64,000 nt of DNA. Source: Roseovarius arcticus (GTDB taxonomy: Bacteria > Pseudomonadota > Alphaproteobacteria > Rhodobacterales > Rhodobacteraceae). The stretch lies in contig NZ_SZZN01000001.1 of assembly GCF_006125015.1 (NCBI RefSeq), positions 1,054,001-1,118,000 of the forward strand, given 5' to 3'. Positions 1 to 64,000 of the stretch are shown one piece after another (position 1 is the stretch's first letter; each line of letters starts with the position of its first letter). The translations under genes and the position numbers were made by a program. The notes beneath the pieces are model-generated. The model did not search any database, was not told where the DNA came from, and worked only from the letters and a program-made list of their open reading frames with translations.

Positions 1-966
1 CACGACCATGCCAACGACCGACCAAATATAGGCAAAGAAGGCGACAATCAGGAAGAGGATCGGCGTGTTTAGCTGCATACGGCGGGCGATCATGACCGGC
101 GTGACCAACTGCCCCTCAATCGAGGTGAGGGCCATATAAGTCGCGAAAACGCCGATCGCCTCCCACCCTGTCGGCAACGATACGAACGCAACCAGCGCCG
201 CGATGCTGGCGCCCGCGATGGCCCCCAGAAACGGCACGAAGTTTAGGGCGAATGCCATGACACCGATGGCGATGGCGTTCGGCACACCCCAAAAATACAT
301 GGCCGCACCGATAGATACGCCCAGCAGCGCATTGATGATCGCGATACCGCCCAGATAACGGCTCAGGCGGTCCTCAATGGTCCTGATGATTTCGACGGCG
401 CGGCGCTTGTCCTTCAATTTGGGCAGGCTTTCGACCGTGCGCAGGGCGAAAAAGTCACCTGAGCCGATGAGGAAAAAGGTCAAAAAGATCGCGAAGATTA
501 CTTGGCCTAACACCTTGGGCGCCATCGTCATGATCGTCATCGACGTCGATGAGTTAGAGACAACTGCGACCTCCATTGCGGGCTCGGCGCTGGCGTTTGA
601 CACTGCGTCGTCTATGGCCTTGGCCGCCTCATTAACCTTGGAAATCGTTCCGTTGCTGTCACCTAATTTGCCCTGCATTTCCTGCAAAAGTCTGGGCATA
701 TCGTCGATCAGGGTTGCCACGGGTTCCGCAAACCACGCGATGGCGATGCCTACCCCGACAAACAGAATGGAGGTAAACAGCGTCGCGATTAGCATGTTCG
801 GAAGGCCCCACCGCGCCAGCGTGCGCCGGGGGCGGCTAAAGACAAAGTATGAGAGTATCGCCGCAGTCACGGGAATCAAGAAATTCGCAGCCAATATTAA
901 CGCCGCAACCAGCACAATTAAAAATAGGCCGACCAGCGGCACATAAATACGTTTTTGTGCCTGCAC
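1..966 (-). CDS. AI-2E family transporter (permease), 3' end outside window
   Basis: The frame is open for 322 codons from a GTG at 966 to the window edge, so the C-terminus is missing. A hydrophobic segment lies at about residues 8-28, another near 58-80, then a soluble stretch rich in D, E and K, then several more hydrophobic segments. This is the pattern of the AI-2E/PerM permease family, whose members are mostly of unknown substrate. No ATG fits the 5' end; GTG with GGGGGA about nine bases upstream is the best start, but a later GTG is possible. The family name does not imply real autoinducer transport. Confidence 0.75.
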   Translation of the reverse strand, partial: MQAQKRIYVPLVGLFLIVLVAALILAANFLIPVTAAILSYFVFSRPRRTLARWGLPNMLIATLFTSILFVGVGIAIAWFAEPVATLIDDMPRLLQEMQGKLGDSNGTISKVNEAAKAIDDAVSNASAEPAMEVAVVSNSSTSMTIMTMAPKVLGQVIFAIFLTFFLIGSGDFFALRTVESLPKLKDKRRAVEIIRTIEDRLSRYLGGIAIINALLGVSIGAAMYFWGVPNAIAIGVMAFALNFVPFLGAIAGASIAALVAFVSLPTGWEAIGVFATYMALTSIEGQLVTPVMIARRMQLNTPILFLIVAFFAYIWSVVGMVV

Positions 967-1075
967 GTCCTTAAATCCCCCAAGAGCGTAATGCGCTCAT
1001 GGTGCCTAACACATCATTGGCCCAATAAGTTCCGGCTATCGCGCAAATCGAGAGGTCTAACGCTCAATAAGCGAG

Positions 1076-1948
1076 TTAGCTGCGACTGCGGGCTGCCAGC
1101 CTCGGCAGCATCGCGCTGAAATCGCGGCCCCTGCCGTCCTCCTCCTCAACGAATTGCGCATAGAGCGCGCGCGCGGCAGTGCCGAGCGGCGTGTCTGCGT
1201 TAACCGCTTCGGCGGCCTGCTGGGCGAGGGCCAAGTCCTTGAGCATCAACTCGGCGGCAAAGCCGGGCGTATAGTCGTTGTCAGCAGGTGATTTCGGGCC
1301 GACGCCCGGCGCGGGACAATAGGCATTCATCGACCAGCTATAGCCCGACGACGTGCTGACCACATCGAACATCGCCTGTCTGTCCAGCCCCAGCTTGTCG
1401 GCCAGCGCGAAGGCCTCGCAGGTGACGATCATTGTCGTGCCAAGGATCATGTTGTTGCAGATCTTGGCGGCCTGGCCATTGCCGGACGGGCCGCAATGAA
1501 CAGCCTTTTGCCCCATAATCTCAAAGAGGGGGCTGGCGGTGGCAAATCCTGCCTCATCGCCGCCGACCATGAAGGTAAGCGTGCCGCCTGCTGCGCCGCC
1601 AGTGCCGCCCGATACGGGCGCGTCTAGCGCCGACAGGCCCGCGTCTTGGGCCTGCGCCGCTACGTCGCGGGCGCTGGTCACATCGACGGTCGAGCAATCC
1701 AGAAAGACGGCACCCTTGGCCATGACAGGGATGATCTGTGCCGCAACGCTGCGTAGAATATCGCCATTTGGCAGCATGGTGATGACAACATCGACCCCTC
1801 TGGCTGCATCCTCGGCGCTGGCGGCAGAAGTGACGCCCTCTGCGGTAACGCCTGCGGGGTCAAAGCCTGCTACGTCATGTCCAGCGGCTGCCAGATTGGC
1901 AGCCATTGGCCCGCCCATATTGCCTAGTCCGATGAATCCGATTTGCAT
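1076..1948 (-). CDS. mmsB: 3-hydroxyisobutyrate dehydrogenase
   Basis: This is a 290-residue NAD-dependent dehydrogenase of valine catabolism that oxidises 3-hydroxyisobutyrate to methylmalonate semialdehyde. The N-terminus carries the Rossmann motif GLGNMGG (residues 7-13). The substrate-binding signature DAPVSGG lies at about 109-115 and the catalytic lysine is K162 in GQAAKICNN. The length matches the family. The start was placed at the ATG at 1948, preceded by GAGAGGGT, rather than an upstream ATG that would add 15 non-conserved residues. It is co-directional with mmsA, which supplies the next enzyme, although a carboxylate-amine ligase gene lies between them. Confidence 0.9.
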   Translation of the reverse strand: MQIGFIGLGNMGGPMAANLAAAGHDVAGFDPAGVTAEGVTSAASAEDAARGVDVVITMLPNGDILRSVAAQIIPVMAKGAVFLDCSTVDVTSARDVAAQAQDAGLSALDAPVSGGTGGAAGGTLTFMVGGDEAGFATASPLFEIMGQKAVHCGPSGNGQAAKICNNMILGTTMIVTCEAFALADKLGLDRQAMFDVVSTSSGYSWSMNAYCPAPGVGPKSPADNDYTPGFAAELMLKDLALAQQAAEAVNADTPLGTAARALYAQFVEEEDGRGRDFSAMLPRLAARSRS

Positions 1949-2073
1949 GACATACCCTCTCGCGCGTGTGATTTCAGCCCAGAGTATCGTCATCCGGCGG
2001 GCAGGTTCAATGGCAGCCTACGGCCAATCCTGCGGGAATTGCGCCGGGGGGGGGTACTTGTCTGTCCGGCGCT

Positions 2074-3207
2074 CTAGAGGTCGGCGTGGAATTCGTCGAT
2101 GAGATGCGCGACGACTGCGCGCAGTGCGGCGTCGCTGTCCCCCTCCTTGTCCAGCGCTTTGCGATAGACGCGCCTCTGGCGGTCGGCGCTGGTGCCGTTT
2201 GCGGCTATCTCGCGCGCGCGCGATACCTCGGCGGCAGAGCCGAAATGAACTGCATCCTCGGCAATCAGCTCCAGCATCTCGCCGGCCAACGCGTCGAACG
2301 GGATAATATCTCCTTGGCCGAAATCAATCAGCCCTTCGCGCACGCCATAGCGTTGCGCGCGCCAGCGGTTCTCGGAAATCAGGAACGTCTCGTAGATGCG
2401 CCACCGCTGGTTTTTGACCGACAACCGCCACAGCATCCGCGACAGGGCCTGCGTAAGAGCCGCCAGTGTCAGCGCGTCCTCCATCCGGGGCTGCACGTCA
2501 CAGATGCGCGATTCTATGGTGGGGTATTTCGACGATGGGCGTAGATCCCACCAGATTTTTGAGGCGTCCTCGATCACGCCCAAATCGGTCAGCGCGCTGA
2601 CCGCGCGTTCGTATTCACCAAAGCTGGACATGCGTGGCGGCAGCCCGGTGCGCGGCAGGTTGTCGAACACGGTCAGGCGGTAGCTGTCCAGCCCGGTATC
2701 ATAGCCCTGCCAGAACGGCGAAGAGCAGCTGAGCGCCAACAGATGCGGCAGGAAATAGCTGAGCTGGTTCATGATATCGATCCGCCGGTCGGGCGCACCG
2801 ACGGCGACATGGACATGCATCCCGCAGATCAGCATCCGCCGCACGACGCCCGCCAGATCGGCGGACAGGTCGTTGTAGCGATCCTTGTCGCGGTGTTTTT
2901 GCTCGCGCCAGTTTGAAAACGGATGACAAGACGCCGCGATGGGCGCGAGTCCGAATTTGCCCGCCTCGCGCGCAACGCATGTGCGTAAGTGGCGCAGATC
3001 GTCGCGGGCCTCGGAAATGGTCCTGCAAACCTTGGTCCCGATTTCTATCTGGCAATTCAGGAACTCGGGGCTGACCTGATCCTGCAATTTGGTGCGGCAG
3101 GCATCCATCAGCGCTTCGGGCGCCTCGGTCAGCGCCATCGTCTCGGTATCAACGAGGAGGTATTCCTCTTCGATGCCGATGGTAAAGTCGGGCTGCGGCT
3201 CTGCCAT
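2074..3207 (-). CDS. Carboxylate-amine ligase, GCS2/YbdK family
   Basis: This 377-residue protein starts with the motif [10 protein letters not shown] at residues 11-20, typical of the glutamate-cysteine ligase 2 (YbdK, EgtA-like) family, which joins an amino group to a glutamate carboxylate using ATP. CGMHVHV and SRICDVQPR further on fit the ATP-grasp-like GCS fold. The start at 3207 is fixed by AGGAGG eight bases upstream; the frame is open further 5' but that extension lacks a binding site. The substrate cannot be read from sequence: family members include weak gamma-glutamylcysteine synthetases. It lies between mmsA and mmsB on the same strand, with no obvious link to valine degradation. 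Confidence 0.85.
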
Positions 3208-3310
3208 GGTGCGCCTCCTGTTCGGGACATACAGCAAAGCGCAGGTGGCCCGCGATGCCAAGAAAAATCTAGTTTTCTTAGCCATAGCGTTCGAAGGCTA
3301 TCGGTAGTGC

Positions 3311-3341
3311 GAACGCCCGGCGCGATAGGCCCCGGGCGTTC
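3311..3341 (-). terminator. Strong hairpin just after mmsA, without a U tract
   Basis: GAACGCCCGG at 3311-3320 pairs perfectly with CCGGGCGTTC at 3332-3341, giving a ten-base-pair GC-rich stem with an 11-base loop 14 bases beyond the mmsA stop. No T run follows on the mmsA strand, so it may act as a 3'-end stabiliser or a pause site rather than a classical intrinsic terminator. Confidence 0.45.
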
Positions 3342-3354
3342 TGATACTTCGGTG

Positions 3355-4857
3355 TCAGTCAGCCAGTTTAAAGTGGAACTCGCCGCCTTCTTTGATGCCC
3401 GAGGGCCAGCGCGACGTCACGGTCTTGGTCTTGGTATAGAACTTGAACGCGTCGGGGCCGTACTGGTTAAGATCGCCAAAGGCCGATTTCTTCCACCCGC
3501 CAAAGGTGTAATGCGCCAGCGGCACTGGGATGGGAAAGTTGATCCCGACCATACCGACGTTCACACGGCTTGCGAAATCGCGCGCAGCGTCGCCGTCGCG
3601 GGTAAAGATCGCGGTGCCGTTGCCCATTTCATGATCGGACGCCAGCTTTAGCGCCTCCTCGTAGCTGCCTGCGCGGATCGTCGTCAGGACGGGGCCAAAG
3701 ATCTCTTGCTGGTAGATATCCATGTCAGGCGTGACTTTATCGAATAAGTGAGGGCCCACAAAGAAGCCGTCCTCGTAGCCTTGCATGTTGAAGTTGCGGC
3801 CATCGACAACCAGCTCGGCGCCTTGGTCAACACCGGACTGGATCAGGCCCAAGATACGCTCCTTGGCGGCCGCCGTCACAACGGGGCCGTAGTCCATTTC
3901 GGTGTCTGAATTGTAGGGGCCCACCTTCAGCGCCTCGATGCGCGGAACCAGCTTTTCGATCAGGCGGTCTGCCGTCTCGTCGCCCACCGGAACAGCGACC
4001 GAGATCGCCATGCAGCGTTCGCCCGCCGCACCAAAGCCCGCGCCAATGAGGGCATCGGCCGCCTGATCCATGTCCGCGTCGGGCATGATGATCATATGGT
4101 TCTTGGCACCCCCAAAGCACTGCGCCCGCTTGCCGTTGGTGCAGGCGCGGCCATAGATGTACTGCGCAATTGGGGTTGAGCCGACAAAGCCGATGGCCTT
4201 GACCATATCGTTGTCGATGATCGCGTCGACCGATACCTTGTCGCCGTTTACCACTTGGCAGATGCCGTCGGGCAGGCCTGCTTCGGTCCACAGCTCGGCC
4301 AGCAGCAGCGGGCAAGAGGGATCGCGCTCGGACGGCTTGATGATGACGGCGTTGCCTGCTGCAATCGCCGGGCCCATTTTCCACATCGGGATCATTGCTG
4401 GAAAGTTGAAGGGCGTGATGCCCGCAACCACACCCAGCGCTTGGCGCATCGAATAAATGTCGATGCCGGTGCTGGCATTGCCAGAGTATTCGCCCTTCAG
4501 GAAATGTGGCGCGCCGATGCAGAACTCAATCACTTCCATGCCGCGCTGCACGTCTCCCTTGGCATCGGGGATCGTCTTGCCATGCTCGCGGCTGATCGCC
4601 TCGGCCAGCTTGTCCATGTCGCGGTTAATCAGACGGACGTATTCCATCATCACGCGAGCGCGCTTCTGCGGATTGACCGCGCCCCATTCTTCTTGCGCCT
4701 TGGCGGCGTCAGCGACGGCCTGGTCCAGCTCTTCGACGGATGCCAGCGGGCATTTTGCCTGCACTTCGCCGGTGGCGGGGTTGAACACGTCCGAAAAACG
4801 GCCCGATGTGCCTTTGACGTGCTTGCCGTTGATGTAGTGCGTGAGTTCGGTGGTCAT
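3355..4857 (-). CDS. mmsA: Methylmalonate-semialdehyde dehydrogenase (acylating)
   Basis: This 500-residue aldehyde dehydrogenase converts methylmalonate semialdehyde to propionyl-CoA in valine degradation. The family-specific stretches FNPATGEV, TPFNFPAM (149-156) and KPSERDP are present. The catalytic cysteine is C282 in GAAGERCMAIS, and INFPIPVPLAHYTFGG near the C-terminus is a hallmark of MmsA. The length equals the family norm. The ATG at 4857 is preceded by GGAGGAC; the frame continues 23 codons upstream without a binding site. It is divergent from a LysR gene across about 100 bases, so that regulator probably controls it. Confidence 0.93.
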   Translation of the reverse strand: MTTELTHYINGKHVKGTSGRFSDVFNPATGEVQAKCPLASVEELDQAVADAAKAQEEWGAVNPQKRARVMMEYVRLINRDMDKLAEAISREHGKTIPDAKGDVQRGMEVIEFCIGAPHFLKGEYSGNASTGIDIYSMRQALGVVAGITPFNFPAMIPMWKMGPAIAAGNAVIIKPSERDPSCPLLLAELWTEAGLPDGICQVVNGDKVSVDAIIDNDMVKAIGFVGSTPIAQYIYGRACTNGKRAQCFGGAKNHMIIMPDADMDQAADALIGAGFGAAGERCMAISVAVPVGDETADRLIEKLVPRIEALKVGPYNSDTEMDYGPVVTAAAKERILGLIQSGVDQGAELVVDGRNFNMQGYEDGFFVGPHLFDKVTPDMDIYQQEIFGPVLTTIRAGSYEEALKLASDHEMGNGTAIFTRDGDAARDFASRVNVGMVGINFPIPVPLAHYTFGGWKKSAFGDLNQYGPDAFKFYTKTKTVTSRWPSGIKEGGEFHFKLAD

Positions 4858-4887
4858 GGTGTCCTCCAATTTCAGTTGCCGCAGCAT

Positions 4888-4949
4888 AGCCTTGCAAAAT
4901 TGAGGCGAACAGAGGCAATCTCTCAAAGACTAGTTTGCGTTTTTGCAAA
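4888..4949. promoter_or_regulatory. Inverted repeats between mmsA and its divergent LysR gene
   Basis: TTTGC-N6-GCAAA (4934-4949) and GCCT-N10-AGGC (4888-4905) are inverted repeats, and TTGCAAA occurs at 4892-4898 and again at 4943-4949. LysR proteins usually bind such dyads in divergent promoters. The assignment to this regulator is inferred from position only. Confidence 0.3.
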
Positions 4950-4959
4950 GGGGGCGTTG

Positions 4960-5856
4960 ATGCAGCCGCAATGGGATGATTTGAAAGTATTTCTGGCCGT
5001 CGCACGGCATGAAAGCCTGTCGGCAGCGGGCCGCGTTCTGAAAATTGACCCCGCAACCGTGGGGCGCCGCATCGCGCGGCTGGAGGAGGCGCTGAAGGCA
5101 CCGCTATTCGCAAAATCCCCCCAAGGCTACGCGCTGACGAACGAGGGCCAGCGCCTGATGAGCCACGCGGCCCGCGCCGAGCAGGAGATGACCGCGGCGT
5201 TTGAGGATCTAACGGGGCAGGGCGCGCAGCTAAGTGGGCAGATTCGGCTAGGATCGCCCGATGGATCGGCTAACTTCGTACTGCCACAGGTCTGTGCGCA
5301 GATCGTCAAGCAAAACCCCGATCTGGAGGTGCAGATCGTCGCCCTGCCGCGTGTTTTCAACCTGTCGAGGCGCGAGGCGGATATGGCGATTGCCGTCAGC
5401 GCGCCATCGGCGGGGCGCCTTAGCGTGCAAAAGGTGACGGACTATAAACTCAGCCTTGTTGCCTCGCGTGCCTATCTGGACAATGCGCCGCCCATTACCT
5501 GTGTTGATGATCTGCGCGATCATCGCATCGTCGGCTATATTCAGGACATGATATTCGACAAGGAGCTGGACTATATGGCCGAGGCCGGGCTGCCGCCTGC
5601 CCAGTTGGCCAGTAATTCGATTTCGGTTCAGTTCAATTGGATACGGCAGGCGGCAGGCATTGGCATAATGCACGATTTTTCAATCCCGTTCGGGCGGGGC
5701 ATCGTCCGCGTCCTGCCCGAACAGATCTGCCTCACACGCAGCTTTTACCTGATTCGTCATGCGGGCGATCGCCGCCTTGATCGGCTTAGCCGTTTCGCTG
5801 ATGAATTGGCGGCGGGAATGCGCCGCGAGGTAGCACGTCTGGAGGCACGCAACTGA
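4960..5856 (+). CDS. LysR family transcriptional regulator, divergent from mmsA
   Basis: This 298-residue protein has an N-terminal winged helix-turn-helix (residues 1-60, with LSAAGRVLKIDPATVGRRI as the HTH) followed by a LysR substrate-binding domain. The recognition helix reads PATVGRRI, a variant common in one alphaproteobacterial LysR subgroup. The start at 4960 follows AAAGGGGG; the frame is open much further upstream, but that part lies antisense to mmsA and is not protein-like. Divergent placement from mmsA suggests control of valine catabolism. The inducer is unknown. Confidence 0.88.
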   Translation: MQPQWDDLKVFLAVARHESLSAAGRVLKIDPATVGRRIARLEEALKAPLFAKSPQGYALTNEGQRLMSHAARAEQEMTAAFEDLTGQGAQLSGQIRLGSPDGSANFVLPQVCAQIVKQNPDLEVQIVALPRVFNLSRREADMAIAVSAPSAGRLSVQKVTDYKLSLVASRAYLDNAPPITCVDDLRDHRIVGYIQDMIFDKELDYMAEAGLPPAQLASNSISVQFNWIRQAAGIGIMHDFSIPFGRGIVRVLPEQICLTRSFYLIRHAGDRRLDRLSRFADELAAGMRREVARLEARN

Positions 5857-5926
5857 CGCGTGCTTGACAGATGCCGTGCCTTGTTTACGCTGGGTAATTA
5901 TTTAGTGGTAACAGGAGGCGCAGATC

Positions 5927-6358
5927 ATGCTGGTTGCACAGATACTAAAGGCAAAAGGCGACGCGGTGTTTACCGCCGCGCCGGGTACGCTGGTGTCGGA
6001 AGCGGCAGCAACGCTTGCGGAAAAACGCATCGGCGTGCTGGTTATCATTTCAGGGGACGCGCGCGTCGAAGGTATCTTGTCAGAGCGCGACATCGTTCGC
6101 TCGCTGGGACAACGGGGCGCGGCGTGTTTGGCCGACACCGTGGACGCCATGATGACGCGCGACCCGGTTTGTGCCGCGCTGTCCGACACCGGCGAGCAGT
6201 TGCTGACGCAGATGACCGAAGGGCGTTTCCGCCACATGCCGGTAGTCAAGGACGGCAAGTTAATCGGCATCGTCACGCAAGGCGACGTGGTCAAGGCCCG
6301 GTTGGAGGAGTTGGCGATGGAGAACGAGTCAATGCAGGGCATGATTATGGGGCGCTGA
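5927..6358 (+). CDS. CBS domain-containing protein (tandem CBS pair)
   Basis: This 143-residue protein consists of two CBS motifs (about residues 12-65 and 78-132), including the hallmark segments GVLVIISGDARVEGILSERD and MPVVKDGKLIGIVTQGD. Such stand-alone Bateman modules bind adenosine nucleotides and act as energy sensors for unknown partners. AGGAGG lies eight bases before the ATG. It sits between a LysR gene and coaD with its own upstream space, so it is probably its own transcription unit. Confidence 0.88.
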   Translation: MLVAQILKAKGDAVFTAAPGTLVSEAAATLAEKRIGVLVIISGDARVEGILSERDIVRSLGQRGAACLADTVDAMMTRDPVCAALSDTGEQLLTQMTEGRFRHMPVVKDGKLIGIVTQGDVVKARLEELAMENESMQGMIMGR

Positions 6359-6498
6359 CGCCTGCGCGAGTGGAGCGAAAGGCCAGATAGAGGCGCAAAA
6401 CGCCAAGGGTTGCGGGCAGGCGCGCGCGCCTAGATGCACTCTTGTCTTTTGCTATGCCAACGTGATGATTGGCGAAAATCAAAAACGGGTGACACCTC

Positions 6499-6990
6499 AT
6501 GCGCATCGGACTTTATCCCGGTACATTCGATCCGATCACGCTAGGCCATATCGACATCATCAGGCGCGCCAGCACGCTGGTGGACCGTCTGGTCGTGGGG
6601 GTCGCGATCAACCGTGACAAAGGCCCGCTGTTTTCGCTGGAAGAGCGTGTTGCGATGATTGAGGCCGAAACCGCGCGGCTGAACTTGCCGGATGGCACCG
6701 AGATTGTCGTACACCCATTTGAAAATCTGCTAATCAACTGCGCCCGCGACGTGAACGCCCAAGTTATCGTGCGCGGCCTGCGCGCGGTGGCAGATTTTGA
6801 ATATGAGTTTCAAATGGTTGGCATGAATCGCGCCATGGACGCTTCGATCGAGACAGTGTTTCTGATGGCCGATACCGGGCATCAGGCGATTGCGTCAAAG
6901 CTGGTCAAGGAGATCGCGCGTCTGGATGGCGATGTATCCACCTTCGTCACGCGGGACGTAAACGAGGCATTGATCGCTAAATTTCGCTGA
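6499..6990 (+). CDS. coaD: Pantetheine-phosphate adenylyltransferase
   Basis: This 163-residue enzyme adenylates 4'-phosphopantetheine in the penultimate step of coenzyme A synthesis. It has the nucleotidyltransferase start GLYPGTFDPITLGH with the TxGH motif at residues 14-17, the substrate-binding RGLRAVADFEYEFQM and the C-terminal SSK-like segment (AIASKLVKEIA). The length is normal. It converges with a tiny membrane-protein gene three bases further on. Confidence 0.95.
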   Translation: MRIGLYPGTFDPITLGHIDIIRRASTLVDRLVVGVAINRDKGPLFSLEERVAMIEAETARLNLPDGTEIVVHPFENLLINCARDVNAQVIVRGLRAVADFEYEFQMVGMNRAMDASIETVFLMADTGHQAIASKLVKEIARLDGDVSTFVTRDVNEALIAKFR

Positions 6991-6993
6991 CGC

Positions 6994-7137
6994 CTAGCGC
7001 CAGAAGGCCAGCCACTCGATCAGATCGCCAAACTTGGCGCCAAGAAAAATCAGGCCGTCCATGCCCTGAAACCAGTAATCTGCAAACAGCGCCGCAGCGA
7101 TCAGCAGAAACAGCCAAACGGCGATAGCGTTGGTCAT
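6994..7137 (-). CDS. Small single-span membrane protein (47 aa)
   Basis: The ATG at 7137 opens 47 codons with a hydrophobic helix at residues 4-20 (IAVWLFLLIAAALFADY), a glycine-containing turn and a second, amphipathic segment ending in FWR. A GAAGGG lies 5' of the start. It is downstream of gap on the same strand, 96 bases from the gap stop, and could be co-transcribed. I recall similar short proteins in Rhodobacteraceae genomes but know no function. Its size makes the call moderate. Confidence 0.6.
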   Translation of the reverse strand: MTNAIAVWLFLLIAAALFADYWFQGMDGLIFLGAKFGDLIEWLAFWR

Positions 7138-7232
7138 CTGCGCGCCCTTCTGCCTGATAATTAGCCGAATGACATGCGGCCCGCGCGTCTTATGACAGAC
7201 GGGGGCCGCATTTGGCAATAAGGCCCGGCTAT

Positions 7233-8234
7233 TCAGCCCAGACGCCCCATCACGGCTGCGACGTCCGCCATGCGGCATGAAAACGCCCACTCGTTATCGT
7301 ACCATGCCAGAACGCGCACCAGCGTACCGCCGACAACCTTGGTCTGGTCAGGGGCAAAGATGCTGCTCTCTTCGGTATGATTGAAGTCGATGCTGACCTT
7401 GGGTGCGGGATCATATGCCAGGATGCCATTCATCGGCCCTGCTGCGGCCTCGGCCACGATGGCATTCACGTCCGCCTCGGTCACAGACTTTGACGCGACG
7501 AATGTCAGATCCACCGCCGACACATTCGGCGTCGGCACGCGGATGGCCGACCCGTCGAGGCGGCCCTTGAGCGCGGGCAATACTTCGGACAGGGCCTTGG
7601 CCGCACCTGTCGAGGTGGGGATCATCGACATGGCAGCAGCGCGCGCGCGATAGAGATCCTTGTGCCGGCGGTCCAGCGTGGGCTGATCGCCTGTGTAGGA
7701 ATGGATCGTAGTCATAATGCCGCTCTCGATGCCGATGCCCTCGTGCAACACCTTGGCCAACGGCGCGAGGCAGTTGGTCGTGCAGGAGCCATTGGAAATC
7801 ATGCGCTCTCCCGCCAGCAATTCGCCGTCATTGACGCCCATGACTACGGTGCGGTCGACGTTCTTGCCGGGGGCCGATAGCAGCACTTTGCCGGCGCCGC
7901 GCGCCAGATGGGCCTTGGCCTTATCGCCGTCATTGAATTGGCCAGTGCATTCCAGCACGACATCGCAGCCGTCCCAGTCCAACTCTTCCATATCATAGGT
8001 CGAGAACATCTGTATCGCGCCGCGACCCAGATCCATCGTGCCATCGCCGGTGGTCACCGTACCCGGAAAGCGGCCGTGAACGCTGTCAAAGCGGACCAGA
8101 TGCGCTGCCGTTTCAAGCGGGCCGGTGGCATTGAGTTTGACCACCTTGATATCCTCGCGGCCCGACTCGCTGATATGGGCGAGGGTGGCACGGCCGATGC
8201 GGCCAAATCCGTTGATGCCGACTGTGATGGTCAT
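7233..8234 (-). CDS. gap: Glyceraldehyde-3-phosphate dehydrogenase, type I
   Basis: This 333-residue enzyme interconverts glyceraldehyde 3-phosphate and 1,3-bisphosphoglycerate. INGFGRIGR (residues 7-15) is the Rossmann motif, the catalytic cysteine is C151 in SCTTNC, and the partner histidine is H178. Two departures from the standard enzyme are visible. The NAD-selecting aspartate at the end of strand beta-2 is alanine (LNAT, A36, where E. coli GapA has INDL), and the alanine before SCTTNC is glycine. These suggest relaxed or NADP-type cofactor use, as in GapB-like enzymes. The ATG follows TTGGAGCTC. Confidence 0.93.
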   Translation of the reverse strand: MTITVGINGFGRIGRATLAHISESGREDIKVVKLNATGPLETAAHLVRFDSVHGRFPGTVTTGDGTMDLGRGAIQMFSTYDMEELDWDGCDVVLECTGQFNDGDKAKAHLARGAGKVLLSAPGKNVDRTVVMGVNDGELLAGERMISNGSCTTNCLAPLAKVLHEGIGIESGIMTTIHSYTGDQPTLDRRHKDLYRARAAAMSMIPTSTGAAKALSEVLPALKGRLDGSAIRVPTPNVSAVDLTFVASKSVTEADVNAIVAEAAAGPMNGILAYDPAPKVSIDFNHTEESSIFAPDQTKVVGGTLVRVLAWYDNEWAFSCRMADVAAVMGRLG

Positions 8235-8404
8235 GGTCTGAGCTCCAAGCGTTTGGTAGGTGTTGGGCGCGATATAAGGCGCAGGCGGCTGTGCCGAAAG
8301 GTCAAAACGGTGTTAAGCTTGCCTGTTAGCGCTATTTTTGGGGTGCGGCCTTGCGCGGCCAGCGTGGCCCGCTACCTTTCCCGGATCAAGTACGGAGCAA
8401 TATT

Positions 8405-9373
8405 ATGAGCGGACTGCTGGCGCTACTCGACGACGTGGCAGCCATCGCCAAGGTCGCGGCGGCATCTATTGACGACGTCGCGGCGCAAGCGACCAAGGCC
8501 GGAGCCAAGGCGGCGGGTGCGGTGATCGACGACGCCGCTGTGACGCCAAAATACGTCCACGGCTTTGACGCAGACCGCGAATTGCCGATCATCTGGCGCA
8601 TTGCGCGCGGATCGCTGATCAACAAGCTGGTGTTTTTGTTGCCGGCCGGACTCGCGCTCAGCGCATTCGCACCGGGCGCGATCACCCCGCTGCTGATGCT
8701 AGGGGGCTGCTATTTATGCTTTGAGGGCGCCGAAAAGGTGGCAGGAGTGCTGGGGCTCGGGCACCACAAGGAGGAGGCGGCTGAGGCGATTCCGGACGAC
8801 CCCGCTCATCTAGAGGAGCAGAAGGTCTCGGGCGCGATCAAGACGGACTTTATTCTTTCCGCCGAGATCATGACTATCGCACTTGCCGCTATCCCGGCTA
8901 GCGGCTTCTGGATGGAGGCTGCAACGCTGGCCACCGTCGCGGTCCTGATCACGGCATCAGTCTACGGCGCGGTCGCCCTAATTGTGAAAGCTGATGATCT
9001 GGGCCTGCTAATGGCCGACAAGGGGCGCCTGCGGGCGACGCGCGTTTTTGGTCGCGGGCTTGTTTCCGCGATGCCCAAGGTGCTGGCTCTGTTATTGATA
9101 ATTGGCACTGCGGCGATGCTGTGGGTGGGCGGGAACATCATTCTGCATGGTCTCGCTAGTTTGGGATTTGCATGGCCCTACAACGAGATACATCACATAG
9201 CTGAATTAATCACTGGCGGATTGGATCAAGCCCGGGGGGCAGCCAAATGGGCTCTGGTTGCTGCGATGGACGGTATTTTCGGACTGGCGCTGGGGCTGAT
9301 CCTTATCCCTATCGGGGCGCGTGTGATCACACCGATCTGGCAGCGGTTGAGGCGGCTGAACCCGGTAGCATGA
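8405..9373 (+). CDS. DUF808 family inner-membrane protein
   Basis: This 322-residue protein begins MSGLLALLDDVA and continues through a DVAAQATKAGAKAAGAVIDDAAV helix and TPKYV, the typical opening of the DUF808 (E. coli YedI) family, followed by five or more hydrophobic segments. The function is not established for the family. GGAG precedes the ATG; the frame is open 18 codons further upstream without support. It is divergent from gap and convergent with tkt. Confidence 0.85.
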   Translation: MSGLLALLDDVAAIAKVAAASIDDVAAQATKAGAKAAGAVIDDAAVTPKYVHGFDADRELPIIWRIARGSLINKLVFLLPAGLALSAFAPGAITPLLMLGGCYLCFEGAEKVAGVLGLGHHKEEAAEAIPDDPAHLEEQKVSGAIKTDFILSAEIMTIALAAIPASGFWMEAATLATVAVLITASVYGAVALIVKADDLGLLMADKGRLRATRVFGRGLVSAMPKVLALLLIIGTAAMLWVGGNIILHGLASLGFAWPYNEIHHIAELITGGLDQARGAAKWALVAAMDGIFGLALGLILIPIGARVITPIWQRLRRLNPVA

Positions 9374-9392
9374 CACCCATTGGTCTGGCCGG

Positions 9393-9422
9393 AAAAGGGA
9401 AGGCTGAACTTGTAGCCTTCCC
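9393..9422 (-). terminator. Rho-independent terminator of tkt
   Basis: GGGAAGGCT (9397-9405) and AGCCTTCCC (9414-9422) form a perfect nine-base-pair stem with an eight-base loop. Read on the minus strand it begins seven bases after the tkt stop and is followed by TTTT. It lies between the convergent DUF808 and tkt genes. Confidence 0.7.
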
Positions 9423-9428
9423 AATACC

Positions 9429-11444
9429 TTAGAGCAAAGACTTAACCTTGGAAGCCACTGCCTCTGCGGTGATGCCGAACTTTTCGTACAAAACTTCGGC
9501 AGGTGCGGACGCGCCGAAGCTGTCCATGCCGACAAAGCCGGCCTTGGTTGCGCGGCCACGCTCGCCGCAAAGCCAGCGATCCCAGCCTTGCTGGACGCCA
9601 GCCTCGACCGCGACACGCACAGGGCCGCCTGGCAGCACGCGGCGGCGAACCGCCTCATCCTGGGCCTCGAACAACTCCCAGCAGGGCATTGAGACGACGC
9701 GCGTGCCGATCCCTTCGGCTTGTAGCAGATCGCGTGCCTTCATCGCGATTTCCACCTCGGACCCTGTGGCCATGATGATCGCCTGCCGCTTTCCTTCCGC
9801 ATCGGCCAGCACGTAGGCGCCTTCGGCCGTCAGGTTTTTGTTGCGATGCTCGGTGCGCAGTGTCGGCACACCTTGGCGTGTCAGCGACAGAACCGATGGC
9901 GTCTCTTTGGTGCTAAGCGCCAGTTCCCATGCCTCGGCCGTTTCGATCGTGTCGCATGGGCGAAAGACCCATGTGTTGGGCGTTGCGCGGGAAATCGCCA
10001 GATGTTCGACCGGTTGGTGTGTCGGGCCATCCTCGCCCAGACCGATGCTATCATGCGTCATCACGAACACAGTCGGGATCCGCATCAGCGCCGCCAGTCG
10101 CATGGCGGGGCGCGCATAGTCGGTAAAGCACATGAACGTGCCGCCATAGGGGCGGATGCCACCATGCAGCAGCATGCCGTTCATCGCCGCCGACATCCCA
10201 TGCTCGCGAATGCCCCAATAGACATAGCGGCCCTTGCGATTGTCCACGTCAAAGACACCCAGATCACCGGTTTTGGTGTTGTTCGAGCCGGTCAAGTCCG
10301 CCGATCCGCCGACCGTTTCCGGCATGATCGGGTTCACGATTTCCAGCACCATTTCGCTGGATTTGCGCGTGGCCACCTTCGGCGCCTCGGCGCTGATTTG
10401 CTTCTTGAGGGCTTTGATGCGCGCGCTGAGCGTTTTCGGCGCGTCGCGGCTCATAATGCGGGTGAATTCCTTTTGCCGGCGCTCGGATGCCTCTGCAAAG
10501 CGGCCTTCCCATGCGTCGCGCTCGGACGCGCCACGGCTGCCGATTTTCTCCCAAGCCGACTTCACATCGCCGGGCACCTCGAAAGGCCCGGTGGTCCAAC
10601 CGTAGGCGGCCTTGGCGGCTGCCATCTGCGCGTCGTCGGTCAAAGCGCCGTGGCCCTTGGACGTGTCCTGCGCGGCGTGGCCCAGTGCAATATGCGTCTT
10701 GCACGCGATCATGCTGGGCTTTTTCGACGTCTTTGCCTTGGTTATCGCGGCGTCAATCTCGGCGGGGTCGTGCCCGTCTACCTCAATCACCTGCCAGTTC
10801 GCGGCGCGAAAGCGTTTCACCTGATCGGTGCGGTCCGACAGCGAAACTTTGCCGTCGATGGTGATGTCGTTGTTGTCCCAAAACAGGATCAACTTGCCCA
10901 GCGAATGACGCCCTGCCAGCGTGATTGCCTCTTGGCTGATACCCTCCATCAGGCAGCCGTCACCGGCGATGACATAGGTGTGGTGGTCCACCAGTTTGCG
11001 GCCATAGCGTGCGCGCAACATTTCCTCGGCCATGGCAAAGCCGACCGAGTTGGCGATGCCCTGACCCAGCGGACCGGTCGTCGTCTCGATCCCTTTGGCG
11101 TGGCCATATTCGGGATGGCCCGCGGTGATTGCGCCCCATTGGCGGAAATTCTTGATCTGCTCCAGCGTCATATCGGCATAGCCCGTCAGATGCAGCAACG
11201 AATAAAGCAGCATTGAGCCGTGGCCAGCGCTAAGGATGAACCGATCACGATCGGGCCAGTCAGGCGCGGCGGCATCAAACTTCAGATGCTTTTCATACAG
11301 GACGGTGGCGACGTCGGCCATGCCCATCGGCATCCCCGAATGGCCCGAATTGGCCGCATGGACAGCGTCTAGCGTCAGGGCGCGAATGGCGGTCGCTTTG
11401 GACCAATGATCGGGGTTTGCTTTGGCGAGGGCAGTGAGATCCAC
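9429..11444 (-). CDS. tkt: Transketolase
   Basis: This 671-residue thiamine-diphosphate enzyme of the pentose phosphate pathway has [12 protein letters not shown] near the N-terminus, the ThDP/Mg motif [13 protein letters not shown] through [10 protein letters not shown], and [13 protein letters not shown] in the pyrimidine domain. The size agrees with bacterial transketolases (about 665). The best start is a GTG at 11444 preceded by AAGGA ten bases upstream, giving [14 protein letters not shown]; an ATG 23 codons further 5' adds atypical residues. No Calvin-cycle genes adjoin it, so it is likely the housekeeping copy. Confidence 0.95.
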
Positions 11445-11672
11445 GGCAGCGGTATCCTTATGGCAGGGATGATTTCTCGCGCCCTTCAATACCAGCCCGG
11501 ACCCGAAGTTCAAGCGCCGCTATGCCACCGCATCGCGCAAACCCTGCTACGGGCTTCGGCCGCGCGGAAGGGGGGAAGCCTTTTTGTCAGCCACCCGTTA
11601 GACTTGGCCCCAAGAGGGCCGGGCGGCGATTCGGCCAAGGTTTGCGAAACAGACATGAAGGACACGCAAGGG

Positions 11673-12203
11673 ATGAGCGATATCGACGCGATGCAGAGCC
11701 GCATCATGGCCGCGCTGGACCGGATCGGGCAGGGGCTTGACGGGCTGGGCGCAGTTGGGGACGCCGACGAGGTGAAAACCCTGCGCCAAGAGGTCGAGGA
11801 TGAAAAGCTGGCAAATGCCCAGCTGGAAGAGCGCGTCAAGCAACTGGGTGCACGTGCCCGCGAGGCCGAGACGGCGCTGGCCGCTGCCGGCGATGCAGAC
11901 GCTGCCAAGGCCGAAGAAAGCTCGGCCCGCGCAAAAGCGCTAAAGCGGATAGACAGTGAACTGTCGTCACTGCGTCATGCAAATCAGCAGCTGCGCGAGA
12001 ATAATACCGCCCTACGCGAGGCGAACGCCAAGGGCGTGGCCGAGCCACACCTGATCAACAAGGCTATGATGGCTGAGCTGGACGGCCTGCGTGCCTCGCG
12101 TGCCGCCGACCGCGCCGAAATGGACGTGATCCTGACCGAGCTGGCAGAAATTGCAGGCAAGCCGGACGATACGGCCCAGAGCGCTGGGATGGAGAATACA
12201 TGA
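11673..12203 (+). CDS. Coiled-coil protein translationally coupled to zapA
   Basis: This 176-residue protein is almost entirely helical, with heptad-like patterns from about residue 10 to 165 (LRQEVEDEKLANAQLEERVKQ, then LSSLRHANQQLRENNTALRE). No enzymatic motif is present. The ATG at 11673 has AAGGA ten bases upstream; an ATG 18 bases earlier has poorer support. Its stop overlaps the zapA start (ATGA), so both are made together. A role in division as a ZapA-linked coiled coil, functionally like gammaproteobacterial ZapB, is inferred from context only; I recognise no named family. Confidence 0.75.
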   Translation: MSDIDAMQSRIMAALDRIGQGLDGLGAVGDADEVKTLRQEVEDEKLANAQLEERVKQLGARAREAETALAAAGDADAAKAEESSARAKALKRIDSELSSLRHANQQLRENNTALREANAKGVAEPHLINKAMMAELDGLRASRAADRAEMDVILTELAEIAGKPDDTAQSAGMENT

Positions 12204-12598
12204 TGCCCGAAGTTGATATCGAAATTGGCGGCCGTACCTTTCAGGTGTCCTGCCAAGAAGGCGAAGAGCATTTCCTGCAGTCTGCCGCCAAGATGCTGGA
12301 TGACGAGGCGTCTGTTCTGGCCGCGCAGATTGGGCGCATCCCAGAGCCACGGATGCTGCTGATGGCAGGCCTGATGCTGGCCGACAAGACGGCGGGCCTG
12401 CAAGACAAAGTCGACGAGCTGCAGGATAGATTGTCCGAGCGCGACGCCGAGCTATCGGGTCTACGCGACGCGCCGCCGCCCGCGCCCGAGCGGATTGAAG
12501 TGCCGATTGTGCCCAGCTCCGTCACCGATACGCTGGCCGAAATTGCCGCCCGCGCTGAGGCGCTGGCCGAAACGGTGGACGGCAAGAAGGCGGGCTAG
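12200..12598 (+). CDS. zapA: Cell division protein ZapA
   Basis: This 132-residue protein has the ZapA opening EVDIEIGGRTFQVSCQEGEEHFLQSAAKMLDDE, the small beta-strand and helix head, followed by a C-terminal coiled coil (LQDKVDELQDRLSERDAEL at about residues 73-91) that drives dimer and tetramer formation. ZapA crosslinks FtsZ filaments at midcell. The start lies in a four-base overlap with the preceding coiled-coil gene; a second ATG (12203) gives MPEVDI and is equally plausible. The alphaproteobacterial form has an extended proline-rich tail, seen here as APPPAPERIEVP-like sequence. Confidence 0.85.
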   Translation: MMPEVDIEIGGRTFQVSCQEGEEHFLQSAAKMLDDEASVLAAQIGRIPEPRMLLMAGLMLADKTAGLQDKVDELQDRLSERDAELSGLRDAPPPAPERIEVPIVPSSVTDTLAEIAARAEALAETVDGKKAG

Positions 12599-12623
12599 GG
12601 GCTGTTTGCTGCTCGAATTAGTA

Positions 12624-12638
12624 GAACATAGACCGAAC
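12624..12638. promoter_or_regulatory. SOS (LexA) box upstream of uvrD
   Basis: GAAC-ATAGACC-GAAC is a perfect direct repeat with seven-base spacing, the reverse complement of the alphaproteobacterial LexA site GTTC-N7-GTTC. It ends 41 bases before the helicase ATG. The same motif precedes lexA at 50616-50630. Confidence 0.7.
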
Positions 12639-12679
12639 ATCACTTTAACTCGCGCGCTTGCCGCGCTAGGGTAAGCCGC

Positions 12680-15088
12680 ATGAATAGCTTTGACGAATCC
12701 GACGCCTTTGAGGGCGCATCGCTGTCGGCGCGGGCTATGGCCGCACGCCCGGCGCCTTACTTGGACGGCCTGAATCCCGAACAGCGCCTCGCAGTTGAGA
12801 CGATGGACGGCCCTGTCCTGATGTTGGCCGGGGCAGGGACGGGCAAGACAAAGACGCTGACGACGCGCATCGTACATCTGCTAAACACTGGACGCGCCCA
12901 GCCGAATGAGGTGCTGGCAGTCACCTTCACCAATAAGGCCGCGCGCGAGATGAAGAACCGCGTCGGCGCGCTGCTGGGTCAGTCTATTGAAGGAATGCCG
13001 TGGCTGGGCACATTCCATTCCGTCTGCGTCAAGCTGCTGCGCCGCCATGCGGAACTGATTGGCGTGCAGGGAGGGGGAAATGTTGATGATGTTATTGAGG
13101 CGCCTGCGCGCGAGGTCACGCTGAAGTCGAACTTCACCATTCTGGACACCGACGATCAACTGCGCCTGCTAAAGCAACTGGTGCGGGCCGCCGGCATCGA
13201 CGACAAGCGTTGGCCCGCGCGCCAACTGGCTGGCGTGATCGACAGCTGGAAGAACCGCGCGTGGACGCCAGATAAGGTGCCCGCTGCCGAGGCAGGGGCC
13301 TATAATGGCAAGGCAGTCGCGCTTTATAAACAGTACCAACGCCGCCTGATCGAGTTGAACGCCGTCGATTTCGGCGATCTGTTGCTGCATGTCGTCCACA
13401 TTTTCCAGACCCACGACGATATCCTGAAAAAATATCAGCGCTGGTTCCGCTATATTCTGGTGGACGAGTATCAGGACACGAACGTCGCCCAATACATGTG
13501 GCTGCGCCTGCTGGCGGGCGGGCACAAAAATATCTGCTGCGTTGGCGATGACGACCAGTCTATTTATGGATGGCGCGGCGCCGAAGTGGGCAATATCTTG
13601 CGGTTTGAAAAGGATTTTCCGGGCGCGCATGTGGTCCGGTTGGAGCAGAATTACCGCTCGACCCCGCATATCCTCGCTGCCGCCTCTGGCGTGATTGCAG
13701 GCAACAAGGGGCGTCTGGGCAAGGAGCTGTGGACCGATGTCAAGGAGGGCGAGAAAGTTCGCCTGATTGGCCATTGGGACGGCGATGAGGAGGCCCGCTG
13801 GATCGGCGAAGAAATCGAGGCGATGCAAGGCGGCACACGTGGGCTGCGCAAATTCGGCCTAGACGATATGGCGATCCTCGTGCGCGCCTCGCACCAAATG
13901 CGCGCCTTTGAGGATCGGTTCCTGACCATTGGCCTTCCATACCGCGTCATCGGCGGCCCGCGCTTTTACGAGCGGCTGGAAATTCGTGATGCAATGGCTT
14001 ATTTCCGCTGCGTCACCAGCCCCAGCGACGACCTGGCGTTTGAGCGGATCGTGAATACGCCCAAGCGCGGTCTTGGTGACAAAGCGCAGCAAAAAATGCA
14101 GGTGACCGCCCGCGAGAACGGCGTGCCTCTGATCGAGGGCGCGCGGATCTTGCTGGAGGAAAAGGGTCTGACCGGCAGGGGTGCCAAGGAACTGACCACA
14201 TTGTTGGACGGCCTCGCCCGTTGGGGCCGCATGACAGGCGACAAAGCGGTTAGTCATATCGAGCTGGCGGGCATCGTTCTGGACGAGAGCGGCTACACCG
14301 AGATGTGGCAAAACGACAAGACGCCTGAGGCGCCGGGCCGCTTGGAAAACCTTAAGGAACTGGTCAAGGCACTGGAAAACTTCGAAAACCTCACCGGGTT
14401 CCTCGAACATGTCAGCCTCATCATGGACAATGAAAGCGACAACGAGGGCGAGAAGGTCAGCATCATGACGCTCCACGCGGCAAAGGGCCTTGAATTTCCG
14501 GCCGTGTTCCTGCCGGGGTGGGAGGATGGCCTTTTCCCCTCGCAACGCTCAATGGACGAGAGCGGCCTGAAAGGCGTCGAAGAAGAACGCCGCCTTGCCT
14601 ATGTCGGCATCACGCGGGCCGAGGAAATCTGCACCATATCCTTCGCCGGAAATCGCCGCGTGTTTGGCCAGTGGCAATCGTCGCTGCCGTCCCGCTTTAT
14701 CGACGAATTGCCCGAGGAACATGTCGATGTTCTGACGCCCCCCGGCCTCTATGGCGGTGGCTATGGCGCGGCGGCTATAAGCGACGTGCAAAACAGCATC
14801 GACGCCAAGGTCGCAGATGCAAACGTCTATAATTCCCCCGGCTGGAAGCGGATGCAGGCGCGCGCCAGTAATCGTCCAACGTCCCAGCCACGCGAATCGA
14901 AATCGCCGGTGATCGACATGTCTGCCACCTCATCACATACGGTGGGCGAGCGGGTGTTCCACCAGAAATTCGGCTATGGTGAGATCATTGGCGTTGAGGG
15001 TGATAAACTGGAAATCGCCTTTGAGAAATCCGGAACGAAAAAGGTCGTCGCGCGCTTTGTCACCAGCCCGGATGACGTGCCCTTTTAA
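12680..15088 (+). CDS. uvrD: UvrD/PcrA-type superfamily 1A DNA helicase
   Basis: This 802-residue 3'-5' DNA helicase acts in nucleotide excision repair and mismatch repair and clears RecA filaments. The Q motif LNPEQRLAV is at 31-39, Walker A GAGTGKT at 51-57, and Walker B with motif II (VDEYQDTN) near 259-266. Motif III (DDQSIYGWRGA), motif IV (EQNYRS), motif V (TLHAAKGLEF) and motif VI (EERRLAYVGITRA) follow in order. The C-terminus ends in a Tudor-like fold (VFHQKFGYGEIIGVEGDKLEI) that in PcrA/UvrD contacts RNA polymerase. A perfect SOS box lies just upstream. Confidence 0.95.
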   Translation: MNSFDESDAFEGASLSARAMAARPAPYLDGLNPEQRLAVETMDGPVLMLAGAGTGKTKTLTTRIVHLLNTGRAQPNEVLAVTFTNKAAREMKNRVGALLGQSIEGMPWLGTFHSVCVKLLRRHAELIGVQGGGNVDDVIEAPAREVTLKSNFTILDTDDQLRLLKQLVRAAGIDDKRWPARQLAGVIDSWKNRAWTPDKVPAAEAGAYNGKAVALYKQYQRRLIELNAVDFGDLLLHVVHIFQTHDDILKKYQRWFRYILVDEYQDTNVAQYMWLRLLAGGHKNICCVGDDDQSIYGWRGAEVGNILRFEKDFPGAHVVRLEQNYRSTPHILAAASGVIAGNKGRLGKELWTDVKEGEKVRLIGHWDGDEEARWIGEEIEAMQGGTRGLRKFGLDDMAILVRASHQMRAFEDRFLTIGLPYRVIGGPRFYERLEIRDAMAYFRCVTSPSDDLAFERIVNTPKRGLGDKAQQKMQVTARENGVPLIEGARILLEEKGLTGRGAKELTTLLDGLARWGRMTGDKAVSHIELAGIVLDESGYTEMWQNDKTPEAPGRLENLKELVKALENFENLTGFLEHVSLIMDNESDNEGEKVSIMTLHAAKGLEFPAVFLPGWEDGLFPSQRSMDESGLKGVEEERRLAYVGITRAEEICTISFAGNRRVFGQWQSSLPSRFIDELPEEHVDVLTPPGLYGGGYGAAAISDVQNSIDAKVADANVYNSPGWKRMQARASNRPTSQPRESKSPVIDMSATSSHTVGERVFHQKFGYGEIIGVEGDKLEIAFEKSGTKKVVARFVTSPDDVPF

Positions 15089-15164
15089 GGACGTTTGCTC
15101 AAAGTATCCGCGTCGTGATACAGGCTCCCACTGGGAGTTGTCGCGACCTGTTAAAGCGCCAAGA

Positions 15165-16466
15165 TCACCCCCTGAATGCGCGCGCGAAATAGTCCGAAAG
15201 CGGTTTTACCAGATACGCCATGGGCGTCATGTCGCCGGTACGAAAGAACGCCTCGACAGGCATGCCGGGGACCAACTTGGTATTATCCGGCAGGCGGCGG
15301 CGCTCGCTGTCGCTGAGGGTGATGCGGGCGCGGTAATAGCTAGCGCCGGTGCCCTCGTCGCGAAATGCGTCGGCCGAAACTTGCATGACCTGACCCATCA
15401 ATTCCGGCGTTTGGCGCTGGTCCAGAGCCGAGAAGCGCAGGATCACGTCCTGACCGGGATGCAGAAGATCAATGTCGGTTATCGGCACCTGCGCTGTAAT
15501 GATTAGCGGGCGGTCTTGCGGTACGATGTACAGAATCGGATCGGCAGCGCGCAGCACCGACCGAGGCGCAAAGATCTGCAGGTCGTAAACCACACCCGAC
15601 ACCGGGGCCACGATCTCTAATCGGCTAAGTTTTTCGAGCAGGGCCGCGCGTTTCTCGCGCAGCTCCAGTTCGCGGTATTGCAGATCGCGCAGGGTGCTGA
15701 TTGCCTCTTCGCGGCGGGTAGCGCCAAGTTTCAGCCGCTCAATTTCGATCTCAGTGATGCGCCCCTCGGCCTGTGCCTTTTGCGCGGTCAACTCGCCCAG
15801 CGTGCCAGCCATGCGCGCCTCTTCGCGGCGCAGCGCCAATAGGCGCGAGACCTGCGTCAGCCCTCTGTCCAGCAGCGATTGCTGCGTCACGCGTTCCTCA
15901 ATAATCAGATTGCTCTGCTGGCTCATTGACGCTTGCTGTGCCTCGATCCCTTTGATCTGATCAGTGATCTGGATCCGGCGCTTGCCCAGTTGCGCAATCT
16001 CATTGCCTGCGGTCTCGGCCCGCGCAGCCAAAAGGCGGGCCTGGCCTTCCATCAGTTCGGCGGCGATGGGGCGTGTTTGAGCCAACTCCTGCAATAGAGG
16101 ATCAAAGGTGATGGCGCTGCGGTCGTCGCGCTCGGCCTCAAGGCGCCCGCGCCGCGCCATCAGCTCGAACAGCTGGTTTTCGGTGATGGTTAGCTGCGAG
16201 GCCTGCAGGGCGGGGTCGAGTCTGAGCAACGTGTCACCTGCCGCGACGCGCGCACCCTCGGCCACGAGGATCGCCGCGACCACGCCGCCGTCTGCGTGCT
16301 GGACGACCTGCCGGTTCTGAGCGACTTCGACCTTTCCCTGCGCGATGATTGCGCCAGCAAGGTTTGCAAACCCCGCCCAGATGCCGAAGCCCCCTAATAG
16401 GACCACCAGACCCGCGATCCCGATGCCGATGGGCCAGCGGGCAGACCAGTCGGACGCGCTGCTCAT
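15165..16466 (-). CDS. Type I secretion membrane fusion protein (HlyD/PrsE family)
   Basis: This 433-residue periplasmic adaptor has one N-terminal membrane helix (about residues 13-37), a biotinyl-lipoyl-like half (GKVEVAQNRQVVQHADGGVV), a long alpha-helical hairpin (about 100-265) and a beta-barrel domain with APVSGVVYDLQIFAPRSVL. It links the inner-membrane ABC exporter to an outer-membrane TolC channel. The start overlaps the stop of the upstream ABC gene by four bases. No substrate or TolC gene is present in the window. Confidence 0.9.
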   Translation of the reverse strand: MSSASDWSARWPIGIGIAGLVVLLGGFGIWAGFANLAGAIIAQGKVEVAQNRQVVQHADGGVVAAILVAEGARVAAGDTLLRLDPALQASQLTITENQLFELMARRGRLEAERDDRSAITFDPLLQELAQTRPIAAELMEGQARLLAARAETAGNEIAQLGKRRIQITDQIKGIEAQQASMSQQSNLIIEERVTQQSLLDRGLTQVSRLLALRREEARMAGTLGELTAQKAQAEGRITEIEIERLKLGATRREEAISTLRDLQYRELELREKRAALLEKLSRLEIVAPVSGVVYDLQIFAPRSVLRAADPILYIVPQDRPLIITAQVPITDIDLLHPGQDVILRFSALDQRQTPELMGQVMQVSADAFRDEGTGASYYRARITLSDSERRRLPDNTKLVPGMPVEAFFRTGDMTPMAYLVKPLSDYFARAFRG

Positions 16467-18196
16467 TGCGCACCCCCTTGGCTGACCGATTGCACGATCT
16501 GGGTACGGTTGCGCACGACGTCGCGCAGTACTTCGTCGCGAGGACCGAAGCTGCGTACCTGTCCGCCCTCCAACACTAACAGAAGATCACATTCCTTGAT
16601 GGCCGCAGGGCGATGGGCCATGATTAGAATGGTCTTGCCCGCCGACTTGAAAGCACGGATTGCGCTATTCACGGCCTCGCTGCCCTCGTTATCCAAGTTT
16701 GAGTTTGGCTCATCCAGCACCAAAATTACCGGATCGCCGTACATTGCGCGGGCGAGCGCGATGCGTTGCATCTGGCCGCCCGATAGACGCCCGCCCCCGG
16801 CGCTGATTTCAGTGTCGTAGCCACCCGGCAGCTTGAGAATCATGTCATGCGCATCAGCGCGTTTGGCTGCGGCGACAACCTGCTCGGCATCGGGATCTGT
16901 CGAAAGGCGCGCGATATTCTGCGAGACGGTCCCGGCAAAGAGCTGCACGCGCTGCGGCAGATAGCCGATATGCTGCCCCAGCGTATCGGGCGCAAACTGC
17001 TCCAGCGTAGCGCCGTCCAGCCGAATCTTGCCGGCCGCGGGTGGCCAGATGCCTGTGATCGCGCGGGCCAGCGAAGATTTGCCCGCGCCCGACGCGCCGA
17101 TGACACCCACAGCCTGTCCCGGCTCCAGCGCAAAGGTGACGCCGCGCAGCGTCGTCTCTCGCTCTCCCGGTGGGGCGATGAAGAGGCCTTGCACCTCTAG
17201 ACGCGCCTTGGGTTTGGGCAGGGCCGTACGCTCGGTCTCGGGGGGCACTTCGGCCAGCAGGCGGCCGAGGCCGAACCAACCGCGTATGGCGCGCTGCACC
17301 AATGGCCATTGTCCGACCAGCTGTTCTATCGGGGCTAGTGCGCGACCCAGAAGGATCGAACCTGCGATCATTGCGCCTGCTGTCAACGCATTCTGCAGCA
17401 CCAGCCATGCGCCGAGGCCTAGCATCGCCGATTGCAAGAACAGTCGAAACGTTCTGGTTGATACATTAAAGCTGCCTGCCCAGTCTGACGCGCCGATATG
17501 CTGTTTAAGAGCCTCCGAGCGTGCGGTTTGCCACCTGTCGAAGGCCGCACTGCGCATGCCCAAGGCCTGCACCGCCTCGGCCTCGGACCGGATTTCGGCG
17601 GCCATCACATCGGCTGCGACGCTGGCCTCGCCTGCGGCAGCCAGCGAGCGGCGCGTCGCCAGCTGGTTGAGGACCGCCAGTACGATCAGTAACGCACCGC
17701 CCAAGAGGGCGAGCATCCCAAGCATGGGGTGGAATATCCAGATACCCAGCAAAAAGAGCGGCGTGAACGGAATGTCGAAGGCGGACGTCAGCACCGAAGA
17801 GCTCATTAGCTGCTGCACCGATTGCAGATCGCTGAGGCCTGTCGCGTCGCTCTGATCCGGCCTGCGTGCCGATTTGCGCAGCACCGCGTCAAACACCCGC
17901 CGCTCTAGCAGCGACTGAAAGCGGGCGCCGGCCCGGATCATGACGCGGCTGCGCGCAAAGTCTAGAATACCCATTATGCCAAAGAGGAATGCGGCCAGAA
18001 GCGTTAGCGCCACCAACGTCTCGACCGAACGGCTGCCAAGCACCCGGTCATAGACTTGCAGCATGTAGATCGGTCCGGTCAGCATCAGCAGGTTCACAAA
18101 AATACTGAAAATGCCAACGAACCAATACAGCGGCCGCGCGGCACGGCGCGCCGCACGCAATTCTGGCAGGCCTGCGTTGGAATGGGTTGAACTCAT
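16463..18196 (-). CDS. Type I secretion ABC transporter, permease/ATPase (PrsD family)
   Basis: This 577-residue half transporter has an N-terminal membrane domain with about five or six helices (residues 25-300) and a C-terminal nucleotide-binding domain. The latter has Walker A GASGAGKSS, signature LSGGQMQRIALARAM and Walker B VILVLDEPN. There is no C39 peptidase domain, so it belongs to the group exporting RTX proteins or proteases. The start at 18196 lacks a strong ribosome binding site. It forms an operon with the membrane fusion gene. The cargo is not encoded nearby. Confidence 0.9.
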   Translation of the reverse strand: MSSTHSNAGLPELRAARRAARPLYWFVGIFSIFVNLLMLTGPIYMLQVYDRVLGSRSVETLVALTLLAAFLFGIMGILDFARSRVMIRAGARFQSLLERRVFDAVLRKSARRPDQSDATGLSDLQSVQQLMSSSVLTSAFDIPFTPLFLLGIWIFHPMLGMLALLGGALLIVLAVLNQLATRRSLAAAGEASVAADVMAAEIRSEAEAVQALGMRSAAFDRWQTARSEALKQHIGASDWAGSFNVSTRTFRLFLQSAMLGLGAWLVLQNALTAGAMIAGSILLGRALAPIEQLVGQWPLVQRAIRGWFGLGRLLAEVPPETERTALPKPKARLEVQGLFIAPPGERETTLRGVTFALEPGQAVGVIGASGAGKSSLARAITGIWPPAAGKIRLDGATLEQFAPDTLGQHIGYLPQRVQLFAGTVSQNIARLSTDPDAEQVVAAAKRADAHDMILKLPGGYDTEISAGGGRLSGGQMQRIALARAMYGDPVILVLDEPNSNLDNEGSEAVNSAIRAFKSAGKTILIMAHRPAAIKECDLLLVLEGGQVRSFGPRDEVLRDVVRNRTQIVQSVSQGGAQ

Positions 18197-18537
18197 GCTG
18201 GACTTTACAACTTGTGAAAAAAGGAACTCAGGCGTCGTCGAACTTGCTGGCAATCGCGCCGCGCCCTAGAATCCGCCCAGCCAATATCCTTAATTCTATG
18301 GCTATAGAGCTGCATCAGGTTGCCTGAACGACGCGGCGCGGTCTGTATCGCGGGCACGGCAGGCATCACTAACCGGGTGGAGCGGCGCAATATTGATTTC
18401 ATTGCACTACGAGAGGACGAAGCTTGCAACTACAGAGCATTGAAAAATTGATACAAATAGCGGGAGGACCCAACTACAGCCCGCCGCCCGCGATGAATCG
18501 TTGCACCCCAATTTCAAATCCGCCACACTGAGCATCC
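18197..18537. other. Intergenic region between prsD-like gene and the cobalamin riboswitch
   Basis: These 340 bases hold the divergent promoters of the secretion operon and the riboswitch transcript, but no promoter could be fixed with confidence. A TTG-started frame of 35 codons (18424-18531) follows a GAGAGGA sequence, but its translation resembles nothing I know. GC content is lower than in the flanking genes. Confidence 0.4.
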
Positions 18538-18716
18538 AAGGTGCCGCGTATCCGCGCGGAGAATTGGGAAGCCGGTGCAAATCCGGCACTGCCCCCGCAA
18601 CGGTAAGGGTGGGCGAGACGGCGATATGCCACTGGGCCGCGAGGTCTGGGAAGGTTGCCGGATCATGGGCTTTGCGCCCGGCCCCTCAAGTCCGGAAACC
18701 AGCCTTGGACTGACGT
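18538..18716 (+). ncRNA. Cobalamin riboswitch
   Basis: The conserved elements are all in order: GGGAAGCCGGTGCAAATCCGGC (first half at 18566-18580, second at 18581-18587), then CTGCCCCCGCAACGGTAA, the B12-box core GCCACTG at 18628-18634, GGGAAGG, and AAGTCCGGAAACC at 18688-18700. These are the hallmarks of the adenosylcobalamin-sensing RNA. It lies upstream of an 87-codon gene on the same strand. A possible expression hairpin follows: CTCTC at 18779-18783 can pair with GAGAG at 18813-18817 in the ribosome binding site, with CCCC and GGGG pairing inside. This suggests translational control, with low cobalamin giving expression. The outer borders are approximate. Confidence 0.92.
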
Positions 18717-18825
18717 CAAACCGCGGGGGGCGGTGCGGGCGCTGTTGGTGGTAATCCGCTCTACAGCCTTTGCGCATCCTCTCGCCCCATCCGGTCCGGG
18801 GGTGTGGCCGAGGAGAGTAGAATAG

Positions 18826-19089
18826 ATGAGTGTTTCGCAGATATTAAGCGGGCTGGAGCGCAGCGATGCGACTGGCCCCGATGCCGATGCCGCCGCGCGT
18901 ATGGGATTTCTGGAATGGGCCTTTGGGCTAGCAGGAGCGGCTACACCAGAGGCCGCGCGCGCGGCGCTTGATGCGGCGCCTGCGCCAGCTGAAAGTGCGG
19001 CGGCGCAGGCCTTTATCGGGTATTTGCATCAGGCCAGCGCCCATGTCACGCGCCCGGTGCGCCGTGGCCGCGCCGCGCGGATGCACTAA
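18826..19089 (+). CDS. Orphan small protein under cobalamin riboswitch control (87 aa)
   Basis: This alanine-rich, mainly helical protein of 87 residues has no signal peptide, no membrane helix and no cysteine or metal motif. The segment GFLEWAFGLAG (residues 26-36) is the most structured, and the C-terminus is basic (VRRGRAARMH). GAGGAGAG stands a few bases before the ATG. It is the only gene behind the riboswitch and stops seven bases from the convergent znuB. I do not recognise the family. The riboswitch implies a role tied to cobalamin shortage, such as supply, sparing or salvage; that is inference from context only. Confidence 0.7.
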   Translation: MSVSQILSGLERSDATGPDADAAARMGFLEWAFGLAGAATPEAARAALDAAPAPAESAAAQAFIGYLHQASAHVTRPVRRGRAARMH

Positions 19090-19095
19090 GCTAGG

Positions 19096-19890
19096 CTATG
19101 CGCGCCGAAGCGCCGCGATGACGCTTGATCCTGCGAACAAAATCGCGCTGACGCAGACAATTGTCGGCCCCGTCGGTGTGTCCAGCGCATAGGACGCGTG
19201 CAGGCCCGCCCAGGCGGCAGTCATTGCCAGAAGGGTGGCGGCCACGGCCATGCCCTCTGGCGTGCGGGCAAAGGGACGGGCGGTTGCGGCTGGAATAATG
19301 AGCAGCGCAGTGATCAACAGGGCGCCGACCACCTTGATCGCGACCGCCACCACTATGGCAAGCGCGAGCGTCAGGATCAGCTCCTCGCGTCGCGGGTCGA
19401 TCCCGGCGGCGCGGGCCAAATCGGAGTCTAGCGTGGCCGTCAGCAGCGCGGACCAGCGCCAGCAAACGAGGCCCAGCACCAGCGCCGCGCCGCCCCAGAT
19501 CACGCCCAGATCACCGCGCGACACCGATAGGATGTCGCCAAAAAGAAACGACATGACGTCGATCCGCACCCCGTGCAGGAACGACACGCCCACCAGTCCG
19601 AACGCCAGCGCCGAGTGGGCCAGCACCCCCAGTACCGTATCCACGCCGCGTCCCCGCCCAGACAAAAGCGTCACCAGCACGGCCATTGCCAGCGCTACGA
19701 CCAGCGCCCCGGCGAAGATCGGCAGCGATAACGCGAGCGATAGCGCCACGCCCAAGATTGCGGCATGGGCTGTCGCATCTCCGAAATAGGCCATACGCCG
19801 CCACACAACAAAGCAGCCCAGCGGGGCGGCGGCCAACGCCGTGCCTATCCCGGCCAGCGCCGCGCGCACCATGAAATCATCCAAGATCAT
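19096..19890 (-). CDS. znuB: Zinc ABC transporter, permease
   Basis: This 264-residue integral membrane protein has about eight hydrophobic segments and the family signature GDATAHAAILGVALSLAL (residues 37-54) typical of the ABC-3 metal permeases. It forms the membrane channel of high-affinity zinc uptake. GAGGAGAA precedes the ATG at 19890, and the start overlaps the znuC stop by four bases, so the two are translationally coupled. The whole zur-znuC-znuB unit should be repressed by Zur. Confidence 0.93.
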   Translation of the reverse strand: MILDDFMVRAALAGIGTALAAAPLGCFVVWRRMAYFGDATAHAAILGVALSLALSLPIFAGALVVALAMAVLVTLLSGRGRGVDTVLGVLAHSALAFGLVGVSFLHGVRIDVMSFLFGDILSVSRGDLGVIWGGAALVLGLVCWRWSALLTATLDSDLARAAGIDPRREELILTLALAIVVAVAIKVVGALLITALLIIPAATARPFARTPEGMAVAATLLAMTAAWAGLHASYALDTPTGPTIVCVSAILFAGSSVIAALRRA

Positions 19891-20645
19891 GGGCGGTTCT
19901 CCTCTGCGGCGTGTTCGTGCCCACACTCCTCGCCATGCACATGGTCATGGTGATGACGGTAGAGCGCCAGCGCACCTTGCGTGCCCTCGCCAAAGAGGGC
20001 GCGGTAGACGGGCGCTTCGGCCACTACCTCGGGCGCTCCCTCGCAGCAGACATGCCCGTTCAGGCAGATGACGCGATCCGACGCGCTCATCACTACGTGC
20101 AAATCGTGGCTGACCAGCAGGACGGCGCAGCCGGTGTCGCGGCGCACATCCTCGATCCGGCGATAGAATGACGCGGCGCCGGGCTGGTCTAGCCCTGCCG
20201 CGCCCTCGTCCAGCATCAGCAGGTCGGGGCGGCCCAATATGGCGCGGGCCAGCAGGACGCGCTGGAATTGCCCGCCCGATAGGTCGGCCATGGGCTGCGC
20301 TGCGATATCGGGCACGCCCGCCCGCTCTAGCGCGGCGCGCGCCTCCGCCGGTGCGACGCGGCGGGGCAGTCCCAGAAAACGAGCAACCGAAATTGGCAGC
20401 GCAGGGTCCAGCGCCAGACGCTGCGGCACATAGCCGAATGTCAGACCGGGCCGCCGCGTGATGCGCCCGGCACTGGGCCGAACCCCACCGAGCAGCGCGC
20501 GCAGCAGGGTGGATTTGCCCGAACCGTTCGGGCCGACGATCGTGACAATTTCGCCGGGGGCGATGCTGAAGTCGACATTCTCCAGCACCAACGCGCGGCC
20601 ATGGCGCACGCCTAGTCCCCTTGTTTCTATCAGCGGCGCGGTCAT
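19887..20645 (-). CDS. znuC: Zinc ABC transporter, ATP-binding protein
   Basis: This 252-residue ATPase has Walker A GPNGSGKSTL (about residues 37-46), Q-loop YVPQRL, signature LSGGQFQRVLLARA and Walker B LLMLDEG. The C-terminus carries a histidine-rich tail (YRHHHDHVHGEECGHEH), common in ZnuC proteins and presumably a zinc store or sensor. The start overlaps the zur stop (ATGA) and znuB follows in the same way. The frame is open further upstream, but that part belongs to zur in another frame. Confidence 0.93.
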   Translation of the reverse strand: MTAPLIETRGLGVRHGRALVLENVDFSIAPGEIVTIVGPNGSGKSTLLRALLGGVRPSAGRITRRPGLTFGYVPQRLALDPALPISVARFLGLPRRVAPAEARAALERAGVPDIAAQPMADLSGGQFQRVLLARAILGRPDLLMLDEGAAGLDQPGAASFYRRIEDVRRDTGCAVLLVSHDLHVVMSASDRVICLNGHVCCEGAPEVVAEAPVYRALFGEGTQGALALYRHHHDHVHGEECGHEHAAEENRP

Positions 20646-21124
20646 GCGCGGGATACCTCGGCGCAGCTGGGGCATAGCCCCTCGGCCTCGCGCACCGTCC
20701 GCTCGATCACAAATCCGGCGCGCTTTGCGGCACGTGCCAGCTCGCTGGTGGATGGGTCCGTCTCGGCCTCGGTCACGCGCTTGCAGACGCGGCAAATCAG
20801 GAAGGCGGGGGTATGCGCATCTTCGCCGTGGGAGCATGCAATGAAGGCGTTTAGTCGTTCAATCCTGTGGGCGAATCCGTGGGTGACCAGAAAATCGAGC
20901 GCCCTGTATGCGACAGGCGGCTGTGATCCAAGACCATCGGTGCGCAGATGTTCGAGGATGTCGTAGGCGCCTAGCGCCTTGTGGTCGCTCAATAAAATTT
21001 CCAACACGCGGCGCCGGACCGGCGTGAATTGCAGCGCATGCTGGGCGCAGTGCCGCTCGGCGGCGACGATACCCGCATTGATACAGCCATCGTGGTCATG
21101 CGCGTCGAAGGCTTTCATCTGCAT
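20642..21124 (-). CDS. zur: Zinc uptake regulator Zur (Fur family)
   Basis: This 160-residue repressor has the Fur winged helix (LQFTPVRRRVLEILLSDHKALGAYDILEHL, PPVAYRALDFLV at about 72-83) and two CxxC pairs (CRVC and CPSC) that form the structural zinc site, plus the metal-sensing HGFAHRIERLNAF and CSHGE segments. With zinc bound it represses znuA and its own operon. It is the first gene of zur-znuC-znuB, divergent from znuA across the Zur boxes. A second ATG six bases in (21118) is equally possible. Confidence 0.92.
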   Translation of the reverse strand: MQMKAFDAHDHDGCINAGIVAAERHCAQHALQFTPVRRRVLEILLSDHKALGAYDILEHLRTDGLGSQPPVAYRALDFLVTHGFAHRIERLNAFIACSHGEDAHTPAFLICRVCKRVTEAETDPSTSELARAAKRAGFVIERTVREAEGLCPSCAEVSRA

Positions 21125-21158
21125 CGCGGGCGTCCTCGGGTCAGAGTTTGATATCGCT

Positions 21159-21178
21159 TGATGTGTTATAGTATATCA
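21159..21178. promoter_or_regulatory. Candidate Zur box 1 (zur-proximal)
   Basis: TGATGTGTTATAGTATATCA is an imperfect palindrome (TGAT ... ATCA) sharing TGTTATA with a second palindrome 14 bases further on. It lies 35 bases upstream of zur and resembles alphaproteobacterial Zur operators, which are AT-rich dyads with a TGTTATA core. Confidence 0.65.
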
Positions 21179-21191
21179 TCTACAAGCGAAG

Positions 21192-21211
21192 GTGATATGT
21201 TATATAATCAC
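21192..21211. promoter_or_regulatory. Candidate Zur box 2 (znuA-proximal)
   Basis: GTGATATGTTATATAATCAC has perfect GTGAT/ATCAC arms and the same TGTTATA core. It ends 11 bases before the znuA ATG, covering the ribosome-binding and early transcribed region, where a repressor would block znuA effectively. Confidence 0.7.
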
Positions 21212-21222
21212 ATGAGGTCACC

Positions 21223-22161
21223 ATGTCCATCAATGCTTGCCGTTCTGCCCTTGCTGGCGCCGCGCTCATTTTATCCAGTGCGGTAGCTGCCGTCGCTGAC
21301 GTCCCGAAGGTCGCGGTGGATATTGCGCCCGTGCAGTCGCTAGTCGCGCGGGTGATGCAAGGGCTTGGCGCGCCTGAGCAGATCGTGCGGCAGGGCGCGT
21401 CGCCGCATGGCTATGCCCTGCGCCCGTCCGAGGCGCGCAATCTGACCGAGGCGGATGCCGTCTTTTGGATCGGCCCCGCATTGGAGCCGTGGCTGGAGCG
21501 CAGCATAGACACGCTAGCGCCGGATGCGGTCGTTGTTCGACTACTGGACGTGCCCGGAACGACGGTGCTTGAGTTTCGGCAGGGCGCGCAATTCGTCGCC
21601 CATGAGGATGAGGGCCATGACGACGACCATGAAGGTCATGATCATTCAGGCAGCGATCCGCACGGGTGGCTTGACCCCGAGAATGGCAAGCTGTGGTTGA
21701 ATTCCGTCGCAGATGAATTGGCCAAGTTGGACCCTGATAACGCAGACGTTTACGCCGCTAACGCAAGCGCCGGCAAATCCGAGATCGACGCCGCTGCGGC
21801 ACAGATTCGTCAGGATCTGGCGCCGATCGCGAACTTGCGGTTCGTCGTTTTTCACGATGCCTACCAGTATTTCGAGGCCCGATTTGATCTGGCCGCACTG
21901 GGGGCGATTTCGGCGGGGGATGCGTCCGATCCCGGCCCTGCGCGGATCGAGGCTGTGCGCGGCATTATACGGGACGGCCGCGTTGACTGCGTGTTTTCGG
22001 AGCCAGAGTTCAACCAGTCGTTCGTAGAAACTGTGATTGAGGGTACGGAGGTCAAGGCGGCAATCATTGACCCGCTTGGCAGCCAAATCGCGCCCGGCCC
22101 AGAGTTTTATCCAGCGCTGCTGCGCGCAGTTTCAGACGAATTGGTCGGCTGCGCAAAATAG
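21223..22161 (+). CDS. znuA: Zinc ABC transporter, substrate-binding protein
   Basis: This 312-residue periplasmic protein has a signal peptide (about residues 1-25, ending VAAVADVP). The zinc-binding histidine H62 is in GASPHGYALRPSEA. A charged histidine-rich loop lies at 127-141 (HEDEGHDDDHEGHDH), with H147 following, and the C-terminal half carries VFHDAYQYFE and SEPEF. It captures zinc and delivers it to ZnuBC. GAGGT precedes the ATG. It is divergent from zur and Zur-regulated. Confidence 0.95.
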   Translation: MSINACRSALAGAALILSSAVAAVADVPKVAVDIAPVQSLVARVMQGLGAPEQIVRQGASPHGYALRPSEARNLTEADAVFWIGPALEPWLERSIDTLAPDAVVVRLLDVPGTTVLEFRQGAQFVAHEDEGHDDDHEGHDHSGSDPHGWLDPENGKLWLNSVADELAKLDPDNADVYAANASAGKSEIDAAAAQIRQDLAPIANLRFVVFHDAYQYFEARFDLAALGAISAGDASDPGPARIEAVRGIIRDGRVDCVFSEPEFNQSFVETVIEGTEVKAAIIDPLGSQIAPGPEFYPALLRAVSDELVGCAK

Positions 22162-22313
22162 GTATGCAGGAAGCTGCCAGACCGGAGTGTGCGCGCACGT
22201 TGCAACAGACAGCGCGGACCTCTGGGCTTTGACGGAAATTGCACTTGGCCCGTCCATTGCGCTGATTTTGCAGCAAACGCGCGCCCTGACGCGATCAGGG
22301 CAGGAGGGCGGTA

Positions 22314-22390
22314 TGGTAGGCCCGGCAGGACTTGAACCCGCAACCAAAGCGTTATGAGCGCTCTGCTCTAACCAGTTGAGCTACAGGCCC
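22314..22390 (-). tRNA. tRNA with CAU anticodon, probably tRNA-Ile2 (lysidine-modified)
   Basis: The 77-nucleotide cloverleaf begins GGGCCTGTAGCTC and ends with encoded CCA. The acceptor stem pairs GGGCCTG with CGGGCCT, the anticodon loop is CTCATAA (anticodon read at 22356-22354) and the T-loop is GTTCAAGTC. CAU occurs in initiator Met, elongator Met and Ile2 tRNAs. The T-loop and the AGCG/CGCT anticodon stem look more like Ile2, and initiator features (mismatched 1:72, three GC pairs) are absent. Elongator Met remains possible. Confidence 0.9.
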
Positions 22391-22495
22391 TCCATGCCGC
22401 GTTTCCTACGCAGCAGCCGCGCCCGCGTCAAGGCTTTGAGATTGCGCAAGCCGCAGGTTTAAGCTAGGCCCGCGCGTAAATCTCAGGAGAGCGCG

Positions 22496-23542
22496 ATGAC
22501 CAATCCCAAGACTGGTGTGAGCTATGCCGACGCAGGCGTTGATATCGACGCGGGCAACGCGCTGGTCGAGCGGATCAAGCCCGCGGCCAAGCGCACGGCG
22601 CGCCCCGGCGTCATGTCGGGCCTTGGCGGCTTTGGCGCTCTCTTTGATCTCAAGGCGGCGGGGTATCATGATCCGGTGTTGGTGGCGGCGACCGACGGGG
22701 TCGGCACCAAACTGCGTATCGCGATTGATACCGGGCATGTAGACGGCGTGGGGATTGATCTGGTCGCGATGTGCGTCAACGATCTGGTATGCCAGGGGGC
22801 CGAGCCGCTGTTCTTTCTCGACTATTTCGCCACCGGCAAGTTGGAGATGGAGCAGGCGGCACGCATTATTGAGGGTATCGCAGAAGGCTGCGCCCGTTCG
22901 GGCGCCGCGCTGATTGGCGGCGAGACGGCTGAGATGCCGGGCATGTACCCTGCTGGCGATTTCGATCTGGCAGGCTTTGCCGTTGGCGCGATGGAGCGGG
23001 GGGCGACTTTGCCTGATGGCGTGGTCGAGGGCGACGTGCTGCTGGGCCTCGCCAGCGATGGCGTCCATTCCAACGGCTACAGCCTCGTGCGCAAGCTGGT
23101 TGATATGTCGGGACTGGGCTGGGATGCGGATTGCCCTTGGGGCGACGGAACCCTTGGCGCCGCGCTGCTGACGCCCACGCGCCTTTATGTGAAATCCGCG
23201 CTGGCCGCGATCCGCGCAGGCGGCGTTCATGCGCTGGCCCACATCACTGGCGGCGGCCTTACCGAAAACCTGCCGCGCGTCCTGCCCGATGGTCTGGGCG
23301 CCGATATTGATCTGGGCGCGTGGGATCTGCCCGGCGTCTTTGGCTGGCTGCGCCAGACGGGCGGCATGGATGAGGCCGAACTGCTGAAAACCTTTAACTG
23401 CGGCATCGGCATGATCATCTCCGTCGATGCGGCCCGCGCCGATGAACTCGCCGAGTTGCTGGCCGAGCAGGGTGAGACTGTTCATCGCCTCGGCCATGTC
23501 ACCGAGGGCGCGGGTACTCGGTATAGTGGCGCGCTGGCGTGA
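22496..23542 (+). CDS. purM: Phosphoribosylformylglycinamidine cyclo-ligase (AIR synthase)
   Basis: This 348-residue enzyme closes the imidazole ring in purine synthesis. It has the PurM opening [18 protein letters not shown], the ATP-binding [10 protein letters not shown] and [21 protein letters not shown] (about 140-150), and the C-terminal [16 protein letters not shown]. Length matches the family. GGAGAG lies before the ATG. Its stop overlaps the purN GTG start by four bases. Confidence 0.96.
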
Positions 23543-24132
23543 CGCAGAAGGTTGCCATCCTTCTGTCCGGTGGTGGCTCCAATATGGTGGCGCTGCTGGA
23601 TAGCATGACGGGCGATAACCTCGCGCGCCCTGCGCTGGTGCTATCAAACCGCGCGGATGCGGGCGGCCTTGCCAAGGCCGCGGCACGCGGCGTGCCAACC
23701 GAGGTGGTCGATCACCGGCCCTACGGCGAGGATCGCGGCGCGTTTGAGGACGCGCTGCACGCGCGCATTATGGAATATGCGCCCGACATCATCTGCCTCG
23801 CTGGTTTCATGCGCGTGCTTACCGAAGGGTTTGTGGCCCGGTGGCAGGGGCGTATGATCAACATTCATCCGTCGCTCCTGCCCAAATATCGCGGCCTGCA
23901 CACCCATGCGCGGGCGCTGGACGCGGGCGACGCCGAGGCGGGCTGCACGGTGCACGAGGTGACGGCTGCGCTGGACGACGGACCTCTCTTGGGACAGGCG
24001 CGCGTGCCGATTTTGGCCGAAGATACGCCCGAAACCCTTGCTGCCCGGGTGCTGGTGGCCGAACATCAGCTTTATCCTGCCGTCTTGCGCCGTTTCGCCG
24101 CTGGTGATCGTACACAAATTCATTTGCCCTAG
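23539..24132 (+). CDS. purN: Phosphoribosylglycinamide formyltransferase
   Basis: This 197-residue enzyme transfers the formyl group of 10-formyl-THF to GAR. It has LLSGGGSNM near the N-terminus, the catalytic segment [22 protein letters not shown] (N, H and, later, D of DDGP) and AGCTVHEVT. The start is GTG within the purM stop (GTGA), so it is coupled to purM. Confidence 0.95.
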
Positions 24133-24212
24133 GCACCGCGCCAAACACATTTCAATTAGCGCCGATCCACCTTATATCGGCGTATCAGACCTCAGCGAAA
24201 GAGCCCTTTGCC

Positions 24213-25373
24213 TTGATCCAGACCATCACCACGACCGACGCGCTGGCCGAATATTGTGCCCGCGCTGCCCAGCACCCCTATGTCACCGTCGACACTGAGT
24301 TTCTGCGCGAACGCACCTATTATTCCAAGTTGTGCCTTGTGCAACTGGCCTATCCGGGCGACGGCGATGAGACGGCCGTACTGGTCGATCCGCTCTCAGA
24401 TGGTTTGTCACTAGAGCCGCTCTATACGCTTTTCCGGGATGAGGCCGTGGTCAAAGTATTCCACGCTGCTCGGCAGGATCTTGAGATCTTCTTTGTCGAT
24501 GCGGGCCTGATCCCGACGCCGCTTTTTGACAGCCAAGTGGCCGCAATGGTCTGCGGCTTTGGCGAGCAGGCGGGATATGAGACGCTGGTCAAGCGGATTG
24601 CCAAAGCTGAGGTCGACAAATCCTCTCGCTTTACCGATTGGTCGCGCCGCCCTCTGAGCGATGCACAAAAAAGCTATGCGCTGGCCGACGTGACGCATCT
24701 GCGCAAAATCTATGAGTACCTCGCCCGCGAGCTGACCAAGACGGGCCGCGACAAGTGGGTGGCCGAGGAAATGGCCGTGCTGAATGCGCCCGAAACGTAC
24801 GTGACCCAGCCCGAAGAGGCATGGCAGCGCATCAAGACGCGCAATAATTCGGGCAAGTATCTGTCTATCGTGCGCGAGTTGGCCCGCTTTCGCGAGAGCT
24901 ATGCGCAGACGCGGGATATTCCGCGCAACCGTGTCTACAAGGACGATGCGCTGGTTGAATTAGCGGCGACCAAGCCCGCCAATGTGCAGGATCTGGGCCG
25001 CTCGCGCCTGCTGATGCGCGAGGCGCGTAAGGGCGACATCGCAGATGGAATTCTCAAGGCCGTTGCGGATGGACAGGCGATACCGGTCGACCAACAGCCA
25101 AAGCCTGACCTCAGCCGGGAAAAGTTACAGGTAAATCCGGCAATTGCTGATTTGCTGCGCGTTTTGCTGAAGGGGGCGTCGGATCGCGAGGGCGTTGCCT
25201 CCAAGCTGATTGCGACCGCTTCTGATCTGGATGCGATCGCCGCCGGGCAGCGCGGAGTTGCCGCCCTCTCTGGCTGGCGTCACGATGTTTTCGGGGCTGA
25301 GGCACTGCGCCTGTGCAAGGGCGAGATCGCCCTGCGCGTGAAGGGTGCGACCATAGAGACTGTCGAAGTCTGA
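24213..25373 (+). CDS. rnd: Ribonuclease D
   Basis: This 386-residue 3'-5' exoribonuclease matures tRNA. The DEDDy active-site motifs are present: VDTEFLRE (Exo I, about 29-36), VFHAARQDLEIF (Exo II) and YALADVTHL (Exo III). An HRDC-type helical region follows (RELARFRESYAQTRDIPRNRVYKDDAL and beyond). The start is TTG at 24213 with only a weak purine stretch upstream. It lies 80 bases after purN in the same direction. Confidence 0.93.
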   Translation: MIQTITTTDALAEYCARAAQHPYVTVDTEFLRERTYYSKLCLVQLAYPGDGDETAVLVDPLSDGLSLEPLYTLFRDEAVVKVFHAARQDLEIFFVDAGLIPTPLFDSQVAAMVCGFGEQAGYETLVKRIAKAEVDKSSRFTDWSRRPLSDAQKSYALADVTHLRKIYEYLARELTKTGRDKWVAEEMAVLNAPETYVTQPEEAWQRIKTRNNSGKYLSIVRELARFRESYAQTRDIPRNRVYKDDALVELAATKPANVQDLGRSRLLMREARKGDIADGILKAVADGQAIPVDQQPKPDLSREKLQVNPAIADLLRVLLKGASDREGVASKLIATASDLDAIAAGQRGVAALSGWRHDVFGAEALRLCKGEIALRVKGATIETVEV

Positions 25374-25377
25374 TCCC

Positions 25378-25899
25378 TCAGCGGCGGGACGTGGCAGTGT
25401 TCGTCTGGCCAAGAACCCGGATTTCGGACACCTGGTCCAGAGTCTGGCTGGTCACGAACTGGCCGGCCTCAACACGGCGCGTCTGCACGGGCCCTTGGGG
25501 GGTGTCGGTGCGCTGGATCGCGCGGAGGGTATAGGTAAGTGCGCCATTCGCAGGCTTGCCGCCGTTTTCGGGCCATAGCCGCACGTCGAACGCGCCTTGG
25601 CGCAGCGACAGGCCGGTTGCCTTGATAATCGCACCGCCTGCCGATCGTTCAATGACCACGCCCTCGACAGCGTAGATCGGCGTGCCAACATAGATTTCGG
25701 CCTCGGATTTGCGTTGCAGGATACTGTTGCGCTTTTCCGGTATCAGGGGATTGGCTGTCTCGCCCTGAACGGGGGCGGCGCGTTGAACCGTCCGGCTCTT
25801 ACCGAACCAATTGGCTGGGTTCACACGCGAGTCGCGCAAGCCCGAGCAGCCCGCCAGCGTCAGGCTGGAAATCATCAAAACGGTCACCAGGCTGCGCAT
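25378..25899 (-). CDS. Predicted lipoprotein, function unknown
   Basis: This 173-residue protein begins with a lipoprotein signal peptide (MRSLVTVLMISSLTLAGC, lipobox LAGC with the modified cysteine at residue 18). The rest looks like a small periplasmic domain with beta structure (EAEIYVGTPIYAVEGVVIER, FDVRLWPENGG). The ATG at 25899 is eight bases from AAGGA; an ATG two codons earlier has almost no spacing. It converges with rnd, four bases apart. I do not recognise a named family. Confidence 0.8.
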   Translation of the reverse strand: MRSLVTVLMISSLTLAGCSGLRDSRVNPANWFGKSRTVQRAAPVQGETANPLIPEKRNSILQRKSEAEIYVGTPIYAVEGVVIERSAGGAIIKATGLSLRQGAFDVRLWPENGGKPANGALTYTLRAIQRTDTPQGPVQTRRVEAGQFVTSQTLDQVSEIRVLGQTNTATSRR

Positions 25900-26068
25900 C
25901 GGCATCGTCCTTATCGGTATGGTCTGAAACTGGGCAGACCCTAGCAGCCCCGCGCGCCCAAGCGCAAGCGCGCGCAGCCCTTAGATGTGCCCGCCACACT
26001 ACGCCGCCGGGGTGGACCTTTGCCAGATCAGACCCTACCTCTGAGTACAGAAATGAAAGGAGCGGATC

Positions 26069-26497
26069 ATGGCCCAACCGGCATTCGAGGACATCGTCGA
26101 AGATTTCGAATTTCTGGACGACTGGGAAGACCGCTATCGTCACGTGATCGAGGCTGGCAAGGCGATGGACCCGCTGGACGACGCGCTAAAAGTGCCTTCG
26201 ACACGCGTCGAGGGATGCGCCAGTCAGGTCTGGCTGCATCCGAAGGTGGGGAGCGGCACGTTTCGATTCGACGGCGATAGCGACGCGCTAATTGTGCGGG
26301 GCCTGATCGCGGTGCTGCGCGCGCTTTATAACGACCTGCCAGTGGTCGAAGTGCCTCGCGTTGATGCCGGAGGTGAGCTGGCTCGCCTTGGTCTCAACGA
26401 TCATCTGTCAGCGCAGCGGTCTAACGGGCTGCGCGCGATGATTGAGCGGATCCGTGTGGTCGCCGCTGACGCAGCGCAGGATGACGGGCGGCAGTAA
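26069..26497 (+). CDS. sufE: Cysteine desulfuration protein SufE
   Basis: This 142-residue sulfur acceptor takes persulfide sulfur from SufS onto its single catalytic cysteine, C50 in VEGCASQVW, and passes it to the SufBCD scaffold. The head IVEDFEFLDDWEDRYRHVIE is family-typical. AAAGGAGCG precedes the ATG. It stands alone, apart from any suf operon. Confidence 0.93.
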   Translation: MAQPAFEDIVEDFEFLDDWEDRYRHVIEAGKAMDPLDDALKVPSTRVEGCASQVWLHPKVGSGTFRFDGDSDALIVRGLIAVLRALYNDLPVVEVPRVDAGGELARLGLNDHLSAQRSNGLRAMIERIRVVAADAAQDDGRQ

Positions 26498-26512
26498 TTA
26501 GCAATTTAGGCC

Positions 26513-26532
26513 AAGAAAAAAGCCCGCGCGGG
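26513..26532 (-). terminator. Possible terminator downstream of purL
   Basis: On the minus strand ACCCGCGCGGGC is followed by TTTTTTCTT. The stem is short because CCCGCGCGGG is a self-complementary palindrome, but the GC stem and U tract are in the right order. It lies in the 89-base gap between convergent sufE and purL. Confidence 0.4.
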
Positions 26533-26586
26533 TCAGGACCTCGCTCCGCTGGCTTAAACCTGGGCTAAACTTTAAGATATCCGAGA

Positions 26587-28770
26587 CTATCCCGCGAAAC
26601 GCTCGGCGAATGTGGTGCGGAAAAGATGGCTCAAGCTCTGTAGCGAGGCCTGAGCACCGCCCATTCGCACCTGATCACCGGTGAATTTGCCCACGCTGGA
26701 AATCGTCACGCCTGCGCGGGACGCTTCAATCATTAGCGCTTCGGCCTGATCAAAGTTACAGGCCACCAGATAGCGGCCCTGATCCTCGCCAAAGAGCGTA
26801 GCGGTGTCGGCGCTGTCCAGATGCACACCGACGCCCGCCGTCTCGGCCATTTCAAATGCGGCCAGCGCGAGGCCACCATCACTCAAATCGGTGCAGGCGC
26901 GTATCAGCGCGTGATTGGCGCGGATGAACTCGCCATTGCGCTTTTCCTCAGCCAGATCGACGGGGGGCGCATCGCCCTCAATACGGCTGAACACTTCGGC
27001 GAGCAGCGCCGACTGACCCAAGTGGCCGCGCGTCTCGCCAATAAGCAGTAGGGCGTGGCCCTCGCGCGCGCAGCCGATGATCGCGTCGTCTTCGTGCGCA
27101 ATCAGGCCGACGGCGCCGATAGTGGGCGTGGGCAAGATCGCTGCGCCGTCGGTCTCGTTATAAAGCGACACGTTGCCCGATACGATTGGCATATCAAGGG
27201 CTGCAACAGCCTCGGCAATACCCTTGATCGCGAACACAAGCTGTCCCATTATTTCAGGCTTTTCGGGGTTTCCGAAATTCAGGTTATCCGTGCTTGCCAA
27301 TGGCTTGGCGCCCATAGCTGTCAGATTGCGATATGCTTCGGCCACCGCTTGCTTGCCACCCATTTCGGGATTCGCATGTACGTAGCGCGGGGTCACGTCC
27401 GAGGTGAAGGCGAGCAGTTTGTCGGTGCCGTGCACCCGGATCAGGCCACCGCCAAGGCCGGGGCCGCGGACGGTGTCGGCCATGACCATTGTGTCATACT
27501 GCTCATACACCCATTCGCGGCTGCAATAGTTGACGGACCCGATCAGCGCGCGCAACGCGTCGATAGGATCGATTTGCGGCACCGATGCGGGATCCAGCGC
27601 CTCAGGCGCGGGCGTTTCTACCCACGGGCGGTCGTATTCGGGCGCGGTCCCCGACAGTGCGGCCAGCGGCAGATCCGCTTTGACCGAATTGTGGTGCATG
27701 ATCAGGAAGCGGTCCTCGGCAATCGTCTCGCCTACAATCGCGAAGTCGAGATCCCATTTTTCGAAAACGGCGCGCGCTTCGGCCTCAAGCGACGGCTCTA
27801 GCACCATCAGCATGCGCTCTTGGCTCTCTGACAGCATCATCTCGTAGGCGGTCATGTTGGTTTCGCGCTGCGGCACGGCCTCCAGGTTAAGCCTGACACC
27901 AAGCCCGCCCTTGTCGCCCATTTCCACGGCCGAGCAGGTGAGGCCCGCCGCGCCCATATCTTGGATCGAGATAACCGCGCCCGTCGCCATCAGCTCCAGC
28001 GTGGCCTCCATCAGGCGCTTTTCGGTGAAGGGATCACCAACTTGCACGGTCGGGCGCTTGTCCTCAATCGTGTCGTCGAACTCCGCGCTGGCCATGGTTG
28101 CGCCGCCGACGCCATCGCGGCCTGTCTTTGCGCCGAGGTAGACTACAGGGCGGCCTACGCCCGAGGCGGCGGAGTAGAATATCTTGTCGGTATCGGCGAG
28201 GCCGGCCGCGAAGGCGTTGACCAGGCAATTGCCGTTATATGCGGGATCAAAGCGCAGCTCCCCACCCACAGTCGGCACGCCGAACGCGTTGCCATAACCG
28301 CCGATCCCCTCGACGACGCCATGCACTAGCTGGCGCGTTTTATGATGATCGGGCGCGCCGAAGCTGAGCGAATTCATCGCAGCGACTGGGCGCGCGCCCA
28401 TGGTGAAGACATCGCGCAGGATGCCGCCCACGCCCGTTGCCGCGCCTTGGTAAGGCTCAATATAGGAGGGGTGGTTGTGGCTCTCCATCTTGAACACCAC
28501 GCATTGGCCGTCGCCAATATCGACGATGCCGGCATTCTCGCCGGGACCGCAAATGACCTGCGGTCCCTCCGTTGGCAGGGTGCGCAGCCATTTCTTGGAA
28601 GACTTGTAGCTGCAATGCTCGTTCCACATGGCGGAAAAGATGCCCAGCTCGGTAAAGGTCGGCTCGCGCCCGATAATTTCAAGGATACGCTCATACTCGT
28701 CCGGCTTGAGCCCATGAGCGGCGATCAGATCGGGGGTGATGGCAGGCTCGTTCAAGTCGGGCTTGGTCAT
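26587..28770 (-). CDS. purL: Phosphoribosylformylglycinamidine synthase subunit II
   Basis: This 727-residue small-form PurL works with PurS and PurQ to convert FGAR to FGAM. The N-terminal part has [22 protein letters not shown] and [21 protein letters not shown], the first ATP-binding half; the second half has [16 protein letters not shown]. Length matches the PurSQL-type subunit. It begins close to the start of the divergent PLP-lyase gene, with about 145 bases between them. Confidence 0.96.
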
Positions 28771-28916
28771 TCTGCTAAGTCCTTCGGGCTGGTCTGGTCG
28801 GTATGGCTGGTCAGTATGTCCGGCGCCGCCTCTTTAAGCGATTGCGCGCGAGGGGGGAAGGGGGCCTTGACTGGCGCGTGCGGGCTGCGTCCTATGATCT
28901 GAGGGGGAAATGCATC

Positions 28917-29948
28917 ATGCAGATTTTGGATAACCCGTGGCGGGGCAGTGGCCTGCCGAATGGCGCACTGGATGATATCCCGTGGCCCAGCGTGGATGCG
29001 GATGCGCCGCGCGCGTTGCTTGCTCTGTGCCCGGCAGCTGGGGCGTCGCCGCTGGTCGTGGCCGGCGGATTTAACCCGACAGTCTGGGTTAAGGACGAGC
29101 GCGGGCGCATGAATTTGGGTAGTTTCAAGGCGTTAGGGGCGGCTTATGTTATTGCGCATGAGGCGCGCCAAGCGGGCGGCGAGGATGTAAGGCCCGCCCT
29201 GATGGGGCGCACCTATGTGACCGCCAGCGCGGGTAATCATGGGCTGTCGGTGGCGGCGGGCGCGGCCGTTTTTGGCGCAAAAGCGGTGATTTATCTGGCG
29301 GACCCGGTGCCCGAGGGTTTTGCGGACCGCTTGGGCGCGCGCGGCGCCGAGGTGGTGCGCGCAGGCGCGCATTACGAGGCCAGCATGGAGGCGGCGCAGA
29401 CCGCAGCGAGGGAAAATGGCTGGACGCTGCTGTCGGACAGCTCTTGGCCCGGTTACACCGAACTGCCGCACCGGTTGATGGAGGGCTATCTGGCCATGGC
29501 TGCCGAGGCGGCAGAGCAAGTCCCGGATGTGCCGACTCATATTATATTGCAAGCCGGGGTTGGCGGGTTGGCAGGCGCGTGCGCCGCACTTTTCCGCGAG
29601 ATTTGGGGGGATGCGCCACAGATCATCGTGGTGGAGCCTGAGGCAGCGCCCGCGCTTTATGCCTCCATCAAGGCAGGCGAGTTTGTATCAACGAACGGGC
29701 CAGTGTCGAACATGGGCCGCCTTGATTGCAAGGAGCCATCCTTGATCGCGCTAAAGGGGCTGGCGCGCGATGCGGATGCGTTTGCGCTGCTGTCGGATGC
29801 CGAGGCGTCGGCGCCGCTAAATGAGTTGGAGGCGATCGACCTCGCCACCTCCGAATCGGGGGGCGCGGGGCTGGCGATGTTGTGGCATCTGGACCTGACA
29901 GCCGAGGATCGCGTGCTGTGCATCCTCAGCGAGGGCCCGGCGGAGTGA
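28917..29948 (+). CDS. PLP-dependent lyase, diaminopropionate ammonia-lyase-like
   Basis: This 343-residue fold-type II PLP enzyme has the Schiff-base lysine K71 in NLGSFKALGAAY, the substrate loop TASAGNHGLS, and the glycine-rich phosphate loop QAGVGGLAGA. LSDSSWPGYTELPHRLMEGY closely resembles the diaminopropionate ammonia-lyase group. Related enzymes act on threonine, serine or hydroxyaspartate, so the substrate is uncertain. GAGGGGGA precedes the ATG. Its stop overlaps the next gene (GTGA), giving a coupled pair with an M24 peptidase. Confidence 0.82.
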   Translation: MQILDNPWRGSGLPNGALDDIPWPSVDADAPRALLALCPAAGASPLVVAGGFNPTVWVKDERGRMNLGSFKALGAAYVIAHEARQAGGEDVRPALMGRTYVTASAGNHGLSVAAGAAVFGAKAVIYLADPVPEGFADRLGARGAEVVRAGAHYEASMEAAQTAARENGWTLLSDSSWPGYTELPHRLMEGYLAMAAEAAEQVPDVPTHIILQAGVGGLAGACAALFREIWGDAPQIIVVEPEAAPALYASIKAGEFVSTNGPVSNMGRLDCKEPSLIALKGLARDADAFALLSDAEASAPLNELEAIDLATSESGGAGLAMLWHLDLTAEDRVLCILSEGPAE

Positions 29949-31075
29949 AGCGGGGCTTCGCTCTGACTGAGTATCGCACGCGGTTGGCCGCCGCTCAGGC
30001 GCACATGGACGCCGCCGGGTTGGGCGCGCTGCTGCTGACGACCGAGCCGGAGATTAGGTATTTCACCGGCTTTCTGACGCGCTTTTGGGAGAGCCCCAGC
30101 AGGCCGTGGTTCTTGGCGGTGCCAGTATCGGGCATGCCTATCGCGGTGATTCCCAGCATCGGTGCCAGCTTAATGGCGCAAACTTGGGTGCGCGATATTC
30201 GCGTCTGGCCCGCGCCCGACCCTGAGGATGACGGTATCACCCTTTTGGCCGCTACGCTGCGCGAGGTAGGCGGGCCTGTCGGCGTGCCGTCCGGGCCAGA
30301 GAGTTATCTGCGGATGCCGCTTGCGGCCTTTGCTGCGGTCAAAACGGCAAGCGAGCTGGAGTTTACTCACGACCACGCAATAGTTGCCGCCCTTCGCGCG
30401 ATCAAATCCGAGGCGGAAATCGCCAAGATTGCCCATGCCTGCGCTATCGGAGGCCGCGCGTTTGACCGGGTGCCTGAGATCGCCCGTGAGGGTGCATTGC
30501 TATCGTCGATATTCCGCGACTTCCAGCGTCTACTATTGGATGAGGGCGCGGATCTGGTTGCCTACATCGCGGGCGGTGCGGGGCCGGACGGGTATGGTGA
30601 TGTCATCTCGCCCGCCGGTGATATGCCTCTGGCGCGGGGCGACGTTCTGATGCTGGACACTGGTGCTGTCTGGGACGGATATTTCTGCGATTTTGACCGC
30701 AATTATGCCGTTGGTGCGGCATCCGGCAACGCGGCGCTAGCCCACGCGCAACTGGCCGAGGCGGTTCAGGCGGGGCTAGAGGCGGCAGTACCCGGCGCGC
30801 GTGCTTGCGACGTTTACACCGCCATGGCGGCGGTGACAGGCGCAGGCGCGGGATCTGGGCGGCTGGGCCACGGTCTGGGGATGCAACTAACCGAAGGTTT
30901 GTCGCTGATTCCGCAGGACCGAACAGAACTGCGCCCCGGCATGGTCATCACGCTGGAGCCGGGGGTGACGACCGGACCGGGCACCATCATGGTCGCGGAG
31001 GAGGATATCGTGATACGCGATGGCGGCGCGCAGTGGCTGACGCGGTTTGCGGGGCCAGAGCTACCCGTGATTTAA
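29945..31075 (+). CDS. M24 family metallopeptidase (Xaa-Pro aminopeptidase-like)
   Basis: This 376-residue protein has a creatinase-type N-terminal domain (about residues 1-135) and a pita-bread C-terminal domain. The five metal ligands are visible: the two aspartates of LMLDTGAVWDGYFCDFDRNY, the histidine of RLGHGLGMQ, and the glutamates of ITLEPGV and VAEEDIV. The start is a GTG inside the stop of the preceding PLP-lyase gene. Relatives hydrolyse proline peptides or small amidated amino acids such as ectoine derivatives. Coupling to an ammonia-lyase suggests release of an amino acid that the neighbour deaminates. Confidence 0.85.
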   Translation: MKRGFALTEYRTRLAAAQAHMDAAGLGALLLTTEPEIRYFTGFLTRFWESPSRPWFLAVPVSGMPIAVIPSIGASLMAQTWVRDIRVWPAPDPEDDGITLLAATLREVGGPVGVPSGPESYLRMPLAAFAAVKTASELEFTHDHAIVAALRAIKSEAEIAKIAHACAIGGRAFDRVPEIAREGALLSSIFRDFQRLLLDEGADLVAYIAGGAGPDGYGDVISPAGDMPLARGDVLMLDTGAVWDGYFCDFDRNYAVGAASGNAALAHAQLAEAVQAGLEAAVPGARACDVYTAMAAVTGAGAGSGRLGHGLGMQLTEGLSLIPQDRTELRPGMVITLEPGVTTGPGTIMVAEEDIVIRDGGAQWLTRFAGPELPVI

Positions 31076-31096
31076 GGATCGCTGTAGGCAGCGACT

Positions 31097-31114
31097 GGGC
31101 CTAGCGGCCCTTTT
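31097..31114 (+). terminator. Possible terminator of the PLP-lyase and peptidase pair
   Basis: GGGCC-TAGC-GGCCC followed by TTTT lies 22 bases after the peptidase stop. It overlaps the last codons of the convergent mazG, so part of the stem codes for the MazG C-terminus. The stem is only five pairs. Confidence 0.35.
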
Positions 31115-31916
31115 CCTCGGCCTTGGCGCGGTTCCAAAGGGCGTCCATTTCGGCCAGATCGCTCATCTCAGGTGTTTTGCCTTTCTCGGCCAGCAGTGCC
31201 TCAATCCGCTCGAATCGTCTTGTGAACTTGGCGTTTGCGCGGCGCAGGGCCGCCTCGGGATCAACCTTCATGCGCCGCGCAAGGTTTGCCATGACAAACA
31301 TCAGATCGCCGAACTCTTCTTCGGTGTGGTCCGGATCGCCGCTTGCCTCAGCCTCTACCAATTCGGCCATTTCCTCGGCCACTTTGTCCAGAACGCCGGT
31401 CATGTCGGGCCAGTCAAAGCCGACCCGCGCCGCGCGCTTCTGCAGCTTGGTCGCGCGCAGAAGGGCTGGCAGCCCCAATGCGACACCGTCAAGCGTGCCT
31501 GTTTGGGTCTGGCCCGCACGCTCGGCCGCCTTGATTGCCTCCCAATCGCGGGTCTGCTGCTGGGCGGTCTTGTCACGGCTTTCGCTACCGAAAACATGGG
31601 GGTGACGCGCGACCATTTTGTCTGCAACGCCATTTGCGACGGTGTCGAAGTCGAACAGGCCCTTATCGTCGGCAATCTGCGCGTGAAAGACGACCTGTAG
31701 CAGCAGATCGCCCAATTCGCCGGTCAAATCAGGCCAGTCAGCGCGCTGGATGGCGTCTGCGACCTCATACGCCTCCTCAATGGTGTAGGGCGCGATGGTG
31801 GCAAAATCCTGCTCGATATCCCACGGGCATCCGGTGGCAGGATCGCGTAGGGCGCGCATGATCGCCAAAAGGCGCGGCACGCCTCCCTTTGGGTCGTGGA
31901 TCAGGTCATCGGTCAT
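31101..31916 (-). CDS. mazG: Nucleoside triphosphate pyrophosphohydrolase MazG
   Basis: This 271-residue enzyme hydrolyses NTPs to NMP and pyrophosphate and removes abnormal nucleotides. It contains CPWDIEQDFATIAPYTIEEAYEVADAI and GELGDLLLQVVFHAQ, the EExxE and ExxD metal motifs of MazG, and a second MazG-like half (EFGDLMFVMANLAR). GGAGGT seven bases before the ATG at 31916 decides the start; an open extension upstream overlaps the divergent agmatinase region and is not conserved-looking. Confidence 0.93.
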   Translation of the reverse strand: MTDDLIHDPKGGVPRLLAIMRALRDPATGCPWDIEQDFATIAPYTIEEAYEVADAIQRADWPDLTGELGDLLLQVVFHAQIADDKGLFDFDTVANGVADKMVARHPHVFGSESRDKTAQQQTRDWEAIKAAERAGQTQTGTLDGVALGLPALLRATKLQKRAARVGFDWPDMTGVLDKVAEEMAELVEAEASGDPDHTEEEFGDLMFVMANLARRMKVDPEAALRRANAKFTRRFERIEALLAEKGKTPEMSDLAEMDALWNRAKAEEKGR

Positions 31917-32001
31917 CAATACCTCCATCAGGCGCAGCCTTGCATCCTGCCCGGTTTGTCTTACAGGGTAGGGGCAATGCGCAAGAGCGAAGGACAAGAT
32001 C

Positions 32002-32970
32002 ATGGGACTGGAAGACGCAAGCAGCACGGTTGACGAGGCATTTACGCGCGATGATAATCGCGGCCTCAGCTTTGAAAACACATTTGGCGGGGCAACGTCG
32101 TTCCTGCGGCGGCGCTATACCAAAGATCTGGCTGGCGTCGATGTGGCCGTGACGGGCGTTCCTTTCGATCAGGCGGTAACGAACCGGACCGGAACCCGCC
32201 TTGGCCCGCGCGCAATCCGCGAGGCCAGTGCGCTGCAGACTGCCGACACGCCATATGGCTGGGACTATGACGCGATGGAGGCGATGAATATCATCGATTA
32301 CGGCGACCTGGCATTCGACTACGCAATGGTGCCAGAGTTTCCCGGGCTGCTGACGGCACACATCAAGAAGATATTGGATGCGGGCGCCGCCAGTGTGGTG
32401 CTGGGCGGCGATCACTATATCAGCTTTCCGATCCTCAAGGCGTATGCAGAGAAGTATGGCCCGATGGCGCTGCTGCATTTCGATGCGCATACCGACACGT
32501 GGCAGGACGATAATTACGAGCGGATTGACCACGGCACCATGTTCTACAAAGCGATCAAGCTGGGGCTGATCGATCCGGCAAAGTCGGTGCAGGTTGGCAT
32601 CAGGACTACCGTACCCGACACGATGGGTATGAATATCATCGACGCGCGCGAAGTTCATGAGGGTGGCACCGCAGCGGCGGTGAAAAAGATCAAGGGTATC
32701 TTGGGCGATGCGCCAGTCTATCTGAGCTTTGATATCGATGCGCTTGACCCGGCCTATGCGCCCGGTACTGGCACGCCCGTCTGGGGCGGGCTGACCAGCG
32801 CGCAGGCGGCTATCATGCTGCGCGACTTGGCCGGAATCGACCTGAAGGGCGGTGATATCGTCGAGGTGTCGCCGCCTTTCGACAACACTGGTGCAACCGC
32901 GATTGCCGGGGCGCATGTGGCGACGAACATCATCTGCCTGCTGGGATGGAACGCCCATGGCAACGGCTGA
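32002..32970 (+). CDS. speB: Agmatinase (ureohydrolase family)
   Basis: This 322-residue binuclear manganese enzyme hydrolyses agmatine to putrescine and urea. Metal ligands are H138 in LGGDHY, the DAHTD cluster (D161, H163, D165) and SFDIDALDPAYAPGTGTP near 243. The substrate loop GVPFDQAVTNRTGTRLGPRAIREAS is agmatinase-like, but closely related guanidinobutyrase cannot be excluded. It is divergent from mazG and followed by a DUF1499 gene. Confidence 0.9.
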   Translation: MGLEDASSTVDEAFTRDDNRGLSFENTFGGATSFLRRRYTKDLAGVDVAVTGVPFDQAVTNRTGTRLGPRAIREASALQTADTPYGWDYDAMEAMNIIDYGDLAFDYAMVPEFPGLLTAHIKKILDAGAASVVLGGDHYISFPILKAYAEKYGPMALLHFDAHTDTWQDDNYERIDHGTMFYKAIKLGLIDPAKSVQVGIRTTVPDTMGMNIIDAREVHEGGTAAAVKKIKGILGDAPVYLSFDIDALDPAYAPGTGTPVWGGLTSAQAAIMLRDLAGIDLKGGDIVEVSPPFDNTGATAIAGAHVATNIICLLGWNAHGNG

Positions 32971-33012
32971 CTTGAATCTGAGTATCGCCCACCAAGATGA
33001 AATGGACGCGGC

Positions 33013-33411
33013 ATGAAATGGATTGGCCTGATTGTCCTGCTGGGGCTGGCTGGCCTTCTGGTTTGGATCAGGTTGGCACCCGACGATGTGGCGCGTTGGC
33101 ACGTATCGCCGGAGGCAACCGGGGATCGCGATATGGAGGGCGGCGTGATGCGCGCCGTGCCGGGCGATCTGGCCGCGCTGGATGCGATAATCAGGGCCGA
33201 GCCGCGCGCGCGCGTTCTGGCCGGGTCTGTGGATAGCGGAATGGTGACATATATCACACGCTCGAAGGTGATAGGATTTCCCGACTACACCACAGTGGAG
33301 CAACGCGGCGATACGCTCGCCCTCTATGCGCGGCTGCGGTACGGGAAGTCAGATATGGGGGTCAACAAGGCCCGCGTGGAGCGTTGGCTGGCTGCTCTGG
33401 GGCAGGGATGA
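33013..33411 (+). CDS. DUF1499 family protein
   Basis: This 132-residue protein has an N-terminal membrane anchor (about residues 3-19, IGLIVLLGLAGLLVWIR) and a DUF1499 body (VTYITRSKVIGFPDYTTVEQ, LALYARLRYGKSDMGVNKARVERWL). The function is unknown. No strong ribosome binding site precedes the ATG at 33013. Its 3' end overlaps a convergent gene for a small secreted protein by 63 bases. Confidence 0.82.
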   Translation: MKWIGLIVLLGLAGLLVWIRLAPDDVARWHVSPEATGDRDMEGGVMRAVPGDLAALDAIIRAEPRARVLAGSVDSGMVTYITRSKVIGFPDYTTVEQRGDTLALYARLRYGKSDMGVNKARVERWLAALGQG

Positions 33412-33633
33412 GCTAAGGCAACCGTCGGTGATCTTGCGCCACATCGGCACGTTCAGCGACATTTGGCACTGCGCCATGAATGTCTTGCCGTCCACATTGA
33501 GGCACGTCATTTCGCCCAGCTCAATGCGGCTGCCCGTCTTGTCGGTACAGTAGCAGTCGATCACCTTGTCGCCCATCATACTATCGGCCAAAGCCGGGCT
33601 GGTGATCAGTGAAAGGGCAATGAGGATACGCAT
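33349..33633 (-). CDS. Small secreted cysteine-containing protein, unknown function
   Basis: This 94-residue protein has a signal peptide (MRILIALSLITSPALA, cleavage after residue 16) and a short mature domain with four cysteines, in CYC, TCLN, AQC and GC contexts, and FMAQCQMSLNVPMWR. Similar short periplasmic proteins occur in Rhodobacteraceae as far as I recall, without assigned function. The last 20 or so residues lie inside the convergent DUF1499 gene and may be a lineage-specific extension. Confidence 0.68.
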   Translation of the reverse strand: MRILIALSLITSPALADSMMGDKVIDCYCTDKTGSRIELGEMTCLNVDGKTFMAQCQMSLNVPMWRKITDGCLSSSLPQSSQPTLHAGLVDPHI

Positions 33634-33695
33634 GAGTTTATTCTATCACGAGCAGTGGTCTTGACCAAATCATTTGGATGGGGGACATGGGCGCT

Positions 33696-34745
33696 ATGAT
33701 CCCATTCGACAGATTAGTGCAGATTGTGCAGCGTTTCGAGTTTCTCGAGGCCAAGATGGCGCAAGGCGGTGGCGATATTGCCGCGCTGGGCCGTGAGTAT
33801 TCAGAATTGCGGCCAGTGGTTGAGGAAATCCGCCACTACAAGGCGCTACTAGAGGGGATAGATGGCGCGCGCGCCATGCTGGACGATCCCGAAATGCGCG
33901 AGTTGGCTAAGGACGAGTTGGAGGCACTGGAAGAGCAGCAACCGCGCATCGAGGCGGCGTTGCAGTTAAGCCTGTTGCCCAAGGATGCCGCCGACGCCCG
34001 CCCTGCCATGATTGAAATCAGGCCCGGCACCGGGGGCGAGGAGGCGGCGCTGTTCGCGAGCGATCTCTTGCGGATGTATCAGCGATACTCCGAGGCGCGC
34101 GGCTGGACGCTGGACATCGTAGAGATGAGCCAGACCGAGTTGGGCGGCATCAAAGAGGTTGTTGCGCACATTCAAGGTAACCACGTCTTTGCCCGGCTGA
34201 AATTCGAGAGCGGCGTGCACCGCGTGCAGCGCGTGCCAGAGACAGAAAGCGGCGGGCGCATCCACACCAGCGCGGCGACGGTTGCGGTTCTGCCAGAGGC
34301 CGAAGACGTGGATATCAAGATCGATGCGAACGATATACGCATCGACACGATGCGTGCCTCGGGCGCGGGCGGGCAGCATGTCAACACCACCGACTCGGCA
34401 GTGCGAATCACGCATATCCCCAGCGGTATCGTCGTAACCAGCAGCGAAAAATCGCAACATCGCAACCGCGAGATCGCGATGCAGGTATTGAAAACCCGGC
34501 TCTATGACGCGGAGCGGCAGCGTGTCGATAACGAACGCAGCGCCGACCGCGCGGCGCAGGTAGGTAGCGGTGATCGCAGCGAGCGGATACGAACCTACAA
34601 TTTCCCTCAGGGGCGGATGACGGACCACCGGATTAACCTGACACTCTATAAGCTCGATCAGGTGATGCAGGGCGATCTGGATGAGGTTATCGACGCGCTG
34701 ACCGCTGATGCGCAAGCCCGAATGCTGGCCGAGATGGGGGCATGA
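33696..34745 (+). CDS. prfA: Peptide chain release factor 1
   Basis: This 349-residue factor reads UAA and UAG. It has the RF1 head [18 protein letters not shown], the GGQ motif near residue 226 ([18 protein letters not shown]) that triggers peptide release, and [15 protein letters not shown] at the C-terminus. Three in-frame ATGs lie at 33678, 33687 and 33696; the last gives the usual family start and has GGGGGA at normal distance. It overlaps prmC by four bases, which methylates the GGQ glutamine. Confidence 0.96.
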
Positions 34746-35578
34746 CATGCCGACTCGCCGATCTGGCCCGCGATGGGACAGCTCGGCTGGAGGCTGCCGG
34801 GATACATAACCCGGCGCGCGAGGCGCGGCTGCTGCTGGCGCATGTATCAGGACTGAGCGCGGCGCGGTTGGGCGCCGAGATGGACGAGGTTGCCGGGCCG
34901 GATGTGGTATGCAGAATGGACAAGGCAGTCGCGCGCCGATGCGCGCGTGAGCCAATGTCGCATATCATCGGCAAGCGGCTGTTCTACAAGCATGAATTTC
35001 AGGTGACGCCCGACGTTCTCGACCCCCGGCCAGAAACCGAAGCACTGGTTCTGGCGGCGCTGGAGTTCCCTTGGGCGAGCGTGTTGGATCTTGGCACGGG
35101 GTCCGGGGCGATTATTCTATCCCTCTTGGCCGAGCGTGCGAAGGCGGCAGGCACGGCCACTGATCTGTCGCCTGCAGCGCTGGGCGTGGCGCGGGCCAAT
35201 GCCGAGGCATTGGGGCTGGCGGCGCGCTGTGACATGATCCAGTCCGACTGGTTTGCCAGTGTCGCCGGGTGCTTTGATTTGATCGTGTCGAATCCGCCCT
35301 ATATTGCTGAGGACGAGATGCCGGATCTTGGCCCAGAGCTATCGTTCGAGCCGCGTATCGCGCTGACGGATGGTGCAGATGGGCTGACGGCATATCGCGC
35401 GATTTGCACTGGTGCGGGGGCGCATTTGGTACCGGGCGGCTGGCTGATGGTAGAAATCGGGTTGCAGCAGGGGCCGGGTGTGGCCGCGCTGATGCGGCAC
35501 GCTGGGCTGGTAGATGTCCGAATCTTGCCCGATCTGGATGGCCGCGATCGCGTGGTACAAGGGCGTGCCTCGGTGTGA
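34742..35578 (+). CDS. prmC: Release factor glutamine methyltransferase
   Basis: This 278-residue SAM-dependent enzyme methylates the glutamine of the GGQ motif in release factors. The N-terminal helical substrate domain (about 1-80) is followed by [16 protein letters not shown] (SAM site) and the catalytic NPPY at about 184-187. The DPRPETE segment binds the substrate. It is coupled to prfA by an ATGA overlap. Confidence 0.95.
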
Positions 35579-35822
35579 CAAGTGTGCCCAGATCCCGCGA
35601 TAATCTACGTTTTGGCGAATAATGATGAGTTATTGCAGCTTTTCCCTTGTGTGAATGGGCCGGGCGTGATTACTGAAATTTGTCGTAGCGGTGGATACCT
35701 TTCTTTGGGTGGTCCCGCAGGACGCCAAGCCAACATAACCGAACCCGGTTTCATGCATTTCGGCGCATCGGGCGCCTCTCGGGTTTACCACGGTTCTAAA
35801 AACAAGGCTGGACAGCAGAAAC

Positions 35823-36500
35823 ATGAGATCATCGAAGTCACGTTCGCGCAACAAGTCGAACAGAAATCGCCCCAATACGGTCGGCAATGTCGTGAACCGC
35901 GTGTTCGACAGCTCTGGCCCCGAGGGCAAAGTGCGCGGCACGCCGCAGCAGATCATCGAGAAATATAATCAGCTGGCACGTGATGCTCAGCTGTCGAATG
36001 ATCGCGTCGCAACCGAGAATTTCCAGCAGCACGCTGAGCATTACCTGCGACTTTTGGGCGAAGCCCAGAAGGAGATGGACGCCAAGCGCGAGCAGCAGGA
36101 ACGCGAAAACCGGGATCGCCAGGTCGACCGTGATCGTGCGCAGCAGAATGATGACCGCTCGCAGCAAGGCAACGGCGGCCATGACGCCGGGGGAAGCTCG
36201 CAGCCGGACGTTCAGGACACACACAGCCACAGCGAGGCCAGCACGCTGGTCGAAACGCCTGAGGGCGATTCCGCGCCCAAGCAGCGCACGCCGCGCAAAC
36301 CGCGCCACAAGCCGCAACCTGAAGGCGAGACCCAAACTGGCGGTCCATCCGATAATGGCCCGCAAGACAGCCAACCTGAACAAGCCAAACCCCGTCCGCG
36401 CCGCCCGCGCAAGCCCAAGGCAGACCCGTCTCAGGCAGACCAGCAACAGACGGAGCGCAGCGAGGGCGATAACGGAAATAGCGAAACGGCGGCCGAGTAA
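35823..36500 (+). CDS. DUF4167 domain protein
   Basis: This 225-residue protein has an ordered N-terminal part with RNRPNTVGNVVNRVFDSSGP and VRGTPQQIIEKYNQLARDAQ (about 15-70), the DUF4167 domain found in alphaproteobacteria next to prmC. After about residue 90 it is a long low-complexity tail rich in Q, N, D, R and P, probably disordered and nucleic-acid binding. The function is not established. The 244 bases between prmC and this gene hold no recognisable gene and probably contain its promoter. Confidence 0.88.
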   Translation: MRSSKSRSRNKSNRNRPNTVGNVVNRVFDSSGPEGKVRGTPQQIIEKYNQLARDAQLSNDRVATENFQQHAEHYLRLLGEAQKEMDAKREQQERENRDRQVDRDRAQQNDDRSQQGNGGHDAGGSSQPDVQDTHSHSEASTLVETPEGDSAPKQRTPRKPRHKPQPEGETQTGGPSDNGPQDSQPEQAKPRPRRPRKPKADPSQADQQQTERSEGDNGNSETAAE

Positions 36501-36547
36501 GGACGCGCTGCATTGATGCTACGATTATTGCGCTTTTGATAATGTAG

Positions 36548-36589
36548 AAACCGGGTCGGGCAATATGCTTGCGCCCGGTTTTTTCATTT
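36548..36589 (+). terminator. Rho-independent terminator of the DUF4167 gene
   Basis: AACCGGGT pairs with GCCCGGTT (one GU pair), with a nested GCAA/TTGC stem in the loop region, followed by TTTTTTCATTTTT. It lies about 48 bases after the stop codon. Confidence 0.8.
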
Positions 36590-36671
36590 TTGCCTGTAAA
36601 CGTGACGCCGGCACTGGTTCGGCCCGCGCTGACGCCCAGTCCGCCGCGTTGTTTATCAGCGACGATTCCGG

Positions 36672-36755
36672 CAAAAAAAAAGGCCGAGCGCTAGGCCCGG
36701 CCATAGTCCAACAGGGAGGTATGACGGTGGCGCCGTAGCGGCGCTCCCGTCAAGA
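36672..36755 (-). ncRNA. Candidate small RNA with CCUCC core and its own terminator
   Basis: On the minus strand a strong hairpin (GACGG ... CCGTC enclosing GCGCCG-CTA-CGGCGC, 36723-36751) is followed by a single-stranded-looking region containing ACCTCCC, then a seven-base-pair terminator stem (36682-36702, one GU pair) and nine Ts (36673-36681). A TTGATC, about 17 bases of spacer and TATTTG lie just upstream and could be the promoter. CCUCC can pair with ribosome binding sites, as in several known alphaproteobacterial small RNAs. It may instead be the 3' end of the upstream LysR mRNA. Confidence 0.5.
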
Positions 36756-36848
36756 GAGCAAATAAAGCCTCCGTTCGGACCGATCAAGTGAAATAAACAA
36801 ATTCATCAGCATGGCCGCTATGCGCCCAATGCATAGCAGCCTGATATG

Positions 36849-37754
36849 CTACGTAATTATCTGTTCTTTCACGTTTTTTCTGTATGCAATGATCTCTTGT
36901 TGCACGAAGTCGCGGAAGGCCGCGATGCGCTGTGAATGACGCAATTCTTCGGGGTAGGCGAGGAAGACAGGTACCTCGACCGACTCAACCTCGGGTAGAA
37001 CGCGAACAAGATTCGGAAAATCATACGTCAAATAGTCGGGGAGCACTCCGATTCCCAGATTATTAAGTACGCCTTGCAGCACGCCAAAGTAATTATTCAC
37101 CGTAAGCAGCGACCAGATGTCGTTCGTCACCAACTCTTTGACCAGATAGGTGGCAGCACTGACCTGCGCAGAATTCACGTTCTGGCAAATCAGGCGGTGA
37201 TCGCACAGATCGTCGACACTGGCGGGGGTGCCTCGCTGCGCAAGGTAATCTGGTGCCGCGTAAAGGCCCATATGAACGCCCATCAGCCGTTTGCGGATCA
37301 GGTCGGCTTGGCTGGGCTCTTTCATACGGATGGCCACGTCGGCCTCGCGCATGGGGAGATCCAGCACGCGCTCTTCCAGCATCAGGTCGATTTTCAGATC
37401 GGGATATTTCTCATATAGCTTGGCCAGACGCGGGGCGAGCCAGAGGGTACCGAACCCTATGGTCGTAGTTACGCGCAACTCGCCGAACACTTCGTCCTCG
37501 CTGTCGCGAATGCGGGCGGTGGCGGCATCCAGGCGTTTGATCATGGCGCGGGTCGCTTCGAACAACAACTCGCCTTGCTCGGTCAGGATCAGGCCGCGGG
37601 CGTGGCGGTGAAACAGCGTCGCGCTCAACGATTGCTCGAGCGAGCGGATCTGGCGCGACACGGCCGACTGCGACAGGTGCAGTAAATCGCCAGCATGGGT
37701 CAGGCTGCCGGCATCCGCGACGGCGTGAAAAATTCTAAGTTTGTCCCAATCCAT
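36849..37754 (-). CDS. LysR family transcriptional regulator
   Basis: This 301-residue regulator has the N-terminal HTH (FHAVADAGSLTHAGDLLHLS then QSAVSRQIRSLE, about residues 9-43) and a LysR effector domain with DLPMREADVAIRM and NNLGIGVLPDYL. The target is unknown. It is divergent from murI across about 180 bases, so it may control murI or itself. The next feature downstream on its strand is the candidate small RNA or 3'-UTR terminator. Confidence 0.9.
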   Translation of the reverse strand: MDWDKLRIFHAVADAGSLTHAGDLLHLSQSAVSRQIRSLEQSLSATLFHRHARGLILTEQGELLFEATRAMIKRLDAATARIRDSEDEVFGELRVTTTIGFGTLWLAPRLAKLYEKYPDLKIDLMLEERVLDLPMREADVAIRMKEPSQADLIRKRLMGVHMGLYAAPDYLAQRGTPASVDDLCDHRLICQNVNSAQVSAATYLVKELVTNDIWSLLTVNNYFGVLQGVLNNLGIGVLPDYLTYDFPNLVRVLPEVESVEVPVFLAYPEELRHSQRIAAFRDFVQQEIIAYRKNVKEQIIT

Positions 37755-37938
37755 GTAGGCGCGTCCAATTCATTGGTTTTATCCGTCCCTCATACCAAAT
37801 AATCCGGCCCGCTGCATAGGAGCATCACGCGCGGCAGGAGTTTCATTGATGCGCACGTGCAGATCGGTGTGGCGCAGCGCGGGAAGCGTGACTAGAATCG
37901 CCGCAACGCGGCATATCCAATCGACAAGGGCAAAGCGC

Positions 37939-38751
37939 ATGGCAGTAGGAATTTTCGACAGCGGATTGGGCGGTCTTACCGTGCTGGACGCGATCGTGGC
38001 CGGGCTGCCAGAACAGCCGCTAGTCTATCTGGGTGATAACGCGCATGCGCCCTACGGCGTGCGCACTGCGGATGACATCTATGCGTTGACGCAAGCGGGG
38101 GTCCAGCGACTGTGGGATCGAGGCTGCGATCTGGTGGTGCTGGCCTGCAACACTGCCTCTGCCGTTGCGCTGCGCCGAATGCAGGAGGCCGGCGTGCCGC
38201 GGGGCAAGCGCGTGTTGGGGGTGTTTGTACCGCTGATCGAGGCCCTGACCGAGAGGGAGTGGGGCGACAACTCTCCGCCGCGAGAGGTGGACGCGCGGCA
38301 TGTGGCGCTATTTGCCACCCCTGCGACTGTGGCGAGCCGGGCGTTCCAGCGCGAACTGGCGTTTCGTGCCATCGGCGTTGACGTTGAGGCGCAGGCCTGC
38401 GGAGGCGTTGTCGACGCCATTGAGGAGGGTGACATGATCCTGGCAGAAGCGCTTGTGCGCAGCCATGTGGAGGCGCTGCGCCGCAAGATGCCACAGCCGC
38501 AAGCCGCCGTGCTGGGCTGCACGCATTATCCATTGTTGGAGGCTGTATTTCAGCAGGCTCTCGGGCCGAATGTGACAGTGCTGTCGCAGCCCTCGTTGGT
38601 GGCGCGCAGCCTCGCGCATTATCTGGCGCGCCATCCAGAGATGGCTGGCCAAGGGAGCGGCGTGGAATATGTGACCACAGGCGATCCTCTTCGCGTATCG
38701 GACCGCGCGACGCAATTTTTGCGGCGGCCGGTCCGATTTGCGGCTGTCTGA
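37939..38751 (+). CDS. murI: Glutamate racemase
   Basis: This 270-residue enzyme makes D-glutamate for peptidoglycan. [12 protein letters not shown] at the start carries D7, ACNTAS has the first catalytic cysteine (C70), and GCTHYP near 193-198 the second. The ATG at 37939 follows AAGGG; an open extension 31 codons upstream lacks similarity. It is divergent from a LysR gene and followed by argC in the same direction. Confidence 0.94.
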
Positions 38752-38828
38752 TCGCAGAGAACTATCGTCGCATTGCCCGGCGCGCCGTGATGGCGTAGGA
38801 GTTTTTCAAATTTGTAAGGGACCAGTTC

Positions 38829-39854
38829 ATGCATAATATCGCTATCCTTGGCGCCTCTGGCTATACCGGGGCCGAGTTGGTCCGCCTGATTGCGGTGCAT
38901 CCTGATATGCGCATCGCTGCGCTGGCCGCCAATTCCAAGGCGGGGCAGAGCATGGCGAACGTGTTTCCCCATCTGCGCCATCTGGACCTGCCGGAGCTTG
39001 TGACCATTGACCAGATTGATTTCTCGGGCATCGATTTGTGTTTTTGCGCATTGCCGCACGCTACCAGTCAAGAGGTAATCGCGGGCCTGCCCAAAACGCT
39101 CAAGATCGTTGATTTGAGTGCTGATTTTCGCCTGCGCGATCCGGCAGCATATGAGAAATGGTATGGCAATCCGCATGCCGCACTCGAATGTCAGGCCGAG
39201 GCAATCTATGGCCTGACCGAATTTTACCGCCAGGATATCCGCTCGGCGCGGCTTGTGGCTGGGACAGGCTGCAATGCGGCGACGGGGCAATACGCCCTGC
39301 GGCCCTTGATCGCAGGCGGATTGATAGATCTGGATGATATCATCATTGACCTCAAGACGGGGGTCAGCGGTGCGGGCCGCAGTCTCAAGGAAAATCTACT
39401 CCACGCAGAGTTGAGCGAGGGCACACATGCCTATGGAGTCGGCGGTACGCACCGCCACTTGGCTGAGTTTGATCAAGAGTTCTCGGCCATTGCTGGCCGT
39501 CCGGTAAATGTGCAGTTCACGCCACATTTATTGCCTGCAAACAGGGGGATACTTGCCACAGTTTACGTAAAGGGTGAGGCAGATGCCATCCATGCTGCGC
39601 TGGCTTCGACCTACGCGGACGAGCCGTTCTTGCAAGTGCTGCCATTTGGCCAAGTGCCCAGCACGCGGCATATCAGGGGCAGTAATTTTTGTCATATTGG
39701 CGTCAGTGGTGATCGGATAGAGGGCCGCGCCATAGTGATCGCTGCGCTTGATAACCTGACAAAGGGGTCCAGCGGACAGGCCTTGCAGAACGCCAATCTG
39801 ATGTTAGGTTTAGACGAGACGATGGCGCTTATGGCGCCGGCCGTCTTTCCCTGA
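38829..39854 (+). CDS. argC: N-acetyl-gamma-glutamyl-phosphate reductase
   Basis: This 341-residue NADPH-dependent enzyme catalyses the third step of arginine synthesis. [16 protein letters not shown] is the nucleotide motif, SADFRLRD and [11 protein letters not shown] are family segments, and the catalytic cysteine lies in [11 protein letters not shown], a variant of the GCYPT motif seen in many other ArgC proteins. AAGGGAC precedes the ATG. It is 77 bases downstream of murI. Confidence 0.93.
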
Positions 39855-39878
39855 AGAAAAACTTGAGGATCGCACCGC

Positions 39879-40331
39879 ATGTCGATGAAATCGCTCAAAA
39901 AGACCCGGCGCGTGCAGATCATTGCAGTGGCTGCTACGGCGCTGGTTTTGTCCACCGCGTTGATCGGATATGCGATGCGCGACGGTATCAATCTCTTTCG
40001 TTCGCCCAGTCAAGTAATGGCCGAGCCGCCGATGCCCGGCGAGGTTTTTCGCATTGGGGGCCTTGTTGAGACGGGTAGCCTGATCCGCGGGGCGGGATCC
40101 GAAGTGCTGTTTTCCGTGACCGATGGCGGCGCCGCTGTGCCGGTGAGTTATGTAGGCGTGTTGCCCGATCTATTTGGCGAGGATCAGGGCATGGTCGGCC
40201 TCGGCACCTATGACGGCGAAACGTTTCGCGCAACCGAAATTCTGGCGAAGCACGACGAGTCCTACATGCCCAAAGAGGTCGTCGAGGCGCTGAAGGCGCA
40301 GGGCGTTTACCAGGCCCCGGACGCGCAGTAA
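39879..40331 (+). CDS. ccmE: Cytochrome c maturation heme chaperone CcmE
   Basis: This 150-residue protein is anchored by one N-terminal helix (about residues 12-33) and carries heme covalently on H125 in LAKHDESYMP, passing it to CcmF-CcmH. The OB-fold body (GEVFRIGGLVETGSLIRG, FSVTDGG) is intact. It directly follows argC. The rest of the heme-ligation module (ccmF, ccmH) lies 1.3 kb downstream, separated by two GTA-type lysis genes. Confidence 0.95.
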   Translation: MSMKSLKKTRRVQIIAVAATALVLSTALIGYAMRDGINLFRSPSQVMAEPPMPGEVFRIGGLVETGSLIRGAGSEVLFSVTDGGAAVPVSYVGVLPDLFGEDQGMVGLGTYDGETFRATEILAKHDESYMPKEVVEALKAQGVYQAPDAQ

Positions 40332-40410
40332 GCGCGCCGTTAACCAAACATCCACCACATTTCGCACGAGGCGGGGAACAGGTCCCGGCCTGTGATGCGA
40401 AGGCGGTGGC

Positions 40411-41022
40411 ATGATTGAAGTGCGCGAAATAGCTAGGCAGATCGTCGCCCGTGAGGGCGCCTATGTAAACGATCCCGATGATCCGGGAGGCGCCACCAAA
40501 CATGGCGTGACGGTGCATACGATGCGCCGCCTTGGGCTGGATTTGAACGGCGATGGTGGCGTGGATGCAGCTGATGTGCGCCGCATCACCCCCGCGCAGG
40601 CCGAGGATATATTCATCAAACATTATTATAGCGATCCTGGCATTGGACGGTTGCCGCCAGCTCTGCGCGCCAGCGTGTTCGACATGTATGTCAATGCTGG
40701 TACTAACGCGGTCAAAATCCTTCAGCGGCTGCTGCGCCAAATGGGACAGAACGTAACTGTTGATGGCGTAATTGGCCCTCAGACCGCAGCAGCGGCCGAT
40801 GTTGCGGCGCGTGTGGCGCCTGGCCATATCGGCGACGCCTACGCCATCGCGCGGCGCAATTACTACTTGCGCCTAGCTGATCGGCGACCGGCCAGTCGTA
40901 AGTTTGCCCGCACGCAAAAAGGCGGCAAGGGCGGCTGGATCATCCGCGCCGAGGAGTTCATGACCCCGCGCTATCACCTAAGCCGCGAGGAATTTGCCGA
41001 AAGGGTCGCCAAATGGGGGTGA
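40411..41022 (+). CDS. GTA-type endolysin, glycoside hydrolase family 108
   Basis: This 203-residue peptidoglycan hydrolase has the catalytic motif IVAREGAYVNDPDDPGGATKHG-like start with E15 as acid (motif spans about 11-32), then a peptidoglycan-binding-type C-terminal half (VDGVIGPQTAAAADV). A 12-residue EF-hand-like loop, DLNGDGGVDAAD at 44-55, interrupts the catalytic domain. It lacks a signal peptide, so it needs a holin, which is encoded next with a ten-base overlap. The pair matches the lysis cassette used by rhodobacterial gene transfer agents, inferred from family and arrangement. Confidence 0.85.
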   Translation: MIEVREIARQIVAREGAYVNDPDDPGGATKHGVTVHTMRRLGLDLNGDGGVDAADVRRITPAQAEDIFIKHYYSDPGIGRLPPALRASVFDMYVNAGTNAVKILQRLLRQMGQNVTVDGVIGPQTAAAADVAARVAPGHIGDAYAIARRNYYLRLADRRPASRKFARTQKGGKGGWIIRAEEFMTPRYHLSREEFAERVAKWG

Positions 41023-41576
41023 TGAGCAAACTATTGACGCTGCTTTTTGGTAGCGGGCGCAACGTGGTCGCGCAGACAGCAGAAGTTTTCCGAGAAAATG
41101 CCGAGGCTGGCGCAAGCCGCCGAACAGCAGAGAGGGGCGCTGCGCTTGATCAATTTGGTGAGGAATTTAGCGCAGGCCAAACCGGGTGGTTTGACCGGAT
41201 GATGGACGGGGTGAACCGCCTGCCGCGCCCGGCGCTGGCGCTGGGAACGCTAGGCCTGTTCATCGCGGCGATGGTCGATCCGGTGTGGTTTGCCGCTCGG
41301 ATGCAGGGCATTGCGTTGGTGCCCGAGCCGCTGTGGTGGCTGCTGGGCGTGATCGTGTCGTTTTACTTTGGCGCGCGTCACCAGTTTAAGGGCCAAGCGT
41401 ACCGAACGACCATCGCGCAGGCTGTCGCAAGCGCGCCTCAGATCGCGCGCAGCATTGAGGCGCTAGAGGGGGCGCACCCGACGTCCGCCGATGAGCAGGG
41501 CCCTGCCGCGCCCAAGCAGCCCGCAGCCAGCGAGGCAAACCCCGCGCTGAGCGCGTGGCGCGAGCAGGAACGCTAG
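41013..41576 (+). CDS. Holin for gene transfer agent release (3TM GTA holin family)
   Basis: This 187-residue protein has a helical N-terminal half and membrane helices around ALALGTLGLFIAAMV (about residues 75-90) and PEPLWWLLGVIVSFYFGARHQFKG (108-131), the signature of the GTA holin family (PF11351). It would let the preceding endolysin reach the cell wall so that particles are released. AAAGGG lies seven bases before the ATG; an in-frame ATG at 41022 is an alternative. A variable alanine- and proline-rich tail ends the protein. Confidence 0.85.
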   Translation: MGVMSKLLTLLFGSGRNVVAQTAEVFRENAEAGASRRTAERGAALDQFGEEFSAGQTGWFDRMMDGVNRLPRPALALGTLGLFIAAMVDPVWFAARMQGIALVPEPLWWLLGVIVSFYFGARHQFKGQAYRTTIAQAVASAPQIARSIEALEGAHPTSADEQGPAAPKQPAASEANPALSAWREQER

Positions 41577-41651
41577 AGCCGCGACAATCTGAAACGTCGC
41601 GCGCGTCATTTGCAGTTGGTGGCGCGCGCTGAGGACGGTTATAGATGGGGT

Positions 41652-43628
41652 ATGATTACAGAACTTGGCCATTTCGCCCTTATCCTCGCCCTCTTGCTTG
41701 CCTGCGTGCAAGCCACCGTTCCGCTGATCGGCGCGCACAAGCGCTGGACCGGCTGGATGGCCGTTGGTGATACCGCCGCGGGTTTGCAATTTTTGATGGT
41801 CGCGCTGGCTTTTGCCGCGCTGATGCATGCCTTCATCACGTCCGATTTCTCGTTGCGGCTGGTCACACTGAACAGCCACTCGGCCAAGCCAATGCTTTAC
41901 AAAATCACCGGTGTCTGGGGCAATCACGAAGGCTCCATGCTGCTTTGGGTGCTGATTGTCGCTTTATTCGGGGCCTGTGCCGCATGGTTCGGGGGCAATC
42001 TGCCGCCCGGTTTGCGGGCGAGGGTCCTCGCAGTGCAGGGTATGATCGGAGTGGCGTTCCTTGCCTTTATCCTTTTCACGTCGAATCCGTTCCTACGCCT
42101 CGCTATGCCTCCGTTGGACGGGCAGGATCTAAACCCGTTATTGCAAGATCCGGGTCTCGCGTTTCATCCACCATTTCTCTACCTCGGCTACGTTGGCCTA
42201 TCGATGACGTTCAGTTTTGCCATCGCGGCGCTGATCGAAGGCCGCGTTGATGCCGCATGGGGGCGCTGGGTGCGGCCCTATACGCTGGCCGCTTGGATAT
42301 TCTTGACGATCGGCATCGCGATGGGCAGTTGGTGGGCTTATTACGAGCTGGGCTGGGGCGGTTTTTGGTTTTGGGACCCGGTGGAAAATGCCAGCTTCAT
42401 GCCTTGGCTAATCGCCGCCGCATTGTTGCATTCCGCCATCGTCGTGGAAAAGCGCGAAAGCCTGAAAAGCTGGACTATCCTGCTGGCGATCATCGCGTTC
42501 GGATTCTCCATGATCGGCGCGTTCATCACACGATCGGGCGTTCTGACTTCGGTGCATGCGTTTGCCAATGATCCCGAGCGTGGGATGTTCCTGTTGGGGA
42601 TCACCGCGCTCTTTATGATGGGTGGGCTGACAATGTTCGCGGCGCGCGCGGGGTCCATGCAGGCGCGCGGCGTCTTCTCACTTGCTAGCCGCGAATCGAT
42701 GTTGGTGGCCAATAACGTGCTGCTGGGTGTTTCGGCATTCGTCGTATTTTTCGGCACGATTTGGCCCTTGGTCGCCGAATTGTTCTTTGATCGCAAGCTG
42801 TCGGTCGGCGCGCCTTTCTTTGATATGGCATTCACGCCCTTCATGATCGCGCTGGGGGCTGCGCTGCCTATCGGGGCGATGATGCCCTGGAAACGTGGCC
42901 AGCTTCGCCGCGTGCTGAGGCAACTGGTGCCTGCCATGGTGCTCGCGATTGCTGTGCTAGGTCTTGTCTGGTCGATACAGTCGGGCCGCAGCATGATGGG
43001 GCCGGTTGGACTTGGGCTGGGCACGTGGCTTGTCGTCGGTGCGATGCTCGATATCTGGTCGCGCACTGGCATGCGCGGCGATGTGTCCACCCGCGCGGCC
43101 CGTCTGCTACGCCTACCGCGCGCCGACTGGGGCAAAGCGACGGCCCATGCTGGCCTTGGCGTGACCATCGCAGGCATCGCCGGTTTGTTAGCATGGGAGG
43201 CCGAGGATATTCGCGTGCTGAATGTCGGCGAAAGCTTTGGTCTAGCGGGTTATACTATCACATTGCAGGACGTGCGGCGCAGCGAAGGGCCTAACTATAT
43301 CGCCACTATTGCCGATATGCGTCTGTCAAAAAATGGAACCACGATCAACGTGCTGCAGCCGGAAAAGCGCTATTACCCTGTGGCTGAAATGCCGACAACG
43401 GAGGCGGCCATCGACAACGGATTTTTCCGTGACGTCTATGTCGTGATCGGCGATCCGCAGGATAACGGCGGCTGGGCTGTGCGGACCTACTATAAACCTC
43501 TGGCCAATTGGGTCTGGGGCGGCGCCATCCTGATGGCTTTGGGCGGCGCGCTGTCGCTGAGTGATCGGCGATACCGTGTAGCGGCTGGCGCGCGTAAGGC
43601 CGCGCCCGGCGGTGTGCCCGCAGAATGA
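41652..43628 (+). CDS. ccmF: Heme lyase CcmF, cytochrome c maturation
   Basis: This 658-residue polytopic membrane protein has about 14-15 helices. It includes the tryptophan-rich heme-handling WWD motif WGGFWFWDPVENASFMPW (about 237-254) and TRSGVLTSVHAFA. With CcmH it attaches heme to apocytochrome c. The start at 41652 follows GATGGGG; the frame is open 14 codons upstream without similarity. The stop overlaps ccmH by four bases. Confidence 0.95.
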   Translation: MITELGHFALILALLLACVQATVPLIGAHKRWTGWMAVGDTAAGLQFLMVALAFAALMHAFITSDFSLRLVTLNSHSAKPMLYKITGVWGNHEGSMLLWVLIVALFGACAAWFGGNLPPGLRARVLAVQGMIGVAFLAFILFTSNPFLRLAMPPLDGQDLNPLLQDPGLAFHPPFLYLGYVGLSMTFSFAIAALIEGRVDAAWGRWVRPYTLAAWIFLTIGIAMGSWWAYYELGWGGFWFWDPVENASFMPWLIAAALLHSAIVVEKRESLKSWTILLAIIAFGFSMIGAFITRSGVLTSVHAFANDPERGMFLLGITALFMMGGLTMFAARAGSMQARGVFSLASRESMLVANNVLLGVSAFVVFFGTIWPLVAELFFDRKLSVGAPFFDMAFTPFMIALGAALPIGAMMPWKRGQLRRVLRQLVPAMVLAIAVLGLVWSIQSGRSMMGPVGLGLGTWLVVGAMLDIWSRTGMRGDVSTRAARLLRLPRADWGKATAHAGLGVTIAGIAGLLAWEAEDIRVLNVGESFGLAGYTITLQDVRRSEGPNYIATIADMRLSKNGTTINVLQPEKRYYPVAEMPTTEAAIDNGFFRDVYVVIGDPQDNGGWAVRTYYKPLANWVWGGAILMALGGALSLSDRRYRVAAGARKAAPGGVPAE

Positions 43629-44077
43629 AGCGCCTTGCCCTCATCCTCGCGCTGATCGGAAGCCCTCTTTTTGCGGTGCAGCCTGATGAGGTGCTGAACG
43701 ATCCTGCGCTGGAGGCGCGGGCGCGGGAATTGTCCACGGGCCTGCGCTGCCTTGTCTGCCGGAATGAGAATATTGACGCCTCAAACGCGCCGCTTGCGCG
43801 CGACCTACGGCTTCTGTTGCGCGCGCGGCTTGTCGCGGGCGACAGCGACGGTGAAGCAGTTGATTTTATCGTCGACCGATATGGCGAATATGTCTTGCTT
43901 CAACCTCGCGCGACCGGAAGCACTTGGATGCTGTGGCTGGCGGGGCCGCTGATGTTACTGCTGGCCGCTGCGGTTGCGCTAATTTATATCCGGCGGCGCG
44001 GGCAGGCCGGGCCCGAAGAGGACCGGCTGAGCGATGCCGAGGCCGCGCGCCTACGCGATATTTTAGACGGGCAATAG
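43625..44077 (+). CDS. ccmH: Cytochrome c maturation protein CcmH
   Basis: This 150-residue protein has a signal peptide (about residues 1-18), the redox motif LRCLVC (residues 41-46) in ELSTGLRCLVCRNENI, and a C-terminal membrane helix (about 98-119). It reduces or presents apocytochrome for heme ligation by CcmF. It is coupled to ccmF by ATGA and precedes a PaaG-like gene by four bases. Confidence 0.93.
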   Translation: MKRLALILALIGSPLFAVQPDEVLNDPALEARARELSTGLRCLVCRNENIDASNAPLARDLRLLLRARLVAGDSDGEAVDFIVDRYGEYVLLQPRATGSTWMLWLAGPLMLLLAAAVALIYIRRRGQAGPEEDRLSDAEAARLRDILDGQ

Positions 44078-44081
44078 ACCG

Positions 44082-44861
44082 ATGAAGGCCTACTCTACCA
44101 TCACGATGGGCATTAAGGACGATATCGCTCTGCTAACTTTGAACCGGCCGGATAAGTTGAACGCACTTAATGCGCAGATGCGGGCCGAAATTACTGACGC
44201 CTGTGGGTTTGCTGGTCGCCATGCGCGGGTGCTGGTTTTGACTGGTAGTGGCCGCGCGTTTTGCGCAGGGCAGGATCTGAGCGATGCTGGCAATGCCGCC
44301 AGCTTGGATCTGGAGCGTGTGCTGCGCGACGAATACGTGCCGATGCTGCACGCGATTTCCGAGTGCCCTATTCCGACGATCGCCGCTGTTAATGGTGCGG
44401 CCGCGGGGGCCGGGGCTAATCTAGCGCTGGCGGCTGACGTCGTGATCGCGTCGCACACTGCCTATTTCACCCAAGCGTTCACTCGGATCGGCCTGATGCC
44501 AGACGCGGGCGGCACCTACTGGTTGCCCCGCCAGATGGGCGCGGCCAAGGCGATGGGCGCTGCCCTTTTTGCCGAACGGATCACTGCGGAGGATGCCGCC
44601 GCCTGGGGTATGATCTGGGAGGCTGTTCCAGATATGGAATTCGATTCCAAATGGCGCGCCCGTGCCGCGCATCTGGCAAGCGGCCCAACCGAGGCCTATC
44701 GCAACCTGAAATCAGCCCTGCGCGCTAGCTGGGGCAATGGAGAGAGCGCGCAGCTAGATCTTGAGGCTAAGTTGCAAGGTGCATGCGGCCAGACTCGCGA
44801 CTTTAAGGAAGGGGTGGTGGCATTTCTGGACAAGCGCAAGCCGTTCTTTGAGGGACGTTGA
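44082..44861 (+). CDS. Enoyl-CoA hydratase/isomerase, PaaG-like
   Basis: This 259-residue crotonase-fold enzyme has NRPDKLNALN, the oxyanion segment FCAGQDLSD, AAVNGAAAGAGANLALAAD and the PaaG-type motif GLMPDAGGTYWLPRQMG. In PaaG (ring-1,2-epoxyphenylacetyl-CoA isomerase) the aspartate in this motif is catalytic. No other phenylacetate genes are nearby, so a general enoyl-CoA isomerase role is equally likely. It is followed by a good terminator. Confidence 0.85.
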   Translation: MKAYSTITMGIKDDIALLTLNRPDKLNALNAQMRAEITDACGFAGRHARVLVLTGSGRAFCAGQDLSDAGNAASLDLERVLRDEYVPMLHAISECPIPTIAAVNGAAAGAGANLALAADVVIASHTAYFTQAFTRIGLMPDAGGTYWLPRQMGAAKAMGAALFAERITAEDAAAWGMIWEAVPDMEFDSKWRARAAHLASGPTEAYRNLKSALRASWGNGESAQLDLEAKLQGACGQTRDFKEGVVAFLDKRKPFFEGR

Positions 44862-44916
44862 ACCAGAGGGTTTCGTATTACGAGGGTTTGCCCCAGACAT
44901 TCGCCGCAGATATGAC

Positions 44917-44948
44917 AAAGGCGCAACCGTTCTGGCTGCGCCTTTTTT
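44917..44948 (+). terminator. Rho-independent terminator of the ccmF-ccmH-paaG unit
   Basis: AAAGGCGCA pairs with TGCGCCTTT over a nine-base-pair stem, followed by a run of T ending at 44948. It lies 56 bases after the PaaG-like stop and 22 bases before the end of the convergent gltA. The opposite strand has a shorter T run, so it may serve gltA weakly. Confidence 0.82.
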
Positions 44949-44969
44949 CATTTTCGGTAAAACCGCTGG

Positions 44970-46265
44970 TTAACGCTTCTCGATATCCACGTAATCGCGG
45001 AACTCCGCACCGACATAAAGCTGGCGTGGGCGTCCAATCTTGAGCTGTGGATCGGCGATCATTTCCTTCCACTGGGAAATCCAGCCGACGGTGCGCGAGA
45101 CGGCAAAGATCGCGGTAAACATCGACGTGGGAAAGCCCATCGCCTCAAGAATGATGCCTGAGTAGAAATCAACGTTTGGAAACAGCTTCTTCTCCGCAAA
45201 GTAGGGATCGGCAAGCGCCTGCTTTTCCAACTCCTTGGCGACCTGCAGGGTCGGATTGCCTTCAATACCCATCAGGTCCAGAACCTCGTCTGCGGACTGT
45301 TTCATGACCTTGGCGCGGGGATCGAAATTCTTGTAAACACGGTGGCCGAAACCCATCAGGCGGAAGGGATCGTCCTTATCCTTGGCGCGGGCGATAAACT
45401 CGGGAATGCGGTCGACTGTGCCAATCTCGCGCAGCATTTCGAGAGCGGCCTGATTGGCGCCGCCATGCGCAGGGCCCCAAAGGCAGGCGATGCCTGCTGC
45501 AATGCATGCAAATGGGTTTGCGCCCGATGACGACGCAAGCCGCACGGTCGAGGTCGAGGCGTTCTGCTCATGATCGGCGTGGAGCGTGAAAATGCGGTCC
45601 ATCGCGCGGCTGAGGATTGGATTCACCTCATAATCTTCGGCGGGAACGGCAAAGCACATGCGCAGGAAATTCGACGCATAGTCGATGTCGTTGCGCGGAT
45701 AAACAAACGGCTGGCCGATCGTGTATTTGTACGCCATCGCCGCAATCGTTGGCATTTTTGCGATCATGCGAACCGACGCGACCTCACGCTGCCACGGATC
45801 GTTGATGTCGGTACTGTCGTGATAGAACGCGCTAAGCGCGCCCACGACACCCACCATGATCGCCATCGGGGGCGCATCACGGCGGAAACCACGGAACAGG
45901 AACTGCATTTGCTCATGCAGCATCGTGTGGTTGGTCACCCGTGCCTCAAAATCCTCAAGCTGCACAGCAGATGGCAGCTCACCATAAAGCAGCAAGTAGC
46001 AGACCTCTAGGTAGTGAGATTTCTCTGCCAACTGGTCGATGGGATAACCGCGGTGCAGCAACTCACCTTTTTCGCCGTCGATAAATGTGATCGTGCTGTC
46101 GCAGCTCGCTGTTGAGGTAAAACCGGGGTCATATGTAAACACATGCGCCTGAGCGTATAGTTTACGGATATCAATCACATCCGGACCTAGCGTCGGCGTG
46201 TGGATCGGCAGCTCGTACTCGTTGCCGTCGATGGTCAGCTTAGCGGTCTTTTTGTCGTCGGCCAT
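44970..46265 (-). CDS. gltA: Citrate synthase
   Basis: This 431-residue hexameric-type citrate synthase has the catalytic histidines in [11 protein letters not shown] and [14 protein letters not shown] and the aspartate in [10 protein letters not shown]. It condenses oxaloacetate with acetyl-CoA at the TCA entry point. The ATG at 46265 follows AAGGAGAG; the frame stays open 35 codons upstream into the gltX stop region without family similarity. Confidence 0.96.
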
Positions 46266-46341
46266 GCGGCTCTCTCCTTGTTGCAGCCGGTGCACCGCGT
46301 GTCCGGTTTCGGCTGAATACGTCATCGGCCCTTCAGGTTTA

Positions 46342-47751
46342 TTAATTCCTGCTTTGGCCTGCATCACCAAGACGTGCCAGCGTTTCGGCCTGTCCCAAGA
46401 CCAGCATCATATCAAAAACGCTGGGCGTTGCGCTTCGTCCGGCGAGGGCGGCCCGCAGAGGGCCTGCCATCTTGCCGAACTTGATATCGCGCGCTTCGGC
46501 AAAATCGTTCATCAACGCCTCGATGCCTGTCCGGTTCCAAGTAGCATCTCGCAGGTGCGGCGTCAAATCACGCAGCATGGCGCGGGCAGGATCGTCCAAC
46601 TGGGCGGCGGCCTTTTCATCCGGTTCGATAGGTCTATTTGCCAAGAGAAATTCAGCCTTATCAAGCAGATCTATGAATGTGCGCGCGCGCTCTTTGAGGT
46701 GCGGCATCGCATCCAGCATCATCGCTTCCTTTTCGGGGGATAGCGGTGGCTGCGCAGTGACGGCCATGAAATCCTTTAGTTCATGCAGCAGTGCAGCATC
46801 ATCTGATGCCGCCATGTGTTGTCCGCAAATATTCTCAAGCTTCTTAAAATCAAAACGCGCGGCCGACTTGCCGATTCCGTCCAGGTCAAACCACTTCTGC
46901 GCCTCCGCATCCGAGAAGAATTCGGCGTCCCCATGGCTCCACCCGAGACGGGCGAGATAGTTTCGCATGCCCGCAGCCGGATATCCCATCTGGCGATACT
47001 CCCGCGTTCCCAGCGCGCCATGCCGCTTGCTCAGTTTTTTCCCATCGGGGCCGTGGATCAGCGGGATATGGGCATAGACGGGCAGGGGCCAATCCATCGC
47101 GCGATAGATCATCATTTGGCGCGCCGCGTTGTTCAGATGGTCATCGCCGCGAATGACGTGGGTGACGCCCATGTCATGATCATCCACAGCAACAGCCAGC
47201 ATATAAACCGGCGTTCCGTCAGACCGCAGTAGCACCATATCATCCAACTGGTCATTGCGGATGGTCACGTCGCCTTGCACGGCATCCTCGATCACTGTGG
47301 CGCCGTCCAGAGGTGCCTTGATGCGAATAACGTGGGGCAGGTCCGGATGAGTCGCGGCGTCTGCGTCCCGCCACGGGCTACGATAAAGCGTCGAGCGACC
47401 CTCGGCCTTTGCGGCGTCGCGGAATTCCTGAATTTCCTCCTGCGTAGCAAAGCATTTATAGGCCAGCCCGGCGTCCAGCATCTGGCGCGCGACCTCGGCA
47501 TGGCGCGGCGCGCGCTCGAATTGGCTGACAACCTCGCCGTCGTGATCGAGGCCCATCCACTCCATCCCGTCAAGGATCGCCTGGGTCGCATCGGGCGTAG
47601 ATCTGGCGCGGTCCGTATCCTCGATCCGCAGCAGAAAAGTGCCGCCGCGACCACGCGCGAAAAGCCAATTGAACAGGGCCGTGCGTGCCCCACCGATATG
47701 CAGATAACCAGTGGGCGAGGGGGCGAAACGGGTCACGACCTTTTGGGACAT
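46342..47751 (-). CDS. gltX: Glutamyl-tRNA synthetase
   Basis: This class I synthetase has the HIGH-type motif HIGG in [33 protein letters not shown], and KLSKRHG in [10 protein letters not shown] for ATP binding. It is 469 residues from ATG 47751; an in-frame ATG nine bases upstream (47760) is equally possible because the AAAGG sits between the two distances. Alphaproteobacteria often have a second GltX with specificity for tRNA-Gln, so specificity is not decided here. Confidence 0.93.
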
Positions 47752-47759
47752 GGGGCGCA

Positions 47760-47774
47760 TTAACCTTTCGGTAA
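47760..47774. promoter_or_regulatory. CtrA-like site upstream of comEC (near match)
   Basis: TTAA-CCTTTCG-GTAA matches the CtrA consensus TTAA-N7-TTAA at seven of eight positions, 55 bases upstream of the ancestral comEC start. CtrA controls competence and gene transfer agent genes in rhodobacteria. The site is a near match only and could be chance. Confidence 0.25.
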
Positions 47775-47828
47775 CGATGTGGGGGCTAGGTTTGGCAACT
47801 GTTTATCGGCCCATGGAAGGGGTGACAA

Positions 47829-49884
47829 GTGGCGGCACTCTGGGGGCGGCTCGCGGAGGTATTGCTGCTTCAGCGCGGTCACCTGATCGGCTGGGCGCCC
47901 GTTTGCATGGGCGGCGGGCATCGCGATCTACTTTGCGCTACCGCAAGAGCCGCTTTGGTGGGGCTATGCGGCTGCCATAGCGGCGCTTGTCTTCTGCGTT
48001 TAGCTGGCGCGCCTCCTTGGGCCTGCGTTGTCGCCACTCGCGGTGGGGGCCGGACTGATCGCGCTGGGGCTGCTTCTGGCTGGCGCGCGGGCGAATAGCG
48101 TATCGGGGCCCGTGATGGGCTGGCGATACTATGGCCCGGTCGAGGGGCGCGTGATCGGCATCGACCGCTCAGCGTCGGATGCCGCGCGCGTGACGCTGGA
48201 CCAAGTGCGCCTGCCGGGCGTCCGTCCCACCCGAACGCCGGACCGCGTGCGACTGTCACTCCATTCGGATTTGGCGGGCGCTGTCCCGCGTCCCGGCCTG
48301 CGGATGGGGGCGACCGGGCATCTGTCGCCGCCGTCCGGCCCGGTTGAGCCGGGTGGTTTCGATTTTCAGCGCCATGCATGGTTTCAGGGGCTGGGTGCAG
48401 TCGGATACACGCGCGTGCCGCTTGTGGCGCTCGCCGCGCCTGACGGTGGCCAGTTGATGTTTCGCATTCGCATGGCCCTGTCGGCGCGGGTTCAGGCCGC
48501 GCTGCCGGGCGAGACGGGCGCCTTTGCGGCCGCGATCATGACCGGCGATAGATCGGGAATGGGGCAGGACACACTCACCGCGCTGCGTGTGTCGAACTTG
48601 GCGCATTTGCTTGCTATATCGGGCTTGCACATGGGCCTCTTGACCGCGTTCGTTTTTGCCGCGCTGCGCTATGGGCTGGCGCTGATCCCGTATGTCGCGC
48701 TGCGCGCCCCGGTCAAGCAAGTTGCAGCCGCAGCAGCGCTGCCGGTGGCGGCGTTCTACCTGGCCTTGTCAGGCGGAAGCATTGCGACTGAGCGAGCGTT
48801 CATCATGGTCGCCGTCATGCTCGTCGCGGTGATGCTGAATCGGCGCGCACTTAGCTTGCGAGCCGTTGCGCTGGCCGCGCTGATTGTGCTGGTCCTCAGG
48901 CCGGAGGCGCTGATGGGGCCAGGTTTTCAGATGTCGTTTTCCGCGACGACTGCATTGATCGCGATTTTTGGCTGGCTCCAGCATGATGCGATGCCTCGCG
49001 GGCCACGCTGGCTGCGCCCAGTGCTGGCGGTAGTTATGTCGTCTCTTGTTGCGGGATTGGCGACGGCGCCGTTCGCGGCAGCGCATTTTAATCAGATCGC
49101 GCATTATGGCCTTATCGCCAACTTGTCGTCCGTGCCGCTGATGGGGGTGCTGGTGATGCCAGCTGCCGTCGTTTCGGTCTGCTTGCTGCCATTCGGGCTG
49201 GAGGGGGTGGGTCTTTGGGTCATGGGGCTGGCGCTGGACTGGATCTTGGGCGTTGCCCATTGGATCGCGGCGCAGGACGGCGCACGTGGAATGATTGCCA
49301 GCCCCGGCCCGTGGGTTCTGCCGCTGATTGCTGTCGGGGCGTTGACCCTGATCCTTTGGCAGGGCCGCACCCGCGCGATAGGCGTTCTGCCCCTTTTGCT
49401 GGCGGGGTTCCTGTGGGCGGGGGCCGTCCGGCCCAACATTCTGATTTCCGACACCGGCGGCCTTGTTGGTATTATGACACCAGAGGGCCGCGCCCTCAGC
49501 TCGCCGCGCGGTGATGGTTTTGCCGCAAGGAATTGGCTGGAAAACGACGGCGATCCAGCCACCCAAGAAGAGGCGGCAGCGCGTTGGCCAGCCGCACAGC
49601 TCAGCCTTGGGGCCGTCACGATCCGGGCGTTCCGAGGCAAGCGCGCTGTCGCGGCATTGACGCAGTGCGCGGCTGGCGACTGGATCGTCACAAACGCCGA
49701 GTTGCCTGAAGAATTAGATGATGCTGAATGTATTATAATCGGACCGCGCGAACTGCGCGAGACAGGATCGATGGCGCTGAGCAAACGCGCAGGTGGCCCT
49801 CAGATCGATACAGCGCGCGGCATCGCTGGGGCGCGGCTTTGGAACATGCGCCGCGAGAGGCGCGGCGCATTCCAATCTCAGTAG
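47829..49884 (+). pseudogene. comEC: DNA uptake channel ComEC with disrupted 5' end
   Basis: From a GTG at 47829 the frame reads a ComEC-like N-terminus (LLLQRGHLIGW). It then goes out of frame at the GGG run near 47892-47894. Removing one G restores RPFAWAAGIAIYFALPQEP and a membrane helix that continues to an in-frame TAG at 48001. Past this the frame is open for about 620 codons to 49884, with the competence domain (NLAHLLAISGLHMGLLTAF, GGSIATERAF) and several membrane helices. A TTG at 48028 could restart translation without the first membrane segment. The restored gene would encode about 684 residues, the family size. Two lesions 110 bases apart suggest an inactive gene; one may be a sequencing error. 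Confidence 0.65.
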
Positions 49885-50579
49885 GTTCGGATCAGACCGA
49901 CGAGGCGGCCCTGCACTTTTACTTTGTCATCGGGCAAAATCCGCGTCTCGTATGCCGGGTTCGCGGCCTCCAGAGCAATTGCTCCACCGCGCCGAAAGAA
50001 CCGCTTGAGGGTCGCTTCCTGATCCTCGACCAGCGCCACGACGATATCACCATTCTCGGCGGTCGACGTCTCGCGGATCACGACGACATCGCCATCATTG
50101 ATCCCCGCGTCAATCATCGAATCGCCCTTAACTTCCAGCGCGTAATGCTCGCCCGCACCGGCAATCATTGAGCCCGGCACTGCTACGTTGTGCGACGCGT
50201 TCTGAATAGCCTCAATCGGGACGCCTGCCGCGATGCGGCCCATAACGGGTATCTCGTGCGCATCAATGGCGGACACGGGCAGCGCATTGGCCGGGGGCGG
50301 GACGTCGGGCATGTCGCCGTCAATCACGCGCGGAGCAAAGCCATGCATCGCGGTACCGCCCAGCGATTCAGGGAGCTTTACGATTTCCAGCGCGCGGGCA
50401 CGGTGCGCCAGACGCCGAATGAACCCTCGCTCTTCGAGCGCGGTAATCAACCGATGGATGCCCGATTTCGAACGGAGATCCAGAGCATCCTTCATTTCAT
50501 CAAAGCTGGGCGGGACGCCATCGCGCTGCACCCGTTGATTGATGTATTTCAGCAGATCGAGCTGCTTTTTAGTCAGCAT
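49878..50579 (-). CDS. lexA: LexA repressor
   Basis: This 233-residue SOS repressor has a winged HTH ([41 protein letters not shown]), the self-cleavage site A118-G119 in [10 protein letters not shown], and the catalytic Ser154 (KGDSMIDAG) and Lys192 (EATLKRFF). Length fits the alphaproteobacterial form. GGAGGGAC precedes the ATG, and a perfect SOS box lies 37 bases upstream, giving self-regulation. Its 3' end overlaps comEC by seven bases. Confidence 0.97.
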
Positions 50580-50615
50580 AGCGTCCGTCCCTCCGGCCTA
50601 TTTTTATCTTATTTT

Positions 50616-50630
50616 GTTCTATGCATGTTC
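50616..50630. promoter_or_regulatory. SOS (LexA) box upstream of lexA
   Basis: GTTC-TATGCAT-GTTC is an exact match to the alphaproteobacterial LexA operator GTTC-N7-GTTC, placed 37 bases upstream of the lexA ATG. The motif also precedes uvrD at 12624-12638. Confidence 0.88.
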
Positions 50631-50681
50631 TCGTTTTGTGTCAAGCGCGGCCGTAGCTATCTCTGTCCGACAGTTGCCCGG

Positions 50682-51854
50682 TTACAACGTCATGACGCGT
50701 GCGTTGCTTCCGCTAGCTCTAGCGGGTTCGTGCGCCGGGCGGATCAATAGCGCGTTGGAGCGCGTCAAAACACTGAGAAGGGCGCTGTCTTGCGAGGTCG
50801 CGGGCGTGACGATGCCGGCCTCTAGGTGCGCGCGCATGTAATGCGCGCGAGGTCCGTTTGCGGGCAGATCCACACCCAGCGTGGCCGCGAAGGACGGCGT
50901 CGGGGAATTGCCCAATCCCAGCATCGCACGCAACATCGGCAAGATGAATACGTGGCCGCAAACCATTGCAGAAACGGGATTTCCCGGTAATCCCACCATC
51001 ACAGCCTGGCCGAGTTTGCCCGCCATCAGTGGCTTGCCAGGGCGCATCGCGATTTTATAAAATGAACGCAGGAGTCCGAGGTCCTGCGCAACCCTGCCGA
51101 CCAGGTCGTGATCGCCGACGGACGCGCCACCCACTGTCAGAATAAGGTCCGCATCCCTAGCCAGCGCGAACGCCGTCTTAAGCGACGCCACATGATCGCG
51201 CGCGACCGGCAGGAGGCGCGCCGTTCCGCCATGAGCCTCAATCAACGCAGCAAGGCCGAACGTGTTCGATGCGATGATCTGGCCGGGGCCCGGCACTTCG
51301 CCGGGCAGGGCAAGCTCGTCGCCCGTTGCGATGATTGCGACGCTTGGTCTACGCGAGACGGGCACCTGCGCGATATTCATGGCGGCAAGCAGCGCAATGT
51401 CATGGGGGCCAATCAGACGCGGCGCTTCCATCATGTCACCTGCGCGAAAATCTGCCCCGGCGGGTCTCACATGAGGGCCAGCATCTAGCGATTCTTCCAG
51501 TGTGATCACAGATCCAGTGCGGATCGTATCCTCTTGAATTACAACGCGATCTGCACTAATCGGCAGCGGGGCACCAGTGAAAATGCGAAGCGCCTGACCG
51601 GGTGCCAGCGTCCCTTCCCAATGATGGCCTGCGGCCGCCTCGCCGACGACGTCAAAACGCGCGCCTGCTGATGCATCCGATCCGCGTAAGGCGTAGCCGT
51701 CCATGGCCGATGCGGCGAATGGTGGTTGGTCGCGGGTGGCCGATACGGGCCGGGCCAAGACCCTGCCAGCCGCAGCGCGTAGCGGCACCATCTCAGCCTG
51801 CAAGGGCTGAGCAAGTTCAAAGAGTTTTGACAGGGCGTCTTCAACCGTGATCAT
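50682..51854 (-). CDS. moeA: Molybdopterin molybdotransferase MoeA
   Basis: This 390-residue enzyme inserts molybdenum into molybdopterin. It has PPFAASAMDGYALRG near the N-terminus, the MoCF-binding part with LTVGGASVGDHD, and GLPGNPVSAMVCGHVFILPML. Domains I-IV are all present. It follows moaC after a 31-base gap in the trpGDC-moaC-moeA run. Confidence 0.94.
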   Translation of the reverse strand: MITVEDALSKLFELAQPLQAEMVPLRAAAGRVLARPVSATRDQPPFAASAMDGYALRGSDASAGARFDVVGEAAAGHHWEGTLAPGQALRIFTGAPLPISADRVVIQEDTIRTGSVITLEESLDAGPHVRPAGADFRAGDMMEAPRLIGPHDIALLAAMNIAQVPVSRRPSVAIIATGDELALPGEVPGPGQIIASNTFGLAALIEAHGGTARLLPVARDHVASLKTAFALARDADLILTVGGASVGDHDLVGRVAQDLGLLRSFYKIAMRPGKPLMAGKLGQAVMVGLPGNPVSAMVCGHVFILPMLRAMLGLGNSPTPSFAATLGVDLPANGPRAHYMRAHLEAGIVTPATSQDSALLSVLTRSNALLIRPAHEPARASGSNARVMTL

Positions 51855-51885
51855 AGCACCGATGCCTCCTCAAACAGCAAGACAT

Positions 51886-52362
51886 TCACTCTGCCTCGTA
51901 AAGACCTGATTTTCCGCCATCCTTTAGTATGACGCGAAGCCCTCCGATTTGCATCGCCCGGTCAACCGCCTTGGCCATGTCATAGACCGTCAATGCCGCA
52001 ATGCTGGCGGCGGTCAAAGCCTCCATCTCGACCCCAGTTTGGCCGGTCGTTTTAACCGTCGCCTCAATCTGCAGACCGGGAAGATCAGGGTCGAGGGTCA
52101 GATCGACGCTCGCCTTGGCGATGGGCAACGGATGACAAAGCGGGATAAGGTCAGCCGTACGCTTTGCCCCCATAATCCCAGCGAGCCGCGCTACAGCGAT
52201 CACGTCGCCCTTTTTAGCGCGGCCTTCTGCAATGATATCAAATGTTTCACGCGCCATCTTGATGTGGCAGGCGGCAGTGGCAACGCGAGCTGTCACCGCC
52301 TTGGCCGACACGTCGACCATATGTGCGTTGCCCTTGTCGTCAAAGTGCGTGAGGCCAGCCAT
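51886..52362 (-). CDS. moaC: Cyclic pyranopterin monophosphate synthase MoaC
   Basis: This 158-residue enzyme works with MoaA in the first step of molybdenum cofactor synthesis. It contains [36 protein letters not shown] and [23 protein letters not shown], all hallmark segments. Its ATG follows the trpC stop with no bases between, so it is co-translated with the trp genes. Confidence 0.95.
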
Positions 52363-53178
52363 CTACATGCCGCCGGCTGTCAGCGGACTGGCCAGCATAT
52401 TGCGCGTTGCGCTGGCCACGTCATCCGCGCGCATCAGCGTTTCGCCAATAAGGAAGCATCGCGCGCCATAACGGGCGATGTCGGCCAGATCCTGCGGCGT
52501 CTCCAATCCGCTTTCGCAGATGATGATCCGGTCCTCTGGCACATAACGCGCCAAGGTGCGCGAGGTGTCCAATGACGTCTCAAACGTGTTCAAGTCGCGA
52601 TTGTTGATACCGATCAGCTGCGACTTCAGCGCTTCGGCCCGCTTTAGCTCGTCTGCGTTATGCACCTCGATGATCGCGTCCATGCCCCATGTCTCTGCGG
52701 TCTGTTCCAGCACGGCGGCCTCGCCATCGGTGAGGCTGGCCATGATGATGAGGATGCAGTCAGCACCCAAGCTGCGCGCCTCGATCACCTGATAGGGGTC
52801 GTACATGAAATCCTTGCGCAGCACAGGCAGGTTGCAGGCAGCGCGCGCTAGGGTGAGAAACTCTTTGGCCCCTTGAAAACTGGGCGTGTCAGTCAGCACT
52901 GAAAGGCATGCCGCGCCGCCATCCTCATAGGCGCGCGCCAGCGCTTCGGGGTCGAAATCGGCGCGGATCAGGCCCTTGGATGGACTCGCCTTTTTGATCT
53001 CGGCGATCAGGCCGTAGCCGTTGATCGACGCCTGCAGCAACGCGTCCTTGAAGGGGCGCACAGCAGGCGCGGCGCGCGCGAGATCTTCCATCGCCTCAAT
53101 AGGCGTTTCGGCCTTCGTCGCCGCAATCTCATCCAGTTTGTAGGCTTTGATCTTTTCCAGAATAGTCGGTGTGCTCAT
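52363..53178 (-). CDS. trpC: Indole-3-glycerol phosphate synthase
   Basis: This 271-residue TIM barrel closes the indole ring in tryptophan synthesis. It has [16 protein letters not shown] (substrate phosphate and catalytic lysine), [28 protein letters not shown], and [17 protein letters not shown]. It is monofunctional (no PRA isomerase domain). Its start overlaps trpD by four bases. Confidence 0.95.
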
Positions 53179-54197
53179 GTCGTCTCCGATGTAATCTTAG
53201 CCAGCGTTTCTAAACACTTGCGCGCCGCTCCGCTGTCGATGCTGGCGGCGGCCTGCGCGGCGCCCTCGTGCAGATCGCCAGCGTGACCGGCCACCACCAG
53301 CGCGGCGGCAGAATTCAGCAGCACAGCATCGCGGTAGGCGCCGGGCGCGCCGTCCAGCAGGGTGCGAAAGGCGGCAGCGTTGTGTTGCGGCGTGCCGCCC
53401 AGGATATCCTCGAACGGGTGAAGGGGCAGGCCAGCCTCTTCGGGGTGCAGCTCAAACTCGGTGATGCTGCCATCCTCGTTCAAGGCTGCGACCCACGATG
53501 ACCCGCTAATTGCCAACTCGTCTGTTCCATCGCTGCCGTGGACCAGCCACGCGCGCGTTGATCCCAGCTGCCCCAGAGTTTCCGCCATGGGGCGGATCAG
53601 ATCGCGTGTAAAGGCACCTGTTAGTTGGCGTTTTACGCCGGCAGGATTCGTGAGCGGCCCCAGGATATTGAAGATAGTGCGCGTCCCCAGCTCGGCCCGG
53701 ACGGGGCCGACATGGGCCATGGCCGGGTGGTGCATGGGCGCCATCATAAAGGCGATTCCTGCCTCTTTTAGCGCCTTTTCAACAAGTTCTGGGCCGATCA
53801 TCACGTTGACGCCCATCTGCGCCAGCGCATCCGCCGCGCCTGATTTCGAGCTGAGATTGCGATTGCCATGCTTGGCCACGCAGACGCCTGCACCTGCCAC
53901 GACAAAGGCCGCGGCGGTGGAAATGTTAAGTGTACCTTTGCCGTCGCCCCCAGTGCCGACGATGTCAATCGCGCCCTCGGGCGCGCGCACTTTGTGGCAT
54001 TTGGAAATCATAACAGCGGCAGCGGCGGCGTATTCATCCACCGTCTCGCCGCGCGTCCGCAGCGCCATCAGAAAGCCGCCAATCTGGCTAGGCGTCGCTT
54101 CGCCTTCAAAGAGGATGGCGAATGCGGCCTCCGCCTGGTCCCGCGTCAGCGGGCCGTTTGCGGCAGCGTTAATCAGGGGTTTTAAAGCGTCACTCAT
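53175..54197 (-). CDS. trpD: Anthranilate phosphoribosyltransferase
   Basis: This 340-residue enzyme adds phosphoribose to anthranilate. It has the PRPP motif [15 protein letters not shown] (about residues 79-93), [15 protein letters not shown], and [22 protein letters not shown]. It is not fused to TrpG. Overlaps of four bases with trpG and trpC show a tight operon. Confidence 0.95.
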
Positions 54198-54778
54198 GCC
54201 GGGGTCTTCAATGTGTCTAGGAAATTCTTGAGCAGGGCGTGACCATGTTGCGATGCGATGGATTCGGGGTGAAACTGTACGCCCTCAATGGGAAGTTCGC
54301 GGTGGCGCAGGCCCATAATGGTGCCGTCCTCAAGATGAGCGGTCACCTCAAGGCAGTCCGGCAGGCTGGACCGCTCGACCACAAGCGAATGATAGCGGGT
54401 GGCCTCAAACGGCGAAGGTAGCCCAGCAAAGACGCCGCGCCCCTCGTGATACATCTGTCCCATCTTGCCATGCACGATCTCGGAATGTCGCACGACGCGC
54501 CCGCCAAAGGCCTGTCCGATGGCCTGATGTCCAAGGCACACACCCAGTAGCGGGATACCCGCCTTAGCCGCTGCAAGCGTCAGGTCCAGGCAGATGCCGG
54601 CCTGATCGGGATCGCAGGGGCCGGGCGACAGCAGGATACCGGCAGGATTCAGCGCTAGGGCGGCGGCCACGTCCAACGCATCATTGCGCTTGACCACCAC
54701 ATCGGCCCCCAACTCGCCGACGTAATGCACCAGATTATAGGTGAAACTATCGTAATTATCGATGAGCAGCAGCATCAT
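54194..54778 (-). CDS. trpG: Anthranilate synthase component II (glutamine amidotransferase)
   Basis: This 194-residue glutaminase supplies ammonia to Trp[17 protein letters not shown] begins the protein, the nucleophile is C81 in [15 protein letters not shown], and HPESI near the end supplies His and Glu. Two adjacent ATGs (54778 and 54775) are possible starts. The same subunit often also serves PabB. trpE is 2.2 kb away, after the divergent deacetylase gene and a pseudouridine synthase gene. Confidence 0.94.
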
Positions 54779-54943
54779 GCCTGTTCCGTGTTGGATATGC
54801 CCCACCCGCGCTGGGAACCCCATCATAGGGGTGGAGGCCGGGGGGCTGGTCGCGATATACTTGTTCAGGCTTGGCCTCTAGGGTCAAGGGGCCGGTGGCA
54901 GTAAACGCTACGGTTTGAGCAAGCGATAACAGGAGGGCACGGC

Positions 54944-56377
54944 ATGGCGGGCGGATTTTTGTCGGGACTGGTAATCGGTGCGGTCGTATCCGGCGCGGCA
55001 TTGTCCGCAGTGTCGGTGGCCACGGGGACCGGGACGGCGCGTCCCAGCGCACCAGTGGCCGCTGCGCTGGAGGTGCCGGCCGGCTCGGAGTTCAACCAAT
55101 CGCTTAACGACACTGCCGCGCGTTTGCCGCAGGCTGATGGCGTGCCTGGCTTCTCTGCCGAGGCGCCGCAAGTGGGCGCCGCCGCGCCTGACGACTTGGC
55201 TGCCGTCGCTGGTGAGAATACGCAGCCCTCTGATCGGCCACAGCCGGGCGGGGTCGATGCCGATCTGAGCGCGCCCCAGATCGTCGACGAGTCCAGCGGA
55301 ATGGCTGAAGGTGGCATGGACGGCGCCGCGCCCGAAGTGGACACACAGACCGCAATGACAGATTCCAGTGCCGGGACGACTATCTCTGCCGATCCTGCGC
55401 AGCCCAGTCTGCCTGATGTCGAAAGCGGCGCGGGTATGTCGACGAACGCCGTATCTGCACGCGCACCAGAAGCCACAGAAAGCTCGGGAATGCCGGAGGC
55501 GGATAGCGCCGCGCCGACTGCGCCCGCTGATGAGATGCAAGAGCCCGATCAGGCGGTGCTTGGCCGCACGAACGGCGATGTTGTAGACAAGATCGAAACC
55601 GGGCGCCTGCCATCCATCGGAGCCGAGGAGCCTGCCGATACGCCTGATACTACCCAAGAGGGTTTACCTCAGCTCGACCTTAATATCAGCTCCGACTCGG
55701 CCCCGGCAATCGTGGCACATGCCGAGTCTTTCGCCAATTCCGAAGGCAAGCCATTGATGGCGATCATTCTGATCGACGATGGCAGCAGTCCAATCCGCCT
55801 TGATGCGCTGGACGCGTTTCCCTATCCGCTTACCTTTGCCGTTGACGCCGCGAAACCCGGCGCGCAGGAGGCGATGGAGCGCTACCGCGACGCGGGCTTT
55901 GAGGTTTTGGCAATAGCCAACTTGCCCGAAGGCGCGGATGCACGCGATACCGAAACGGTCATGCAAACGGTCTTTGCGGCGGTCCCCGAGGCAGTGGGCG
56001 TGCTGGAGGGAACGGGGACCGGCCTTCAGATCAGCCGCGATGCAAGCGAGCAACTGGCCCCGATCCTGCTGGAGACAGGTCATGGGCTGGTCGTATTTTC
56101 CAAAGGCTTGGAGACCGCGCCCAAGCTGATTGCCCGCGAAGGGGTACCGGTAGGCACAGTATTTCGCGATTTCGACAGCGAAGGGCAAAGCGCGACGGTC
56201 ATTCGCCGATTTCTGGATCAGGCGGCATTCAAGGCCGGCCGCGACGCGGGCGGCGTGATCATGCTGGGCCGTTTGCGCGCCGATACGATCAGCGCGCTGC
56301 TGCTATGGGGATTGCAAGACCGCGCCAACCGCGTGGCGCTGGCACCGATTTCAGCAGTGCTGACAGCCGAAAAATAA
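54944..56377 (+). CDS. Divergent polysaccharide deacetylase (YibQ-like) with long acidic linker
   Basis: This 477-residue protein has an N-terminal membrane anchor or uncleaved signal (about residues 1-25), then a 230-residue low-complexity stretch rich in A, D, E, P and S. The C-terminal domain (about 265-477) has MAIILIDDGSSPIRLDALDAFPYPLTFAVD, as in the divergent polysaccharide deacetylase family (PF04748). The catalytic state is unclear because the family lacks standard deacetylase metal ligands. AGGAGGG precedes the ATG. It runs against trpG and rluE-like neighbours. Confidence 0.85.
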   Translation: MAGGFLSGLVIGAVVSGAALSAVSVATGTGTARPSAPVAAALEVPAGSEFNQSLNDTAARLPQADGVPGFSAEAPQVGAAAPDDLAAVAGENTQPSDRPQPGGVDADLSAPQIVDESSGMAEGGMDGAAPEVDTQTAMTDSSAGTTISADPAQPSLPDVESGAGMSTNAVSARAPEATESSGMPEADSAAPTAPADEMQEPDQAVLGRTNGDVVDKIETGRLPSIGAEEPADTPDTTQEGLPQLDLNISSDSAPAIVAHAESFANSEGKPLMAIILIDDGSSPIRLDALDAFPYPLTFAVDAAKPGAQEAMERYRDAGFEVLAIANLPEGADARDTETVMQTVFAAVPEAVGVLEGTGTGLQISRDASEQLAPILLETGHGLVVFSKGLETAPKLIAREGVPVGTVFRDFDSEGQSATVIRRFLDQAAFKAGRDAGGVIMLGRLRADTISALLLWGLQDRANRVALAPISAVLTAEK

Positions 56378-56392
56378 GCCTTTCGCCCGTGG

Positions 56393-56929
56393 CTAAGCCT
56401 CGCGCCAGTCCCCCGGTGCGAGGCCGTCTAGCGACCATTCCCCGATGCGCCAGCGCACGAGGCGCAAGGTCGGGTGGCCAACATGCGCCGTCATCCGGCG
56501 CACCTGGCGATTGCGGCCCTCGGTGATGGTCAGCTCAAGCCACGTATCCGGCACTGATTTGCGATAGCGGATAGGTGGGACGCGCGGCCAGAGGTCTGGC
56601 GCATTTATGCGACGCGCAGTGGCGGGCCGCGTCGGGCCGTCCTTTAGCGTGACGCCTGACGCCAGAGCCGCGAGGGCGTTGTCGACAGGCACACCTTCGA
56701 CCTGCACCAGATAAGTCTTGGGTTTATTGAATTTAGGGTCGGCGATGCGCGCTTGTAGCTTGCCGTCATCCGTCAGGATCAACAGGCCCTCACTGTCGCG
56801 GTCCAGCCGCCCGGCGGGATAGACGCGGGGCAAGTCGATGTGATGCGCGAGGGTGGGGCGACCGCTGCCCTCATCGGTGAATTGCGAGAGTACGCCAAAG
56901 GGTTTGTTAAAGAGGATCAGACGCGCCAT
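56393..56929 (-). CDS. 23S rRNA pseudouridine synthase, RluE-like (RsuA family)
   Basis: This 178-residue catalytic domain lacks an S4 domain. It has [16 protein letters not shown], the catalytic aspartate in [18 protein letters not shown], and [23 protein letters not shown]. The size and opening match RluE, which modifies U2457 of 23S rRNA, though other RsuA relatives cannot be excluded. AGGGAG lies before the ATG at 56929. It precedes trpE's end by 34 bases and is read the same way. Confidence 0.88.
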
Positions 56930-56962
56930 GAGGGGCAAGTCTCCCTGATAATCTGCCAGACA

Positions 56963-58471
56963 TCAGCTGTTGCCGCTGCCGCCAAAACGCGCGGCATCTG
57001 CGGCGGCGCGGCGGATGGCGTTGGATTTATGCACCGTCTCCATATATTCGGCCTCTGGGTCGCTGTCATAGACGACGCCGCCGCCGGCCTGAATGTATAG
57101 CTTGGCATCCTTGACCACAGCAGTGCGCAGGGCGATGCAGATGTCCATATCGCCGCCCGCACTGAAATATCCGACACCGCCGCCGTAGACACCGCGCTTT
57201 TCCGGTTCGAGCTCGTCGATGATCTCCATTGCGCGTACCTTTGGCGCGCCTGACACGGTGCCGGCTGGAAGCCCTGCCAGCAGGGCGCTGAGCGCATCTT
57301 GATCCTCGGCCAGCTCGCCCACCACGTTGCTGACGATGTGCATAACGTGGCTGTAGCGCTCGATGATAAATTCCTCGGTCGGGCGCACGGTGCCGATTCT
57401 GCAGACACGGCCCGCGTCATTGCGGCCCAGATCGAGCAGCATCAGATGCTCGGCCAGCTCCTTTTGATCGGCCAGAAGGTCGGCCTCGTATGCGCGGTCT
57501 TCTTCCGGCGTGGCGCCGCGGGGGCGGGTGCCGGCGATGGGGCGCACTGTCACCTCGTCACCGAACACGCGCACAAGGATTTCGGGACTGGCGCCAATCA
57601 CCTGAAAGCCGCCGAAGTTGAAATAGAACATGAAGGGCGACGGGTTCGTCCGTCGCAAGCTGCGGTAAAGCGCGAAGGGCGGTTGCGTAAAGGGCTGCGT
57701 CCATCGCTGGCTGGGCACCACCTGAAAGATGTCGCCTGCGCGGATGTAATCCTTGGCCTTCTCGACCGCGGCCTTGTATTCGTCGCGCGTGAAGTTCGAC
57801 ACAGCCTCGCCATCCTCGGCGGCCTTGCCCAGTCCCCGGCTTTGCGGCAGGGCGCGCTCCAGATCGCGCACGGCGTCCATGACCCGCTCGGCGGCTTGGG
57901 CATAGGCGGCGCGGGCCGATTGGCCCGGCTCGTGCCATGCGGGGGCGACGACGATCACCTCGCCCTTGACCCCGTCCAGCACCGCAATCACCGATGGGCG
58001 CAACATCAGCGCATCGGGCAGCCCCAAGGGATCAGGGTTGACGTTTGGCAGATGCTCGACCAGCCGGATCATGTCGTATCCGAGGTACCCGAAAAGGCCA
58101 GCGCTGGAGGCTGGCAGATCGTCGGGCAGGTCGATCCGGCTCTCTGCGATCAAGCTGCGCAGATTATCCAGCGGCTCACCGTCCTGCTCCTGCCATGCGT
58201 CTGGATCAAAGCGCGCAGCGCGGTTGATGCGGCTTGTCTTGCCGTGGCACTGCCAGATCAGGTCCGGCTTCATCCCGATGATCGAATAGCGTCCGCGCAC
58301 CTCGCCGCCCGTCACCGATTCCAGCATAAAGGCGTCGGTTGCGGCGCCCGCCAGCTTCATCATCAGCGATACGGGCGTATCAAGATCGGCCGCCAGCCGC
58401 GTATAAACCAGTTGGCTGGCGGAGGCGTCATAACCCGGCGCGAACGTGTCAAAAGAGGGGGTCAGATCCAA
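56963..58471 (-). CDS. trpE: Anthranilate synthase component I
   Basis: This 502-residue enzyme converts chorismate to anthranilate. Conserved segments include PFALYRSLRRTNPSPFMFYF, GASPEILVRV, RPIAGTRPRGATPEEDRAYEADL, HLMLLDLGRNDAGRV, GAPKVRAMEIIDELEP and YIQAGGGVVYDSDPEAEYMET. An LxxxS-type feedback site for tryptophan lies near residue 45. It is not fused to trpG. It starts 12 bases after ppiD, so there is no room for an attenuator of its own. Confidence 0.95.
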   Translation of the reverse strand: MDLTPSFDTFAPGYDASASQLVYTRLAADLDTPVSLMMKLAGAATDAFMLESVTGGEVRGRYSIIGMKPDLIWQCHGKTSRINRAARFDPDAWQEQDGEPLDNLRSLIAESRIDLPDDLPASSAGLFGYLGYDMIRLVEHLPNVNPDPLGLPDALMLRPSVIAVLDGVKGEVIVVAPAWHEPGQSARAAYAQAAERVMDAVRDLERALPQSRGLGKAAEDGEAVSNFTRDEYKAAVEKAKDYIRAGDIFQVVPSQRWTQPFTQPPFALYRSLRRTNPSPFMFYFNFGGFQVIGASPEILVRVFGDEVTVRPIAGTRPRGATPEEDRAYEADLLADQKELAEHLMLLDLGRNDAGRVCRIGTVRPTEEFIIERYSHVMHIVSNVVGELAEDQDALSALLAGLPAGTVSGAPKVRAMEIIDELEPEKRGVYGGGVGYFSAGGDMDICIALRTAVVKDAKLYIQAGGGVVYDSDPEAEYMETVHKSNAIRRAAADAARFGGSGNS

Positions 58472-58483
58472 GGCACTGCACCC

Positions 58484-60325
58484 CTATTGGAAGTTAGCGT
58501 GGACAGCGGCGATCGCCTGCTGATCCAGCGTAATGCCCGCCCGGTTGCGGATGTCCTCGGCCAGCGCCAGATAGAGATCCTGCGCGATATCGTTCGCAGC
58601 AGAATCGCGGAGTGTGCTGCGGATCTGGTCCATCTCGCCCTCGCTACCTTCGGGCGTAGATACATCATCAAGACGTATAACGTAGAGCTTTTCATCGCCG
58701 TCCAGAAGCGTGACGTCGCCCGCCTTCATGGCAAAGACCGCGGGGATGAAGCCCGCAGGCGTGCCCGCCTGAAAGCCCTGACGTGTCAAACCTTCGACTG
58801 TTACGGGCGTCAGGCCCGCGTCCTCGAAGGTTTCGCCGCCCTGAAGCGTTTTGAGCGTTTCGCCCGCTTGGGCGCGCAGAGCGGTAAGCAACGCATCGCG
58901 CGCCCAGCCTGCGGCGACGAGGTCCTGCACATCATCCTGTGGCTGCACTGTGGGCGGCACTACTTCGTCCAATCGCATTGCAAAGACGCCGCCATCGCCA
59001 AGCGCTGCGACCTCGGGAAAGTCGCCGTCCTGCAAATCGCCCGCAGCGTCGCGAAAGGCAGCATAGCCGGCGATGCCCTCGCTCAGGCCGGGGCGCCAGT
59101 CGATGGTGTCCACCTGCATCTGCGTCTCATCGCCTAAGTTCTCAAGCGTGGCGCCGCCAGCCAGCAGATCGTTCGTGCCCTCAATTGAGGCGTCGATGAC
59201 GCGGGCGGCACGGTCTGCGGCCAGCGCGTCGCGAAGCTGCGGCTCTGCCTCTTCAAAGGGCGTGGTCTGCGCTTGTAGCACGGCGTTGACGCGGAAAAGA
59301 GCGGGGCCAAGACCCGTCTCAAGCGGGCCGACGACGTCGCCAGCGGTGGCGCCAAAGACGGCATCGCTGGCGCCGTCCAGATCGCCGACAGCGACATCGC
59401 CCATGTCGACGTCTTGCAGGGTCAGCCCGCGCGCCTCGACCAGATCGTCGAACGTGGCCTCATCTGCGTCCAGTTGTGCGCGGGCGGCATCGGCGGCGGC
59501 CTGGTCGGGGAAAATCAACCGCTCGACCAGTCGGCGCTCGGGCACGTTAAATTCGGCTGCGCGTGCATCGTAGGCTTCGCGCAGGGCGTTCTCGGGGACT
59601 TCGACGTCGTCGATGATCATATCGGGCGTCAGCCACGCATAGGTGATGCGGCGCGTCTGCGGCACGGTGAAGGCGTCCAGATTGGCCTGATAATACGCCT
59701 CCAGATCGGCGTCAGTCGACACTGGCAGGCCGGTGGTCAGTTGGGCCCGGCCAAGCGCGGCGTATGTGACGCTGCGCTCTTCGGCAATGTAGTTGATCAG
59801 GGCGTTTGTGTACGCCTCTGGCGTGCTGACGCCTGCGATGATGGCGCCTTGAACCAGCGTGCTGGCCGTCTCGGTGCGGATATCGTTCTCGAATTCGGCC
59901 TCGCTCAGGCCCGCGCGCTCTAGCGCGAAGCGATATCCCTCACGGTCAAAGTCGCCGCTAATGCCCTGAAAGGCGGGAATATCCATGATCTGATCGCGCA
60001 GCGCGGCGTCGCCGACGGAAATGCCCATGCGCGCGGTTTCGTCCTCCAGTGCGGCCTGGCTGATCAGGCGCGATAGCACGCGCTGCGGCAGACCGGCCGC
60101 ATCCGCCTCAACAAAACTAACGGGCGCGCCGCGTTCAGCAGTGGCGGCATTCACTTCGGCGCGCAGGGCACGGGCGTAGTCATTGACGTCCAGAACGGTA
60201 TCCCCGACCGAGCCGATGCGGGTGATCCCGCCGCCCAGATTGGTCACGCCAAAGCCGCCAAGGCCAAGGATCAAGAGGCCCATGAGGATCCACATTGCGG
60301 ATTTCGAGATGCTATTGGATCGCAT
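58484..60325 (-). CDS. ppiD: Periplasmic folding chaperone, peptidylprolyl isomerase PpiD/SurA-type
   Basis: This 613-residue protein has one N-terminal membrane helix (about residues 10-30) and a SurA-like N-terminal chaperone region. A parvulin (PpiC) domain lies at about 240-340 (ERRLVERLIFPDQAAADAARAQL, then GPALFRVNAVLQAQTTPFEEA), followed by a long C-terminal extension. It helps outer-membrane proteins fold. The start at 60325 is weakly supported by AAAGGCG; the frame is open further upstream into an unrelated region. It directly precedes trpE. Confidence 0.88.
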   Translation of the reverse strand: MRSNSISKSAMWILMGLLILGLGGFGVTNLGGGITRIGSVGDTVLDVNDYARALRAEVNAATAERGAPVSFVEADAAGLPQRVLSRLISQAALEDETARMGISVGDAALRDQIMDIPAFQGISGDFDREGYRFALERAGLSEAEFENDIRTETASTLVQGAIIAGVSTPEAYTNALINYIAEERSVTYAALGRAQLTTGLPVSTDADLEAYYQANLDAFTVPQTRRITYAWLTPDMIIDDVEVPENALREAYDARAAEFNVPERRLVERLIFPDQAAADAARAQLDADEATFDDLVEARGLTLQDVDMGDVAVGDLDGASDAVFGATAGDVVGPLETGLGPALFRVNAVLQAQTTPFEEAEPQLRDALAADRAARVIDASIEGTNDLLAGGATLENLGDETQMQVDTIDWRPGLSEGIAGYAAFRDAAGDLQDGDFPEVAALGDGGVFAMRLDEVVPPTVQPQDDVQDLVAAGWARDALLTALRAQAGETLKTLQGGETFEDAGLTPVTVEGLTRQGFQAGTPAGFIPAVFAMKAGDVTLLDGDEKLYVIRLDDVSTPEGSEGEMDQIRSTLRDSAANDIAQDLYLALAEDIRNRAGITLDQQAIAAVHANFQ

Positions 60326-60404
60326 ATGAGTGGCGCCTTTGTCTAAGGATACATGCGCGGGGGCGCACGTGTCAGGGGTAGGGTGCGTATTCGTCCAAGT
60401 TTGT

Positions 60405-61610
60405 CTATGCGTTGGCGGCATCCGGGGCAAGGGGCCAGCCGGGCCCGTCCAGTGCGGCCAGACGGCCAAACAGCGCGGCGATCCCGCCCCGGTCGACATT
60501 GGCAAAAGCAATGCGGAAATGCCGCGCGCCCGAGGGATCATCCGTAGGCGTAAACATTGTACCGGGCAGGGTCAGCACGCCCGCATCGCGCACCAGTCGG
60601 GGGGCCAATACGTCCGAGCCTTCGGCAAAGGGATGGGCGAGATATGCGAAATAGGCGCCTGCGCCCTTTAGTTGCCAGCCTTGGGCGGCCAGTTGCGGCA
60701 TATGTTCACTGATAGCGGCGCGGCGGTCCAGTATCTCGGCCCGCTCGCCTGCCAGCCATTGGGCGAGGTTCTGCATCCCCCAGAGCGCGCCAATCTGGCC
60801 CAGTTGGTTCGGGCAGATGGCGACGCAATCGAGGTACTTCTCAGCCTCTGCCAACCGCGCGGTTGATGCGGTCATCGCGCCGACGCGGTGGCCGGTCAGG
60901 CGGTATGCCTTGGAGAATGAGTAGAGCTGGATCAGCGTATCTGCCCAATCGGGATCGGTGAAGAGGTCATGAGGCGCACCTGTGCGCGCATCGAAATCGC
61001 GGTACGTCTCGTCCACGATCAGGGCGATGCCGCGTGCGCGGGCAAGGTCGAAAAATTCGCGGACCAGTTCGGCAGGGTACTCGGCCCCGCCGGGATTGTT
61101 TGGCGTGACCAGCACGATGGCGCGGGTGCGCGGCGTAATCAGGGACGCGGCGCGCTCGGGGTCGGGCAGCAGGCCGGCCTCGCAGGGCAGGGGCACCGCC
61201 CGCAGGCCATTCATATCGCACCACATTTTATGGTTGAAATACCACGGCGTCGGCAGGATCACCTCGTCGCCCTCATCGCAGAGCGTGGCAAGCGCAGCGC
61301 AGAACGCCTGATTGCAGCCCGAGGTGATCGCAACGTTTGCCGCGCCGACCACTCCGCCATAGGCCGCGCTCCACTGCTCAGCCACCTCGGCGCGCAACTC
61401 GTCGCGGCCCAGCACCGCGCCGTATAGATGCGCGTCTGGCTGGTGCAAAGCGGCCTCCGCGATCACGCGGCGCAGCGCCTCTGGAGGCAGATCAACCGGG
61501 GCCGCCTGAGAGACGTTGATCAGCGGGCGATCTGGCGGAAAATGGACGCCATCCAGCCAGCGGCGGGCCTCCATCACGGGCGGGGCAAAGCTGTGGGATG
61601 TGCGGCTCAT
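60405..61610 (-). CDS. Class I/II aminotransferase
   Basis: This 401-residue fold-type I PLP enzyme has the Schiff-base lysine K234 in YSFSKAYRLTGHRVG, NNPGGAEYP and the phosphate-binding ITSGCNQAFCAAL. The substrate is not certain; the sequence looks like the broad aspartate/aromatic and kynurenine-type group. It is 15 bases downstream of gpt, suggesting one transcript, and ends 80 bases from ppiD. Confidence 0.88.
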   Translation of the reverse strand: MSRTSHSFAPPVMEARRWLDGVHFPPDRPLINVSQAAPVDLPPEALRRVIAEAALHQPDAHLYGAVLGRDELRAEVAEQWSAAYGGVVGAANVAITSGCNQAFCAALATLCDEGDEVILPTPWYFNHKMWCDMNGLRAVPLPCEAGLLPDPERAASLITPRTRAIVLVTPNNPGGAEYPAELVREFFDLARARGIALIVDETYRDFDARTGAPHDLFTDPDWADTLIQLYSFSKAYRLTGHRVGAMTASTARLAEAEKYLDCVAICPNQLGQIGALWGMQNLAQWLAGERAEILDRRAAISEHMPQLAAQGWQLKGAGAYFAYLAHPFAEGSDVLAPRLVRDAGVLTLPGTMFTPTDDPSGARHFRIAFANVDRGGIAALFGRLAALDGPGWPLAPDAANA

Positions 61611-61625
61611 GGTGTGTGTCTCTCG

Positions 61626-62126
61626 TTATTTGCCGCGATAGGGCTGAACGTATTGCAGGGCCAGATCCCACGGAAAGAAAATCCACGTATCTTGGCTGAC
61701 TTCGGTGATATAACTTTGGACGCGGTCCCGGCCCATTGGCTTGGCATAGATCGTGGCAATGTGGGCTTTGGGCATATGCGCGCGCACCACGTCGAGGGTA
61801 CGGCCCGTGTCGACCAGATCGTCGATCACCAGAACGCCGGTGCCGTCGCCGATCACGTCCATATCGGGCGATTTCAAAATACTTGCAGCGCCTTGGGTCT
61901 GGTGGTCGTAGCTCTTGACGCTGATGGTATCGACGATGCGAATGTCCAACTCGCGCGCGACGATCATCGCGGGGGCCATGCCGCCGCGCGTGATGGCGAC
62001 GACTGCGCGCCATGCGCCGTCATCGGGGCCTTTGCCGTCCAGCCGCCACGCCAGTGCGCGCGCGTCGCGGTGAAGCTGATCCCAGCTGACGTGAAAACCT
62101 TTCTCGTGGGGCAGGGGTTCTTGCAT
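61626..62126 (-). CDS. gpt: Xanthine(-guanine) phosphoribosyltransferase
   Basis: This 166-residue purine salvage enzyme has the PRPP-binding loop [13 protein letters not shown] (about residues 98-110) and the N-terminal [17 protein letters not shown] typical of the Gpt family. It makes XMP and GMP from free bases. Its ATG has no strong ribosome binding site. It lies 133 bases after fabI's end on the same strand. Confidence 0.92.
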
Positions 62127-62259
62127 GTAAGCCTCGTCCGGTTTGGTTGCGATGTGGGAAACCCCAAGGCAGGCGCTGGTGCCCGGCGAACAAATCAGCG
62201 CGACAACCAGTGAGTAGGGGAACTTGGACCACTGGTTGCGACTACCGGGCCACGCGCGC

Positions 62260-63066
62260 CTAGGTCGCGTCGATGTCGGGCGCGTCGACTGCCTTCATGC
62301 CGACCACGTGATAGCCAGCGTCGACATGCAGGTTCTCACCTGTCGTGCCGCTACCCAGATCGCTGAGCAAGAATAGCGCGGCCTTGCCGACATCGTTGAT
62401 CGTGACATTGCGGCGCAGGGGCGAATTCAACTCGTTCCATTTCAGGATATAGCGGAAATCACCGATGCCGCTGGCGGCCAGCGTCTTGATCGGGCCGGCA
62501 CTGATCGCGTTAACGCGGATGCCGTCTTTGCCCAGATCTTCGGCCAGGTATTTCACCGACGCCTCTAGCGCGGCCTTGGCGATACCCATGACGTTATAGT
62601 GGGGCATCACCTGCTCGGCGCCGTAATACGTGAGGGTCAGCATTGAGCCGCCGTCCTTCATCAGCGTCTCGGCGCGCTTGGCAACGGCGGTAAAGCTGTA
62701 GCAACTGACGTCCATCGTATCGAGGAAGTTCTGGCGGCTGGTGTCTATATAGCGCCCTCGCAACTCGTTCTTGTCGGAAAAGCCGATGGCGTGGACCAGA
62801 AAATCAATCTTGCCCCAGACCTTTTCGATTTCAGCGAAGGCCGCGTCTATCGAGGCAGGGTTGGACACGTTGCAATCAATCATCACCTCGGAGCCGAGCG
62901 ATTTCGCCAGCGGCTCGACCCGTTTTTTGAACGCGTCGCCCATATAGGTGAATGCAAGCTCGGCGCCCGCATCGGCGCAGGCTTGGGCAATGCCCCAAGC
63001 GATAGACTTGTCATTGGCGAGGCCCATGATTAGCCCGCGTTTACCCGCCATAAGAGTGTTTGACAT
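62260..63066 (-). CDS. fabI: Enoyl-[acyl-carrier-protein] reductase (NADH)
   Basis: This 268-residue short-chain reductase completes the fatty-acid elongation cycle and is the triclosan target. [20 protein letters not shown] is the nucleotide motif, Y147, Y157 and K164 form the catalytic set in the [22 protein letters not shown] region, and [17 protein letters not shown] is family-typical. It is divergent from pdxH across about 165 bases, where no clear promoter could be fixed. Confidence 0.95.
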
Positions 63067-63230
63067 GTACTAATCCCGACCCAATTAAATGTCTTTATTG
63101 ACCTTTAGGCGATTGGCCGAGGTGCATCAAGTGGCGGTGTGCGGCGTGTGGCGTCAGGCCAGCGCTGGTTTTGCCGCTATACTTGCGCCATATGATGCGA
63201 GGCAGGCCCATCCGGGCGGAAAGGGACATT

Positions 63231-63836
63231 ATGACCGACAGGACCGGAAAATTCGCAGGGGACGACCCCTTTCAAATCGCGCGCCGTTGGCTGGGCGAGG
63301 CTGAGGCGACAGAGCCGATCGATCCCAACGCCATCGCGCTGGCCACGGTCGATCCCGATGGGCTGCCCAATATGCGTATGGTCCTGCTCAAGGAAATCGC
63401 GGATGACGGGTTTGTCTTTTATACCAATTACGACAGCGCCAAGGGGCAGGAACTGGCGGCAAGCGGCAAGGCCGGGTTTGTGATGCATTGGAAATCGCTG
63501 CGCCGCCAAATTCGCGTGCGCGGCCCTGTCACGCGGCAGGATGGGCCCGAGGCAGACGCATATTATGCGTCCCGCTCGCTCAAAAGCAGGCTGGGCGCGT
63601 GGGCCTCGCGTCAATCGCAGCCTCTGGCCGGGCGCGGTGCGCTGATGGCCGAGGTGGCGCGTGTTTCGGCGCGCCACGGACTTAATCCGCCGCGCCCGCC
63701 GTTCTGGGGCGGGTTCAAGATTGCACCCGTCGAGATTGAGTTCTGGGCCGACGGCGACTACCGATTGCACGATCGATTTGTGTGGCGCCGCGCTGATAAT
63801 GCCGCACATTGGGACATAACACGGCTCAACCCCTGA
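63231..63836 (+). CDS. pdxH: Pyridoxamine 5'-phosphate oxidase
   Basis: This 201-residue FMN enzyme makes pyridoxal phosphate from the pyridoxamine or pyridoxine phosphates. [36 protein letters not shown] and [15 protein letters not shown] are hallmark segments. The ATG at 63231 follows AAAGGGA; the frame is open 20 codons upstream without similarity. Confidence 0.94.
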
Positions 63837-63872
63837 TTGCATGACGTAACGGAATGTGCTACTAATCTGTCA

Positions 63873-63901
63873 GCCGACCGCCTGCCTAACGTCGGCATTT
63901 T
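63873..63901 (+). terminator. Possible terminator after pdxH
   Basis: GCCGAC (63873-63878) pairs with GTCGGC (63891-63896), followed by ATTTT. The stem is six pairs and the T run is short, so the call is weak. The remaining bases to the window end hold no gene I can support. Confidence 0.35.
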
Positions 63902-64000
63902 ACTGCCAGAATCCGCGCATATGCGCTGATTTTCGCTTGATATAGCGCGTATGGTGCGATCGGACGACCAGTTTCCCATAGACTGAGCGACGGCGTTTCC

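Follow-up and report, generated by a model that had tools for sequence, protein, structure and literature searches.

A conserved small gene behind a putative cobalamin riboswitch in Roseovarius and other Rhodobacteraceae

In Roseovarius arcticus, a full-length putative cobalamin riboswitch, assigned by its RF00174 score, precedes a single gene for an uncharacterised protein of 87 residues, and the pairing of riboswitch and gene recurs across the genus. Comparison of homologous sequences marks the small gene as real, and it is a member of the cobalamin regulon, seen here only in Rhodobacteraceae. We tentatively read its product as an accessory of the cobalamin economy, serving either B12 trafficking during starvation or methionine synthase as an adaptor; the observed basis of this reading is the riboswitch, the conservation of the gene, the linkage of the two and the neighbouring genes, and from these we infer the direction of control, the partner and the biochemical role. 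By the window we mean the whole stretch of 64,000 nt that was analysed.

Results

An initial annotation, made from the letters of the window, had described a complete cobalamin riboswitch followed by a single small gene with a proper ribosome-binding site. The cobalamin model bears this out: cmscan covers all 189 model positions, scores 122.4 bits where the gathering threshold is 31.5, and corrects only the start, which had been placed at 18538, 16 bases inside the aptamer, to 18522 (Table 1). The conserved stem GCCACTG...GGGAAGG, which we take to be the B12 box, is GCCACTGGGCCGCGAGGTCTGGGAAGG in the window's aptamer. The open reading frame at 18826-19089 was confirmed as well; it is monocistronic in the window, begins 104 nt past the aptamer and has GAGGAG, the likely ribosome-binding site (18810-18815), 10 nt upstream of its ATG.

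Table 1. Features of the riboswitch and small gene and their flanks in the window.
Feature	Position	Strand	Basis
Type I secretion ABC protein-like open reading frame, left neighbour	16463-18253	-	Read by eye
Putative cobalamin riboswitch aptamer (RF00174)	18522-18721	+	cmscan 122.4 bits, E 3.3e-30, model 1-189 of 189
Linker (expression platform), aptamer end to start codon, 104 nt	18722-18825	+	Sequence
CTCTC, 5' arm of possible helix over the ribosome-binding site	18779-18783	+	Pairs with 18813-18817
Conserved platform core GCCCCATCCGGTCCGGGGGTGTGGCC	18784-18809	+	Degenerate pattern in 25/25 compared sequences
Likely ribosome-binding site GAGGAG (18810-18815) and 3' arm GAGAG (18813-18817)	18810-18817	+	Sequence
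Gene for 87-aa protein	18826-19089	+	ATG start; homologues, dN/dS, AlphaFold2 model
ZnuB-like zinc ABC permease, convergent, outside the unit	19096-19926	-	PF00950 E 9.6e-68; ZnuB NF007089 242.5 bits, below the 284 cut-off

The linker between aptamer and start codon measures 92-130 nt in 24 relatives. Its core, found as GCCCCAuCCGGCCCGGGGUGUGGCC in many of the 25 sequences compared, has a single match in the window at up to three mismatches, where none is expected. An OFF structure had been proposed in which CTCTC pairs with GAGAG over the ribosome-binding site. Both arms are present and can pair, and in all 25 sequences the stretch before the core could form 3-9 bp with the ribosome-binding region (5 bp in the window). 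However, when partners were swapped among these sequences, 348 of 2000 permutations reached the observed mean pairing, so that neither sequence-specific pairing nor covariation for the switch helix was found in this set. Judged from the sequence, translational control through a covered ribosome-binding site is plausible. The genome carries one further cobalamin riboswitch (L027), which also matches RF00174 (120 bits) and has a leader end that by eye resembles the window's, with GCCCCACCG..CGGGCGTGACCGGAG before the start codon; it precedes a btuB-like receptor gene and then a btuF-like gene (both read by eye), whereas the riboswitch of the window precedes one small gene.

A search with the single sequence found 33 homologues, the named ones mostly from Roseovarius, and a profile built from 40 sequences found 333 related proteins at E ≤ 1e-3. 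Among the matches listed, homologues are 83-123 aa long, apart from one of 72 aa and one of 157 aa, and dN/dS values of 0.06-0.22 in seven chosen species pairs indicate purifying selection on the gene. The lengths (with these two exceptions) and the selection on the frame rule out that the gene is the remnant of a longer one, a reading that the initial annotation had put up for testing.

As that annotation had stated, the protein is uncharacterised: the window protein has no match in Pfam or NCBIfam at E ≤ 1. The best hit of seven typed homologues (including one glnE-type paralogue) against Pfam had an E of 0.11, and that of 92 aligned members against NCBIfam an E of 0.036, with one member each for three families; both are at chance level. 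No precomputed Pfam domain falls on the 120 of the 333 profile matches that were listed. A B12-independent isoenzyme was looked for, and the 40-member set (83-103 aa) had no match to an enzyme family among the families scanned; the small size of the protein makes a direct enzymatic role seem unlikely. One family member (P0044, from Rhodobacteraceae bacterium HLUCCA08) is deposited as 'B12-responsive hypothetical protein', and the B12 link of the family had thus already been noticed by its depositors, as a record name only; a literature search found no paper describing P0044 or this naming.

The pairing of riboswitch and gene was followed through three sets: 24 named loci outside the window's genome, 84 genomes of the genus Roseovarius, which overlap the named loci, and 388 genomes of the family Rhodobacteraceae. 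An RF00174 match lies upstream of the relative gene at every one of the 24 named loci. Within the genus, the gene (called at E ≤ 3.4e-12) is present in 69 of the 84 genomes and has RF00174 directly upstream in 66 of these, 45 taken from listed riboswitch matches, 18 from cmscan of extracted stretches and 3 from a GCCACTG..GGGAAGG stem with the protein motif behind it; no riboswitch was found by the gene in a 12-kb stretch of G278 or in 1.3-kb stretches of G751 and G752. Gene-less genomes of the genus have exactly one riboswitch in 14 of 15 cases, whereas 67 of the 69 gene-bearing genomes have two or more (Fisher p 5.5e-13), and the split persists when genomes less than 90% complete are left out (two or more riboswitches in 62/63 gene-bearing vs 1/9 gene-less genomes, p 6.7e-9). 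The gene and its riboswitch are lost together in the genus.

Family-wide, 42 of the 388 genomes carry the gene. The riboswitch is directly upstream in 37, and in two more (L133/L148 and L147) it leads an operon whose last gene is the small one; none was found for three homologues (L047, L055 and L143), the first of which is the gene of G278 and is counted in both the genus and the family set. RF00174 itself is nearly universal in the family (118/120). In a class-wide sample of 289 genomes searched for the small gene, only the window's own genome matched. The predicted co-occurrence of riboswitch and gene therefore holds in the named loci, the genus and the family. The initial annotation had also raised the opposite prospect, that the riboswitch drives another gene in relatives; other genes come first in two family genomes, L133/L148 and L147, where the small gene is last. 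At L047 and L055 (G041) the gene persists after uvrD and no riboswitch was found, a possible case of natural loss of control.

What the organism does with B12 can be sketched from its gene content. Searches of the window's own genome found no CbiC and neither MetE nor core-MetE (PF01717), which makes it probable that the organism takes up B12 from outside and requires it to make methionine, non-synthesis being judged from the one marker CbiC. A canonical MetH activation domain is present, as are matches to NrdJ-type ribonucleotide reductase, a B12-dependent enzyme. One NrdJ-type match lies at G000:C1:1120207-1122576, about 2 kb past the window's right end, in a frame of 1234 codons. Across the genus, 12 of 17 CbiC-less and 57 of 67 CbiC-bearing genomes have the small gene (p 0.17, no association), and the gene therefore does not follow B12 synthesis. 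Nor was an association seen with MetE or core-MetE, which occur in 13/69 gene-bearing and 6/15 gene-less genomes (p 0.09).

We next turn to the genes around the small gene in relatives, which we called ourselves, counting as neighbours those on the same strand within 250 nt and checking ten proteins against Pfam and seven against NCBIfam. In 9 of the 42 family genomes, the small gene shares a likely operon with metH, mtgE/bmt-like, gbcAB, BtuF-like or zinc-type transporter genes, which supports the earlier suggestion of a cobalamin-related protein; in 33 of the 42, its operon showed neither B12 nor methionine genes that we could recognise. The metH halves lie downstream of it in L122 (244 nt), L136 (114 nt) and L139, and an mtgE/bmt-like homocysteine methyltransferase gene (PF02574) follows it in L060. 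BtuF-like genes (PF01497) come after it in L058 (20 nt), L138 (5 nt) and L123, where the start of the BtuF-like gene overlaps and the order is riboswitch, small gene, BtuF-like gene and a gene for a DUF71 protein. This last protein (PF01902, ~225 aa) belongs to another family, with no relation to the small protein seen; excerpts of a published analysis give DUF71/COG2102 proteins a predicted role in B12 salvage (PMC3541065). In L147, GbcA/GbcB-like genes precede the small gene, with GbcA and GbcB as best NCBIfam matches, below cut-offs. Genes resembling gbcA-gbcB for glycine betaine monooxygenase stand behind cobalamin riboswitches in L147, L127 and L136 (checked by profile in L147 only). Other close same-strand neighbours are not evidently linked to B12, such as an MFS-type transporter gene in L125 (84 nt behind the small gene) and a lipoprotein-like gene in L053.

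Another gene closely behind, as in L123, L138, L058, L060 and L125, is also what one would expect if the frame were a mere translated leader, linking the riboswitch to whatever gene comes next, an arrangement suggested for B12 riboswitches with uORFs of Mycobacterium tuberculosis in excerpts of one report (PMC11260477). We regard this as very improbable. The convergent gene in the window ends 6 nt past the stop codon and leaves nothing downstream to couple; the amino-acid sequence is under purifying selection; and in L133 and L147 the small gene is the last of its operon.

A closer tie to metH was also considered. Eleven family genomes have both the gene and the canonical MetH activation domain; in 5 of them the two lie within 6 kb of each other, with gaps of 3.0-5.9 kb (chance ~1e-9, in a test made after the adjacency had been seen and hence descriptive, not independent). 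Near but outside the unit, metH is found in L127, with a second riboswitch and gbcAB-like genes between (by eye), and in L142, where it is divergent. Such proximity might suggest that MetH, the canonical cobalamin-dependent methionine synthase, has the small protein as a dedicated subunit, but a search for the MetH activation domain found none in 31 of the 42 genomes with the gene, and we think this reading improbable. Gene presence shows no association with canonical MetH (PF02965; 11/42 vs 57/346 other genomes, p 0.13). This independence fits the split system reported for roseobacters: in the portions of the reports consulted, species such as Phaeobacter inhibens and Ruegeria pomeroyi are without metH and use the split system (PMC12478193, PMC5764234, PMC12366255).

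In the window itself the neighbours are zinc-uptake genes, not B12 genes, as had been noted at the outset. Right of the small gene lie znuB-like, znuC-like, zur-like and znuA-like genes, whose NCBIfam scores are below curated cut-offs and whose Pfam matches ABC-3, ABC_tran and ZnuA are above them, with FUR 0.1 bit below. The small protein might support zinc-dependent homocysteine methyltransferases, or zinc import, when B12 fails. The convergent Znu-like genes would suit this reading, as would genome G342 (L133/L148), where the small gene is the last of a riboswitch-led operon for a zinc-type ABC transporter; the transporter's binding protein matches PF01297 (AztC-like, below cut-off), and its ATPase and permease were read by eye. 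Yet among those of the 24 named loci that were listed, L003, a close relative, is alone in sharing the window's Znu-like neighbours (by eye), the zinc-type operon was seen once among 42 family genomes, and no metal-ligand set is conserved, the only near-invariant candidates being a His at the C terminus of one subgroup and a single Cys in the other. A tie to zinc is, in our view, a long shot. At the G342 locus (L148, G342:C81:9000-17000, reverse strand), a zinc-type transporter with a ZnuA/AztC-like binding protein is an unusual target for a cobalamin riboswitch. Elsewhere in the window, the minus strand holds a match to the singlet-oxygen-resistance RNA family SorX (RF02784) at 36676-36760, barely above threshold (47.3 bits vs a gathering score of 46.6).

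AlphaFold2 predicts helices at residues 3-12, 18-34, 41-50 and 58-71 of the window protein with good confidence (pLDDT 83.9 overall), followed by a C-terminal tail of low model confidence, with blocks of pLDDT 61 and 51; a member of 100 aa is modelled with the identical helix order plus a short terminal helix (pLDDT 81.0). The second helix holds a G-F-L-E-W / G-Y-M-Q-W motif, and the tail is Arg-rich, RRG(G)..R. In all 40 aligned members charge is split, the last 18 residues carrying a net +4 to +7 and the remainder 0 to -7. These models describe a soluble, helical protein with a basic tail.

This tail raises the possibility of a regulator, for instance one that binds RNA through it and during B12 shortage shifts expression of B12-dependent or alternative pathways. 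The invariable charge split, the low model confidence of the tail and the fact that the small gene stands alone in the window are consistent with such a role. No nucleic-acid-binding family, however, matched the window protein or the further members scanned, and comparison with solved folds gave no significant match, which speaks in neither direction. We consider a regulator unlikely, though less so than the subunit and zinc readings above. No match in Pfam, NCBIfam or the solved folds offers a biochemical clue to the small protein.

One other small family probably is related to the riboswitch-linked one by sequence. Its members (L043-L045, ~90 aa), also from Rhodobacteraceae, are encoded downstream of what by eye looks like a glnE frame, share the F-L-x-W motif and the RRGG tail, and match in a profile-profile comparison (hhalign 96%, E 3e-9, 57 columns) that uses only three sequences, themselves recovered through the profile of the riboswitch-linked family. 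Unlike that family, they have no riboswitch that we could find.

Discussion

We favour, with some reserve, a small protein that serves as an accessory of the cobalamin economy. By analogy with the usual behaviour of this riboswitch class, the protein would be made when cobalamin is low, and its ribosome-binding site would be shut when cobalamin is high. It might then bind a partner in B12 salvage or in the homocysteine-methylating system, whether MetH or the split Mtg/Bmt enzymes, and partner binding could improve the use of scarce cobalamin or of the cobalamin-dependent methyl flow. The gene is retained in most genomes of the genus in which CbiC was not found, so that a role in uptake, trafficking or allocation is likelier than one in synthesis; its metH, mtgE-like, gbcAB-like, BtuF-like and DUF71 neighbours suggest a place in methyl transfer and salvage.

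Among the closest described systems is the split methionine synthase / glycine betaine demethylase MtgBCDE of roseobacters; some relatives have metH or an mtgE/bmt-like gene in what is probably one operon with the small gene. The small protein is nevertheless not among the subunits, nor among the RamA-like or DUF1638 reactivation proteins, that are named in the excerpts of the reports on this system (PMC12478193, PMC5764234, PMC12366255).

A narrower version of the accessory role, which we offer as speculation and think unlikely as it stands, is a dedicated roseobacter adaptor that would be made only in B12 shortage and would supply homocysteine-methylating corrinoid enzymes with cobalamin or with a reactivation partner. 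Its role, though not its sequence, would parallel that of animal cobalamin-trafficking adaptors.

Marine bacterial communities are shaped by how much B12 is available, and roseobacters are found among both its producers and its consumers. A conserved gene that is wired to cobalamin through a riboswitch, is retained in most CbiC-less genomes of its genus and disappears along with that riboswitch argues for a step in the use of B12 that has yet to be described. Knowing what its product does would reveal how bacteria divide limited B12 between methionine synthesis and other enzymes.
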